A DNA stretch of 64,000 nt from Cycloclasticus sp. (lineage in GTDB: Bacteria > Pseudomonadota > Gammaproteobacteria > Methylococcales > Cycloclasticaceae): positions 1 to 64,000 of the forward strand of contig NVUJ01000005.1 in assembly GCA_002733135.1 (NCBI GenBank), given 5' to 3'. How positions within the stretch are numbered: position 1 is the first letter of the stretch; each line of letters begins with the position of its first letter. The position numbers and the translations under genes are program-made. The notes under the pieces are model-generated. The model saw nothing but the letters and a program-made list of their open reading frames with translations. It did not search any database and was not told the DNA's origin. Below, in pieces: positions 1 through 64,000 of this stretch.

Positions 1-787
1 GTAATGCATTTACTGTAGCGTATTCCACACCGCTAATCCATTCTCCTTTTAACGAATGAAAGAATGATTCCATATGTGCATTGTCTGTACAGTGGCCCGG
101 ACGATTCATGCTGGGCTTAATGCCATGCTTTTTGAGTAGCGCTCGATAACCTCCTGCGCCATATTCGACGCCTCGATCTGAATGAAACAGCATATTTGGT
201 GCAGGCTGCCTTTTTTTCAAGGCCTGACTGAGTGCGGCCATGGTTAACTCTTTGCGTCGGTGTGAATCTAAAGACCAGCCCAATACTTTACGTGAATAAA
301 CATCCATCACAACGGCGAGATACCACCAGCGTTTTTGGAACCGTATATACGTGACATCGCCTACCCAGACTTGGTTAATATCATTTGGCAATGACGACGT
401 CAGTCGTTTATTGCCCGTACGCTTAATGACATCATATAAAGCGGGCGCACGTCGTTTCTTCGTATGAATGCGCCCTACAATGCAGGAGGACTGCATAATG
501 CGTGCGACACGGTTTTCACTCACCTCAATGCCTTGACGATTCATGACAACGGTAATACGGGGACTGCCGTAAATTCCATGGCTTTTTAGGTGTACCTTTT
601 TAATGATGGTGGCCAGTTGAATATTTTGAAGCTTTCTAGGACTATCCTTTCTTTTTAACCAGGCATAATAACCACTTTTAGATACGCCATAAGCGTTGCA
701 CATCACTTGAATATTCATGTCCTTGGGTTGTTGCTTAATGTAGGTAAAAACATCTAGTTTGGTTCGAAACCGTGCGACATGCTTTTT
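1..787 (-). CDS. IS3-family transposase OrfB (DDE integrase core), produced by -1 frameshift, C-terminus outside window
   Basis: Continuous minus-strand frame entered at the A8 run (783-790); HSDRG and DNAxxESFF motifs; not in the ORF track because it runs off the window edge. Confidence 0.85.
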
Positions 788-1071
788 TTTAAAAGCACAT
801 TCTCTAGCTCAAGTTTATTGATTCTTTTTTCTAGTTCTCGAATTTGCTTATGTTCTAACACTTTTTCCTCTGTACCCTTAATACATTCATGAACCGCGCC
901 TTCAAACTGGCCATCCCTATGTTCTTTCTTCCATCGAGATAGCATAAAAGGGTGAATGCCTAACGCAATCGCAACATCTTGGGTTTGGACATTAGGGTGT
1001 TCTGCAAGTCGAATAGCGGTGAGCTTGAAATCGACCGTATACTGTTTGTGCTTTTCTTTTAGGGGTTTCAT
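754..1071 (-). CDS. IS3-family transposase OrfA (HTH)
   Basis: ORF track; YTVDFKLTAIRLAE...DVAIALGIHPFMLSRWKKEHRDG with C-terminal leucine-zipper-like segment. Confidence 0.9.
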   Translation of the reverse strand: MKPLKEKHKQYTVDFKLTAIRLAEHPNVQTQDVAIALGIHPFMLSRWKKEHRDGQFEGAVHECIKGTEEKVLEHKQIRELEKRINKLELENVLLKKSMSHGFEPN

Positions 1072-1144
1072 GGTGACACTTTCTCCGTTAGGTTTTAGTG
1101 TCCATTATTTTGGGGGAGGTCTCGCGTCGCCTTTGACCCACTTG

Positions 1145-1426
1145 TTATGCAGCTATCTCATGGTCAACATCCCAACCAGGAAAGACTAAAACTGCTGGGT
1201 GGCATTTTAATGCCCTAGCTAGCACTTTGGCTCTTTCTACACCTAGCTTAATTTTATCGTGCTCAATAGCTGAAAGTGTTGATTGAGGGATGCCGGTTAA
1301 TGAAGATAGCTCGTTTTGACTTAATTCTTGTAACTCACGGATAATTTTTACAGATTCACCAATGGAAACATCTGTTCTTTTTTGGGCTTCTTTATAGTCT
1401 TTCATATTATTTCCTCCGGTAATCAT
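1145..1426 (-). CDS. HTH (XRE/HigA-type) antitoxin
   Basis: SQNELSSLTGIPQSTLSAIEHDKIKLGVERAKVLARAL is an XRE-type HTH; overlaps the upstream toxin gene by 20 bp. Confidence 0.85.
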   Translation of the reverse strand: MITGGNNMKDYKEAQKRTDVSIGESVKIIRELQELSQNELSSLTGIPQSTLSAIEHDKIKLGVERAKVLARALKCHPAVLVFPGWDVDHEIAA

Positions 1427-1688
1427 GTGCAGTTACGTTGATTATTTTTACAAACAATTGGTCGTTATCAATTTTATAAATAATGCGGTATTGAATATTG
1501 AGGCGAGAGGAACGACAACCTTTCCACTCACCGCGCAACGCCTCATCTTTAAACCCCAGGATTTGTTTTAGTCCTGCAGGGCCTGATATTGCTACGATAT
1601 CCTTCCATTTCTCGTATCTTTTAAGGATATCGATAGGTAGTGATTTCAGTCCTTTTAGCGCATCTTTGTGCTCATATATTTTCCACAT
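1407..1688 (-). CDS. RelE/HigB-family type II toxin
   Basis: 93 aa with ...LKSLPIDILKRYEKW...LRGEWKGCRSSRLNIQYRIIYKIDNDQLFVKIINVTAHDYRRK, a RelE superfamily signature; toxin precedes antitoxin. Confidence 0.85.
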   Translation of the reverse strand: MWKIYEHKDALKGLKSLPIDILKRYEKWKDIVAISGPAGLKQILGFKDEALRGEWKGCRSSRLNIQYRIIYKIDNDQLFVKIINVTAHDYRRK

Positions 1689-1690
1689 AC

Positions 1691-1722
1691 TAAATATAGT
1701 ATATATATCATATATGGTATGT
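1691..1722. promoter_or_regulatory. Candidate autoregulatory operator/promoter of the TA operon
   Basis: Imperfect AT-rich palindrome TATAGTATATATATCATATATGGTAT immediately upstream of the toxin start. Confidence 0.45.
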
Positions 1723-1734
1723 CAAGTTCTTAAT

Positions 1735-1824
1735 GCATAACGTTTGAATTAACCGGCCGTTTTATACAGAGTAGAGCGAAGCGGAACGGCGTATAAAACG
1801 GTCGGGTTGAATGACTTGTTATAC
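1735..1824 (-). repeat. Integron attC-like recombination site (attC-1)
   Basis: Minus strand GTATAACAAG...AACCCGACCGTTTTATAC-loop-GTATAAAACGGCCGGTT...CGTTATGC; long imperfect inverted repeat with bulge, core-like ends. Confidence 0.75.
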
Positions 1825-1871
1825 ATTTTTTAACGCAAGGGCTGATTCATACGATTAATTTGTTCTTGTTG

Positions 1872-2267
1872 TTATCTTGCTGCGGCAGCTTCTCTGGTTT
1901 TGAGTTCATCTTCTGTGATGGGGTCAACAGGAAGAGCAAGCGGTACTTTAAAACTAATATGGTTTGTTGATGAGCTTTTATTACTTTTACTGCCTCCGCC
2001 ACCAGCAGAGAAAACACTAGCAACTTTTAGTTTTGCATGTCCATCTTTACCTGACTCTTCTTCAACTGTTACAGCGACATCAAAACTGATTAAAAAGACG
2101 TTGCGACCGTGGGTCATACTTGCAAAGTGTGAATCATCTGTGGTTTTTGTGCTCGCACGCGTTGCGGGATTAACATAGCCACCACTGTCTCTTACTGACG
2201 CTAGAGAATCCTGAACACCTTCAGATATTTGTGTGAGCGTTTCTTTAACAAATTCTTTTAGTTCCAT
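1872..2267 (-). CDS. Cassette-encoded hypothetical protein, trypco2-like fold proposed
   Basis: 131 aa; lies between two attC-like sites; ...VFLISFDVAVTVEEESGKDGHAKLKVASVFSAGGGGSKSNKSSSTNHISFKVPLALP resembles trypsin-co-occurring-domain proteins. Confidence 0.6.
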   Translation of the reverse strand: MELKEFVKETLTQISEGVQDSLASVRDSGGYVNPATRASTKTTDDSHFASMTHGRNVFLISFDVAVTVEEESGKDGHAKLKVASVFSAGGGGSKSNKSSSTNHISFKVPLALPVDPITEDELKTREAAAAR

Positions 2268-2283
2268 GTTTTATTCCTATGGT

Positions 2284-2387
2284 GCATAACGGCCGAGTTG
2301 AGCGGCATGTAAAATATATGGGTTCTGATTGAGCGCAGCGAATGAGTGGCCGATATATTTTACATGCCTCTCCAACGACTTGTTCTC
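2284..2387 (-). repeat. Integron attC-like recombination site (attC-2)
   Basis: Minus strand GAGAACAAGTCGTTGGAGAGGCATGTAAAATATATCGG...CCCATATATTTTACATGCCGCTCAACTCGGCCGTTATGC; same ends and architecture as attC-1. Confidence 0.75.
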
Positions 2388-2452
2388 ACTTGGGTACCGC
2401 CGAACTTGATTCACCAAGCAAAAGTTCTTTAAACTATTGCCGCTCAACTCGG

Positions 2453-2569
2453 ACGTTCGCGGGCGGCGCGTATTAATATGTACTCTGGTTCGATTTACCA
2501 CTGGGCTCCCTTTATGTCTACTCCAATCAGTTTACCGTATAGGTAGCGCCGGTTGCGAACTTGTTATTA
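2453..2569 (-). repeat. Degenerate attC-like site (attC-3)
   Basis: Minus strand TAATAACAAGTTCGCAACCGGCGC...GCGCCGCCCGCGAACGTCC; imperfect inverted repeat with AACAAG-type left end but poor right core. Confidence 0.45.
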
Positions 2570-2709
2570 AGGGGAATGTATTTTCCCTGTAATTCCTATA
2601 CAAAGAAGGACTATAATTCTCTGTAATACGTTAATCAAGCACAAAACAGGAACAATTTCAGTCTTCTCAATTTAAGCTTAACACGGGTGTTAATTAACTC
2701 GACAGCCTT

Positions 2710-4062
2710 TTACTTACCAATACAAAACGAAGAAAAGATCTCTCCCAGTAAATCATCTGGGGTCATTTTTCCTGTTATTTCTGATAAGGAATTTTGAGCT
2801 AAGCGAAGGTCTTCTGCAAACAGTTCGCCGGCTTGGTAGGTGAGCAGTTGTTCTATGCCTGCATTTAACAGTTCATTAGCCCTTGCTAGGGCATCTAAAT
2901 GGCGGCGGCGCGCTAGGAATATGTTTTTTTCTTCGGGGTTAAAACCCACTAGAGTTTTTAGGTGTTGGGTTAACAGGTTTAAGCCGCTTCCTTGTTTGGC
3001 GGACAGCTTTATAACGGTTTGCTCACCCTCTACATAAACCGTTGGTTGTTGTTCTGTTAAATCTATTTTGTTACAAACAATGGTGACGGGTATGTCTGCT
3101 GGAATATCTTTTAATAACAATAAGTGCTCATTTGTCGCTGATTCTTGATCATCCACTATCAACAGCACTTGATCTGCGGTTGCTATGGCTTGTTTTGCTC
3201 GTTTTACGCCTTCTTTCTCTATCGCGTTATCGGTTTCACGCAAGCCTGCCGTATCAATAATATGCACGGGCATACCGTCTATTTGTATTTGTTCTTTTAG
3301 TACATCGCGTGTTGTACCTGCTATGGCGGTAACAATGGCCGTATCTCGTTGAGCGAGGGCGTTTAATAGGCTGGATTTACCAGCATTCGGTTTACCTGCT
3401 AATACAACGGTCATACCATCGCGTAATAAGCTGCCTTGTTTGGCGGTATCTGTTAATTTTTTAAAGGCTTGTTGTAACTCTTTAATCAATTTTTTTAATT
3501 CTTCTCCGCCTAAAAAATCAATGTCTTCATCGCTAAAATCTATCGCTGACTCTACGTACAAGCGCAAATGGGTTAACTGCTTTTGTAAGTCGTTTATATG
3601 TTCTGAAAAAGCGCCCTGTAGTGACCGTTGCGCGGATACTGCGGCGGCTTCTGTGCCGGCATCAATAATATCTGCCACGGCTTCTGCTTGAGCTAAATCT
3701 AGTTTGTTATTTAAGAATGCCCGTTGGGTAAATTCACCCGGTTCTGCTATGCGTGCGCCGAGTGACAACACCCGTTTTAACAACATATCTAAAACCACTG
3801 GGCCACCGTGACCTTGTAGCTCTAGCGTGTCTTCACCGGTGTAGGAGGCTGGGGATTGAAAATAGAGGGCAAGGCCGCTATCAATGGTGCTGTTATCGTG
3901 TTCTTTAAACGATTTAAGGAAGGCTTGGCGCGGGGCAAGTTGACTACCTAAAAGCTGTTCACAAATGTGCTTAGTATCGGGGCCACTAATACGAATAATT
4001 CCAATGCCACCACGACCGCTCGCTGTTGCGATAGCGGCTATCGTGTCATTGGTATTGCTCAT
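2710..4062 (-). CDS. mnmE: tRNA uridine-5-carboxymethylaminomethyl(34) synthesis GTPase MnmE (TrmE/ThdF)
   Basis: 450 aa; GKPNAGKSSLLN, DTAGLRET, NKID, C-terminal FCIGK. Confidence 0.98.
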   Translation of the reverse strand: MSNTNDTIAAIATASGRGGIGIIRISGPDTKHICEQLLGSQLAPRQAFLKSFKEHDNSTIDSGLALYFQSPASYTGEDTLELQGHGGPVVLDMLLKRVLSLGARIAEPGEFTQRAFLNNKLDLAQAEAVADIIDAGTEAAAVSAQRSLQGAFSEHINDLQKQLTHLRLYVESAIDFSDEDIDFLGGEELKKLIKELQQAFKKLTDTAKQGSLLRDGMTVVLAGKPNAGKSSLLNALAQRDTAIVTAIAGTTRDVLKEQIQIDGMPVHIIDTAGLRETDNAIEKEGVKRAKQAIATADQVLLIVDDQESATNEHLLLLKDIPADIPVTIVCNKIDLTEQQPTVYVEGEQTVIKLSAKQGSGLNLLTQHLKTLVGFNPEEKNIFLARRRHLDALARANELLNAGIEQLLTYQAGELFAEDLRLAQNSLSEITGKMTPDDLLGEIFSSFCIGK

Positions 4063-4068
4063 TTTTTG

Positions 4069-5709
4069 TTACTTTTCTTGGCCAGACTCTATGCGCTTCA
4101 TGATGACTGTTTGCTGAGCAATGGTTAAAAGATTGTTCACAATCCAATACAACACTAAACCTGCTGGGAAAAACGCAAAGAAGCCAGTAAACATAATCGG
4201 TAACATTTGCATCATTTTCTTCTGCATTGGGTCTACAGGCGCTGGATTTAAGCGCTGTTGAAAGAACATGGTGATGCCATAAATAACCGGTAAGATGAAA
4301 TAGGGGTCTGCTGCTGACAAATTATCTATCCACAAAGCAAACGGCGCTTGTCTTAATTCCACGCTTTCTAGTAATGTCCAATACAAAGAAATGAACACCG
4401 GAATTTGAATTAAAATCGGTAAACAACCGCCCAATGGGTTAATTTTTTCCGTTTTATACAGCTCCATCATCGCTTGATTTAGCTTTTGCTTATCGTCACC
4501 ATAGCGTTCTTTTAGAGCTACAATTCGCGGTTGCACAATTTTCATGTTTGCCATGGATTTATAGCTTTTTTCAGACAGTTTAAAGAACAGCGCTTTAATA
4601 CTAAACGTCACCATAATGATGGCAACACCCCAGTTACCGACAAAATCGTAGAAAAAGCTGAGTAACCAAAAGATAGGTTCGGCAATAATGGTTAGTTTGC
4701 CGTAATCTACCATCAACTCTAGGCCTGGTGCAGTTGCGACAAGTTGATCTTGTAATTTAGGGCCAGCAAACAATATAGAGTTAATCGTTTTGCTTTCGCC
4801 GGGTTGTATGGTTTTGCTAGGAGAATACGCGCCTATTACGTACGTGCCGTCATCGAGCGATTTTGTGTAATAGTTATATTGATTTTCTTTTTCAGGAACC
4901 CATGCCACACCAAAGTAGTGCTGAATCATACCGGCCCAACCACCTATAGATTGGACCTTTAGGTCTTCATCCTGCATATCATCAAAATCAATTTTTTGAT
5001 ATTTTTCCTCGTCGGTATACAGCACACCGCCTGTGTAGGTATAAATAAATGAGTTGGCTTTTTTCTCTTCAAAAGCATTCCGTTTTATTTGCAAATATTC
5101 CCTTGCAGACCAGCTATTTGCTTGGTTATTATCCATACGCGTTTCAACATCTACTTTATAACCGCCCCTAGTAAATACGTATGTTTTCGTGACCGTTAAG
5201 CCCTTGCCATTTTGCCACGTTAATGGCACATGTAATGTATCGTCCGTTAAGGTGTAATTATTTTGTTTAGCTGTCCACAAAGCATGATGATTAGGACTGT
5301 CTCCACTCTGAGAAATTAGGCCCGACTCAACAACAAAGACTTTAGGTGCCTCGCCATTCAATAGTTGAATAACCGCTTCCTTACCTTTTTCTTCTGGGTA
5401 TTGTAATAATTGTAGTTGGCTAATACCCGCACCCAGCGTGTTAATCTCAAGCGCGTACACATCCGTTGTGACGTTAATAACTTGACCACGTGACGACGTT
5501 CTAACTTCGTTTAATTCGACAGCTTCCGCGCCGTTAAGCTTGTTATCTAACGTAGCTTCTGGCACGTCTTTAGGTTGCGCAATTGTGCCGTCCGCATTTG
5601 CTACCACAGGTGTTTCTTGTGGAAGAACATAGTCTTTTTGCCAAGCCTGCCAAATTAGCACTGAAACAAAAGCCAGCGCAGCAAATAATAAAGTTCTTTG
5701 ATTATCCAT
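4069..5709 (-). CDS. yidC: Membrane protein insertase YidC
   Basis: 546 aa; MDNQRTLLFAALAFVSVLIWQAW N-terminus, KLNQAMMELYKTEKINPLGGCLPILIQIPVFISLYWTL. Confidence 0.98.
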   Translation of the reverse strand: MDNQRTLLFAALAFVSVLIWQAWQKDYVLPQETPVVANADGTIAQPKDVPEATLDNKLNGAEAVELNEVRTSSRGQVINVTTDVYALEINTLGAGISQLQLLQYPEEKGKEAVIQLLNGEAPKVFVVESGLISQSGDSPNHHALWTAKQNNYTLTDDTLHVPLTWQNGKGLTVTKTYVFTRGGYKVDVETRMDNNQANSWSAREYLQIKRNAFEEKKANSFIYTYTGGVLYTDEEKYQKIDFDDMQDEDLKVQSIGGWAGMIQHYFGVAWVPEKENQYNYYTKSLDDGTYVIGAYSPSKTIQPGESKTINSILFAGPKLQDQLVATAPGLELMVDYGKLTIIAEPIFWLLSFFYDFVGNWGVAIIMVTFSIKALFFKLSEKSYKSMANMKIVQPRIVALKERYGDDKQKLNQAMMELYKTEKINPLGGCLPILIQIPVFISLYWTLLESVELRQAPFALWIDNLSAADPYFILPVIYGITMFFQQRLNPAPVDPMQKKMMQMLPIMFTGFFAFFPAGLVLYWIVNNLLTIAQQTVIMKRIESGQEK

Positions 5710-5932
5710 GTTTTTTCTGTGGTGTTGGTAAGGGGTCTACGCCACCCTTACAAAAAGGCTGGCAACGGGAAAGGCGTTTAGTAGTTAAATAAAAAGCCTT
5801 TAAAAAACCGTATTCTTCAAATGCTTCAAGCGCATATGTAGAGCAGCTTGGGTAAAAACGGCAACGCTTTATTATCAATGGGCTAATAAAGCGTTTGTAA
5901 AAACCAATAAGATTTATAAAAACTTTATTCAT
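5702..5932 (-). CDS. yidD: Membrane protein insertion efficiency factor YidD
   Basis: YKRFISPLIIKRCRFYPSCSTYALEAFEEYG; position between rnpA and yidC. Confidence 0.96.
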   Translation of the reverse strand: MNKVFINLIGFYKRFISPLIIKRCRFYPSCSTYALEAFEEYGFLKAFYLTTKRLSRCQPFCKGGVDPLPTPQKKHG

Positions 5933-6293
5933 CGGTGGCTAGCTTTTCCCAATGTGACTGTATAGACAAAGCAAGTTCATTCTTGCTGGCTAAACCCGTT
6001 TTATCTCGGCATAAAACAACAAAATCAATGCTTGATAGTGCCCGCTTTTGATGCCTAAAAGATTCTCTAACTACTCGTTTTATACGATTTCTATCAACTG
6101 CTTTTTTAACGCTCTTCTTCGCGATAGCAAGGCCAAGCCTCGCTGTTGTTAATTTGTTTTTTTTTGCTAGCACCGTAAACAACCGATCGGTGCTTTTTTG
6201 TGCCCCAGAAAAAACCTTAGTGTATTCTGACGCAGTGTTTAGCCTATCTGTTTTTTTAAAGGCTCGTTGCTTCGTTTTTAATGGGAAACTGAT
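5925..6293 (-). CDS. rnpA: Ribonuclease P protein component (N-terminus extended beyond the listed TTG ORF at 6182)
   Basis: [13 protein letters not shown] motif in the listed ORF; upstream in-frame codons encode [36 protein letters not shown], the expected RnpA N-terminal domain. Exact start unresolved. Confidence 0.85.
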
Positions 6294-6418
6294 AAACGAG
6301 CTCGGCCTTTCGCACGACGGGCGTTAATGATTTTACGGCCAGATTTTGTTGCCATTCTTGCCCTAAAACCGTGTGTTCTTGCTCTTTTTAAATTACTTGG
6401 TTGAAACGTTCTTTTCAT
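6278..6418 (-). CDS. rpmH: 50S ribosomal protein L34
   Basis: Manual translation [46 protein letters not shown]; not in the ORF track because of length. Confidence 0.98.
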
Positions 6419-6588
6419 GATGACCTGCCTTGTAAAAACTTAAATTATAAATTATCAAAAGAAGCTCTGCTTAAGGGCTTATTTTCTTTTGAGAAAAAGA
6501 CTGCGCAGATTACTTTTTTTTATGCGTAAAGTCAATGAATATAACCATTAACCCTGTTTTTTTAATTATTCAACTTTATCATTATTCC

Positions 6589-6597
6589 TGTGGATAA
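6589..6597 (-). promoter_or_regulatory. DnaA box upstream of dnaA
   Basis: TGTGGATAA (reverse complement of TTATCCACA) in the AT-rich rpmH-dnaA intergenic region. Confidence 0.7.
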
Positions 6598-6648
6598 CTT
6601 TTGTTTTTAGGTTTATTCTAAGACAAAACATATTTCGTAAGGATTAGC

Positions 6649-7974
6649 GTGTCATTACTTTGGGAAAAGTGCCTACAACACTTGGAAAACGAGTTCCCCC
6701 CTCAACAAATTAATACCTGGATAAGGCCCTTACAGGCTCAATCAAGTGCTGACGAGCTTCTTTTGTACGCACCAAACAAGTTTGTACTAGACTGGGTGTC
6801 TGACAATTACATTGAAAAAATAACGTCTATTATCAATAAGTTAGATGGAAATATCTCGTCTATACTATTAAAAATAGGGTCCTCTAAAAGTGAAACCGCC
6901 CATCCAGTTAATAGCCTTAGTGGTAAGGCTCAGGTTAGGCGGAAGCCACTTGCTCATCATAATTTAAACAACGCGTTTACCTTTGATTCCTTTGTCATCG
7001 GCAAATCTAATGAGCTAGCCAATGCGGCTTCCATTCAAGTGTCTGAAAACCCTGGTTCGGCTTATAACCCGCTTTTTATTTATGGTGGTGTTGGTTTGGG
7101 TAAAACTCATTTAATGCACGCAATTGGTAACCGTATTGTCGCTAACAACACATCAGCCAAGGTCAGTTTTTTATCTTCTGAGCGTTTTGTATCCGATATG
7201 GTTACGTCACTTCAAAAAAACACTATAAATGAGTTTAAGAACTTTTATCGCTCGCTAGACCTACTATTAATTGATGATATACAGTTTTTTGCAAAGAAAG
7301 AGCGCTCTCAAGATGAGTTCTTTCACACATTCAATACACTAATCGAAAATAACAAACAAATCGTTTTAACCTGTGATTGTTATCCAAAGGAAATAAATGG
7401 CTTGGAAGAACGCCTCAAATCTCGCTTTGGCTGGGGTTTACCCATTGCGATTGAGCCGCCCGATCTTGAAACAAGGGTTGCTATCTTAAAAAGCAAAGCC
7501 GCCCTTAGTGGCGTGGATTTACCCGATGAGGTCGCTTTTTTTATGGGTAACCGGATTAGATCTAATGTCCGTGAACTAGAAGGGGCTTTACGTAGGGTTT
7601 TAGCTAACGCAAACTTTACTGGCAGCCCAATAACTTTGGATTTCACTAAAGAAGCGTTAAGAGACCTTATTGCCCTCCAAAACAAACGAATTGGGATAGA
7701 CAATATTCAAAAAACCGTTGCTGAGTATTACAAAATACGTATGTCAGACTTATTATCTTCTAAACGAACCCGGTCCATTACCCGGCCTAGGCAGCTGGCC
7801 ATGGCTTTAGCTAAGGAATTAACTAGCTATAGTCTGCCAGAAATAGGCTCTCAATTTGGTGGCAGGGATCATACAACCGTGTTACATGCAACACGAAAAA
7901 TTAGTGAGCTTAGAGATTCAGATCAAAAAATAGATGAAGATTATAAAAACCTGTTGAGAACCCTGTCGCATTAA
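6649..7974 (+). CDS. dnaA: Chromosomal replication initiator DnaA
   Basis: 441 aa; [36 protein letters not shown] start. Confidence 0.99.
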
Positions 7975-7985
7975 CTATGATTAAC

Positions 7986-8028
7986 TGTGGATAACCATTA
8001 AGTGGACGTTATTAACAATTTATCCACT
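7986..8028. promoter_or_regulatory. DnaA-box cluster in the dnaA-dnaN intergenic region (candidate oriC component)
   Basis: TGTGGATAA at 7986-7994 and TTATCCACT at 8020-8028, followed by AT-rich sequence. Confidence 0.6.
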
Positions 8029-8142
8029 GGTAAATTAAAAATTAACAACAGGTTTTAGTTTACGTAACCATTTGATTATAAAAAACAAAACTGACTTATT
8101 AACAAAAAAAACTTCCCTTATAATTACAATAAGTATTTAAAA

Positions 8143-9243
8143 ATGAAATTAAATATTAATAAAGAAGATTTACTTGAACCATTAACTAAAGTATTTGGTG
8201 TTATAGAACGAAGACAAACGCTACCTATTTTATCTAATGTGTATTTTTCACTTGATCGGGGTATTTTGAAATTAGCAGGCACTGATCTTGAGGTCCAAGT
8301 CGCTGTCGAAACCCCTATAAATTGTCAAGAAAGCTTTAAAACCACCATTCCCGGACGAAAATTATTGGATATTTGTCGTTCTTTACCGGATAACTCGACA
8401 GTTTCATTAAACTTTTCTAATGATGAGGTTGTTATTAGGGCGGGCAAGGGCCGTTTCAAATTACGTACGCTTTCTGCCGCAGAATACCCTTTATTTGATG
8501 AGCTAAATTACATAGACGATATTAGTATTGAACAAGGGGTTCTCTCAAAAACATTTAGTAAAACCGTTTTTTGTATGGCACAACAAGATGTTCGTTACTA
8601 CTTAAATGGTTTAATGATGGAAGTAGAGGAAGGCACCTTGCAGACAGTTGCTTCAGATGGCCATCGCTTGGCTTTTTCAAAAAAGCCTCTAGAGGACGAA
8701 TCCAAATCGATAAGCCAAGTCATAATTCCAAGAAAAGCCGCCCACGAAGTGTTACGGCTGCTAGAAAAAACGGAAGGGAAAATAGACATTAATGTCGGAA
8801 AAAACAACATTAAATTTACGTTAGGCGATGTTCAACTTAATACAAAGCTAATTGATGGCAGGTTTCCAAATTTTAAAAACGTAGTGCCTGATGAAAGCAA
8901 ACACAGCCTTATTATTGAAAAACAATCCTTTAAGTCGGCTTTATCAAGGGTATCTATTTTATCTAACGAAAAATATAAAGGAATAAGGCTGGATTTATCT
9001 GAACAGCTTTTGACGATTAATGCTAACAACCCTGAGCAAGACGAGGCAGAGGAAACATTAACGGTTGATTTTAACGGCGAAGAAATGAGTATGGGGTTTA
9101 ATTCAAGCTACCTAATGGACGCATTAAACGTTATTGAGTCAGACAAGGTGCGAATTTCCTTCACTGACACCAATAGCAGCTGCTTGCTTGAGGATCCAAA
9201 CGATACAAGCAGCCGGTTTGTCATTATGCCTATGCGCATCTAA
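8143..9243 (+). CDS. dnaN: DNA polymerase III beta subunit (sliding clamp)
   Basis: 366 aa; full-length clamp, C-terminal VIMPMRI, dnaA-dnaN-recF synteny. Confidence 0.99.
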   Translation: MKLNINKEDLLEPLTKVFGVIERRQTLPILSNVYFSLDRGILKLAGTDLEVQVAVETPINCQESFKTTIPGRKLLDICRSLPDNSTVSLNFSNDEVVIRAGKGRFKLRTLSAAEYPLFDELNYIDDISIEQGVLSKTFSKTVFCMAQQDVRYYLNGLMMEVEEGTLQTVASDGHRLAFSKKPLEDESKSISQVIIPRKAAHEVLRLLEKTEGKIDINVGKNNIKFTLGDVQLNTKLIDGRFPNFKNVVPDESKHSLIIEKQSFKSALSRVSILSNEKYKGIRLDLSEQLLTINANNPEQDEAEETLTVDFNGEEMSMGFNSSYLMDALNVIESDKVRISFTDTNSSCLLEDPNDTSSRFVIMPMRI

Positions 9244-9266
9244 AAACCCAACAATGGCGGTTTAGA

Positions 9267-10349
9267 ATGTCCGTATCGGAGATACACATTAAAGATGTTA
9301 GGAATATTCAAAACATCAATATTCAGCCATCCGCTAAATTAAATATTATCGTTGGCCCAAATGGCAGCGGAAAAACAACACTATTAGAAGCTATATATTT
9401 ACTAGGCAGGGCTCGCTCATTTAGAACACAAAACATAAAAAAAATAATTACCCATGAAGCAGACCACCTGATTGTGTATGCGAAACTAGACTCTCCAAAC
9501 GGCATAAGTAACAAAATAGCTATAAAAAAAGATCAAAACGACACAACGATTAGAGTAAATGGAAAAACAGAGAAGAGAGCGTCGGAGCTATCTCGCTATC
9601 TACACACGCATTTAATTCGACCAGAGTCGCAAACGCTTTTAGAAAGGGGGTCAAGCGCAAGAAGGTCGTTTATTGATTGGGGAGTGTTTCACGTGAAACA
9701 TGAGTTTTTAGACGCGTCTAAAAAATACACACAACTACTTAAACAAAGAAACAAACTACTTAAATCAAAGCAACTAGATACACTACATGTATGGAATAAA
9801 AAATTTGCTGAATACGGTATAATAGTGAGCAAAGAAAGGGCCCTTTATGTGTACCATCTTGAAAAGGAGCTTAAGCAAATTGCCAAACTCCTTATTGGCA
9901 CAGAAGACATAGTAGTTGATTACGTTAAAGGTTGGGAGCAGGCGCTGTCTTTAGGCGACGCGCTAATTAAAAATAGAGCCCGAGACGTTCAATACGGGTT
10001 TACTACAGTAGGCGCGCATAAATCAGATATTCGCGTGTTGATTGAAGATAAAAAAGCCCAGGACTTTTTGTCTAGAGGGCAAATGAAGCTCTTGGTTATT
10101 TCTTTATATTTAGCACAAATAAAGATAATGAGCGCCCAGAAAGACAAATCGGTTTGTGTTTTATTGGATGATTTGGCGGCAGAGCTAGATAGAGATAACT
10201 TTAAAAAAGTGATGTCGTTTGTTGTAAGTTTAGGCATACAGGTTTTTATTACAACAACGCAAGAAAATCTATTTTTAGATTTTATGGAATTAAATGAATC
10301 AAGAGTGTTTCACGTGGAACATGGCTGTATTCAAAAAGGGGAAACTTAA
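9267..10349 (+). CDS. recF: DNA replication/repair protein RecF
   Basis: GPNGSGKTTLLEAIYLLGRARSFR Walker A; LLDDLAAELD Walker B. Confidence 0.98.
   Translation: MSVSEIHIKDVRNIQNINIQPSAKLNIIVGPNGSGKTTLLEAIYLLGRARSFRTQNIKKIITHEADHLIVYAKLDSPNGISNKIAIKKDQNDTTIRVNGKTEKRASELSRYLHTHLIRPESQTLLERGSSARRSFIDWGVFHVKHEFLDASKKYTQLLKQRNKLLKSKQLDTLHVWNKKFAEYGIIVSKERALYVYHLEKELKQIAKLLIGTEDIVVDYVKGWEQALSLGDALIKNRARDVQYGFTTVGAHKSDIRVLIEDKKAQDFLSRGQMKLLVISLYLAQIKIMSAQKDKSVCVLLDDLAAELDRDNFKKVMSFVVSLGIQVFITTTQENLFLDFMELNESRVFHVEHGCIQKGET
9685..9700. promoter_or_regulatory. parS centromere site 1 (inside recF)
   Basis: Perfect 16-bp palindrome TGTTTCACGTGAAACA. Confidence 0.9.
10306..10321. promoter_or_regulatory. 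parS-like centromere site 2 (inside recF)
   Basis: TGTTTCACGTGGAACA, one mismatch to the palindromic consensus. Confidence 0.8.
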
Positions 10350-12767
<2,418 letters not shown>

Positions 12768-12772
12768 AAACG

Positions 12773-13138
12773 ATGAATAATGAAGAAATATTAAAACAAG
12801 AAAACATTGTTATCTTAGACGATGGGCTTAGGGTGGACAGGAAGGAGTATAAACTTAGTGATATAGAGTCTCTTTATATTGGCGAGCAAAATCCAGCTCG
12901 AGATAGAGCTTATGTGTTTATCGCCGTGGGTATCATTTTAATGGTTTTAACATCACGCTGGTTTTTTGCAGGCGGCGTCGTTTCAATTTTAGCGGGTATC
13001 GTCACTTTTTTTGATTCAAGAAGAAAGTATACGATTATTTTAAAAACGAAAGATTTTGAAAAAGCTATTGTCGCTAGCTATGATTTGAAAAAAATTAAGA
13101 TAATTGAAGCGGAAATAAGGAAAAAAACGGCGCCCTGA
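12773..13138 (+). CDS. Small membrane protein, DUF6232-like
   Basis: 121 aa with central hydrophobic hairpin; family assignment from recall of sequence pattern. Confidence 0.55.
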   Translation: MNNEEILKQENIVILDDGLRVDRKEYKLSDIESLYIGEQNPARDRAYVFIAVGIILMVLTSRWFFAGGVVSILAGIVTFFDSRRKYTIILKTKDFEKAIVASYDLKKIKIIEAEIRKKTAP

Positions 13139-13146
13139 GGTCCTTT

Positions 13147-13896
13147 TTAAGAAGGTTTTTGAGTTATCTCATCCATCTGCCCTTCAATCCAGCTTTCTGC
13201 TTTCTGATTAAGCTCACGCGCCGAAATAGCTTTGCTATCAATCATTTCACCAATTCGCACCTGAATAGTTCCTGGGTATTTAATAAATGCCTTCCGTCTC
13301 CAGAACTCCCCCGCATTGTGGGCAACAGGAATAACGGGGTAACCCGACTTTTCAGCTAACAGTGCGCCGCCCACCATGTACTTGCCTTTTTTACCCGGTG
13401 CAATGCGCGTGCCCTCAGGAAAAATAACCACCCAACGACCAGATTCTAAACGCTCGCTTCCTTGCTTAATAATTTGCCTAAATGACTTACTTTTTTTAGA
13501 GCGATCGATAGCAATAGGCTGAATTAATGCAAGTGCCCAGCCAAATAAAGGAATCCAAAGTAATTCACGTTTTAATACCCAGCACTGTTCCGGAAATAGA
13601 ACTTGTAAAGCAAAGGTTTCCCAAGCCGATTGATGCTTACAAAAAATTATGCCATTGCCTTTTATGTTTTCAGAGCCCGTCACTTCAAAACCCAAGTTAC
13701 AAATAAACTTTAGGCCTTTAATAACCAATTTGGCCCAAGCGCTAGCGATGCCGTATCGAACACTATAAGAAAAGGGAAAAGACAATAAGACGAGCGGAGC
13801 AAAAATGAATAATGTAACGACCTGAAAGGCAAAGAATATAACGGAGCGTAAACCTAATATAAAATGGTTATGTGAGGATGGACTTGACTGCGTCAT
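13147..13896 (-). CDS. plsC: 1-acyl-sn-glycerol-3-phosphate acyltransferase
   Basis: FCKHQSAWET (HX4D-like) and FPEGTR motifs. Confidence 0.9.
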   Translation of the reverse strand: MTQSSPSSHNHFILGLRSVIFFAFQVVTLFIFAPLVLLSFPFSYSVRYGIASAWAKLVIKGLKFICNLGFEVTGSENIKGNGIIFCKHQSAWETFALQVLFPEQCWVLKRELLWIPLFGWALALIQPIAIDRSKKSKSFRQIIKQGSERLESGRWVVIFPEGTRIAPGKKGKYMVGGALLAEKSGYPVIPVAHNAGEFWRRKAFIKYPGTIQVRIGEMIDSKAISARELNQKAESWIEGQMDEITQKPS

Positions 13897-14419
13897 ATAA
13901 GTTCTCGAAGGTTGGAAGGTTAAGATTCGGGTTGTCGTGTTGGGTTTTTTTACCGTTGCCGGTTAATACTAACATGGGCTTTGCGCCTACAAGAATTGCG
14001 GAATCTAGGTCACGTAAGCTATCGCCAATAACAATAGATTGGTTTAAGGCGATATCATTTGTATCAGCAAGGCTAGTCAATAAGCCTGCTTTTGGTTTAC
14101 GGCAATCACAGTTATCGTCAGGCGAATGGGGGCAAAAGGCAATATCAGTAATGAAGCCACCTGCTAGATCAACTAAGCCAAGCATTTTTTGATGCATGGC
14201 CTTTAAGGTTTCTACAGAGTAATAACCACGGCTTATACCCGATTGGTTAGTGGCAACAAACACCCGATACCCCGATTTATGTAATAAGGCGATTGCCTCA
14301 ATGCTACTTTCAATGGGTATCCATTCATCAATGGTCTTAACGTATTCGTCGCTATCTAAATTAATAACGCCATCGCGGTCTAAAATAATATCAGTTTTAA
14401 AGTGTGCGTCAAAAGTCAT
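13868..14419 (-). CDS. gmhB: D-glycero-beta-D-manno-heptose 1,7-bisphosphate 7-phosphatase
   Basis: LDRDGVIN, NQSGISRGY, CPHSPDDNCDCRKPK HAD phosphatase motifs. Confidence 0.93.
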   Translation of the reverse strand: MTFDAHFKTDIILDRDGVINLDSDEYVKTIDEWIPIESSIEAIALLHKSGYRVFVATNQSGISRGYYSVETLKAMHQKMLGLVDLAGGFITDIAFCPHSPDDNCDCRKPKAGLLTSLADTNDIALNQSIVIGDSLRDLDSAILVGAKPMLVLTGNGKKTQHDNPNLNLPTFENLYDAVKSILT

Positions 14420-16486
14420 CTATATCATTGATATATCGGCTATTTTTATAAAGTTGGAATGAATATGAGACAGCAAGGCAAGCCGAGAATTTTTAAGTTT
14501 TTCATCTTCAGCCATAATAAATACATGCTCAAAGAAATCGTCGATGGGGCTTTTAAGTATCGATAATTGTTTGAGTGCGTTTATATACTCGCGCTGTTCA
14601 ATCAAGGGAGCAACCGTACTTTCAACAACTTTTAATTGCTTATGAAGTTCAAGTTCCTGACTATCTACTAACAACGACGCATCGAACTGATCAGAAACAT
14701 CGTCGGGCGCTTTCTTTAAAAGGTTTTGAATGCGCTTGTTTGCCGCACCTAAGCTGGTTGCTTCTTCAAGTTCGGAAAATTGCTTAACAGCTTCAAGGCG
14801 ACTGATAAAATCGACGGGTTCAGAGCAGCCCACGCTAGCGACGGCGGCAAATTGTTCTGCACTAAAGCCATTGCTTAAACAAAAACCCTTTAGCCGATCA
14901 ATCATGAAGCTAAATACCAGCAACTTGGTGTTATTTACGTCGAACGTGTGGCTAAAAGTGGCACATGAAGTTGAAATGAGTTTTTTCAAGTCGAGCGACA
15001 AATCATTTTCAATGATGATACGCAAAATGCCTAAGCTGGCTCTTCTAAGGGCAAAGGGGTCCTTATCGCCTGTGGGTAATAAACCAATGCTAAAAATACC
15101 TACAACTGAATCCAGCTTGTCGGATAGAGCGAGAACCTGACCTGTTTGCGTGGCCGGTAAAGCGCCGCCTGAATGCTTAGGTAAATATTGCTCCTCAATA
15201 GCCGTAGCAACTTCTTGAGGCTCGTTGTTTTCGTTTGCGTAGTACCGCCCAATAACACCTTGTAAGCTGGCAAATTCACCAACCATTTCCGTCACAAGGT
15301 CGGTTTTCGAAAGCTCTGCTGCACGCGCGGCCATTGAAGCATCGTAACCAAGTTGTTCGGCAAGTTGACTTGAAAGCGCCATAACACGGCGAGTTTTGTC
15401 ACCGATGGAACCTAATTTATGTTGAAACACAACGTTATCTAGCGATGATATGCGATCTGCTAAAGAGGTTTTGGTATCTTGTTGCCAGAAAAATTCAGCG
15501 TCGGCCAATCGTGGGCGAATAACGCGCTCGTTACCGTGACTAACAGAGGCGGGGTTGCTACTGTCTATGTTGCTAATGGTGATAAAGAAAGGCAGTAAGT
15601 CACCATTGTTATCTAACACAGGAAAGTACTTCTGGTTTATCTGCATCGTCGTGATGAGAACTTCTTTCGGTAAGGCCAAAAAGTGTTCGTCAAAACTACC
15701 CGTTACCGCAACAGGGTATTCAACTAAGGCGGTAATTTCGTCTAATAAGCTAGGTTCAATGTGCGCTAAGCCGTTAACGGCAGAAGCGGCTTTGATAGCC
15801 TGTTCTTCAATTTGAGACTTACGCTCTTCAAAACTCGCAATAACGTAGGCAGATTTAAGTTGCTGACTGTAGTCACTCGCAGAGCGGATAGTAATGGCTT
15901 CCCGCGCATGAAAACGATGGCCAAAAGAGGTGTTTGATGTGGCAACGCCTAAAAACGTCGTGTTTATTATCTCATCACCAAACAATAATACAGCTGAGTG
16001 AACAGGCCTTACAAAGGCAACGTTAGAATCACCCCAGCGCATTCGTTTAGCAATGGGTAGGCGGTTGAGTGCTTTGTCGATAATAGCGGGAATAAGTTCT
16101 TCCGCAGGTAGGCCTTTTTCCAATTTGTTATAACTAAGCCACTCGCCTTTATCGGTTTTAAGTGTGCTTAATTCCGCAAACTCAGCGCCACAGCCACGAG
16201 CAAAACCCATAGCGGCTTTACTGGGGTTGCCCTCTTTATCGTAAGCGGCAGCAACGGCTGGCCCGCGTTTTTCAACTTGGGTATCTTCTTGAGCGGTTTG
16301 CACCGTTTCTATCCAAATAGCTAAGCGTCGTGGCGTTGCATAGGTGTGCGTAGTCGAAAAATTAAGATTGGCTTCACTAAGCCCTTCAGTAATACCGTTC
16401 AACAAATGGTCGCGTAAGGTTTTAAGTGTGGTGGGTGGTAGCTCTTCGCAGCCCAGTTCAAAAAACAGGTCTTTTGTGGCCGCCAT
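14420..16486 (-). CDS. glyS: Glycine--tRNA ligase beta subunit
   Basis: 688 aa; FELGCEELPP N-terminus; DPFALRR. Confidence 0.98.
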   Translation of the reverse strand: MAATKDLFFELGCEELPPTTLKTLRDHLLNGITEGLSEANLNFSTTHTYATPRRLAIWIETVQTAQEDTQVEKRGPAVAAAYDKEGNPSKAAMGFARGCGAEFAELSTLKTDKGEWLSYNKLEKGLPAEELIPAIIDKALNRLPIAKRMRWGDSNVAFVRPVHSAVLLFGDEIINTTFLGVATSNTSFGHRFHAREAITIRSASDYSQQLKSAYVIASFEERKSQIEEQAIKAASAVNGLAHIEPSLLDEITALVEYPVAVTGSFDEHFLALPKEVLITTMQINQKYFPVLDNNGDLLPFFITISNIDSSNPASVSHGNERVIRPRLADAEFFWQQDTKTSLADRISSLDNVVFQHKLGSIGDKTRRVMALSSQLAEQLGYDASMAARAAELSKTDLVTEMVGEFASLQGVIGRYYANENNEPQEVATAIEEQYLPKHSGGALPATQTGQVLALSDKLDSVVGIFSIGLLPTGDKDPFALRRASLGILRIIIENDLSLDLKKLISTSCATFSHTFDVNNTKLLVFSFMIDRLKGFCLSNGFSAEQFAAVASVGCSEPVDFISRLEAVKQFSELEEATSLGAANKRIQNLLKKAPDDVSDQFDASLLVDSQELELHKQLKVVESTVAPLIEQREYINALKQLSILKSPIDDFFEHVFIMAEDEKLKNSRLALLSHIHSNFIKIADISMI

Positions 16487-17403
16487 TATGATGCCTCCCT
16501 GTTGTTTAACATGGGGAAGCCGAGCTCCTCGCGAGAGGCGTAATACGTTTCAGCCACCATTTTAGATAAGCTACGAACACGAAGTATAAAGCGCTGGCGT
16601 TCAGTAACAGAAATGGCGTGGCGAGCATCGAGCAAGTTAAATGTGTGGGATGCTTTTAGAACTTGTTCATAAGCAGGTAAGGCCAAGCCTTTTTCAATCA
16701 ATAAGTTACAAGCCGCTTCACACTCATCAAACTGTTTAAACATATGGTCAATATTAGCGTGGTCAAAGTTAAATTCAGATTGTTCGACTTCATTTTGGTG
16801 AAATACATCACCGTACGTCACGGGGCCATTTTTAGTATTGGCCCACACAAGATCGTACACACTTTCAACGCCTTGAATGTACATGGCAATGCGCTCAAGC
16901 CCGTAGGTAATTTCACCACTCACGGGTTTGCAATCTAAACCGCCAACCTGTTGGAAGTAGGTGAACTGCGTCACTTCCATGCCGTTTAGCCAAACTTCCC
17001 AGCCGAGTCCCCATGCACCGAGAGTTGGTGATTCCCAGTTGTCTTCAACAAAGCGAATATCGTGCTCCAGCATATCTAAACCAAGGTGCGTCAAAGAATT
17101 TAGGTATAAGTCTTGAATATCTATTGGAGACGGCTTAATCAATACTTGAAATTGGTAGTAATGCTGCAATCGATTAGGGTTTTCACCGAAACGACCATCC
17201 GTCGGGCGGCGCGAAGGCTGTACATAGGCAGTCGCCCAAGGCTCGGGGCCTATCGCACGTAAAAAAGTGGCTGGGTGAAAAGTTCCAGCGCCGACTTCAA
17301 GGTCTAATGGTTGCAGAATGACGCACCCTTGGTCAGCCCAATATTCTTGCAACGCAAGGATAAGGCCCTGGAATGTTTGTAGGTCTTGATTCGATTTTGA
17401 CAC
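16486..17403 (-). CDS. glyQ: Glycine--tRNA ligase alpha subunit
   Basis: 305 aa; [39 protein letters not shown]. Confidence 0.99.
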
Positions 17404-17514
17404 GTTAAATTTGACAGTAAACTAAATAAACGTGAAGTATATCTAATAAGCCTGCATATATCATTAAAAGCCTATCCGGTATAATGCGCTAAATTAACGG
17501 TTTAATTGAGAATT

Positions 17515-18558
17515 ATGGCAACACAACGCAAAGCAGTCGCGCTGATATCAGGCGGCTTAGATTCATTATTAGCAGCAAAAGTTATGCTGGAACAGGGTAT
17601 TCACGTAGAAGGTATCAACTTTTACACGGGTTTTTGTGTGGAAGGGCATACGCATGCGATTCGCAAAAAAGACAAGGCCAAGCCGAAGCGTAATAATGCG
17701 TTGTGGAGCGCTGAACAATTAGGCATTAAGCTGCACATCATTGATGTTATTGAAGAATATAAGGACGTGTTGATTAACCCGAAGCACGGTTACGGGCAAA
17801 ACATGAACCCGTGTTTAGACTGTAAAGTGTTTATGGTGGGTAAAGCCAAAGAATGGGCAGACGAGAATGGCTTTGATTTTATTATTACCGGCGAGGTGAT
17901 TGGGCAACGCCCGATGTCGCAACGTAAAGAGACGATGCCGGTTATTTCAAGAGAGTCGGGTGCGGATGACCGTTTATTAAGACCGCTATGTGCGCAAAAC
18001 TTGCCTGAAACATTGCCAGAAAAAGAAGGCTGGGTAAATCGCGATGAGTTATACGGTTTTAGTGGCCGTACGCGTAAGCCACAAATGGCGTTGGCTGAAA
18101 AGTTTGGTTTTGTTGATTATGCGCAACCCGCCGGTGGTTGCTGCTTTTTAACGGATAAAGCGTATTCGGTTAAGTTGACAGACCTGTGGGCCTCACGCGG
18201 AAAAAAAGAATATGAAATTGATGACATTATGTTGTTAAAAGTGGGCCGACACTTTCGCCCTAAGCCGCATTTCAAATTGATTGTTGCGCGTGAGGAAGGT
18301 GAGAATAACTTCTTGCAGGGCTACAGAAAACAATTTATCACCTTAAGAACGATGAGCCACAAAGGCCCGTTAACTTTATTGGATGGGACGATAGAAGACG
18401 ATGATTTAGAATTGGCCGCAAAAATTGTGGCGCGTTTTAGCCAAGGGCGTGATGCTGATACCGTGGATGTTGAAGTCGCTGAATTAGGCGAAGTGATTAA
18501 GAACATTAGCGTAAAGCCCTTTGCGGTGGATGAAATTCAAGAGGCTTGGCGGGTATGA
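17515..18558 (+). CDS. Predicted tRNA thiouridylase-like ATP-pyrophosphatase (MnmA/ThiI-superfamily, uncharacterised subfamily)
   Basis: SGGLDSLLA P-loop, NPCLDCK and PAGGCCFLTDK cysteine motifs; start ATG at 17515 preferred over listed TTG. Confidence 0.75.
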   Translation: MATQRKAVALISGGLDSLLAAKVMLEQGIHVEGINFYTGFCVEGHTHAIRKKDKAKPKRNNALWSAEQLGIKLHIIDVIEEYKDVLINPKHGYGQNMNPCLDCKVFMVGKAKEWADENGFDFIITGEVIGQRPMSQRKETMPVISRESGADDRLLRPLCAQNLPETLPEKEGWVNRDELYGFSGRTRKPQMALAEKFGFVDYAQPAGGCCFLTDKAYSVKLTDLWASRGKKEYEIDDIMLLKVGRHFRPKPHFKLIVAREEGENNFLQGYRKQFITLRTMSHKGPLTLLDGTIEDDDLELAAKIVARFSQGRDADTVDVEVAELGEVIKNISVKPFAVDEIQEAWRV

Positions 18559-18779
18559 TAGAGCTGGATGCGCGTCGATTAATGTGCCCCATGCCCGTTA
18601 TAAAGACGCAAGATGCGATTAAAACGATGGTATCTGGCGATAACTTGCGGGTAACGTGTACCGATCCTGGTGTTATGCAGGATATTCCCGCGTGGTGTCG
18701 CATTAATGGCCACACGGTATTAAAAATAGAAGAAATTGACCACGAGTTTATTTTAACGATTGAGGTTGGAAACGACTAA
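18555..18779 (+). CDS. TusA-family sulfurtransferase
   Basis: MIELDARRLMCPMPVIKTQDAIKTM...CTDPG; ATGA overlap with the preceding stop. Confidence 0.88.
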   Translation: MIELDARRLMCPMPVIKTQDAIKTMVSGDNLRVTCTDPGVMQDIPAWCRINGHTVLKIEEIDHEFILTIEVGND

Positions 18780-18783
18780 ATAA

Positions 18784-19926
18784 GTGATGACGCAATCCCC
18801 CGATACAGCGCTTCAAGCCAAGAAAAGCATCACCGTTATTGGTGGCGTGGTGAATTTGGTGCTGTCTATTATGAAGATAGGCTGTGGTTGGTTGGGGCAG
18901 TCGCACGCGCTAATTGCCGATGGCTTTCATTCATTATCAGATTTATTGACGGATGGTTTGGTGTATTTTGCGGCTCATCACGGTAGCCAAGATGCGGATG
19001 AAGACCACCCCTATGGCCACGCACGGTTTGAAACGCTAGCAACGGTCATTTTAGGCGCCATTTTAATTGCGGTTGCAGGGGCGATTGTTTGGGACGCTAT
19101 TTCACGGTTTTTTAATGAGCAATCGTTATCTCATGGTTGGTTAGTGATCGGCGTTGCGGGTATTTCGATCGTTTCAAAAGAAGTGATGTATCACCTGACC
19201 ATGCGGACAGCGATTGAAACCAAGTCGGATTTGTTAAAAGCCAATGCGTGGCATCATAGAAGTGATGCGATTTCATCCTTTGTTGTGCTGATTGGTGTTG
19301 GTTTAGAAATGGCCGGTTATAAATACTTTGATTCCATTGCGGCGTTAATTGTCGGCTTAATGGTGATTAAAATTGGTTTTGACCTTGTGCTAGACGCCAG
19401 CAAAGAATTGGTGGATACGGCGTTAGATGCCGATAAAGTTGACCAAATTAAACAAGTTATTTTGCGTGTCGATGGCGTTAAAGCCCTGCACTTTTTACGC
19501 ACACGCAAAATGGGCGAGGCGGCCTTGGTGGATGTGCATATTCTCGTGTCACCGATGATCAGCGTGTCTGAGGGCCATTTAATCAGTGAAACGGTGCGCT
19601 TATCATTGATTGACCAAATAGATAATATTGGCGAAGTAATGGTGCATATCGACCCTGAAGATGATGAGGTTGTTTCCCCCAGTTTGGCTTTACCGATTAG
19701 AAAAGACCTGTTGATAAAGCTTGATGAGGCGTGGAGCGAGATTGCTGAAAAAGACCAGATTAAACGGGTTAACTTGCATTACCTAGAAGGGAAGGTCGTG
19801 GTTGAGATTGAGTTACCGATACCAAATGTTAAAGACGTTGAGTTGCTCAAACAATTGGCTACAGAGTTTGAAAAGGCGACGCTATCGGTGCCAGTGGTGG
19901 CAAAGGTCAAGGTCTTATTTTCGTAA
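18784..19926 (+). CDS. Cation diffusion facilitator family transporter
   Basis: ALIADGFHSLSDLLTDGLVYFAAHHGS...DEDHPYGHARFETLAT. Confidence 0.93.
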   Translation: MMTQSPDTALQAKKSITVIGGVVNLVLSIMKIGCGWLGQSHALIADGFHSLSDLLTDGLVYFAAHHGSQDADEDHPYGHARFETLATVILGAILIAVAGAIVWDAISRFFNEQSLSHGWLVIGVAGISIVSKEVMYHLTMRTAIETKSDLLKANAWHHRSDAISSFVVLIGVGLEMAGYKYFDSIAALIVGLMVIKIGFDLVLDASKELVDTALDADKVDQIKQVILRVDGVKALHFLRTRKMGEAALVDVHILVSPMISVSEGHLISETVRLSLIDQIDNIGEVMVHIDPEDDEVVSPSLALPIRKDLLIKLDEAWSEIAEKDQIKRVNLHYLEGKVVVEIELPIPNVKDVELLKQLATEFEKATLSVPVVAKVKVLFS

Positions 19927-19931
19927 CGATC

Positions 19932-19976
19932 GCACCAACATGGCACATAAAAGGCTTCGGCGCACCAATACGGTGC
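19932..19976. promoter_or_regulatory. Two NtrC-binding-site-like palindromes upstream of glnA
   Basis: GCACCAACATGGCAC (19932-19946) and GCACCAATACGGTGC (19962-19976), centres 30 bp apart. Confidence 0.75.
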
Positions 19977-20038
19977 TTAAGAAGCAGAAGTAAAACAGTA
20001 TTTAAACAAATAGCCCTTTAAAACAAGGGGTTATATTT

Positions 20039-20054
20039 TGGCATAAAATGTGCA
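20039..20054 (+). promoter_or_regulatory. Sigma54-type promoter of glnA
   Basis: TGGCATAAAATGTGCA with GG and GC elements 12 bp apart. Confidence 0.7.
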
Positions 20055-20110
20055 AAAATTGTCTGGCTAACTTTTTAGAAATTAACATTAAATTAACTTT
20101 AGGAGTAATC

Positions 20111-21520
20111 ATGTCAGCACAAGACGTATTAGATTTAATCAAAGAAAAAGAGGTCACATTTGTTGATTTCCGCTTCGTCGATACCATTGGTAAAGAGCAG
20201 CACGTAACGGTTCCATCACACACCATTGATGAAAGCGTGTTTGAAGACGGCAAAATGTTTGATGGCTCATCTATTGCTGGTTGGAAAGGTATTAACGAAT
20301 CTGACATGATTTTAATGCCAGACCCAGCAACAGCAGTTTTAGACCCATTTTTTGATGACGTAACACTTATCTTGCGTTGTGATGTTGTTGAACCAACTGA
20401 TATGTCTGGCTACGAAAGAGACCCGCGTTCAATTGCTAAAAGAGCAGAAGAGTATCTACAATCAACCGGTATTGGTGATACGGCTTACTTTGGTCCTGAA
20501 AATGAATTCTTCGTCTTTGACGATATTCGTTGGGGTACTGATATGTCAGGTACGTTCTACGAAATAGATTCTGAAGAAGCGGGTTGGAATTCAGAAAAAT
20601 CATACGAAAGCGGCAACATGGGTCACCGTCCTGGCGTAAAAGGTGGTTACTTCCCAGTACCTCCTGTTGATTCACTTCACGACATGCGAGCAGCGATGTG
20701 CCTAACACTGGAAGAAATGGGCCAAGAAACAGAAGTGCATCACCACGAAGTGGCGACCGCTGGCCAATGTGAAATCGGTACTGTTTTCAACACGCTTGTT
20801 AAAAAAGCGGATGAAGTATTAGAACTTAAGTATGTAGTACAAAATGTTGCTCATGCTTACGGTAAAACAGCCACGTTTATGCCTAAGCCAATCGTTGGCG
20901 ACAACGGTAATGGTATGCACGTTCACCAATCTATCTTTAAAGACGGCAAAGCATTATTTGCGGGTGATTTATACGGTGGTTTATCTCAAACTGCGCTGCA
21001 TTACATTGGTGGTATCGTTAAGCACGCTAAAGCAATCAACGCGTTCGCTAACGCATCAACAAACAGTTACAAACGTTTAGTACCTGGTTTTGAAGCACCT
21101 GTTATGTTGGCGTATTCAGCACGTAACCGTTCGGCATCTATTCGCATACCTTTTGTTGCAAACCCTAAAGGCCGTCGTATCGAAGTGCGTTTTGCTGATT
21201 CAACTGCGAATCCATATTTATGTTTCGCTGCGATGTTAATGGCAGGCCTTGATGGCATCAAAAACAAAATTGATCCAGGCGAAGCCATGGACAAAGATTT
21301 GTATGACTTACCAGCAGAAGAAGAAGCAAAAATTCCTCAAGTGGCGAAATCATTTGACGAAGCATTAGACGCGTTGAACGAAGACCGTGCGTTCTTAACA
21401 GAAGGTGGCGTATTTACAGATGACATGATTGACGCTTATATCGACCTTAAAATGGAAGAAGTGACTCGTTTACGTATGAGCACTCACCCCGTTGAGTTTG
21501 ATATGTACTACAGTTTGTAA
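20111..21520 (+). CDS. glnA: Type I glutamate--ammonia ligase
   Basis: [42 protein letters not shown]; start ATG 20111 preceded by AGGAG. Confidence 0.99.
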
Positions 21521-21540
21521 GCACCAAAAAAACTGAGAAA

Positions 21541-21566
21541 AGCCCCGCATTTGCGGGGTTTTTTTG
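21541..21566 (+). terminator. Rho-independent terminator after glnA
   Basis: AGCCCCGCATTTGCGGGGTTTTTTT. Confidence 0.92.
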
Positions 21567-21624
21567 CATTAAAATTAAAAATTATGGTCTTATAGCTAGA
21601 GTAGCTAAAGGGAAAGGACGTTTT

Positions 21625-22119
21625 ATGAAACAGATTATGCTTGTATTGGTTATTTTTATAGTCGGCTTGGCACAAGCAGACGTGTATAAATATACGAATA
21701 AACAAGGTAAAACAGCTTACTCAGATGTACCCATGGAGGGCTCTATAAAGGTGATAGTGCCTCCAATAATGACATATAAGCCTCCTGTTTTGCCTAAAAA
21801 AAGTCCGGGAGTTAATAAAATCATTCCGGAAAAACTCAAACCTTATGAAGGTATTTATATAACTTCACCGAGTGAGGAGGGAACTATAATTAGCAATGAG
21901 GGAATTGTAAGTGTTGCGTATGCGGTGGAACCTTTTTTGAAAAAAGGGCATACAGTTGAGTGGATTCTTGATGGAATTAATTATCAGGGTAATATAATTG
22001 AGGGCGTGGATAGAGGTGAGCACACCATTCAAATACAAGTAGTAAACTTGACTGGTGAAGTACAAATTATCAGTTCAGAAACGGTTTTCTATATGCGTCA
22101 CCATACGAGCTTATTATAA
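21625..22119 (+). CDS. DUF4124 domain-containing secreted protein
   Basis: Signal peptide then ADVYKYTNKQGKTAYSDVPM. Confidence 0.85.
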   Translation: MKQIMLVLVIFIVGLAQADVYKYTNKQGKTAYSDVPMEGSIKVIVPPIMTYKPPVLPKKSPGVNKIIPEKLKPYEGIYITSPSEEGTIISNEGIVSVAYAVEPFLKKGHTVEWILDGINYQGNIIEGVDRGEHTIQIQVVNLTGEVQIISSETVFYMRHHTSLL

Positions 22120-22132
22120 AAAAGCAAAATAC

Positions 22133-22147
22133 GCACTGTTCTGGTGC
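22133..22147. promoter_or_regulatory. NtrC-binding-site-like palindrome upstream of ntrBC
   Basis: GCACTGTTCTGGTGC. Confidence 0.65.
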
Positions 22148-22237
22148 AATATTAGCCTAGAGAGTTTATAGTAACCCACTCGCTTATAAGAATTGGATGG
22201 CCAAGAGAGTTGGCGTAGTAATTGCTACATTACAGTA

Positions 22238-23290
22238 ATGAATATAGATGCTTATAGACAGAATTCAATTATGGAGCAGCTTTCCATAGGCGTTTTAGTG
22301 TTTAACGAAAAAAATGAATTGCTCTACATGAATAACTCCTCACAAGAGCTGTTAGACATCAGTGAACGGAAGGCATTGGGCACGACATCAAAATGCTTGT
22401 TTAATCGGTTGAGCTTTGATATCGACAAGGGTTTGCAACACTGCCGCGACATAAATGCGAAGCTTATCGAGCACACGACTTCATTTGGCAGCCCAATGGG
22501 GTTAAAGAAAAGCCTCAGTATTTCCATGATACCTTTGCCAGATGATGGAGGTAAGGTGCTGGTAGAAATTTTAGATTTTCATAATTTCTTACAAATAAAT
22601 AACGATGAAAATCTAATATCTCAAAATAAATTGGCAATGGATATGTTACGTGGTTTGGCGCATGAAATTAAAAATCCGCTAGGTGGTATTAGAGGGGCGG
22701 CGCAATTATTATCCAAAGAGCTACAGGGGCAATTTACAGATTACACCCGCGTGATTATTGATGAGGTGGATAGGTTGAAAAAACTGCTGGACCAGATGTT
22801 AGGGTCATCAGCGGTTCCTAACCATCAAGATATCAATATCCACGTCATTTTAGAGCGTGTACGTCAGTTAGTTGAGGCAGAAGTTAGAGGAAGCATTATT
22901 ATCAAGCCGGACTATGACCCCAGTATTCCTGATATTAAGGGCGATAAAGATCAATTGATTCAGGCCTTATTGAATATCGTTAGAAACGCGACACAAGCGG
23001 TTAGTGAGGGCGGCGAGGTAGTATTAAGAACGAGGATACATCGAAACTTTACCATTGGAGAAACCATGCACCGCTTAGCCGTTAAGGTAGATGTGATTGA
23101 TAACGGCGTTGGTATTTCAAAAGAGATGCAACCCAAAGTGTTTTATCCAATGGTGACGGGTCGAACAGAAGGCACGGGGCTAGGATTATCAATTGCACAA
23201 ACAAACGTGCAACGCCATGGTGGCATAATAGAAGTGAGCAGTGAGCTGGGCTACACAGTATTCTCAACAATAATACCGTTAGAGACTTAA
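22238..23290 (+). CDS. glnL: Nitrogen regulation histidine kinase NtrB
   Basis: LRGLAHEIKNPLGGIRGAAQLL; PMVTGRTEGTGLGLSIAQ; adjacent ntrC. Confidence 0.96.
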   Translation: MNIDAYRQNSIMEQLSIGVLVFNEKNELLYMNNSSQELLDISERKALGTTSKCLFNRLSFDIDKGLQHCRDINAKLIEHTTSFGSPMGLKKSLSISMIPLPDDGGKVLVEILDFHNFLQINNDENLISQNKLAMDMLRGLAHEIKNPLGGIRGAAQLLSKELQGQFTDYTRVIIDEVDRLKKLLDQMLGSSAVPNHQDINIHVILERVRQLVEAEVRGSIIIKPDYDPSIPDIKGDKDQLIQALLNIVRNATQAVSEGGEVVLRTRIHRNFTIGETMHRLAVKVDVIDNGVGISKEMQPKVFYPMVTGRTEGTGLGLSIAQTNVQRHGGIIEVSSELGYTVFSTIIPLET

Positions 23291-23291
23291 T

Positions 23292-24701
23292 ATGAATAAC
23301 AACACTTCAGTATGGGTGATTGATGATGACCGCTCGATTAGATGGGTATTAGAAACAGCCTTAAAAAGAGAGGGTTACCAAGTCACCTGTTTTTCTAGTG
23401 CGGATGGCGTAATGAGTCTGCTGGAAAAGGAAATACCAGATGTATTATTGACAGATATCCGCATGCCAGGAAAAGGGGGGATTGAGTTGTTAGCGGATAT
23501 ACAAGAACAGTGCCCCACTTTACCGGTTATTGTTATGACGGCTCACTCAGATATGGATAGTGCCGTTTCTGCTTATGATGGCGGTGCATTTGAATACCTC
23601 CCTAAGCCGTTTGATATTGATGAAATGGTGATACAAGTGGAGCGCGCTTATACCCACAATAAACAAAAACGTAGCAGCGGCCAGACTAGTGCGCGGAACG
23701 ATGCAAGCCAGTCTGGAATTATTGGTACCGCTGCGTCAATGCAAGTAGTGTTTAGGTCAATAGGGCGTTTATCACGCTCTAATATTACGGTTATGGTTAA
23801 CGGCGAATCTGGCACGGGTAAAGAGTTGGTTGCTAAAGCGTTGCATCAACACAGTTTAAGGAAAGACAAGCCATTTATTGCATTGAATATGGCTGCTATT
23901 CCCAAAGATTTGTTGGAGTCAGAATTATTTGGCCATGAAAAAGGCGCGTTTACGGGCGCAACAAGTCGGCGCCAAGGGCGTTTTGAGCAGGCCAATGGAG
24001 GCACATTATTTTTAGATGAAATTGGTGATATGCCTGCCGATATGCAAACACGGTTATTGCGTGTCTTATCAGACGGAGAGTTCTTTTCAGTGGGTGGTCG
24101 TGAGCCCATTAAGGTGGACGTGCGTATCATTGCGGCAACCCACCAAGGGCTTGAGAGCTTGGTAGAGCAAAAGCGATTTAGGGAAGATTTATTTCACCGT
24201 CTCAACGTTGTTCGAATCGAAATACCACCCATTAGGGAGCGGCGTGAAGATATTCCTTTGTTGTTAAATCACTTTTTAGCGACAGTGGCGAAAGAATTAC
24301 ACGATGACATTAAAATACTCGACGAAGAGTCAATGCGCTATTTGTCCGGTTTGCCATGGCCGGGTAACGTTAGGCAAATTGAAAATACTTGTCATTTGTT
24401 AATGGCTATGTGCCCGAGCAATACCATTCGTTTAGAGGACTTGCCTGAAGAGTTAAGAGCAAGCAAACAGGCGCAAGCGTCTGTTGTGAGTGGTGATTGG
24501 CTAGATGCGGCAAAGGCCGACATTATCGACAGACTGTCTAAGGGAGAGCCAAATATTGCTAAACGCGTTGTCTCGTCAGTAGAAAAAGTATTGATTTTAC
24601 AGGCCTTAGAGAAAACTAAGGGTCGCAGACAAGATGCCGCAAAATTATTGGGGTTGGGACGTAATACCTTAACCCGAAAAATCAAAGACTTTGGTGCTTA
24701 G
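23292..24701 (+). CDS. glnG: Nitrogen regulation response regulator NtrC
   Basis: Receiver domain, GESGTGKELVAKALH, GAFTGA, Fis-type C-terminal HTH. Confidence 0.98.
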   Translation: MNNNTSVWVIDDDRSIRWVLETALKREGYQVTCFSSADGVMSLLEKEIPDVLLTDIRMPGKGGIELLADIQEQCPTLPVIVMTAHSDMDSAVSAYDGGAFEYLPKPFDIDEMVIQVERAYTHNKQKRSSGQTSARNDASQSGIIGTAASMQVVFRSIGRLSRSNITVMVNGESGTGKELVAKALHQHSLRKDKPFIALNMAAIPKDLLESELFGHEKGAFTGATSRRQGRFEQANGGTLFLDEIGDMPADMQTRLLRVLSDGEFFSVGGREPIKVDVRIIAATHQGLESLVEQKRFREDLFHRLNVVRIEIPPIRERREDIPLLLNHFLATVAKELHDDIKILDEESMRYLSGLPWPGNVRQIENTCHLLMAMCPSNTIRLEDLPEELRASKQAQASVVSGDWLDAAKADIIDRLSKGEPNIAKRVVSSVEKVLILQALEKTKGRRQDAAKLLGLGRNTLTRKIKDFGA

Positions 24702-24705
24702 TAGA

Positions 24706-25635
24706 TTAAACACTCAGGCTTCCAATCAACTCAGATAAATGATTCAGCTGGTGCTTGTCTAAATAATCAGCAATGCCACCATTAATTTTTTTGCTTAATA
24801 ATGGGTTATAAAATAAGCCTGTGCCCAAGCCAATAGCACTAGCCCCCGCGATAATGAACTCAAGCGCATCGTTTACAGTCGTAATGCCGCCCTGGCCGAT
24901 AATGGGGATATTGTGAGCTTTACATACTTGGTAGACCTGATGCACTTTTAATAAGGCAATTGGCTTAATGGCTGGGCCAGATAGGCCACCCTGTACATTG
25001 CCGATAACAGGGGTGCGAGTTTTTGTATCAATCGCCATGCCCATCAATGTATTGATAACAGAAAACGCATCGCTACCGGCTTCAAGACAACGTTTTGCGT
25101 TACCAGCGATATCTGTCTGATTAGGTGATAGTTTGGTAATAATAGGTTTTTTAGTGACCGAACGGCAGGCCTCAACAACGCGTGCCGACATGTCTGGGTC
25201 ATTGCCAAATGTAACGCCACCTTCTTTTACGTTAGGGCAAGAAATATTAATTTCAATAGCGTCGATAGGCGATTGGTCGAATAAGCGAGTTACCTCAGTG
25301 TATTCTTCAATAGTGGATCCAGATACATTGGCGATAAAGCGAGTTTCCTCAAAATCTAAAGCAGGAAGAATATCGTTAACAACCTTATGCGCCCCTGGGT
25401 TTTGTAGGCCAATAGAATTTAACATTCCAGAGGGCGTTTCATACACCCGGTGTGTTGAATTACCTAGGCGAGCTTCTAACGTGGTGCCCTTTAAGCAAAC
25501 AGCGCCAATATCTTGGTGTGAAAACCCTTCTACTCGGGTGTATTCTTGGCCAAACCCTACGCAGCCAGATAGTAAAACAACCGGCGTTTGAAAACGCATT
25601 CCGCAAAAATAAGACGCTAATTTAGGATGAAGCAT
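24706..25635 (-). CDS. pyrD: Dihydroorotate dehydrogenase, class 1B-like
   Basis: 309 aa; GMLNSIGLQNPG, INISCPNVKEGG (active-site Cys), GGLSGPAIKPIAL. Confidence 0.88.
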   Translation of the reverse strand: MLHPKLASYFCGMRFQTPVVLLSGCVGFGQEYTRVEGFSHQDIGAVCLKGTTLEARLGNSTHRVYETPSGMLNSIGLQNPGAHKVVNDILPALDFEETRFIANVSGSTIEEYTEVTRLFDQSPIDAIEINISCPNVKEGGVTFGNDPDMSARVVEACRSVTKKPIITKLSPNQTDIAGNAKRCLEAGSDAFSVINTLMGMAIDTKTRTPVIGNVQGGLSGPAIKPIALLKVHQVYQVCKAHNIPIIGQGGITTVNDALEFIIAGASAIGLGTGLFYNPLLSKKINGGIADYLDKHQLNHLSELIGSLSV

Positions 25636-25696
25636 TTGAGTATTGTTAGTGAGATAATAGGCAGATTATACCAGTTAACCTAAACCCTACATCATT

Positions 25697-26155
25697 ATGA
25701 TACACATCGTTTTATTTGAACCAGAAATACCACCGAACACGGGCAATGTCATGCGGCTTTGTGCAAACACAGGGGCTCGTTTGAGTTTAATACACCCACT
25801 TGGATTTGAAATAAATGATAAAAAATTGCGCCGCGCGGGCATGGACTATCGTGATATGGCGAATGTGAAAGAGTATCAAAGTTTCGAGGAATTTTTAACC
25901 ATTGAAAAGCCCAATAATGTGTTTGCGTTTTCCAGATTCGCGAGCAACAATTATGCGCAGGTTAATTATAAATCTGGAGATGCGTTGGTGTTTGGACCGG
26001 AAACACGAGGATTACCAAAAATATTGCTTGAGTCATTGCCTGAAAAGAATCGACTTCTAATTCCAATGAAAGAAGGCAATAGAAGTTTAAATTTATCTAA
26101 TTCGGTTGCGGTTGCGGTGTATGAGGCTTGGCGACAAAATGACTTTCAGTGGTAA
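25697..26155 (+). CDS. trmL: tRNA (cytidine(34)-2'-O)-methyltransferase
   Basis: LFEPEIPPNTGNVMRLCANTGARLSLIHPLGF; NLSNSVAVAVYEAWRQ. Confidence 0.96.
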   Translation: MIHIVLFEPEIPPNTGNVMRLCANTGARLSLIHPLGFEINDKKLRRAGMDYRDMANVKEYQSFEEFLTIEKPNNVFAFSRFASNNYAQVNYKSGDALVFGPETRGLPKILLESLPEKNRLLIPMKEGNRSLNLSNSVAVAVYEAWRQNDFQW

Positions 26156-26165
26156 TGGGTGGTCG

Positions 26166-27176
26166 TTAGTTTATTTCCGGGTCAACGCGTTGGGCGCGGG
26201 TCAGTAGATATCTAACGGCAACATCTGGCGCGATGCCCTCATATAAAATACGGTATGTTTGTGTGCAGATAGGCATGTCGAGAGACCATTTCTCACAGAT
26301 GGCATGCACTTCGCGAGCCGCGTGGATGCCTTCAACTTCTTGTCCAATATTAAGCCTTGCTTCGTTAATGGACTTCCCCTGACCCAATTGTAAGCCGAGG
26401 CGTCGATTGCGAGATTTATCGTCGGTGCAGGTTAAGACCAAATCACCCACGCCGGCCAAGCCAAGAAAAGAGCTTTCAGAACACTTGTACACATTACCCA
26501 GCTGTACCATTTCGGTTAACCCGAGTGTGATGAGGGCGGCACGTGCGTTAGCGCCATACCCCAAGCCGTCTGAAATACCTGCAGCAATCGCTAAGATATT
26601 CTTCATTGAGCCGCCAATTTCAGCGCTGGCTATATTGTTACTAGGAAAGGTTAAAAAGTTAGGTGCACGTAATGTATTTGCGACCTGCGTGGCAACGTTT
26701 ATATTAGGCGAGGCGACCACAACAGCGGTGGGCAAGTCTTGCGCTACTTCTAGCGCAAAGCTTGGGCCTGAGATTAAAGCCATTTTTGTGTCACCACCCA
26801 AGACGTCTCCGACGACCTCGTGCGCTAATAAACCACTGTCGGTTTCAAATCCTTTAGTAATCCACGTAACGATAGATTTAGGTTGAAGGTGCGGTTTACA
26901 TTTTAATAGGGTTTCCCGAAATGCGTGGCTGGGCACAGCAACCATTAAAAAGTCGTGTGCTGAGACGGTTTGCGCTAAATCGTCTGATACCGTAAGCGTG
27001 TCTGGAAAAACGGTGCCAGGTAGAAACTCTGCATTACACCCATCTACGCGAAGCTTTTCAATATGCGCAGGATCATGGCCCCATAGAGTAATGTGGTGGC
27101 CAGATCGGGCCATCATAACTGCCATGGCGGTGCCCCATGAGCCTGCGCCGAGTACCGCTATGTTTCTTGAGGACAT
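26166..27176 (-). CDS. gpsA: Glycerol-3-phosphate dehydrogenase [NAD(P)+]
   Basis: IAVLGAGSWGTAMAVMMARSGH; AGVGDLVLTCT. Confidence 0.98.
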   Translation of the reverse strand: MSSRNIAVLGAGSWGTAMAVMMARSGHHITLWGHDPAHIEKLRVDGCNAEFLPGTVFPDTLTVSDDLAQTVSAHDFLMVAVPSHAFRETLLKCKPHLQPKSIVTWITKGFETDSGLLAHEVVGDVLGGDTKMALISGPSFALEVAQDLPTAVVVASPNINVATQVANTLRAPNFLTFPSNNIASAEIGGSMKNILAIAAGISDGLGYGANARAALITLGLTEMVQLGNVYKCSESSFLGLAGVGDLVLTCTDDKSRNRRLGLQLGQGKSINEARLNIGQEVEGIHAAREVHAICEKWSLDMPICTQTYRILYEGIAPDVAVRYLLTRAQRVDPEIN

Positions 27177-27190
27177 ATATTACCGAACAG

Positions 27191-27652
27191 CTAGTTTGCC
27201 TTTGCTATGTCGTTTTGTTGAATGCTCTGAGCGTAAAGCGCATCAAAGTTGACGGGGTTTAATAGCATGGGAGGAAAACCACCTTTGGTGACGAGTTCTG
27301 AAACGACTTCACGTAAGTATGGAAAAAGTACGCTAGGGCAGTAACTGCCTAATAGCGGCCCCATTTCTGCATCAGGGAACCCTTTAATGCCAAAGATTCC
27401 CACTTGAGTTGCCTCGACTAGATAGGACGTTTTCTCGTTGTTGGAAACGGTCACGGTCACAGTAACATTTACTTCATAGAGGTCTTGAGGAGCCTTGCCA
27501 GCATTACTGGTTAAATTAATATCAACTTTTGGCTCCCACTTCTCGGTAAATACGATGGGGGAATTAGGCGATTCAAATGAAATATCTTTAACAAATAGTT
27601 TTTGTATAGCAAATTGCTTGTCGTCTGTGGCTTTCGTTTCTGTTGAGTCCAT
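27191..27652 (-). CDS. secB: Protein-export chaperone SecB
   Basis: FAIQKLFVKDISFESPNSP; GFPPMLLNPVNFDALY; adjacent gpsA. Confidence 0.98.
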   Translation of the reverse strand: MDSTETKATDDKQFAIQKLFVKDISFESPNSPIVFTEKWEPKVDINLTSNAGKAPQDLYEVNVTVTVTVSNNEKTSYLVEATQVGIFGIKGFPDAEMGPLLGSYCPSVLFPYLREVVSELVTKGGFPPMLLNPVNFDALYAQSIQQNDIAKAN

Positions 27653-27672
27653 GTTTTTCCTAGTGAATTAAG

Positions 27673-28098
27673 TTATTTTTTAACCAGCGGCATGTTGGCG
27701 TCTTGCCAAGCTTGAATGCCGCCGCTAAGTGCGTATACGTTGTTGAAGCCTTGCTTACTTAAGATTTTACATGCCTCGTCAGAACGCGTGCCTGATTTGC
27801 AATAAAAGAGTAAAGGTCGGCCTTCGTATTTATTTAATTTGTCAGCGCTGTCCTTTATATCGGGCAACGGAATGAGCACAGCATCAGAAATGTGCCCACT
27901 TTCAAAATCTGCTTGGTTACGGGTATCTATCACAACAGCGTCATCGCGATTAATTAAGGCGATGGCCTCAGGTGCAGACACAAGTTTATATTTCCTAGTA
28001 ACATCACTAAAAACCGTTTGTAACAGTAAAACAATAACAATTAGCAGGGCAACAAACAGCAAGCTGTGGTTGCCCATAAATTCAAAATAAATATCCAT
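27673..28098 (-). CDS. Membrane-anchored rhodanese-like protein (YibN-like)
   Basis: N-terminal TM; VIDTRNQADFESGHISDA; FYCKSGTRSDEA active-site loop. Confidence 0.92.
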   Translation of the reverse strand: MDIYFEFMGNHSLLFVALLIVIVLLLQTVFSDVTRKYKLVSAPEAIALINRDDAVVIDTRNQADFESGHISDAVLIPLPDIKDSADKLNKYEGRPLLFYCKSGTRSDEACKILSKQGFNNVYALSGGIQAWQDANMPLVKK

Positions 28099-28114
28099 CT
28101 AGATAAAGCCTTAA

Positions 28115-28423
28115 TTAACAGTAGGTGTGTTTTAGAAGTTGTACTAATTCGATAGAGGCTTTTTGCGACACGCTATAGAGTACTTGGGTTGCATTTTTTC
28201 GACAGCTTAAAACCCTTTTGTCGCGCATAATGGCAAGGTGTTGTGATACGTTGCTTTGGCTTGTGCCTACACTGTCGATTAATTGTTGGACAGTTTTTTC
28301 TTCGTGCCCCAGTTGGCAGATAATTTTTAGCCGAATAGGGTGAGAGAGAACCTTTAGTAAATTGGCAGCTTTCAGTATTTCAGTGTCACAAGTGATGAGT
28401 TCAATAGCAGCTAGTTTTGTCAT
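28115..28423 (-). CDS. ArsR/SmtB-family regulator (SqrR/BigR-like cysteine pair)
   Basis: LLKVLSHPIRLKIICQLGHEEKTVQQL...SQSNVSQHLAIMRDKRVL...LLKHTYC. Confidence 0.88.
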   Translation of the reverse strand: MTKLAAIELITCDTEILKAANLLKVLSHPIRLKIICQLGHEEKTVQQLIDSVGTSQSNVSQHLAIMRDKRVLSCRKNATQVLYSVSQKASIELVQLLKHTYC

Positions 28424-28528
28424 ATTTTATAGTCTAAGCGCGTTAGTTAAAGCAATAAAAGGGTAGATATCGTAAAATAACATTTATGTAATGGCGCATT
28501 ATAGCAAGCAAACAAGGGAGATAACATT

Positions 28529-30079
28529 TTGAAGCAACATTTACCTACGCGACCGGTCGTTTTAATGATTTTAGACGGTTTTGGTTATTCAGAATCTGAT
28601 GAGTTTAATGCAGTAAAGGCCGCGAAAACGCCAACTTGGGATAAATTATGGGCCACCTGTCCTAAGGCATTATTAGATTGCTCAGGTTCGGCGGTTGGTC
28701 TTCCAGATAGACAGATGGGTAATTCAGAAGTTGGGCACTTGCACCTAGGGGCGGGTCGATTATTAGCGCAAACGTTTACCCAATTAAATAGTGATGTCCA
28801 ATCCGGCGCATTCAAAAAAAACAAGGTTCTGTGTGATGTTGTCGATGAGGCTATTGAAAATGACAAGGCGTTGCACGTCATAGGCTTACTGTCGCCTGGC
28901 GGTGTGCATAGCCATGAGGAGCATATACAAGCGATGCTAGAAATGGCGGCTCAAAAGGGGGTGAAAAAACTGTATTTACACGCTATTTTAGATGGCCGTG
29001 ATACGCCGCCAAAGAGTGCGCAGGCGTCATTAGAAAAAATGGATCATTTGTTTGCGCGCCTCGGGGCTGGAAAAACGGCTTCAATAGTAGGTAGGTTTTA
29101 TGCCATGGATAGGGATAATCGTTGGGGCCGAGTTCGATTGGCCTATGATTTAATTGTTCAAGGAAAAGCAGAGCATAAGGCCGCGACGGCGGTTGAAGGG
29201 TTATTGGCATCGTATGATCGTGATGACGCCGATGAATTCGTTTTGCCAACGAGTATCTTTGCAGACGGCGATGCGGCGGTTCAAATAAACCAAGGCGATA
29301 GCGTTGTGTTTATGAATTTTAGGTCTGATCGAACACGCGAGTTAACTCGTGCATTTACTGAGGCTACATTCAATGAGTTCGAGCGAGATACTGTGCCCTC
29401 ATTAGGGCAATTCGTTTGTTTAACCGAGTATCACGAAGACTTTGTTTTGCCAGTCGCTTACCCGCCGCAAACGGTTAAAAACGGCTTCGGTGAAATATTG
29501 GCAAAACAGGGCTTGAAACAACTGCGTATCGCAGAAACTGAAAAATACGCCCACGTGACGTTTTTCTTTAATGGGGGCGTGGATCAGCCGAATGACGGGG
29601 AAGATCGGATGTTAATTCCATCGCCAAACGTTAAAACGTACGACTTACAACCGCAAATGAGTGCGCCAGAATTAACGGATAAATTGGTTGAAGCGATTGC
29701 CTCGGGCAAATACGATGCGATTATTACTAATTATGCAAATTGCGACATGGTGGGGCATACCGGAAATTTTCAAGCGGCCGTTGAGGCAGTTGAGACTATT
29801 GATGCGTGTATCGCGAGAATAGTTCAGGCCCTTAAACAAGTCGGTGGCGAAGTGTTTATTACTGCAGACCATGGCAATGCAGAGCAAATGACAGACCCGT
29901 CAACCGGACAAACGCATACGGCACATACGACTAACCCAGTACCGTTTGTTTATGTTGGCCGTTCGGCCGTGCTTGATAGCAGAGGCGGCCTAGAAGACGT
30001 AGCGCCAACTTTGTTAGCGGCGATGGGCTTAAGCCCATCAGCTGAAATGAGCGGCCATAATTTGTTGAATCTCAAGTAA
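28529..30079 (+). CDS. gpmI: 2,3-bisphosphoglycerate-independent phosphoglycerate mutase
   Basis: VVLMILDGFGYSE; GNSEVGHLHLGAGR; ITADHGNAEQM. Confidence 0.98.
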   Translation: MKQHLPTRPVVLMILDGFGYSESDEFNAVKAAKTPTWDKLWATCPKALLDCSGSAVGLPDRQMGNSEVGHLHLGAGRLLAQTFTQLNSDVQSGAFKKNKVLCDVVDEAIENDKALHVIGLLSPGGVHSHEEHIQAMLEMAAQKGVKKLYLHAILDGRDTPPKSAQASLEKMDHLFARLGAGKTASIVGRFYAMDRDNRWGRVRLAYDLIVQGKAEHKAATAVEGLLASYDRDDADEFVLPTSIFADGDAAVQINQGDSVVFMNFRSDRTRELTRAFTEATFNEFERDTVPSLGQFVCLTEYHEDFVLPVAYPPQTVKNGFGEILAKQGLKQLRIAETEKYAHVTFFFNGGVDQPNDGEDRMLIPSPNVKTYDLQPQMSAPELTDKLVEAIASGKYDAIITNYANCDMVGHTGNFQAAVEAVETIDACIARIVQALKQVGGEVFITADHGNAEQMTDPSTGQTHTAHTTNPVPFVYVGRSAVLDSRGGLEDVAPTLLAAMGLSPSAEMSGHNLLNLK

Positions 30080-30099
30080 ACAGATAGTTTTATATTTCC

Positions 30100-31272
30100 G
30101 TGGAAAGCCCAGTAAAATTGATGCTTAGACAGCTGCTATCGCTGTGTTTAGTTTTTTTGATGACGCCGAGTTTTGCGTTACCTGAAGAAGACAGCCAGAA
30201 ACAACTAACGTTGTTACGCGAACGTATGCAGATAGTGGAGCACAATATCGCGAAAACTCAGCGCAACAAAACTAAAGAAGAAAAAGATCTGCGACGTATT
30301 GAAAAGCGGTTAAGCGAGTCTTCAAAAAAACTACGTAGTTTAAACGGTAAACTATTAACAGCGCAGAACAAGATTAAGACGCTTCAACAGCAACAGATGA
30401 AACTTAAAGTAGGTATTGAAGAACAAAAAGGCTTCTTGGCTGAACAGTTGCAAAGCGCTTATTTGATGGGCAAACAACAGCGCGTAAAAATGTTGTTAAA
30501 CCAGGAGAGCCCAGATCGAATGAGTCGAGTGATGCAGTATTACGACTACTTTAATCAGGCCCGTATCGATAGTGTTAAAGCGATAGAAGTAGATATCCTA
30601 GCGCTAAAGACGGTGGAAGAGCAACTGCTAAATGAGAAACGCGAGTTGGCATCGTTTGTTGATGCAAAGCGCGTAGAAAACAAAACGTTAATCGCATCTA
30701 AACAATCACGGAAAGTCATTTTAGCGATATTAAACAAACAGATTACATCATCGGGGCAAGAACTAAGCGCGCTTAAGGAAAATGAAAAAAGGCTGACTAA
30801 TTTGCTAGCCAGTATTCGCCAAGCGATTAATGACATCCCCATATTAAGCAAGAAAGACAAGTCGTTTGTTAGTTTAAAAGGAAAGTTGCCGTGGCCAATT
30901 AAGGGACAACTTAAGAAAAAATTTGGTAGCGCACGAAAATCCGGCCGTTACGATGGTGTACTGATAAGTGCAAGAGAAGGCTCGGCAATCGGGTCTATCT
31001 CTCACGGTAGGGTTGTTTACGCAGATTGGTTGCGTGGTTATGGTTTATTGATTATTGTGGACCACGGATCGACTTACTTGAGCTTGTATGCGTTTAATGA
31101 AAGCCTGTACAAGGAAGTGGGCGATTGGGTTGAGACGGGCGAAACGTTAGCAACTATTGGCGTTAGCGGCGGACAACAAAAAGCGGGTCTATACTTTAGT
31201 ATCAGAAAAAATGGAAAGCCAGTGAATCCTGTTCACTGGTGTCGGGCGACAAGAAAAGGTCGTGTTGGGTAA
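30100..31272 (+). CDS. envC: Murein hydrolase activator EnvC (coiled coil + M23 domain)
   Basis: Signal peptide, long coiled coil, C-terminal degenerate LytM domain (VDHGSTYLSLYAFNES); gpmI-envC-ctpA synteny. Confidence 0.93.
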   Translation: MESPVKLMLRQLLSLCLVFLMTPSFALPEEDSQKQLTLLRERMQIVEHNIAKTQRNKTKEEKDLRRIEKRLSESSKKLRSLNGKLLTAQNKIKTLQQQQMKLKVGIEEQKGFLAEQLQSAYLMGKQQRVKMLLNQESPDRMSRVMQYYDYFNQARIDSVKAIEVDILALKTVEEQLLNEKRELASFVDAKRVENKTLIASKQSRKVILAILNKQITSSGQELSALKENEKRLTNLLASIRQAINDIPILSKKDKSFVSLKGKLPWPIKGQLKKKFGSARKSGRYDGVLISAREGSAIGSISHGRVVYADWLRGYGLLIIVDHGSTYLSLYAFNESLYKEVGDWVETGETLATIGVSGGQQKAGLYFSIRKNGKPVNPVHWCRATRKGRVG

Positions 31273-31281
31273 TACAATTAA

Positions 31282-32586
31282 TTGAATGGAGTGGAAATGA
31301 ATTTTTTGCGTAAAACGTTACCAGTATTTGTAGTAGGCGCCGTGCTTGGCGTTATGTTGAGTATAGGCGGTATGGTGCTGGCGGAAAAAGAACCTGTAAA
31401 AACCTCGTTGCCGTTAGAAGACTTAAGGGCATTTTCAGAAGTGTTTGGTCAAATTAAATCCTCCTATGTGGAAGAGGTCAGCGATCATGATTTATTGGAA
31501 AATGCTATCAAGGGTATGTTGACGGGTTTAGACCCCCACTCAACGTACTTGGATAAAAAAGCCTTTAAAGATTTGCAAGAAGGCACGCGCGGTGAGTTTG
31601 GTGGCTTAGGCATTGAAGTCGGCATGGAAGATGGTTTTGTAAAAGTTGTCGCGCCAATCGACGATACGCCTGCGTTTAAAGCGGGTGTTGAGGCGGGAGA
31701 TTTAGTCATCCGCTTAGATGAGAAACCAGTAAAAGGCATGTCCCTGTCAGACGCAGTAAAAATTATGCGTGGCAAACCGGGGACAGATATTTTATTGACA
31801 ATCATAAGAGAAGGCGAAACGAGGCCGCTTAAAATCACCATAACGCGTGACATTATAAAAGTGGTCAGCGTTAAAAACCGCATGTTAGAGCCAGGGTTTG
31901 GCTATATACGTATTGCAAGTTTTCAAACTCGCACGGGAGCAAATTTAAACGAGGCGCTCTCGGAACTTAAAAAAGAAAGCGAAGGCAACGAATTAAAAGG
32001 TCTAGTGCTGGACTTGCGTAATAATCCTGGAGGCCTGTTAAATGCAGCTGTTGCGGTTAGCGATGCATTTTTAGACACAGGTTTAATCGTGTATACGGAA
32101 GGGCGAATTGAACATTCTAAAATGAGCTTTAAAGCGGGGCCAGAAGATGCATTAAAAGGCGCGCCAATTGTTGTATTAATTAATGGTGGCTCGGCTTCTG
32201 CGTCCGAAATTGTTGCCGGCGCGCTGCAAGACCATAAACGGGCGGTTATTATGGGACAGCAAAGTTTTGGTAAGGGTTCCGTGCAAACAATTTTAGAAAA
32301 CAATAAGGGCGGCGCGATTAAATTAACGACAGCTCGTTATTTCACGCCTTCTGGCCGTTCCATTCAAGCAGAGGGGATTACGCCAGACGTCACCTTATCA
32401 AAACTAAAACTAGAAAAAGTAGAGGACGATTTTGTCGCCATAAAAGAAAGTGATTTGTCACAACATTTAGAAAACCCAAATGGTGAAGAAAAAGAGACTA
32501 AAAAAGAGAAAAAAAGCGTTGGTGACGATTACCCCTTAAATGAAGCACTAAATCTTCTAAAGGGTATCAATATTTTAAAAAAATAA
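31282..32586 (+). CDS. S41-family C-terminal processing peptidase
   Basis: PDZ domain; LVLDLRNNPGGLLNAAVAVSDAFL; GGSASASEIVAGALQDHKRA. Confidence 0.95.
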   Translation: MNGVEMNFLRKTLPVFVVGAVLGVMLSIGGMVLAEKEPVKTSLPLEDLRAFSEVFGQIKSSYVEEVSDHDLLENAIKGMLTGLDPHSTYLDKKAFKDLQEGTRGEFGGLGIEVGMEDGFVKVVAPIDDTPAFKAGVEAGDLVIRLDEKPVKGMSLSDAVKIMRGKPGTDILLTIIREGETRPLKITITRDIIKVVSVKNRMLEPGFGYIRIASFQTRTGANLNEALSELKKESEGNELKGLVLDLRNNPGGLLNAAVAVSDAFLDTGLIVYTEGRIEHSKMSFKAGPEDALKGAPIVVLINGGSASASEIVAGALQDHKRAVIMGQQSFGKGSVQTILENNKGGAIKLTTARYFTPSGRSIQAEGITPDVTLSKLKLEKVEDDFVAIKESDLSQHLENPNGEEKETKKEKKSVGDDYPLNEALNLLKGINILKK

Positions 32587-32590
32587 GACA

Positions 32591-33430
32591 TTGCTGACGT
32601 CGCCTCAACACACTATACGATATGAGCCTAAACTGACAGCTAGTTTAAAGTGGCCCTGTGTTTTGGGTTTGCTCCTGTTTTTTCTGCCCATGATTACGTT
32701 TAGTGCAGACACTAAGCCGCTAGCAGTTATTAGTATCATTATTGATGATATGGGGTATCGACTTAAGGAGGGGGTTGAGGCGATAAATTTGCCAGCGGCG
32801 CTAACGTATGCGCTGCTTCCAAATGCGCCACACACTGAGCACTTGTCTAAGCTCGCTCGTCAACAAGGCAAAGAAATCATGCTGCATATGCCAATGCAAG
32901 CGACGTTAGATGAGTCGCCAGAACAGGGAGTGTTGGCACTAGATATGTCTGAAAAGCAGGTGGTGGAAACGATGAAAAAAGCGTTTGCTAAGGTTCCAGA
33001 TGCAGTGGGAATGAACAATCACCGTGGCAGTTTGTTAACGCGTCACCCGGGCCATATGACGTGGGTGATGTCTGAGATTAATAAAAAAGGTATTTTTTTT
33101 GTAGATAGCCGGACGTCTAAAAAAACGGTGGCTGAAAAAGTAGCTAAAGAGTTTCATGTGCCCGTATTGAGGCGAGACGTTTTTTTAGATCATGAGATGG
33201 ACATCGCTAGTATCGAGCGCCAACTGCAAAAGTTGATTCAAATCGCGAAAAAGCAAGGCCGTGCCATTGCCATAGGCCATCCGCACTCAGTGACCCTGTC
33301 GGTTTTAAATGACGCCTTGCCGCGATTAAAAGCGTTAAATATCGAGGTGGTACCGGTGTCGGAGCAAATACAAGATTTTGGGCGGGTGTCTATGCTTGCG
33401 ACGACAGTTGTGGCTGATAAAAGACACTAA
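32591..33430 (+). CDS. Divergent polysaccharide deacetylase family protein (YibQ-like)
   Basis: SIIIDDMGYRLKEGVEAINLPAALTYALLPNAPHT; envC/ctpA neighbour. Confidence 0.92.
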   Translation: MLTSPQHTIRYEPKLTASLKWPCVLGLLLFFLPMITFSADTKPLAVISIIIDDMGYRLKEGVEAINLPAALTYALLPNAPHTEHLSKLARQQGKEIMLHMPMQATLDESPEQGVLALDMSEKQVVETMKKAFAKVPDAVGMNNHRGSLLTRHPGHMTWVMSEINKKGIFFVDSRTSKKTVAEKVAKEFHVPVLRRDVFLDHEMDIASIERQLQKLIQIAKKQGRAIAIGHPHSVTLSVLNDALPRLKALNIEVVPVSEQIQDFGRVSMLATTVVADKRH

Positions 33431-33851
33431 AATCAGATAGTTTTTCAATGGCTAATGTTGCTGATGTTTCGTTAGCGAATTCTAGAGCGTCAAAGCCAAC
33501 ACGGGTTAAATACAACGCTTGGTCAGGCAAAATATCACCCATGGCTCGAATTTCTTTTGTGAAGCCATAAGTGTCACGTAAAACCTTTGCTAAAGAATAG
33601 GCTCGGCCATCAGCAAAAGAAGGCATGTCGATGGCTATCAGCGATAACTTATCAAGATCAGCTACAAAGCTCTCAGGGTTTTCGTCACCATGAATTAAGA
33701 TTCCACACGGGGAATGTTCGGACACTAGAACAGCGTTGTTACCCCGCCAGTAGTCTAAGTTGACGATGTTATTGCTAGCACGGAGCTCGCCGCCCTCTTT
33801 AAGATACTGCCAATCATCACGGCTAAGCTTTTTGTGTTTAATGAGCGTCAT
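33390..33851 (-). CDS. DUF934 domain-containing protein (sulfur-assimilation associated)
   Basis: VLVSEHSPCGILIHGDENPESF...IDMPSFADGRAYSLAKVLRDTYGFTKEIRAMGDILPDQALYLTRVGFDALE. Confidence 0.85.
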   Translation of the reverse strand: MTLIKHKKLSRDDWQYLKEGGELRASNNIVNLDYWRGNNAVLVSEHSPCGILIHGDENPESFVADLDKLSLIAIDMPSFADGRAYSLAKVLRDTYGFTKEIRAMGDILPDQALYLTRVGFDALEFANETSATLAIEKLSDFSVFYQPQLSSQA

Positions 33852-35484
33852 ATACTTTATCTTTAAAAGGCTGAAGCCCGATACGTTGTAAGGTGTGAGA
33901 AAAACGCTCACCGCGTGTACGGTTTTCTTTATATACGTCAACAATGTCATCAATCGCATCTACAACAGAGTCTTTGGCTATGGCTTTGCCCAATCGTTCG
34001 CCTAGCTTACTGTAGTGACTATCCGACCCGCCAAGCGTAAGTTGGTACCATTGCTCGCCTTTTTTATCGACACCCAACACCCCAATTTCACCGATACTGT
34101 GATGCCCGCAACCGTTCATGCAACCAGACATTTTTAGGCTGATATCGCCAGTGTCGACGGCTTTATCAGCGAAACGATTTGTTATCTCATGAGCGATATC
34201 GATGGAGCTCGCATTGGCTAAGCTACAAAAATCTAAGCCAGGGCAGCAAATCATGTCGGTTATCGTGCCAATATTAGGTGTGGCGAGGCCCGCTCTTTTG
34301 AGCCCCTGCCAAAGCGCGTAAAGGTCGCTTTCCAACACATCTGTAAGAGCTAGGTTCTGGTCGTGAGTGGTTCTAAGTTGGCCAAAACTATAATCATCAG
34401 ATAAATCAGCAAGGTCGTGCATTTGTCGGTCGGTCATATCGCCGGGTGGTCTAGTAGGTGATTTAAGTGATACAAAAACGACTTTATACGCCGAGTGCTT
34501 GTGCTCCACCGTGTTTTGTTTTACCCATGCTTTAAAAGAAGAATCATTGGCTAGGTGCTTAGCGTGGTCGTTATCGCGTGGAGCGGCTTGGTAATGTAAC
34601 GGAGAAAAGTGCGTCTTCACACGCTGGATAGCTTCAGCGGTCAGTTTTAATGAACCCCCTTTTATAGTTTGCCATTCTGTTTCTACTTGTGCTTTGAATT
34701 TTTCAAGCCCAGTTTCACGTACGAGGATTTTAATTCGAGCTTTGTATTTGTTATCTCTGCGACCAAAAAGATTATACGTTCTCAGAATTGCTTCTGAGTA
34801 AGAGAGGATGTCTTTTTCAGAGATAAAAGAAGCAATGACTTGACCAATAACAGGAGTGCGACCTAAGCCGCCGCCAACGAGTACCTCAAAGCCAATGTTG
34901 CCTTGGGCGTCTTTTTTCATATTTAAGCCAATATCATGAACCTGTGTTGCGGCTCGATCTTTGGGTGAGCCACTGACGGCAAACTTAAATTTACGTGGTA
35001 AATAAGAGAACTCGGGGTGCAAGGTTGCCCATTGACGGATAATTTCGCAATACGGTCTAGGGTCTTCGATTTCATCCGCGCATACGCCGGCCAGTGGGTC
35101 GCAGGTAATGTTTCTAATGCAATTGCCGCTACTTTGAATGGCGTGCATTTGCACCGTGGCTAAATCAGCCAGAATATCTGGAACTTGTTCTAGTTTTGGC
35201 CAGTTGTATTGAATATTTTGACGGGTAGTAAAGTGACCATAATTTTTGTCGTATTTATCAGCGATATGAGCAAACATACGAAGTTGTTTACTGGATAATA
35301 GGCCGTACGGTATATTGACGCGCAACATGGGCGCATGGGTTTGGATGTACAAACCATTCATTAAACGAAGCGGACGGAATTGATCCTCGGTTAAATCACC
35401 GCTGAGGAAGCGTTTAGTCTGGTCGCGGAACTGAGCAACGCGTTCATTGAGCAGCGTTTGATCAATTTCGTTATACAAGTACAT
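33838..35484 (-). CDS. Nitrite/sulfite reductase, hemoprotein (CysI-like)
   Basis: 548 aa; CCPGLDFCSLANASS and MSGCMNGCGHH siroheme/Fe-S motifs; adjacent DUF934. Confidence 0.93.
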   Translation of the reverse strand: MYLYNEIDQTLLNERVAQFRDQTKRFLSGDLTEDQFRPLRLMNGLYIQTHAPMLRVNIPYGLLSSKQLRMFAHIADKYDKNYGHFTTRQNIQYNWPKLEQVPDILADLATVQMHAIQSSGNCIRNITCDPLAGVCADEIEDPRPYCEIIRQWATLHPEFSYLPRKFKFAVSGSPKDRAATQVHDIGLNMKKDAQGNIGFEVLVGGGLGRTPVIGQVIASFISEKDILSYSEAILRTYNLFGRRDNKYKARIKILVRETGLEKFKAQVETEWQTIKGGSLKLTAEAIQRVKTHFSPLHYQAAPRDNDHAKHLANDSSFKAWVKQNTVEHKHSAYKVVFVSLKSPTRPPGDMTDRQMHDLADLSDDYSFGQLRTTHDQNLALTDVLESDLYALWQGLKRAGLATPNIGTITDMICCPGLDFCSLANASSIDIAHEITNRFADKAVDTGDISLKMSGCMNGCGHHSIGEIGVLGVDKKGEQWYQLTLGGSDSHYSKLGERLGKAIAKDSVVDAIDDIVDVYKENRTRGERFSHTLQRIGLQPFKDKVYDAH

Positions 35485-35595
35485 GCTATTATCTTCGTTT
35501 AAGGCGCTAAAGTGTGTGTATGAGAGAATATAAAGCAGCTCTCTTATAATTAAAAATAATATTAAATCCTATTTATATAATTTAAAAGAATAACA

Positions 35596-36735
35596 TTGTC
35601 TAAAATACCTGAAAATTCAGTCGGCATAGTTGAGCCACAGGCGCTTCATTTTGATGAGGCCTTAACGCTTGTTAGTGGCAAAGTGATTGAGCAGTACGAC
35701 ATTGTTTATGAAACCTACGGTACGCTGAATGGGGCAGCGGACAACGCCGTGTTGATATGTCATGCGCTCTCAGCAGATCATCATGCTGCCGGCTATCATA
35801 ACGAGGATGATTCTAAGCCTGGTTGGTGGGATATTTGTATTGGCCCCGGCAAGCCAGTTGATACGAATCGTTTTTTTGTCGTCTCTCCGAGTAACCTTGG
35901 GCACTGTAGTGGTTCGACAGGGCCTCGCAGTATAGATCCGAAAACAGGCAAAGCGTTTGGCCCGGACTTCCCTATGTTGACCGTTAGCGATTGGGTTAAT
36001 TATCAAAAAAGATTGGCCGAACAATTGGGCATTAAGCAATGGGCGGCGGTTGCTGGAGGAAGCTTGGGCGGCATGCAGGCGATGCAGTGGGCGATACAAT
36101 TCCCTGACATGGTTCGTCACTCAATTGTTATTGCGTCTGCGCCAAAACTATCGGCTCAGAATATTGCGTTTAATGCCGTAGCAAGACAGGCAATAATGAG
36201 TGACCCTGAATTTTATGATGGCCGTTATTATGACCATGACACTGTCCCAAGCAGTGGTTTAAAAGTTGCCAGAATGTTAGGGCATATTACGTATTTGTCG
36301 GACGATGCGATGGGCGATAAATTTGGTCGTGAATTAAAAAATGATCAGTTAAATTATGACTATGGTGCTGAGTTTCAAGTCGAAAGCTATTTGCGCTACC
36401 AAGGCGAATCATTTGCAGGCCGGTTTGATGCAAATACCTATCTATTAATGACAAAGGCGTTGGATTATTTCGACCCCGCTGATGTGCATGGCGGTAACTT
36501 AGCAACTGTTTTTGAGACAGTTAAAGCTAAATTCTTTTTGGCATCGTTTACGACGGATTGGCGCTTTTCTCCCGAGCGTTCTCGTGAAATTGTTAGAGCA
36601 CTAACGGACGCTAAGTGCGACGTAAGCTATTTGGAATTTGATTCTAATCATGGGCACGATGCGTTTTTAGTAAAAAATGACAATTACACGGGCGCTTTCC
36701 GGGCTTATATGCAAAATATTGAGGTGTCAGAATGA
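35596..36735 (+). CDS. metX: Homoserine O-acyltransferase MetX
   Basis: [33 protein letters not shown] start. Confidence 0.96.
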
Positions 36736-37331
36736 GTGAACTGAGGCCAGAGTTAGAAAAAATTTGCGAATGGATTGACCCTGGGTCTAGAGTGTTAGAT
36801 TTGGGTTGTGGCGATGGTGCCTTACTGGCTTGGTTACAAGACAACCGCCAGACGACAGGTTACGGAGTTGAGATAAATGCAGACGACGTTCTCAGCTGCC
36901 TTCGAAAGAACGTCAACATCATTCAAGCAGATTTAGATGCTGGGTTAACAGACTTCGATGACGATTCTTTTGATTACGTCATCATGACGCAGGCCTTACA
37001 AGCGTTGCAGTATCCCAATAGAACATTGTCAGAAATGCTGCGAGTTGGAAAGCAAAGTATTGTTACTTTTCCGAATTTTGGTCTCTGGAAGCATCGGGTG
37101 CACTTGTCTTTTAAAGGAAGAATGCCCGTATCTAAAGCGTTACCTGCACAGTGGTACGATACGCAAAACATACATTTGTGCACGGTTAAAGATTTTGAAT
37201 GGTTTTGTGAAGAACGTGCGATGACGATATCCAAAAGAGACATTGTAGATTACGAGCATCGTCCAAATGCTTTGATGAAACTGTGGCCAAACCTATTCGG
37301 CGAAGTGGCTCTTTACCAAATAAATGGATAA
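36732..37331 (+). CDS. metW: Methionine biosynthesis protein MetW
   Basis: [23 protein letters not shown]; overlaps metX stop. Confidence 0.97.
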
Positions 37332-37336
37332 TAACC

Positions 37337-37774
37337 ATGCTTAGAAAATATTGCTTAATATTGGTATTGTTAACGCCCACTTGGGGCGTAGCAGATAACG
37401 TGTATGAGTCTGGTGAGTACGTTGTTTATTACAATGCATTTACCGCAGACTCGTTGCCAACAAATATGGCGACGGCCTACGGTATATTACGCAGTAAATA
37501 CAAGGGTGTGTTGAACATTTCCGTGCAGAAAAAACGACGGCCAGGTGAGCTGCCACAGTCAGTTACAGCAAAGGTTAATGTAGAAGCACGCAACCTCGTA
37601 GGGCAATTAAAGGAGCTTGAACCTAGAAAGATTACTGAGGGCGACGCTATTTATTATATTAGCGAATTTAGAGTATCGCATAAGGAACGAATTACTTTTG
37701 ACGTGGAGGTATTACCAACAGGTGAAACGCAAGCATTAGAGTTAAAAATCAAACAACAATTCTATACCGACTAA
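37337..37774 (+). CDS. DUF4426 domain-containing periplasmic protein
   Basis: YVVYYNAFTADSLPTNMATAYGI...; signal peptide MLRKYCLILVLLTPTWGVA; downstream of metW. Confidence 0.85.
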   Translation: MLRKYCLILVLLTPTWGVADNVYESGEYVVYYNAFTADSLPTNMATAYGILRSKYKGVLNISVQKKRRPGELPQSVTAKVNVEARNLVGQLKELEPRKITEGDAIYYISEFRVSHKERITFDVEVLPTGETQALELKIKQQFYTD

Positions 37775-37776
37775 TT

Positions 37777-39018
37777 TTATTGGCTGGCCGACGTCCAATT
37801 TTTAAAACGTCGCAGTACCAATAAGCCAGGTATTGCAATAAGGGTACAGAGTAGAAAAAACCCATTCCAGCCCATAATTTCCGCCATCCAGCCTGTTGGC
37901 GCTGCAATCAGCACGCGTGGCACACCCATTAAACTGGTGAGTAGGGCGTATTGAGTTGCAGTGAAGCGTTTATCTGTTTGGCTGGCCATAAAACCGATAA
38001 ATGCAGCGGTGCCCATCCCTGCGGATAAGTTTTCGAAAGCAATTACTGAGGCCAAGATGGAAAGGTTTGGCCCGACCATGTTTAAAATAATAAAACCTGC
38101 AGTGGAGATAGCCTGCAAAATACCAAAGCCCCAAAGAGCGCGATAAATGCCCGTTTTTAAAATTAGAAAACCGCCGAGTAAACCGCCTAAAATAGTCGCC
38201 CAAAAACCAAACAATTTCACTACCGTACCAATCTCGGTTCTAGTAAAGCCGATGTCCAGGTAAAAGGGTGTTGTCATATTGCTGGCCATGGTGTCACCCA
38301 TTTTATAGAGCAAAATAAACAATAAAATAACAATCGCCTCGCGGCGCTGAAAAAACTCTAAAAAAGGTTGAATAATAGCTTCTTGAAGTGTTTTTGGTTG
38401 TCCGTGTGCGGCCTTTGGCTCTGTAGCGATTAATGTAGAAAGGCTGGCAACAAACATAACACCAGCCATCAACTGGTATACCGTAGAAAAGGCCACCATG
38501 TCGGCAAGAATAAGCCCGCCACCAGATGCGAGCAGCATGCCGATACGATAACCATTGACATAAAAAGAAGCGCCTAGCCCTTGTTCATTATCGGCAAGCG
38601 TTTCGCGACGATAGGCATCAATAACGATGTCTTGGCTAGCAGAAAAAAAGGTGACTAGTAGTGCGGCAATAGCGACCCCAAAGGGGAAAATGCCAGGTTG
38701 TTGAAGGCTTAAATAGACCAGTGATAAAATTAAAAAAAGCTGAGCAGAAAAAAGCCAGCCACGCCGACGGCCAAAAAATGGCAGGGTATACCTATCAAGA
38801 ATGGGTGCCCATAAAAACTTAAGGGTGTAGGGCAGTCCGACCAAGGCAAATAAGCCTATGGTTGATAGGTCAACGCCCTCATCCACCATCCAAGCTTGCA
38901 GCACCGAGCCGGTTAAAAGAAGAGGGAGGCCGCTAGCAAAGCCCATGATTAGGGCCATTAGCATTCTAGCGCTCAGTACGCCAGACCACCATGCCGTTGA
39001 ATTATGGTTCAAGGTCAT
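37777..39018 (-). CDS. ampG: AmpG-family muropeptide MFS transporter
   Basis: MALIMGFASGLPLLLTGSVLQAWM; LKFLWAPILDRY. Confidence 0.93.
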   Translation of the reverse strand: MTLNHNSTAWWSGVLSARMLMALIMGFASGLPLLLTGSVLQAWMVDEGVDLSTIGLFALVGLPYTLKFLWAPILDRYTLPFFGRRRGWLFSAQLFLILSLVYLSLQQPGIFPFGVAIAALLVTFFSASQDIVIDAYRRETLADNEQGLGASFYVNGYRIGMLLASGGGLILADMVAFSTVYQLMAGVMFVASLSTLIATEPKAAHGQPKTLQEAIIQPFLEFFQRREAIVILLFILLYKMGDTMASNMTTPFYLDIGFTRTEIGTVVKLFGFWATILGGLLGGFLILKTGIYRALWGFGILQAISTAGFIILNMVGPNLSILASVIAFENLSAGMGTAAFIGFMASQTDKRFTATQYALLTSLMGVPRVLIAAPTGWMAEIMGWNGFFLLCTLIAIPGLLVLRRFKNWTSASQ

Positions 39019-39775
39019 AATCGATAATAAGCGGCGCGTGATCAGAAAAACGTTCGTCTTTGTAGATAGAAGCCCCAGTAACGGTGTGTTTTAAATTGCT
39101 AGATATAACGTGGTAATCAATTCGCCAACCGGTGTTATTAGCCCAAGCCTGCCCTCGGTTAGACCACCAGGTATATTGTTCGACCTCTTGGTTTACCAAT
39201 CTAAATGCATCGCCCCAATTTGCATCACCAAATAACTCGTCCATCCAGGCACGCTCTTCGGGTAAAAAGCCAGAATTCTTCTGATTGCCTCGCCAGTTTT
39301 TAATATCTATCTTTTTATGTGCGATGTTCCAATCACCGCAGATAATGTGTTTTTTACCATCTGCCTGTTTGTCGCGTAACACAGGCATAAGCCGCCCCAT
39401 TAGGACGTATTTAAATGCTTGGCGCTCTTCTTTGGATGAACCAGATGGCATGTAAATGGAAGAAACTGAAAGGTCGCCAAACGTAGCTTCAATGAAACGC
39501 CCCTCAGAATCAAAATCATCCCAGCCAATCGCTTTAGTAACGCGGTCTGGTTTTTGTTTAGAAAAAATCGCAACGCCGCTATACCCTTTCTTTTCAGCAG
39601 GGTGATAATAGCAGTGGTAGTTTTTCGGCCAAAATGCGTCAGCAGTAAGCTGATTTTCTTGAGCTTTGATTTCTTGTAGACAAAGAATGTCTGCATTTAA
39701 GAGTTGCATCCAATCAAAAAAGCCTTTTCTCTCGCCAGCACGAATGCCATTTATATTTATTGAAACTATTTTCAT
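39002..39775 (-). CDS. xth: Exodeoxyribonuclease III
   Basis: MKIVSININGIRAGERKGFFDW; LCLQEIK; GDWNIAH; SDHAPLIIDY; start at 39775 preferred. Confidence 0.95.
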   Translation of the reverse strand: MKIVSININGIRAGERKGFFDWMQLLNADILCLQEIKAQENQLTADAFWPKNYHCYYHPAEKKGYSGVAIFSKQKPDRVTKAIGWDDFDSEGRFIEATFGDLSVSSIYMPSGSSKEERQAFKYVLMGRLMPVLRDKQADGKKHIICGDWNIAHKKIDIKNWRGNQKNSGFLPEERAWMDELFGDANWGDAFRLVNQEVEQYTWWSNRGQAWANNTGWRIDYHVISSNLKHTVTGASIYKDERFSDHAPLIIDYDLEP

Positions 39776-39914
39776 GTGGCCATTCTTCAAAAAAGTTAAT
39801 GGCGATATCATACCGAACAGCTACAACATTGAAAGCACTTGCTAAAACTTTGCAATTTTCGTATCATGCGCGACCGAGTAAAGGACTGTGAAGTCCTGTA
39901 GAACCGAGAATACT

Positions 39915-40121
39915 ATGAAACAAGAAACACACCCACAATATAATGAAGTTGCTGTTACATGTAGTTGCGGCAATGCGTTTAAAACTAATTCAACCTTAGG
40001 CAATGACCAGCTGCACATTGAGTCTTGTTCAGAATGCCACCCCTTTTATACAGGGAAACAACGTATCATTGATACGGCAGGACGTGTAGATAAATTTAAT
40101 AAGCGCTATCAGCGCGGATAA
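39915..40121 (+). CDS. rpmE: 50S ribosomal protein L31 (zinc-cysteine type)
   Basis: [22 protein letters not shown]...[28 protein letters not shown]; start ATG 39915. Confidence 0.97.
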
Positions 40122-40184
40122 GCCATACGAAAGGGCGTGCCTTTTTGTGTTTGAGAGGGCGTAAGCAAATCAAGTTATGTAAAA

Positions 40185-40210
40185 AAGCCACCTTTGGGTG
40201 GCTTTTTTTT
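40185..40210 (+). terminator. Rho-independent terminator after rpmE
   Basis: AAGCCACCTTTGGGTGGCTTTTTTTT. Confidence 0.92.
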
Positions 40211-40255
40211 AATCATTGGTTTTAAAATGGGTTTCAGTCACTACACTGTTAGAGC

Positions 40256-41722
40256 ATGAAAACATTCAAAATAAGCCATTATACCATCCTAGTAATTTTT
40301 ATTACTTTGCTAAGTGGCTGTGCCGTTAACCCTGCAACAGGCGAACGTGACTTCGTTTTAATGTCTGAAAGCGAAGAACTGGCATTGGGTCGTGAATATA
40401 GCAAACAAGTGATGAAAGAGTATCGTGCATACGATAACCCCTCACTTCAGGCCTACGTGCAATCAATAGGTGATCGAGTCGCTAGAGTGAGCGATCGGCA
40501 AAATTTATTTTACCGCTTTACTTTATTAGATAGCATGCAGGTGAATGCATTTGCTTTGCCAGGTGGGTACATTTACATTACTCGAGGCTTGTTAGCTTAT
40601 CTAAATAGCGAGTCAGAATTAGCTGCTGTTTTAGGACATGAGTTGGGGCATGTGACGGCCAGACATTCAGTGCGTCAGCACAGTTTATCTACAGCAACAA
40701 ATTTGTTAGGTGGCATTGTTGCAGCTGCGACGGGGGTGCAAGGCGCGGGCCAACTATCAAGCTTGTTGAGCACAGGGATTATTCGAGGATACGGGCGTGA
40801 GCACGAACTAGAAGCCGATGGTTTGGGTGCCGACTATCTAGTTAGGGCTGGGTATCCGGCCACTGCCATGCGCAAAGTAATAACAACGTTAAAAAACCAG
40901 GAGCTGTTTGACAAACAATTGGCCAAGGAGCAGGGGCGAAAACCACGTGCGTACCACGGCGTTTTTTCGACGCACCCAGACAATGATACGCGTCTGCAAC
41001 AAGTGTTAAATCGTTCTGGACGAGGCGTTAATTTAAATCAGGACACTAACAGGGTGGATATTAACTTTTTAAATAAGTTAGCAGGGTTAACGTTTGGAGA
41101 CAGTGAGGAAGATGGGGTAACGCGCAACAATGTTTTTTATCACAAGGATTTAAACTTTAAAGTTAAATTCCCTGCAAGTTGGTTGATATCAAATAGGCCA
41201 AATGCTATAGCGGCCTCAGCCCCAAAAGACGAAGCATTTATGCAGGTGATTATGCAAGATTTAAATCAAAAGTTAACACCTAAGCAATTTATAAAAACAC
41301 GCTTGGGAATTAGCAATTTTATTGGTGAGCGGCCTTTATCTATCGATGGCTTTCGTGGGCATACAGTGGTTGCTGATGGGGAAACGCCCTATGGACAAAG
41401 ACAAACGCGGGTCGCTGTTTTATTTGATGGGAGGCGAGCGTTTATCTTTTTTTCTGCTGCGAAACAAAAAAATACTTTTGCGCGGTTTGATCCGTATTTT
41501 CTTAACACCATAAAGAGTTTTTCTCGGCTTAACTCAAAAGATAAAAGGATTGCTTCAGAATTAACGCTCAAATTGATTAAATTCAAACGCTCACAAAGTT
41601 TAAGTGTTTTGGCGAAAAGCTCCCCTATTACGCATCACGCTGAGCAACAGTTACGGCTTTTAAATGGCTTTTATCCAAAAGGGGAGCCTAAATCAGGTGA
41701 CCTAATCAAGATAGTTCGTTAG
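40256..41722 (+). CDS. M48-family metalloprotease lipoprotein
   Basis: Lipobox LLSGC; HELGHVTARH. Confidence 0.93.
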   Translation: MKTFKISHYTILVIFITLLSGCAVNPATGERDFVLMSESEELALGREYSKQVMKEYRAYDNPSLQAYVQSIGDRVARVSDRQNLFYRFTLLDSMQVNAFALPGGYIYITRGLLAYLNSESELAAVLGHELGHVTARHSVRQHSLSTATNLLGGIVAAATGVQGAGQLSSLLSTGIIRGYGREHELEADGLGADYLVRAGYPATAMRKVITTLKNQELFDKQLAKEQGRKPRAYHGVFSTHPDNDTRLQQVLNRSGRGVNLNQDTNRVDINFLNKLAGLTFGDSEEDGVTRNNVFYHKDLNFKVKFPASWLISNRPNAIAASAPKDEAFMQVIMQDLNQKLTPKQFIKTRLGISNFIGERPLSIDGFRGHTVVADGETPYGQRQTRVAVLFDGRRAFIFFSAAKQKNTFARFDPYFLNTIKSFSRLNSKDKRIASELTLKLIKFKRSQSLSVLAKSSPITHHAEQQLRLLNGFYPKGEPKSGDLIKIVR

Positions 41723-41814
41723 AATAATTGTCCGAAAAAACTAATATTGCGGTCACTAAGTGATTTACTTCGTGTTGGCAGTCAATATCGCCGCAAAGAT
41801 ATAAGGAGTAATAC

Positions 41815-43107
41815 ATGTCGTCAAAAAAATTAACGTTAACAGATAACTCAACAGGCAAAAGTATAGAGTTGCCTCTGTTAGAGGGGACGCTCGGCAACCC
41901 AACGATTGATGTTAAAGGAATCCCTGGTGCATTAGGTTACTTTACTCATGACCCAAGCTTTGGCACAACAGCTAGTTGTGAAAGCAATATTACGTTTATT
42001 GATGGCGATAAAGGCATATTGCTTCACAGAGGTTACCCAATAGAGCAGTTAGCTAAACAGAGTGATTACTTAGAAACGGCGTATCTTCTTATTCATGGTG
42101 ATTTGCCAAATGAGAAAGAATACGAAACGTTTGTCACGATAATTAGACGTCATACGATGATTAATGAGTCGCTAAAGAAGTTTTTTGATGGATTCCGTCA
42201 TGATGCCCACCCGATGTCTATGATGATGGGCGTGGTGGGTTCTTTGGCTGCTTTTTATCATGAAGGCTTAAACATGAATGATCATGAGCATTTGATGATT
42301 TCAGCGCATCGATTGATTTCAAAATTACCGACTATCGCGGCGGCTTGTTATAAGCATTCGATTGGTGAGCCCATCGTTTATCCGCGTAATGATTTAGATT
42401 ACTGCGAAAACCTACTTCACATGATGTTTTCTGTGCCGTGTGAAGATTATGTTGTAAGCCCAATAGCCGCCAAAGCATTAAACTTATTATTTATTTTGCA
42501 TGCGGATCATGAGCAAAATGCGAGCACGTCTACGGTTAGGCTGGTAGGTAGTACAGGTGCGAACCCATTTGCCTGTATTTCCGCAGGTATTGCTGCGTTA
42601 TGGGGGCCGGCTCATGGCGGTGCTAATGAAGGCGTTTTAAAAATGCTGGAAGAAATTGGTTCAGTAGAGAATATCCCTAAATATTTAGAAAAAGCAAAAG
42701 ATAAAAATGACCCGTTTAGATTAATGGGTTTTGGTCACCGTGTGTATAAAAACTTTGACCCAAGGGCTACGATTATTAGGGGTGTATGTTACGAGGTTCT
42801 TGAGGAAACAGGCGTAGAAGATCCTATGTTTGAATTAGCGATGAAGCTTGAAGAAGCTGCATTGCAAGATAGCTATTTCGTCGATCGTAAACTTTACCCT
42901 AACGTTGATTTTTACTCAGGTGTTATCTATAAAGCGCTGGGCATACCAGTTAGCATGTTCACGGTGATGTTTGCTCTAGCAAGAACATCTGGTTGGGTGT
43001 CACATTGGTTAGAAATGATGGCTGACGAGGATAGTAGGATTGGACGGCCGCGCCAGCTTTATACAGGCGAACCCCAGCGAGATTACGTCTCGATTGCAGA
43101 TCGTTAA
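41815..43107 (+). CDS. gltA: Citrate synthase
   Basis: 430 aa; [33 protein letters not shown]. Confidence 0.99.
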
Positions 43108-43164
43108 TTAAAGATAATTAGGATTTAAAAAATGTGCTTAAACGGCGTATTTTTTGCACATAAC

Positions 43165-45618
43165 TTAAAAAAGCTCTTCAATGGTTTGCTGCTCAGCGCT
43201 CGAATTAGTTGACGGGTTGTTTTGCTCCGCAGAGGCCGGCACGTTGTCTTCCCTAAAATACTCAAAAATTGCGCGAGGGTTGGATGGGTTGGTTTTTAAA
43301 CCTGTTTCAGGGTCTATTAAAATGCCAACAATGCCATCAGGTTGGGATAGTTCTTGATTCGGGGTTCCTTTAAGTGCGTCCTTCATAAATGACATCCAGA
43401 TTGGTAAAGCGGCTCTACCCCCGGTTTCTCTGTTGCCTAAAGGGCTGCTGTTATCCTTGCCAACCCAAGCGACGGCAACTAGTGATGGGTTGAAACCGTT
43501 GAACCAAGCATCGCGTTGCTCATTTGTTGTGCCCGTTTTCCCCGCTAAATCAGAGCGCCCTAAGCTGAGCGCTCGTCGCCCAGTTCCTCGTTTTACTACG
43601 TCGCGTAATAAAGAATTGATGAGGAAGCTCACTTGTGATGACATAACACGGGTTGCCTTTTTAGGGCTTAGGGGCCTGGTGTCTTCACTGTTCAAGTCTA
43701 GGGCATCTTCTGGGCTAGTGACAGTTGGTATTGCAAGGTCATCAGGGTCTTTGGCAGCATTTGCTGACGCAGTCATTGGGTCTGCTTTAAAGAGCTCATC
43801 GCCAGAATAGGAAATGATTTTATCAATAAAGTAAGGAGTAATTTGGAAGCCCCCATTAGCTAGTACTGAGTAGGCAGTTGCCATTTGGTACGGATTTGCA
43901 GCACCACTTCCAAGAGCGAGAGAAAGGTTTCGAGGGAGTGATGATGGTTCAAAGCCGAAGTGGCCAGCAAAATTGCGGACGTAATTCACCCCAATATCCC
44001 TCAGGATGCGTATTGAAACAAGGTTTCGCGAGTGTGTTAACGCTTCTCTTAAACGAGTAGGGCCGAAGAATTTACCGCTATAGTTTTCTGGCCGCCATTG
44101 CTGTTCGAGCCCAGCGTCATCGAAAACAACGGGAGCATCGTTAATTAATGTGGCCGTTGTGTAACCTTTTGATAGCGCAGCGGAATATAAAATTGGCTTA
44201 AAGCCGGAGCCTGGTTGTCGCTTAGCTTGAAATGCACGGTTAAATTTATTGTAAAAATAATCGTAGCCACCGACAAGGGCGGTTAAAGAGCCGTCGTCCG
44301 GGTTCATCGCTACAATGGCACCAGATGCTTCCGGCACTTGAGCCAATTCATACGAGAGGTTGTCGGGTTTTTTACGAACGCGCACGATGTCTCCGATGGA
44401 CAAGATATCCGCTGCTGTTTTAGGTTGTTTGCCTTGTTTGTTTTCGTTGATATAAGGCCAAGCCCATTTTAAGTCATCCCAAGTTATCTCGTTGGGCTGG
44501 TTATCTTTAGTAAGGGTCGTTATTCCAAGATCGTTGATAGCAGTAACAATGGCGGGTTCAGTTTCTCCGATGAGCTTGAAGGAAGCTAATGGGGTTAAGT
44601 CTAGGTTGCTAACGTCTTGTTCCGTTAGGTCGATATGGCCTAAGGTGCCTCGATAGCCGTGTCGTTTATCATAGTCATGTAAGGCGTTTTTGACGGCGTG
44701 ATTGGCTGCTTCTTGCTGGGTGGCGGAAATAGTCGTATAAACGTGCATGCCAGATGTGTAGATATCATCACCATACATTTTATGCATTTCATCCCTAACC
44801 ATTTCGGCAACAAAAGGCGCGTGAAGTTCGATGGCAAGTGAATTTAAACGAGAGGTAATAGGCTGGGCAGTGGCGTCATCATGTTGCTGCTTATTAATGT
44901 AGTTTAGGCGAGCGAGGCGACTAAGAACGTAATTTCGCCTTATTAGCGCGCGTTTCGGGTTGCTGATAGGATTAAAGGCAGATGGCGCCTTTGGCAACCC
45001 AGCAATCATCGCTTGCTCTGCAAGTGTCAATGCTGAAAGCGGTTTACCATAGTAGACGTCTGCTGCTGCGGCAATTCCATACGAGCGATGGCCAAGATAA
45101 ATCTTATTTAGGTAAAGCGCCAATATCTCCTGCTTAGATAGCTGTTGCTCGATGGTAAAAGACAATAAAATTTCGCGAACTTTTCGTATATAGGTCTTTT
45201 CTTTGGTTAAAAAGAAGTTGCGGGCAACCTGCATAGTAATTGTGCTGCCGCCTTGTTTTTTCTCTCCAGTTAGGATGAGTTGAGTAGCTGCGCGAACTAA
45301 TCCAAAAAAATCTACACCAGAATGCTGAAAAAAATCTTTATCTTCCGCAGCTAAAAAAGCGTTTATTTGCATGGTTGGGATATCATCGTACAGAGTGGGA
45401 ATGCGCTTTTTTTCACCAAATTTTGCGATGAGCTTGCCCTCTTTGCTGTATACGCTCAGGGGAGTTTGAAGATGAATATTCTTGAGTGTTTGTGAATCCG
45501 GAAGATTTGGGATGATAACAATGGTGATGTAAGCGCCTACGGCTGTCGAGATTACAATGCCGACGATGAAAGCCCATTTAAAAATAAAAAAAACAAGGGA
45601 GCGAGATTGTTGAGACAT
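43165..45618 (-). CDS. mrcA: Penicillin-binding protein 1A
   Basis: GGSTITMQVARNFFL transglycosylase motif; RQPGSGFKP transpeptidase motif; AGKTGTTNEQRDAWFNG. Confidence 0.97.
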   Translation of the reverse strand: MSQQSRSLVFFIFKWAFIVGIVISTAVGAYITIVIIPNLPDSQTLKNIHLQTPLSVYSKEGKLIAKFGEKKRIPTLYDDIPTMQINAFLAAEDKDFFQHSGVDFFGLVRAATQLILTGEKKQGGSTITMQVARNFFLTKEKTYIRKVREILLSFTIEQQLSKQEILALYLNKIYLGHRSYGIAAAADVYYGKPLSALTLAEQAMIAGLPKAPSAFNPISNPKRALIRRNYVLSRLARLNYINKQQHDDATAQPITSRLNSLAIELHAPFVAEMVRDEMHKMYGDDIYTSGMHVYTTISATQQEAANHAVKNALHDYDKRHGYRGTLGHIDLTEQDVSNLDLTPLASFKLIGETEPAIVTAINDLGITTLTKDNQPNEITWDDLKWAWPYINENKQGKQPKTAADILSIGDIVRVRKKPDNLSYELAQVPEASGAIVAMNPDDGSLTALVGGYDYFYNKFNRAFQAKRQPGSGFKPILYSAALSKGYTTATLINDAPVVFDDAGLEQQWRPENYSGKFFGPTRLREALTHSRNLVSIRILRDIGVNYVRNFAGHFGFEPSSLPRNLSLALGSGAANPYQMATAYSVLANGGFQITPYFIDKIISYSGDELFKADPMTASANAAKDPDDLAIPTVTSPEDALDLNSEDTRPLSPKKATRVMSSQVSFLINSLLRDVVKRGTGRRALSLGRSDLAGKTGTTNEQRDAWFNGFNPSLVAVAWVGKDNSSPLGNRETGGRAALPIWMSFMKDALKGTPNQELSQPDGIVGILIDPETGLKTNPSNPRAIFEYFREDNVPASAEQNNPSTNSSAEQQTIEELF

Positions 45619-45879
45619 TTAATTAAATTCTTTTAAGTATTGTAAGAATATTGCAAAGGTGTAGTATTCTATTAGCATTGTGAAGGAAATCACATTAACA
45701 ATAGATGGATTCATATACTTTAATAGACAAAGGTGTAATTTTAATAATTAAGGCTATACTCTAAGTTAGCTTCGTTAGTTATTGATTTTCTACTTGATTT
45801 TGTGGTTATATTGTATTTAAATTCAGTTGCTAAGAAATGTTTAATTTAGAAAGATAATAAGAAAAAGGAAAAAAAAAGG

Positions 45880-46941
45880 ATGTCTTTTTTCAAACGTAAC
45901 AACCCGAATGTACTAGGTGTGGACGTTAGCTCATCTGCTGTTAAGTTGATAGAGCTTAGTAAGCACGGCGAACGTTATCGTGTTGAAAGCTATGCGGTCG
46001 CACCGTTACCAGATAATGCCGTTATTGATAATAACTTTGCAGACATTGAAGCCATTAGCCAAGCGTTGCGTACAGCAGTAGAGCGTTCAGGTACAAAATT
46101 AACTCAAGTAGCTCTCGCTGTTTCTGGCTCTGCAGTCATCACTAAAATTGTGACAATTCCTGACTCTGAAAGCGACGATGAGCTTGAGGCGCAGATTGAG
46201 ATGATTGCTGATCAGTATATCCCTTACTCTCTTGATGAGGTTAATTTAGATTTTAGTGTTCTAGGGCCCAACGAAAAGAACAAGAGTATGATTGATGTTC
46301 AATTGGCTGCATCTAGACGGGAAAATATAGAGGATAGAATTGCAGCTCTTGAGCTGGCAGGGCTGAAAGCGAAAGTCGTTGATGTAGAGGCGTATGCTCT
46401 AGAAAATGCGTATGGCCTTATAGTCGACTCCTTACCTGAGTTCGGCCCAGAAGCAACGATTGCTATTGCTGACACGGGCGCTAATGTAACAACGCTCAAC
46501 ATACTACACAAAAACAAAGTTATTTATTCTCGCGAACAAGGGTTTGGCGGCAAGCAACTAACTGACGAAATACAGAGGCGTTATAGTCTAACTAACGAAG
46601 AGGCGGGGATGGCTAAGAAGCATGGTGGCCTACCAGATAGTTATATTGTTGATGTTTTAGACCCATTCAAAGAAGTAATGTGCCAGCAAATAGGGCGCTC
46701 ATTGCAGTTTTTTTTCTCATCTAGTTCTCAACGGACAGTTGACCAAATTATTTTATCAGGCGGCACTTCCTCTCTTCCGGGCGTAGATGCTTTGTTGGAA
46801 GAAAAGTTAGGTACACCAGCAATTGTTGCCAACCCTTTCTCACAGATGACACTAGCTGCAAAAGTTAAGGCGCAAGCGTTAAGAAATGATGCGCCGGCCA
46901 TGATGATTGCGGCTGGCCTTGCATTAAGGAGTTTTGATTAA
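45880..46941 (+). CDS. pilM: Type IV pilus assembly protein PilM
   Basis: 353 aa actin-like; VLGVDVSSSAVKLIELS; pilMNOPQ order. Confidence 0.97.
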   Translation: MSFFKRNNPNVLGVDVSSSAVKLIELSKHGERYRVESYAVAPLPDNAVIDNNFADIEAISQALRTAVERSGTKLTQVALAVSGSAVITKIVTIPDSESDDELEAQIEMIADQYIPYSLDEVNLDFSVLGPNEKNKSMIDVQLAASRRENIEDRIAALELAGLKAKVVDVEAYALENAYGLIVDSLPEFGPEATIAIADTGANVTTLNILHKNKVIYSREQGFGGKQLTDEIQRRYSLTNEEAGMAKKHGGLPDSYIVDVLDPFKEVMCQQIGRSLQFFFSSSSQRTVDQIILSGGTSSLPGVDALLEEKLGTPAIVANPFSQMTLAAKVKAQALRNDAPAMMIAAGLALRSFD

Positions 46942-47498
46942 TGGCCAAAATAAATCTTCTTCCCTGGCGGGAAGAGCATCGTAAAGAACAGCAAGCAGAT
47001 TTCCTTATCTTCTTGGGCATGGGCGTGTCGGCGGCAATTGTAATAATGCTGTCGGTTCACCTTACAATCAACAGTATGATTGATAATCAGAATGGACGAA
47101 ATCGTTTTTTACAAAATGAAATTACCGTTTTAGATAAAAAAATTAAAGAAATTAAAGAGTTAGAAAAAACTAAAAGCAGGCTGTTGGCAAGGATGGATGT
47201 CATACAGAGGTTACAAAGTAGTCGCCCAGAAATTGTGCATATGTTTGATCAGTTAGCGAAAACAGTTCCAGCAGGGGTCTATCTGACCAAATTTAGCCAA
47301 AAGGGAAAAAGTCTTTCGATTGCAGGGAATGCGCAGTCTAATACCCGGGTGTCCGCATATATGAGAAGCTTAGAAGAATCTCCTTGGTTGAAAGGAACGG
47401 ATTTAAATGTTATTCGTTCTAAAGGCGTTGACGCAAATAGTTTTACTTTAAAGGTAGCGCAATCTAAGGTTGGAGCGCCCGCGGAGGGAGCAAAATGA
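46941..47498 (+). CDS. pilN: Type IV pilus assembly protein PilN
   Basis: INLLPWREEHRKEQQADFL. Confidence 0.96.
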   Translation: MAKINLLPWREEHRKEQQADFLIFLGMGVSAAIVIMLSVHLTINSMIDNQNGRNRFLQNEITVLDKKIKEIKELEKTKSRLLARMDVIQRLQSSRPEIVHMFDQLAKTVPAGVYLTKFSQKGKSLSIAGNAQSNTRVSAYMRSLEESPWLKGTDLNVIRSKGVDANSFTLKVAQSKVGAPAEGAK

Positions 47499-48073
47499 AT
47501 TTAGAAGATATTAATTGGGATTATAACGAAGCGGGTAATTGGCCGCCAGTAATTAAATTTTTTGTAGTGCTTTTAATCAGTGTGTTGTTGATGGGTGGAT
47601 GGGTTTATTACGATACGCTCGACCAACTAGAAGGTTTAGAAAAGGTTGGAAAAAAGGAACTGGCGTTAAAAAAGACGTTTGAGACTAAACAAGAAAGGGC
47701 GGCGAACCTTGAGTCGTACAAACAACAGTTAGTGGATATGCAAGAGCAATTTGGGGCGATGTTGCAACAACTCCCGAATAAAACTCAAATTGCCGATTTA
47801 TTGGTGGATGTTTCTCAAGCAGGATTAGCTAGTGGTCTAGAGTTTAGTTTGTTCCAGCCTTCTCGCGAAACTCGAAGAGACTTTTATGCGGAAAAACCAA
47901 TTAATATTGTCGTAGTGGGTAAGTATCATGAGTTTGGCGAGTTCGTTAGTAATTTGGCTGCTTTACCTAGAATTGTGACGTTACATAATGTGTCATTGAC
48001 GCCTAATGGGGATATTATGAGGCTAAGCGCAACTGCGAAAACTTATCGTTATTTAGATGAGAGTGATAAATGA
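47495..48073 (+). CDS. pilO: Type IV pilus assembly protein PilO
   Basis: Position plus TM/coiled coil, QLPNKTQIADLLVDVSQAGLASGLEFSLFQP. Confidence 0.95.
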   Translation: MNLEDINWDYNEAGNWPPVIKFFVVLLISVLLMGGWVYYDTLDQLEGLEKVGKKELALKKTFETKQERAANLESYKQQLVDMQEQFGAMLQQLPNKTQIADLLVDVSQAGLASGLEFSLFQPSRETRRDFYAEKPINIVVVGKYHEFGEFVSNLAALPRIVTLHNVSLTPNGDIMRLSATAKTYRYLDESDK

Positions 48074-48612
48074 TGACGTCATTACAAAAATATCAACGAA
48101 TTACACGTTCGGCATTAATTGTAATAATGATGGCTTTATCTGGTTGTGTAAGTGAAGAGTTTGACGACCTAAAAGCATATATTGTACGAGTCCAGGCTAA
48201 GCCAGCTACACCAATTGAGCCAATGCCTGTTTTAAAATCATATGAGACCTTTAAATATGTTGCAGAGGGGTTAAGGGACCCGTTTAAAAAAGTTGATGAG
48301 CCAACGCCCATTGATGTTGCAGGGAAGGTTGAAGGCCCTGGGCCAGATGTAGAGCGTGAGAAGGAGGAGCTAGAAAGTTATCCTTTAGATACTTTACGCA
48401 TGGTAGGCACACTATCAAAGAGTGGGGAGCTTTGGGGGCTAGTGAGGGCGAACGATGGGGTAATTCATCGTGTCCAACCAGGGCAATATTTGGGTCAAAA
48501 TTTTGGCAAAATAATTCAAGTACAAGAGCAACAAATTGATTTAGGCGAGTGGGTAGCAGCAGCTAACGGCAAATGGCGTGAAAGAGAAGCATCTTTAGCG
48601 CTCGTTGAATAA
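48070..48612 (+). CDS. pilP: Type IV pilus lipoprotein PilP
   Basis: Lipobox LSGC; YPLDTLRMVGTLSKSGELWGLVRANDGVIHRVQPGQYLGQNFGKI. Confidence 0.95.
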   Translation: MMTSLQKYQRITRSALIVIMMALSGCVSEEFDDLKAYIVRVQAKPATPIEPMPVLKSYETFKYVAEGLRDPFKKVDEPTPIDVAGKVEGPGPDVEREKEELESYPLDTLRMVGTLSKSGELWGLVRANDGVIHRVQPGQYLGQNFGKIIQVQEQQIDLGEWVAAANGKWREREASLALVE

Positions 48613-48628
48613 AAATGAGAGTTGATAA

Positions 48629-50758
48629 ATGAAACATGTAAATAAGGGAAAATTCATGCACAAGTCAAATATAAGTGGATGGGGTATAGCAAGGCAACTA
48701 AATAATAGACTTTTGAAAGGAGCTATCGCCTTGGCATGTTGGGTTCCATTGGTTATAACATCAGTTAATGCGGCGGCACTGAAAGACATACAGTTTTCTG
48801 GGTTGCCGGGTAACAAGGTCCAAATAGAATTAGTTTTAGATGGTTCCCCTGGGCAATTAAAAAGCTTTAGTACCGATAACCCCGCTCGTATTGCAATTGA
48901 TTTGGAAGGGGTTAGTAATCAGGCGGGTAAAATGTCTACGCCGATTAATATTGGCAAAGCGGTGAGTATTAGAGCGCTTGAAGCGGGTGGTAAGACAAGA
49001 ATTGTCTTACGCTTAAGTGATTCGACGCCTTATGCGACAAAAGTCATAGAGAATAGCGTTTTTATAACGTTAGGAAATATTTCGACAGCTCCAACAAGTA
49101 ATTCCGGGCAGCCTGTACAAGTGGTTGGCTCGGCAGTTAAAAAAGAAGTCAGGGGTATTGATTTTAGACGCGGTGAAGAGGGTGAAGGTCGTGTTTTAGT
49201 CAGCCTAACAAATGCATCTTCTATTGTTGATATTAAGCAAGAAGGCAATAAAGTAATCGTAGATATTAAAGATACGATATTACCAGCAGAATTAGCGAAC
49301 AGATATGATGTGTTGGACTTTGCAACACCCGTAAAAACGATTGACGCAACGTCCACCGCTAATGGCACTCGCTTGTCAATAACGCCCATTGGCTTATATG
49401 AGTTCTTGTCGTATCAGATGGATGGTTTATTAGCGATTGAGTTTAGGCCATTAACCAAAGCAGAAGAAGCAGAATTAGCTGCAAATAAATTCCCTTACAC
49501 AGGCGAAAAGCTATCACTTAATTTCCAAAGCATAGAGGTCAGATCGGTCCTTCAATTGTTAGCAGATTTTACAAATATGAACTTGGTGGCTAGTGACTCA
49601 GTCGGTGGTAATGTGACATTGAGGCTAAACAACGTTCCATCAGACCAAGCGTTAGACATCATTTTAAAAAGCAAGGGTTTGGCTAAAAGGGTAGTGGGGA
49701 ACGTAATGATGGTGGGACCACAAGCAGAAGTCGCCGCACAAGAAAGGATTGAACTAGAGGCAAAAAAACAGGTTATTGAATTGTCGCCGCTATTGTCAGA
49801 ATTTTTTGAGATTAGTTATGCTAAAGCATCATCATTAGCTAGTGTACTCAGATCACAAGGCGCGTCGAATCAAAATACAAGGTTGATATCAAATAGGGGC
49901 GGGGTATCAGTAGATGCGCGGACAAACACATTAATTGTACAAGAGACGGCAGAAAAACTTGTTGAGATACGCACCATTATTGAGCGTTTAGATCGACCAG
50001 TTCGCCAAGTAATGGTTGAATCGCGTATTGTAATCGCAAATGATGATTTTACACGGGACTTAGGGGTTAGATTTGGCGTGGCGGGTGTAGACCAGAGCAA
50101 TGACTCCGTGTCTGCAGTGACGGGTGGTATTGATGGGGGGTTTGTAGACACCACTGTCGGTATTGAAGATTTTGGTGGCTTGATAGTAGATTTACCAGCG
50201 GCAAGCCCTGCAGGGGCAATTCAATTTTTGGTTGGTAAAATTGGTAGCTCATTATTGCAGCTAGAATTATCAGCATTACAGACCGAGGGACAAGGCGAGA
50301 TTATATCAAGTCCGCGCGTAATTACGTCTGATCAAACCACGGCTACCATTAGTCAAGGTGTTGAGATACCATTTCAAGAAGCATCGTCTTCTGGTGCGAC
50401 CTCAACAAGCTTCCAAAAGGCCGAGTTAAACTTAACCGTTACACCAAGAATTACACCAGATGATAAGATTAATCTTGAATTAAATATAACTAAAGACGCG
50501 CCAGATTTCTCTAGCTTAGGCACAGATGGTGTGGCGATTAATACACAAAGAGTAACAACAACAGTGCTTGTTGATAACGGCGATACGGTTGTTTTAGGTG
50601 GTATTTATGAAAGGGATAAAAGCCATAATGTTCGTAAGGTGCCTTTCTTTGGTGACCTGCCAGGAATTGGGGTGTTATTTAAGAAGGAGTTTCAGCAAGA
50701 TAATAATCGTGAATTACTATTTTTTATAACGCCTAAAATTTTAAAAGATAATTTATAA
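48629..50758 (+). CDS. pilQ: Type IV pilus secretin PilQ
   Basis: 709 aa; AMIN domain, STN domain, C-terminal secretin domain with VPFFGDLPGIGVLFK. Confidence 0.98.
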   Translation: MKHVNKGKFMHKSNISGWGIARQLNNRLLKGAIALACWVPLVITSVNAAALKDIQFSGLPGNKVQIELVLDGSPGQLKSFSTDNPARIAIDLEGVSNQAGKMSTPINIGKAVSIRALEAGGKTRIVLRLSDSTPYATKVIENSVFITLGNISTAPTSNSGQPVQVVGSAVKKEVRGIDFRRGEEGEGRVLVSLTNASSIVDIKQEGNKVIVDIKDTILPAELANRYDVLDFATPVKTIDATSTANGTRLSITPIGLYEFLSYQMDGLLAIEFRPLTKAEEAELAANKFPYTGEKLSLNFQSIEVRSVLQLLADFTNMNLVASDSVGGNVTLRLNNVPSDQALDIILKSKGLAKRVVGNVMMVGPQAEVAAQERIELEAKKQVIELSPLLSEFFEISYAKASSLASVLRSQGASNQNTRLISNRGGVSVDARTNTLIVQETAEKLVEIRTIIERLDRPVRQVMVESRIVIANDDFTRDLGVRFGVAGVDQSNDSVSAVTGGIDGGFVDTTVGIEDFGGLIVDLPAASPAGAIQFLVGKIGSSLLQLELSALQTEGQGEIISSPRVITSDQTTATISQGVEIPFQEASSSGATSTSFQKAELNLTVTPRITPDDKINLELNITKDAPDFSSLGTDGVAINTQRVTTTVLVDNGDTVVLGGIYERDKSHNVRKVPFFGDLPGIGVLFKKEFQQDNNRELLFFITPKILKDNL

Positions 50759-50785
50759 AAGAATTTGTAAATAAAACATAAAAAC

Positions 50786-50808
50786 ACGGGGCTGTGCCCC
50801 GTTTTTTT
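50786..50808 (+). terminator. Rho-independent terminator after pilQ
   Basis: CACGGGGCTGTGCCCCGTTTTTTT. Confidence 0.92.
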
Positions 50809-50905
50809 ATGTTTAAAGTTAAACTCAATAGCATGATATCAGAATATATTTTGATAAGGCATGGCGTGATATAGTTGAACTATGAATTATTAAACATGTA
50901 GTTGG

Positions 50906-51427
50906 ATGCTAAAAAAACATAATATATATCTAATTGGCCCAATGGCCGCCGGGAAAACTACAGTAGGTAAGTTATTATCGAAGAGCTTAGATAAGGACTG
51001 TTTTGATACAGATGCAGAAATAATAAAGTGCACAGGTGTTGATATTGCACTTATTTTTGAGCTTGAAGGAGAGGAAGGCTTTAGGAAACGAGAAACGGAT
51101 AAGCTGAGGAAATTGGCACAATTAAATAACGTGGTTATTTCAACAGGTGGCGGTATTATTTTGAAAGAAGAAAATCGTAAACTTATGCGGCAGACAGGCC
51201 GAATCATTTATTTACAATGCTCAGTAGAACAACAGCTCAGCAGAACAAAGTTTGATAAGAAAAGACCTTTATTGCAAGTCGAAAACCCAAAAGAAAAACT
51301 TAATGAACTAATGAAATTCCGTGCGCCGGTCTATGAGTCAATAGCAGATATAATTATTAGCACGAACAAAACTAATAGTAAAAATATTATTAGAGAGATT
51401 ATTCAAAAGTTAGATTTTAAACAATGA
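50906..51427 (+). CDS. aroK: Shikimate kinase
   Basis: [30 protein letters not shown]. Confidence 0.96.
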
Positions 51428-52518
51428 AAGTTAAAGAAACGCTAAATGTTAATTTAGGTAACAGGAGTTACCCCATTTATATAGGGTCAGGTTTACTAAA
51501 AGACTATACATTAATTGAAAAACACCTAATTTCACAACAAGTTTTAATTGTATCCAATGATACCGTTGCGCCCATATATTTGGATGCGCTTATTACGCAA
51601 CTGTCAGCATCAATTAAGGTTGATTCAGTGGTGCTACCAGACGGAGAAGCATTTAAGACACTAGCGCAACTAAATAAAATTTTTGACTCATTATTATCAA
51701 ATAAACATAACAGGCAAACGACATTGATAGCACTAGGGGGTGGTGTTATTGGGGATATGACAGGTTTCGCCGCTGCAAGCTACCAAAGAGGAGTGAATTT
51801 CATCCAAGTCCCTACAACATTGTTATCGCAAGTGGATTCGTCTGTAGGCGGAAAGACTGGAGTAAATCATCCTTTGGGAAAAAACATGATAGGGGCTTTT
51901 TATCAGCCTAAATGTGTCATTGCAGATACATCCGTATTATCAACATTACCAGATAAAGAATTAAGCGCAGGATTAGCAGAGATTATTAAATATGGCGCTA
52001 TTTGCGACCACAGTTTTTTTGAATGGCTCGAGAAGAATATGCATCTTCTATTAGCAAAAGACCCTAAGGCATTAATCTATGCAATTAAAATATCGTGTGA
52101 ACGCAAGGCCGAGATTGTTGCAAAGGATGAATTGGAAACGGGTATCCGCGCCACGCTAAATTTTGGTCACACATTTGGCCACGCTATCGAAACGCATATG
52201 GGTTACGGAGAGTGGCTGCATGGTGAGGCCGTTGCTGTAGGGATGTGCTTGGCCGCTAAAATATCTAAAGAATTAGGTTGGTTGTCGGACAGGGAATGCG
52301 ACAGATTAAGTTCTTTATGCGCGAAGGCTGGCTTGCCAGTACATAAGCCAAAGAAAATGCAACCCCATGATTTTATAAAACACATGAAGCTAGATAAGAA
52401 AAATGTGACGGGGTCCATTCGTTTAGTGTTGCTGAAATCAATCGGTGAAGCCGTATTATTTGAATGCAAAGACAATGCGTTGATTAGCAAAATAATCGAT
52501 GCGAACATGAGCGATTAG
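51424..52518 (+). CDS. aroB: 3-dehydroquinate synthase
   Basis: [48 protein letters not shown]. Confidence 0.98.
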
Positions 52519-52522
52519 TTAG

Positions 52523-53842
52523 TTGGAAACGTCAGAGCAAGCACACAAAGATATTGTGTTTTTTACTCCAGAGCGACAAGAGAAATTAGATTTAATAAGC
52601 GAAACTATACGACGAACTAAAAGCCCAATTCTTTTGCGTGGAGAAATAGGGCTGGGCAAGTCATTTATCATTAAACAGTTTATAGCCCAGGCCTCCAATA
52701 GCTGGATTGTCTGCCAAATAACTCCAGCAAACCTTAGCCAAGGCAATGTCTTACTGAGAGTGCTTGGAGAAGCTCTTAATGACATAGAGAACAATGAAAG
52801 ATTGGTCCTCGATAGAATCGCCATATATACAAGGGATGAAAAAAAAGTCATTATTTGTGTCGCAGATGCGAGTGAAATGGAGCGGTCCCATTTCGACTTT
52901 TTATTTCAAATGGCGCAATGTTACCAATGTATTCATATCATATTAACGTCAACATCTAATTTAGCTGAAAACGTAGAGTCTCAATGCCAGCTCATTGATA
53001 TTAAACCCTTTACCCTAAAGCAAACTATTGAATTTGCTAAAGCGCGCATTAATACAACAAATCTAGGCTTCTCAAATTTAGCGAGCATTGATGACGTTGT
53101 TTTATATATCGCAACCAAAGGCATACCAGGAAAAATTAATAAATTTCTCTCTAAATTAGCAGAGGTAGACGAAATTCAGGCGAACACAAAAAATAGAAAA
53201 TCGCTTAGTTTTCCCGTCTGGACGGTAAGTATTGCAATTTTGGTTGTACTTGTTGCAATCCTTAGCATGCCGCCGGACTCAGCTAAGGAAGATATAATTA
53301 TTGGGAGTAAAGAGATTGCGCCAAGTGCGATGGGCGTTAAAACGGTGGAAGAAAAGCCCATTACGACTTTTGTTAGTAAAAAAGATATCTTTAATAAAGA
53401 GGCAATTGATAAAGCTAGCAAAAGATATGCGGTAGCGGGTGAAAGAAATTTACACTCTAAAGACGCAATACAGGCGGGAACTAATCATAGCCTTAGAAAA
53501 GAATTAACAGTATTACAAAAAAATCACGAATGGGTTTCTCAAAGAGAGCCTAGGCACTATACGTTGCAGCTACTAGGCGTTTCGACAGAAAAAGCGGCGA
53601 AAGCCTATGTTTCATCACATAAAAGTGTAGAAGGTTTATATTTCATACAAAATAAGAGGGTGAACGGCGTGTGGTTTACGCTGATTTATGGGGACTTTTT
53701 AACTCGTTCACATGCAATTGGCGCAATCGAAAAGTTATCACCAATGATAAACGGAGGGGATGCGTGGGTGCGTTCCTTTAAGGTTATACAAAACGAGATG
53801 CTGAATGCAAATATAGCGTTGCCCGCGAATTTAAAAAATTAA
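52523..53842 (+). CDS. DamX-like AAA ATPase/SPOR-domain protein
   Basis: P-loop LLRGEIGLGKSF, single TM, C-terminal SPOR-like HYTLQLLGVSTEKAAKAYVSSH; follows aroKB; TTG start. Confidence 0.85.
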   Translation: METSEQAHKDIVFFTPERQEKLDLISETIRRTKSPILLRGEIGLGKSFIIKQFIAQASNSWIVCQITPANLSQGNVLLRVLGEALNDIENNERLVLDRIAIYTRDEKKVIICVADASEMERSHFDFLFQMAQCYQCIHIILTSTSNLAENVESQCQLIDIKPFTLKQTIEFAKARINTTNLGFSNLASIDDVVLYIATKGIPGKINKFLSKLAEVDEIQANTKNRKSLSFPVWTVSIAILVVLVAILSMPPDSAKEDIIIGSKEIAPSAMGVKTVEEKPITTFVSKKDIFNKEAIDKASKRYAVAGERNLHSKDAIQAGTNHSLRKELTVLQKNHEWVSQREPRHYTLQLLGVSTEKAAKAYVSSHKSVEGLYFIQNKRVNGVWFTLIYGDFLTRSHAIGAIEKLSPMINGGDAWVRSFKVIQNEMLNANIALPANLKN

Positions 53843-53917
53843 CCATTGGCGGTTAATTCAATTATTCCTTTGAGAGATGTAGCAAAAGAAGCACTTAAGT
53901 GAGGGGCCCTTTTCAAA

Positions 53918-53946
53918 TTGAAAAATTAGCTTGAAAAAGCTATAAT
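53918..53946 (+). promoter_or_regulatory. Sigma70 promoter of gltBD
   Basis: TTGAAA - 17 bp - TATAAT. Confidence 0.75.
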
Positions 53947-54004
53947 CTCTGGCCGACTTGCGTTTAGTGAGTTTTTTGGTAATCAATAACAATAGGTTAA
54001 TTGA

Positions 54005-57000
54005 GTGAAACAAACATCTATCCCACAAGCAGGATTATACGACCCTGCGTTTGAGAAAGACAGTTGCGGATTTGGGCTTATTGCCCATATCGATGATAAA
54101 CCAAGTCATTGGTTAGTTAAAACGTCGATTGAGTCATTGGGACGTTTAACACACCGTGGTGCGATTGCCGCTGATGGTAAATCTGGCGATGGCTGTGGTT
54201 TATTGTTAAAGACGCCTGTAAGTTTTTTCCGCGCGAAAGCAAAAGAATTAGGCGCACAAACAGCAACGGTCTTTGCCGTTGGCATGGTGTTTTTAAATGT
54301 AGATGCTGTAAAGGCCAACTCAGCTAAAGAAATACTTCAAGAAGAGATTGAGAAAGAAGGACTTGAGGTTATTGCTTGGCGAACTGTGCCAACCAACGTG
54401 GAAGCTTGTGGTGCGCAAGCGTTAGCGACGTTGCCAACTATCGAGCAAGTGTTTGTTAACGCGGCTGAGGGCATGAATAACGCCGATATAGACCGTCATT
54501 TGTACATAGCAAGGCGTCGTGCAGAAAATCGTATCGAAGCGAATGATGAAATGTTTTACGTTGCCAGCTTAGCTTCCAACGTTATTTCATACAAAGGTTT
54601 GGTGATGCCCGAAAGTCTTCCCGTGTTTTATCCAGACTTAGGCGATCCAACGCTTGAAAGCTCGCAATGTGTTTTTCATCAACGCTTTGCAACTAACACA
54701 TTCCCTCAGTGGCGCTTGGCGCAGCCCTTTAGATTCATCGCCCATAATGGTGAAATTAACACCATTAGGGGTAATAGAAACTGGGCCCAAGCGAGAAGCT
54801 ATACGTTTGAAACGCCCTTAATTCCAAATATGGATGATATTCGTCCGTGGGTCTCCTCAACGGGTTCTGACTCAAATAGTTTAGACAATATGGTCGACGG
54901 CCTAATTGCTGGCGGCATGGATATTTTCAGGGTGATGCGGTTATTAATACCGCCTGCTTGGCAGAACGTGCACACGATGGACCCAGATTTACGTGCTTTT
55001 TATGAGTATTCGTCTATGCACATGGAGCCATGGGATGGCCCCGCGGGTATTGTGTTGACTGACGGCCGCCACGTCGCGTGTTGTTTGGATAGAAATGGCT
55101 TACGTCCAGCGCGTTATGTGATAACGAAAGACCGTCATATTACCTTAGCATCAGAAGTTGGTGTTTATGATTACAAGCCGGAAGATGTGGTACGTAAGGG
55201 ACGTTTAAAACCTGGCGAAATGTTAGCGGTTGATACGCAAGAAGGTACGATTATTGAGCCTAGTGATATCGATGAAAGATTGAAATCTCGTCACCCCTAT
55301 AAAGCTTGGTTAACAGAGCACACTAAGAAACTAAATACAAAGAAAGGAGATGATCCGTTAGCGCTATCTCCGTTTGATAAAGAAGAATTAAAGATTTACG
55401 AGAAGCAGTTTCAGCTCACATTTGAAGAACGCGATCAAGTTCTAAAAGTTCTTGCAGAAGCGGGACAAGAGGCAACGGGCTCAATGGGCGACGATATACC
55501 TATGCCAGTGCTTTCAAAGAAAGTCCGCAGCCCTTACGACTATTTTAGACAGCAGTTTGCGCAAGTAACCAACCCACCTATTGACCCGCTTCGCGAGCAA
55601 GTTGTGATGTCGTTGATGTCGAGCTTTGGCAAAGAAAAGAACTTGTTTGCTGAGTCAGCTGATCATGCTGACCGATTAGAAATTTCTTCACCCGTTTTGT
55701 CAGCACTGAAAATGAAAGTGTTGTTAGCTATAGAAGACGAATCGTATAAAAACACCGTTATTAGCTTGCAATACGATTGTGCAAAGCACGGCTTAGAGGA
55801 AGCAATAAAGAATGTTTGCGCCTTAGCCGAACAACAAATTCGCAACGGCGTTGTTATTATTGTGCTCAGTGATCGTGGTTTAGAAAAAGACTTATTGCCG
55901 ATTCATGCGTTACTTGCAACGGGTGCTGTCCATCACCATCTGGTTAATGTGGGCCTACGCTGCCAGGCTAATATTGTTGTTGAGTCGGCGACCGTTAGAG
56001 ACCCTCATCAATTTGCGGCCTTAATAGGTTTTGGCGCAACAGCAGTGTGCCCATACCTCGCGTACGAAACACTTAAAGATATGGTGCGAACGGGTGAAAT
56101 TGAAAGCAAGGATGAAGTTGCTTTAGGGCAAAATTATCGTAAGGGCATTAATAAAGGCCTGTATAAAATACTATCCAAAATGGGCATTTCAACCATAGCG
56201 AGTTACCGTGGCTCACAACTATTCGAGATTGTTGGCTTACAAGAAGACGTGGTTAGTGCGTGCTTTAAAGGAACAATCAGTCGCATCCAAGGAGCGGGGT
56301 TTAAACAGCTAGAAGAGGAGCAAAAACAACTGGCAAAAATTGCTTGGAACCCGCGTAAACAAACTGAACAAGGTGGTTTGTTGAAGTACGTGCACGGGGG
56401 TGAATATCACGCTTATAACCCAGATGTTGTGAATTCTTTACAGCAGGCGGTTCGTTCTGGTGATATGAGCAAATATCGAATTTATTCTGATGCGGTCAAT
56501 AATAGGCCGGCTTCAACCATGCGCGATATGTTTCGATTAAAACTAGATGCGGCTAATGCAATTTCGGTTGATGAAGTAGAAGCGGCAGAAAATTTATATA
56601 CACGCTTTGATACAGCGGCTATGTCATTAGGCGCTTTGTCGCCTGAAGCGCACGAAACCCTAGCGATTGCAATGAACCGTCTTGGCGGCCGCTCAAATTC
56701 TGGTGAAGGCGGCGAAGATCCAAAACGTTTTGGCACAGAAAAGATATCAAAAATTAAGCAAGTTGCCTCAGGAAGATTTGGTGTAACACCGCACTATTTG
56801 GTCAATGCTGAAGTGCTACAAATTAAAGTCGCACAGGGTGCAAAACCGGGTGAAGGTGGCCAATTACCAGGCGATAAAGTTAACGACATGATAGCAAGCT
56901 TGCGTTATTCAACGCCTGGTGTGTCGCTTATTTCGCCACCACCACATCACGATATTTACTCGATTGAAGATTTAGCACAATTAATTTTTGATTTAAAACA

Positions 57001-58483
57001 AGTGAACCCCGATGCGTTGGTATCTGTGAAGCTTGTTTCTGAAGCAGGTGTAGGGACAATCGCAGCAGGCGTTGCCAAGTGTTATGCTGATTTAATTACC
57101 ATCGCGGGTTACGATGGAGGCACGGGTGCAAGCCCATTAACATCGGTGCGTTATGCCGGTGCGCCTTGGGAATTAGGTTTAACAGAAACGCATCAAATTT
57201 TGTTGGCGAATGACTTAAGAAGTAAAGTGCGCTTACAAACAGATGGCGGATTAAAAACAGGCTTAGATGTTATTAAAGCGGCCATGTTAGGCGCAGAGAG
57301 CTTTGGCTTTGGCACAGGCCCAATGATAGCTATGGGCTGTCGTTTCCTTCGAATTTGCCACCTAAATAACTGTGCAACGGGCGTTGCAACCCAAGATAAT
57401 GTACTGCGTATGAAACACTTCCATGGCGAAGTGGAATACGTAATGAATTATTTCAGATTCCTTGCTCAAGAAGTTCGTGAGTGGTTAGCAAAATTAGGCT
57501 TTACGAAGCTGGAAGACATCATTGGTCGAACTGATTTACTGGAGTTGGTGGAAGGTGAGACAGATAAGCAACGTGGCTTGAACTTACAGCCGATTTTAGA
57601 TTACATTCCAGGTAATGAAACTAAAACGCAGCACTGCATCACGCCACAAAATGATCCTTTTGATCACGCTGAATTTGCAGAAAGTATTGTTAAAGATGTA
57701 TTGCCAGCAATAGACGCCAAGTCAGGCGGGCAGTTTAGTTACAACATTAAAAATATCCACCGTTCAATAGGCGCTCGTTTATCGGGTGAAATCGCAAAAC
57801 GCTACGGTAATAAGGGCATGGATGACGCGCCTTTAGAGCTTAACTTTATGGGTTCTGCAGGACAAAGCTTTGGTGTTTGGAACGCGGGTGGTTTGCACAT
57901 GACGCTAGAAGGCGATGCGAATGACTACGTTGGCAAAGGTATGGCGGGCGGCAAGTTGGTTTTAAAAGCGCCGAAAGGCAGTGCATTTAATAGTTATGAA
58001 ACACCGATTATGGGCAATACCTGCCTATATGGCGCAACGGGCGGTAAATTGCTGGCATCAGGTTTGGCCGGAGAACGATTTGCCGTACGTAACTCAGGCG
58101 CTATAGCGATGATTGAAGGCATTGGTGACCATGGATGTGAATACATGACCGGTGGAGTTGTTACCGTATTGGGCGAAACAGGTATCAACTTTGGCGCAGG
58201 TATGACAGGCGGTTTTGCATTTGTGTTAGACGAATCGCGGTCTTTTGTGGATAGGTATAATCACGAATTGATTGAGATTCACCGCATCCATACAGAATCA
58301 ATGTCAGAACATAGCCACTACCTACAAGGCCTAATTGAAGACTTTGTTGCTGAGACAGCAAGCGTTAAAGGGCAAAATATTCTGGATAACTACGCCGATT
58401 ATGTGCATAAATTTTGGTTAGTGATACCAAAGGCTGCTGATGTTAAATCCTTATTAGATTCATTGAGCTCTGAAGCGGCTTAA
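54005..58483 (+). CDS. gltB: Glutamate synthase large subunit
   Basis: 1492 aa; [32 protein letters not shown]. Confidence 0.99.
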
Positions 58484-58502
58484 TAATAGACAGAGATACT
58501 AA

Positions 58503-59927
<1,425 letters not shown>

Positions 59928-59949
59928 ACGCCTACAGGGCCACTTAGTT

Positions 59950-61008
59950 ATGGCAGATTTAAAGAATGATTTAATACTCAGAACGCTGCGTGGCGAGAAA
60001 ACCGAGCGAACGCCCGTTTGGATGATGCGACAAGCAGGCAGATATTTGCCTGAATATCGTGCTGCTCGTGCAGAAGCCGGTAGCTTTCTGGACCTTTGTA
60101 AAAATGCAGAATTAGCGTGCGAAGTAACATTACAGCCACTTCGGCGCTATCCGTTAGATGCGGCCATTTTGTTCTCTGATATTTTAACCATTCCAGACGC
60201 CATGGGCTTAGGTTTGTACTTTACAGAAGGCGAGGGGCCAAAGTTTGAACGCCCAGTACGTACAGAGGCGGATATCGACAAACTATTTGTGCCAGACCCC
60301 AACCAAGAACTGCAGTACGTGATGAATGCGGTATCAACAATAAAGAAAGGCTTGGATGGCAGTGTTCCTCTTATTGGTTTCTCTGGTAGCCCGTGGACGC
60401 TCGCTTGTTACATGGTAGAGGGGAGCGGTAGTAAGAACTTCGCACGCATTAAACGTATGATGTATGACACGCCAGAACTAATGCATCGTTTATTAGATAT
60501 CGTTAGCCAATCAGTTATCAGCTACCTACAAGCGCAAATTGAAGCGGGTGCAGAAATTGTGATGGTATTTGATACGTGGGGTGGCAACTTATCCACCAAA
60601 GACTATGAAACATTTTCTTTAGCCTATAGCCGTAAAATAGCGCAAGCAGTACAAGCCACTAGCCCTAAAACGCCGCGCATGTTGTTTACCAAAGGCGCGG
60701 GTGTTTGGTTAAAACCAATGGCTATAGCAGGTTATGATGGTTTAGGCGTGGATTGGACGACAGATTTAACTCTGGCGCGTGAACTAACAGAAGATAATGT
60801 AGTACTGCAGGGGAACTTAGATCCAACTAGCCTGTACGCAAGCCCAGATATCATTCGCCAAAAAGTACGCGATGTATTAGTCGATTATGGTCATGGACAT
60901 AAACATATCTTCAACTTAGGCCATGGGATATTGCCGGACATTAACCCCGAACACGTAACGGCATTTATTGATGAAGTACACGTCAGTAGCCCAGCCTATC
61001 ACCTTTAG
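59950..61008 (+). CDS. hemE: Uroporphyrinogen decarboxylase
   Basis: [34 protein letters not shown]. Confidence 0.99.
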
Positions 61009-61031
61009 CTTTAGTTATTACTAGGCTTTAT

Positions 61032-62990
61032 TTATTGCCGAATCAGTTGGGCGGCGGTTCTAAGCTGCTTGATTCTTGCCGCGTATTTTTTCACTTGGCC
61101 TGCGGGTGATTGTGCAATCTCATTAAGTAAATTTTCGGATTCGTCGAAACGCTTGAGGCCGATCAGTGCGTGTGCTTGCATAAGTCCGAAACGGGGGTTC
61201 TGAGGGTTGTATTTGAGCCCCAAATTTGCGGTTGATAATGCATCAGTGAAAAGAGCTTGTTTCATCCTAATAGAAAACAGATGGACCAATGAATAATATC
61301 GATGAGCAGGTTTGCCGTTCGGCTTATCAATTAACGCCTGCAGCCAGCTTGCCACATCATCAGCCTTTGACCAACAGCGTTCATTTCCTGACATTACGCA
61401 CTTAATGGCTACGTCCAAGGCACGAATACCCCATGCGCTCATGGGTGTGTGGGTTAATGTGGTGACAATATAATCGGCACGTGCTAATTGCAAAGAGCTC
61501 ATCTTAGCTTCCAGTTTAGAAAATGATTTAGGCGTTACCATGCTAAGGCTAATCAAGAAGCCAGCTTCCTTGGGAGAGAGTTGCGCAGCTCGTAGGTAAT
61601 ACGCGTAAGAGGCTTGAAAATCTTTGTCACGTTTACGTAATATCTCGCCCCTTAAATATTGGCTACTAGGTGAGTCTGGATGGTTCATCGCTAAGCTTTC
61701 GATAAGATTAGCCTCAGAGCTCCAATACTGGGCGCGGTTAAAAGTACCAAAACCTAAGCAAAAAACAATAATGGCGATAAGGCTTATACGCCAGCCGTTA
61801 GGCATTGTGGTCGGTAGGGAAAATAACAGTAAGTAAGAAACCGCGAGTAGTGGCCCAAGAGCGGGTAGGTAATTACGGTGTTCGTGGACAATCTCTAAAG
61901 CAAACACACTAGATTCAAGGCTATGCCCAACAAGAAACCAGAGAACAGCAAAGGAAAATATGGGGAACCGTTTGCGCCAAATAATAGATAAAACCAACAA
62001 TACGACAATACCGATAATGCTGGGTAAGGTTGTCCAAATAGAGAGTAAATCAGAGCTTAGGGGGAAATCATCATGGAACAAACCCATCGTTTGGATATTG
62101 GGTACGACAATGACAAAGAGATAAAACCACAGTACTCGAGGTTCGGTTAATACGCGTTCAAGAAAGGTAAAGGGTCGCCCCGCATAACCACCAGTAATAA
62201 AATCTGGGTGTTGAAACCAATACAACAGGCCCGCTAATATGGGTAAGCCGAGAAATATAGCGAAGAACCAACGGATTTTGTTAATGGTCTGTTTGCTGCT
62301 TAGCTGGCTTAACAAAGTAAATTCAAGTACGCCGATATACACAGGCAGTAATACAGCGTTTTCTTTACAAGCAGCGCCTAGTACTGTGCCAGCTACTAGG
62401 CCTAAGCACATCAGCCATAAGCCTTTGGCGGGGTGTTCATCTAAAGATAAACGCCCAACAACATATATGCAGCTACCCATGAGCATAAACATGCCCGCCA
62501 TGCTGGTCATACGTTGCACAACATATAAAACACTGGTTAATAGGAAGGCATGCAGCGCCCAAATAAGCGTACCACTAACAGCAAAGGCTAAACGAGGGTT
62601 TGATAAGCGAGATTGCTTCGCCCAATTATTATTAGCAATGCTAGGCCATAGTAGCGTCAGTAGCCAAAATACGAGTCCAGAATTAATGCAGTGAATCGCA
62701 ATATTGGTCAGTTTAAAATAAACAGACTTAAAGCCATCGGCAAAATAATAATTTAAGCCAAAAGAAAGCGCGGGAATAACACGCTTTAAGGGCCCGCTTT
62801 GATTTGATAAAGCAGATTGAAGCAGCTCATGCTCCGTCAATTCGTGGATAGGCACATTAGGGTTTTCAAGAATATTCAGTTGGTCATCGAAAACAAATGG
62901 GCCATACCAGCCTGGGCTGTAGGCTAAAAAAACGGCCAGAAAAATGAATGACCATAACAATAAGCTAGAAGAAAATAATTTATTTAACAT
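61032..62990 (-). CDS. Polytopic membrane protein with C-terminal TPR domain (PMT/TMTC-like, putative glycosyltransferase)
   Basis: 652 aa; N-terminal VFDDQLNILENPNV, ~10 hydrophobic segments, C-terminal TPR-like helices (YNPQNPRFGLMQAHALIGLKRFDESENLLNE). Confidence 0.65.
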   Translation of the reverse strand: MLNKLFSSSLLLWSFIFLAVFLAYSPGWYGPFVFDDQLNILENPNVPIHELTEHELLQSALSNQSGPLKRVIPALSFGLNYYFADGFKSVYFKLTNIAIHCINSGLVFWLLTLLWPSIANNNWAKQSRLSNPRLAFAVSGTLIWALHAFLLTSVLYVVQRMTSMAGMFMLMGSCIYVVGRLSLDEHPAKGLWLMCLGLVAGTVLGAACKENAVLLPVYIGVLEFTLLSQLSSKQTINKIRWFFAIFLGLPILAGLLYWFQHPDFITGGYAGRPFTFLERVLTEPRVLWFYLFVIVVPNIQTMGLFHDDFPLSSDLLSIWTTLPSIIGIVVLLVLSIIWRKRFPIFSFAVLWFLVGHSLESSVFALEIVHEHRNYLPALGPLLAVSYLLLFSLPTTMPNGWRISLIAIIVFCLGFGTFNRAQYWSSEANLIESLAMNHPDSPSSQYLRGEILRKRDKDFQASYAYYLRAAQLSPKEAGFLISLSMVTPKSFSKLEAKMSSLQLARADYIVTTLTHTPMSAWGIRALDVAIKCVMSGNERCWSKADDVASWLQALIDKPNGKPAHRYYSLVHLFSIRMKQALFTDALSTANLGLKYNPQNPRFGLMQAHALIGLKRFDESENLLNEIAQSPAGQVKKYAARIKQLRTAAQLIRQ

Positions 62991-62994
62991 GAGA

Positions 62995-63025
62995 AAATGT
63001 AAAAAGGCCGCTTTTATTAAGCGAC
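62995..63025 (-). terminator. Candidate terminator downstream of the right-edge surface-protein gene
   Basis: Minus strand CGCTTAATAAAAGCGGCCTTTTT: short stem followed by T run. Confidence 0.5.
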
Positions 63026-63253
63026 CCTTGCTTAAATTTAGGTTAACAACCGCTACTAGTTTCTCTAGTCCAATGAAACCTTCGCTGTCGTAACGGTTTT
63101 ATATTTCTGTCTACGATGCCAGCTGAATTTGCAAATATTTCCGATGTAATAGTTTCGGGAGTTTTTACTGCAATTGGATGAAGTTCACCATTTTAAAATG
63201 GAACTGGCACAAAATTATGCTGGCTGCCCTCTTAATGTTCTTTTTAATCGAGC

Positions 63254-64000
63254 CTATGAACATGCAAAAGAAGCAAAATTATTTGTATCATTCGTCAATA
63301 AATTTGATACGGCATATGTTGCTGATACGCCGCTACACCTTTTTGATGGCTTCCCAGTTGTGACAGCAACAGACACTTGAACAGAACCGGTCCAGGGGGC
63401 GACAAGATTACTGCAGGTATAATTATTACCACCAGTAATTAGGCATGGGCCATCCGTGCTGGAAACAGTTGGGGAGCCTGTGTTCCCAAGTGGATAAGTA
63501 ACTGCAAAGGTTCCTGAAATTGAGATAAGGCCAGCACTAGCCCCAACATTAATTGTTATAGTATCACTAAGGTTGGTGGGGCCGGGCGTCGAAATAATTT
63601 GGGTTAAACCGTCATTATCATCACGTATTGTTGCGGTTATATCAGCGGCAGGGGTAGCTTGAACCAATGCGTCAACTGAGCCACGGCTATATGTTCCATA
63701 ATAATCATTAACGGGGTCAACAACGGTGTCTGCAGGCTCGTTTGTTACTGTAACATTGGTTGGGTTGTCCGAACTCCATGAGGCCAATAGTGATAAGTTA
63801 ACTTCAGCAAAAGGGATAACTTCCAAGCGGTCTGTATGACTGGCGCTTTGGACATAGGTTAAATAGCTAGCTGGGTTTTCAGAACCAGCCACATCGTAGA
63901 CGTTGTCAATATAAACGCCTCGGGCTTCTAATTGTTGTTGAGCGCCAAGAGTCATGCTGACAGGGGATCTTAAAGTGGGCTTGGTTGCAGTGCCGCCAGC
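63254..64000 (-). CDS. C-terminal part of an extracellular/surface protein, 5' end beyond window
   Basis: Open frame continues upstream of listed ATG (63955) to the window end; Thr/Ser/Val-rich beta-type sequence with paired Cys (CLITGGNNYTCS). Confidence 0.6.
   Translation of the reverse strand, partial: AGGTATKPTLRSPVSMTLGAQQQLEARGVYIDNVYDVAGSENPASYLTYVQSASHTDRLEVIPFAEVNLSLLASWSSDNPTNVTVTNEPADTVVDPVNDYYGTYSRGSVDALVQATPAADITATIRDDNDGLTQIISTPGPTNLSDTITINVGASAGLISISGTFAVTYPLGNTGSPTVSSTDGPCLITGGNNYTCSNLVAPWTGSVQVSVAVTTGKPSKRCSGVSATYAVSNLLTNDTNNFASFACS

Follow-up and report, generated by a model that had tools for sequence, protein, structure and literature searches.

The cassette array next to mnmE, near the replication origin of this marine Cycloclasticus, sits on what is, judged by its sequence, a complete attI without an integrase gene (an orphan attI), and it is probably one of several scattered platforms of this kind served in trans by an integrase encoded elsewhere. 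In the usual description an integron has a single integrase, a single attI and a single array, in which the platform promoter drives expression of mainly the first cassettes; cassettes enter as circles, whose folded attC is inserted at attI by IntI. The window, i.e. the whole 64-kb stretch of DNA that was analyzed, corresponds to bases 1-64000 of contig C16 (118,772 bp) in an 83%-complete assembly of 1.76 Mb and 24 contigs (the source genome, G000). Its placement in Cycloclasticus came from comparison of MnmE, which is 82-83% identical in Cycloclasticus records.

All features of the array lie on the minus strand. Reading away from mnmE (2710-4062, taken from the open reading frame list), the stop codon is followed by 150 bp up to a G|TT, with attI inside, then by cassettes 1, 2 and 3 and finally by an IS3-family insertion sequence (1-1122; NF033516, 243 bits, cut-off 160) that runs off the contig end. 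Cassette 1 (2290-2559) is 270 bp long, poor in open reading frames and ends in a 104-nt attC (2284-2387) whose last six bases, TTATGC, belong to cassette 2. Cassette 2 (1741-2289), bounded by the G|TT of both attC sites, contains an open reading frame of 131 aa (1872-2267) that is weakly Trypco2-like (Pfam PF19631, E 0.0073, below cut-off) and had no NCBIfam match. Cassette 3 (1123-1740) encodes, according to sequence and profile matches, a toxin-antitoxin pair: a RelE/StbE-family toxin-like frame (1407-1688; TIGR02385, 36.8 bits, cut-off 27.9) and an HTH_3 antitoxin-like frame (1145-1426; PF01381, E 2e-12), with the 3' end of the cassette cut by the insertion sequence. A strong promoter-like pair, TTGACA-16-TATACT (1698-1725, 11/12 matches), lies directly upstream of the toxin gene. 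No Rfam model matched the 64-kb window.

Using the sequence alone, the initial annotation had proposed two attC sites, a half-site and a degenerate site, all in one orientation and separating small minus-strand reading frames. An initial home-made scan for attC was too stringent to detect the sites of the window, and a looser version gave 14 matches in six shuffled windows; because it found the window sites among chance matches, covariance models were chosen instead. Model R1 includes the window's own attC sites, and for this reason a second model, R2, was built only from attC of other Cycloclasticus genomes, its member sites having themselves been found and aligned with R1. The two attC sites are real: those at 1735-1823 (59.2 bits, E 8.6e-11) and 2284-2387 (19.5 bits, E 0.057), both on the minus strand, were the sole R2 matches in 64 kb up to E=10, and both fold as expected. 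The weak score of the 104-nt site is offset by the presence of six more near-identical copies elsewhere in the genome; the cassette that follows differs from copy to copy, and the sequences diverge at CCG|TT. The half-site, previously placed at 1141-1150, is genuine and longer than supposed: it spans 1150-1123 on the minus strand (GCATAACAAGTGGGTCAAAGGCGACGCG), agrees with the beginning of an intact attC from a relative (L198) and represents the 5' half of the cassette 3 attC, interrupted by IS3. The picture of minus-strand attC sites separating minus-strand cassettes was thus borne out for two attC sites and the IS3-cut third. The supposed degenerate site at 2453-2569 matched neither R1 nor R2 and was dropped as an attC after alignment of attI and of the repeated cassette. 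The inverted repeat there covers the core of attI and part of cassette 1, and marks the junction of attI with the first cassette.

Cassette 1 recurs at 95-98% identity in contigs C22 and C3 and, shortened, in C23 (L024 15089, 15955 and 13365; the start of L030; L025 12171 and 17411). Within it are perfect inverted ends, AACGGCCGAGTTGAGCGGC ... GCCGCTCAACTCGGCCGTT, one of them coinciding with the 3' arm of the cassette's attC; it resembles a small cassette of mobile or promoter type. The initial annotation had named the genome-wide presence of the same repeats as a non-integron palindromic element as grounds for abandoning an integron. Similar sites do occur elsewhere in the genome, but they are mostly attC in cassette arrays. 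In total, the source genome holds at least 26 attC (E<0.01), located in arrays at the ends of C22, C23 and C16 and in the window, and also as single sites.

The block at the head of the array (2560-2652, minus, about 95 bp) is 80-82% identical to the attI found directly upstream of intI in three other genomes (G005, G017 and G014). It comprises two direct repeats, ATTACAGAGAATTATAGTCC (2627-2608) and ATTACAGGGAAAATACATTCCC (2593-2572), and the core CTTAATAACAAG (2571-2560), with the G|TT crossover between 2560 and 2559. The intI-linked site of those three genomes has two repeats of the form ATTACAGGG and ends in TTCCCCTTAATAAC(A/T)AG|TT, which we designate type A. Another form, type B, ends in CCGCTTATTAACACTG|TT and adjoins intI in G004 and G015 and, slightly changed, in G001. 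Types A and B are versions of one site, since their profiles match each other in register (nhmmer). An alignment of 46 attI copies extends over about 100 bp and breaks off at G|TT. A promoter-like pair, TTGATT-17-TATAGT (2638-2610, 9/12 matches), is present in the attI of the window and in several type A copies of this alignment; matches of this quality were no more numerous than chance in the promoter scan, and the suggestion that attI carries a cassette promoter is speculative. The array has an attI at its head, as a complete integron does, with only mnmE upstream of it and no adjacent intI.

Sites of this type are dispersed across the genus. Two merged blastn searches yielded 74 attI-like sites in 17 of 18 Cycloclasticus genomes, and the closed chromosomes of G008 and G014 carry eight and six attI, respectively, with one intI each. 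Among the 46 copies fetched with their surroundings, six have intI beside them and two more retain an intI 5' remnant. An attC was found within 4 kb downstream in 37/46, and all 111 attC matches in these loci lie on the same strand as their attI; the fetched stretches were longer downstream than upstream, and thus the position, though not the strand, is partly a matter of design. Genome-wide in closed G008, 12 of the 14 attC fall at most 3.1 kb downstream of an attI and on its strand, an area of about 0.5% of both strands. Outside the genus, the type B attI query found no match in 283 genomes (of 301 sampled from the order), and a plasmid collection contained no match to attI.

Most copies lie downstream of host genes, and several recur at a corresponding position in more than one species: at mnmE, at an HI0933-type flavoprotein gene and at two genes that we take, from their C-terminal sequences, to be metY-like and tauD-like. 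Closeness to the replication origin, which had been considered unexpected, turns out to be a property of just one of many places used by such platforms. In G004, G005, G008, G011, G014 and G017, a cognate integrase is encoded in the same genome as such platforms. At two loci, intI is present in one species and an orphan attI in another, so intI loss accounts for some orphan attI. A host gene that we presume to be ettA-like is followed in G012 by an intI with a stop codon (G012:C1:92229-93176) and in G007 by an orphan attI (L228). The attI at L030 196-328 in the source genome and L215 1103-1230 in G004 carry an insertion of about 50 bp, alike in both, that separates the repeats, as though this form of the site had been copied or inherited. 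At four places, attC matches occur with no attI found nearby (G014:C1:916250-917382, G000:C22:7282-7371, G000:C21:59646-59733 and G008:C1:1660106-1660165); these are possibly true CALINs or attG insertions.

The mnmE locus offers a direct comparison of what different species hold at one attI. Homology between species stops exactly at G|TT, and the 300 bp that follow are 37-47% identical between different contents and 96% identical between G006 and G010. The source genome has the repeated 270-bp cassette at this position, G006 and G010 have a BrnT/BrnA pair behind a partly damaged attI, and G012 has no cassette. In G012 the next host gene, presumably transglutaminase-like, ends at the junction with the empty attI. 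The same gene follows mnmE in G009, where attI is absent. Between mnmE and this gene lie 44 bp in G009 versus approximately 144 bp in G012; the difference matches the attI block in size and hints that attI may reach new loci as a unit of about 100 bp. Related cassettes are also found at different attI. The C23 array of the source genome contains a cassette that aligns with the BrnT/BrnA cassette of G006 from G|TT to the end of attC (85%), the 270-bp cassette takes first position in the source genome both at the type A attI of mnmE and at the type B attI of C3, and further cassettes are common to intI-linked and orphan attI of different species. Insertion is thus precise at G|TT and accompanied by turnover, the pattern expected of an attI platform used in trans. 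At the level of genome comparison, these data show that cassettes have entered orphan attI, at the canonical crossover, since the divergence of the species. A transposase frame that we take to be of the REP-associated type also recurs, at 97% identity, in the array of an intI-linked attI in G014 and in that of an orphan attI in G001 (L198 and L230).

In agreement with the initial annotation, no intI was found in the window (no TIGR02249 match in 64 kb). A search of the flanking sequence and the rest of the genome gave a single match over the TIGR02249 cut-off, comprising the last 182 residues of an integrase at the end of contig C19 (L022 18523-19071); its N-terminal part and its own attI lie beyond the contig end. 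This integrase is divergent: its identity to every integrase compared is 50-59%, and it is not close to the type A-linked or the type B-linked ones. Four orphan attI were identified in the source genome, one of type A on C16 and three of type B on C23, C14 and C3, the last of which probably joins C22, with which it has an identical 40-bp end in common. No intI cognate to these sites was seen in the 83%-complete source assembly. Either the assembly or the cell itself may lack it, and because it was not found, present activity in the source genome is uncertain.

The simplest reading of cassettes at orphan attI would be IntI acting in trans. An integrase from elsewhere would recombine circular cassettes, via attC, into the G|TT of an orphan attI, and cassettes would turn over while attI stays in place. 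At least some orphan attI are the remains of an intI-attI unit after loss of intI. We infer that IntI acts on the orphan sites, and that it may do so today in the source strain as well. Extending this to one integrase that serves a network of up to eight attI chromosome-wide, with attI spreading as a unit of about 100 bp, is tentative, and we lean toward doubting it.

The best-surviving alternative, which we nevertheless regard as unlikely, is that a complete integron once stood at mnmE and lost intI, leaving attI and array as a frozen remnant comparable to that at ilvD in many Xanthomonas strains. Interruption of the array by IS3, the intI 5' remnants at two orphan attI, the two loci that differ in intI between species and the unseen cognate intI of the source genome are all consistent with it, and cassette entry may predate the loss of intI at a locus, which would count against a platform used in trans. 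However, no intI remnant is detectable upstream of the mnmE attI or of most other copies, one and the same attI has different contents in different species and is empty at mnmE in G012, and one cassette comes first at two different orphan attI of a single genome. It is very improbable that the assembly broke a single chromosomal integron into pieces at IS3 and at repeated attC copies: some contig ends do fall within arrays and repeats, but the leading end is resolved, with attI within 150 bp of the mnmE stop codon and no intI between them, closed genomes show the same dispersed organization and three other species have the orthologous mnmE attI. Equally improbable, and already contradicted by the attI homology, is off-target insertion by IntI at a non-classical attG next to mnmE, which would explain insertion at G|TT and is a way in which CALINs can arise, but attG is described as neither attI nor attC, whereas the target here is homologous to intI-linked attI over about 95 bp, includes both direct repeats and occurs in G012 without cassettes. 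Service of scattered orphan attI in trans remains the probable explanation.

Several of these elements have counterparts in known systems. A CALIN is a cluster of attC sites without an integron-integrase (IntegronFinder 2.0, PMC9024848), and the initial annotation had read the mnmE array as CALIN-like. The usual definition does apply, with two close attC and half of a third in one orientation and no intI on the mnmE side, the far side of the array lying beyond the contig end. That reading misses the full attI at the head, as well as what the rest of the genome contains, namely the intI, about 24 more attC and the other orphan attI; unlike a CALIN so defined, the array is one of several platforms whose contents at attI differ between species. 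The nearest case is a CALIN in the Shewanella prophage M16-3 that, as at mnmE, starts at its own attI, similar to that of the complete integron (PMC9892861), but this is one extra attI in one prophage, compared with up to eight per chromosome throughout Cycloclasticus, several at orthologous places. In Xanthomonas, intI of the chromosomal integron at ilvD is often broken or deleted and the array kept, giving CALINs at conserved chromosomal places; the accessible portion of that report mentions no dispersed attI copies (PMC12444791), whereas the Cycloclasticus platforms carry attI. The same paper cites attG, where insertion away from intI occurs at G|TT in sites that are neither attI nor attC (Loot et al. 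2024, cited in PMC12444791); cassettes at mnmE are likewise away from intI at G|TT, but in an attI homologue with its repeats. Finally, delta-attI cassettes of class 1 and 2 integrons contain attI sequence away from intI that is still recombined by IntI1 (PMC12901181). There, pieces of attI replace attC inside cassettes, while in Cycloclasticus whole attI are fixed between chromosomal genes. CALINs, insertion at attG, the loss of intI in Xanthomonas, delta-attI cassettes and a second attI in one prophage were already known. The searchable literature, which includes few subscription papers or preprints, contained no genus with many full attI per chromosome and nothing on point on Cycloclasticus integrons.

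If true, the presence of many attI per chromosome would change how cassettes are captured and expressed, with many first positions available at once, and CALINs could then arise by a route other than decay or off-target insertion. Annotation that relies on intI and attC would miss capture sites. Orthologous attI that are empty, filled or differently filled in related species form a natural archive of cassette turnover, readable directly from genomes.
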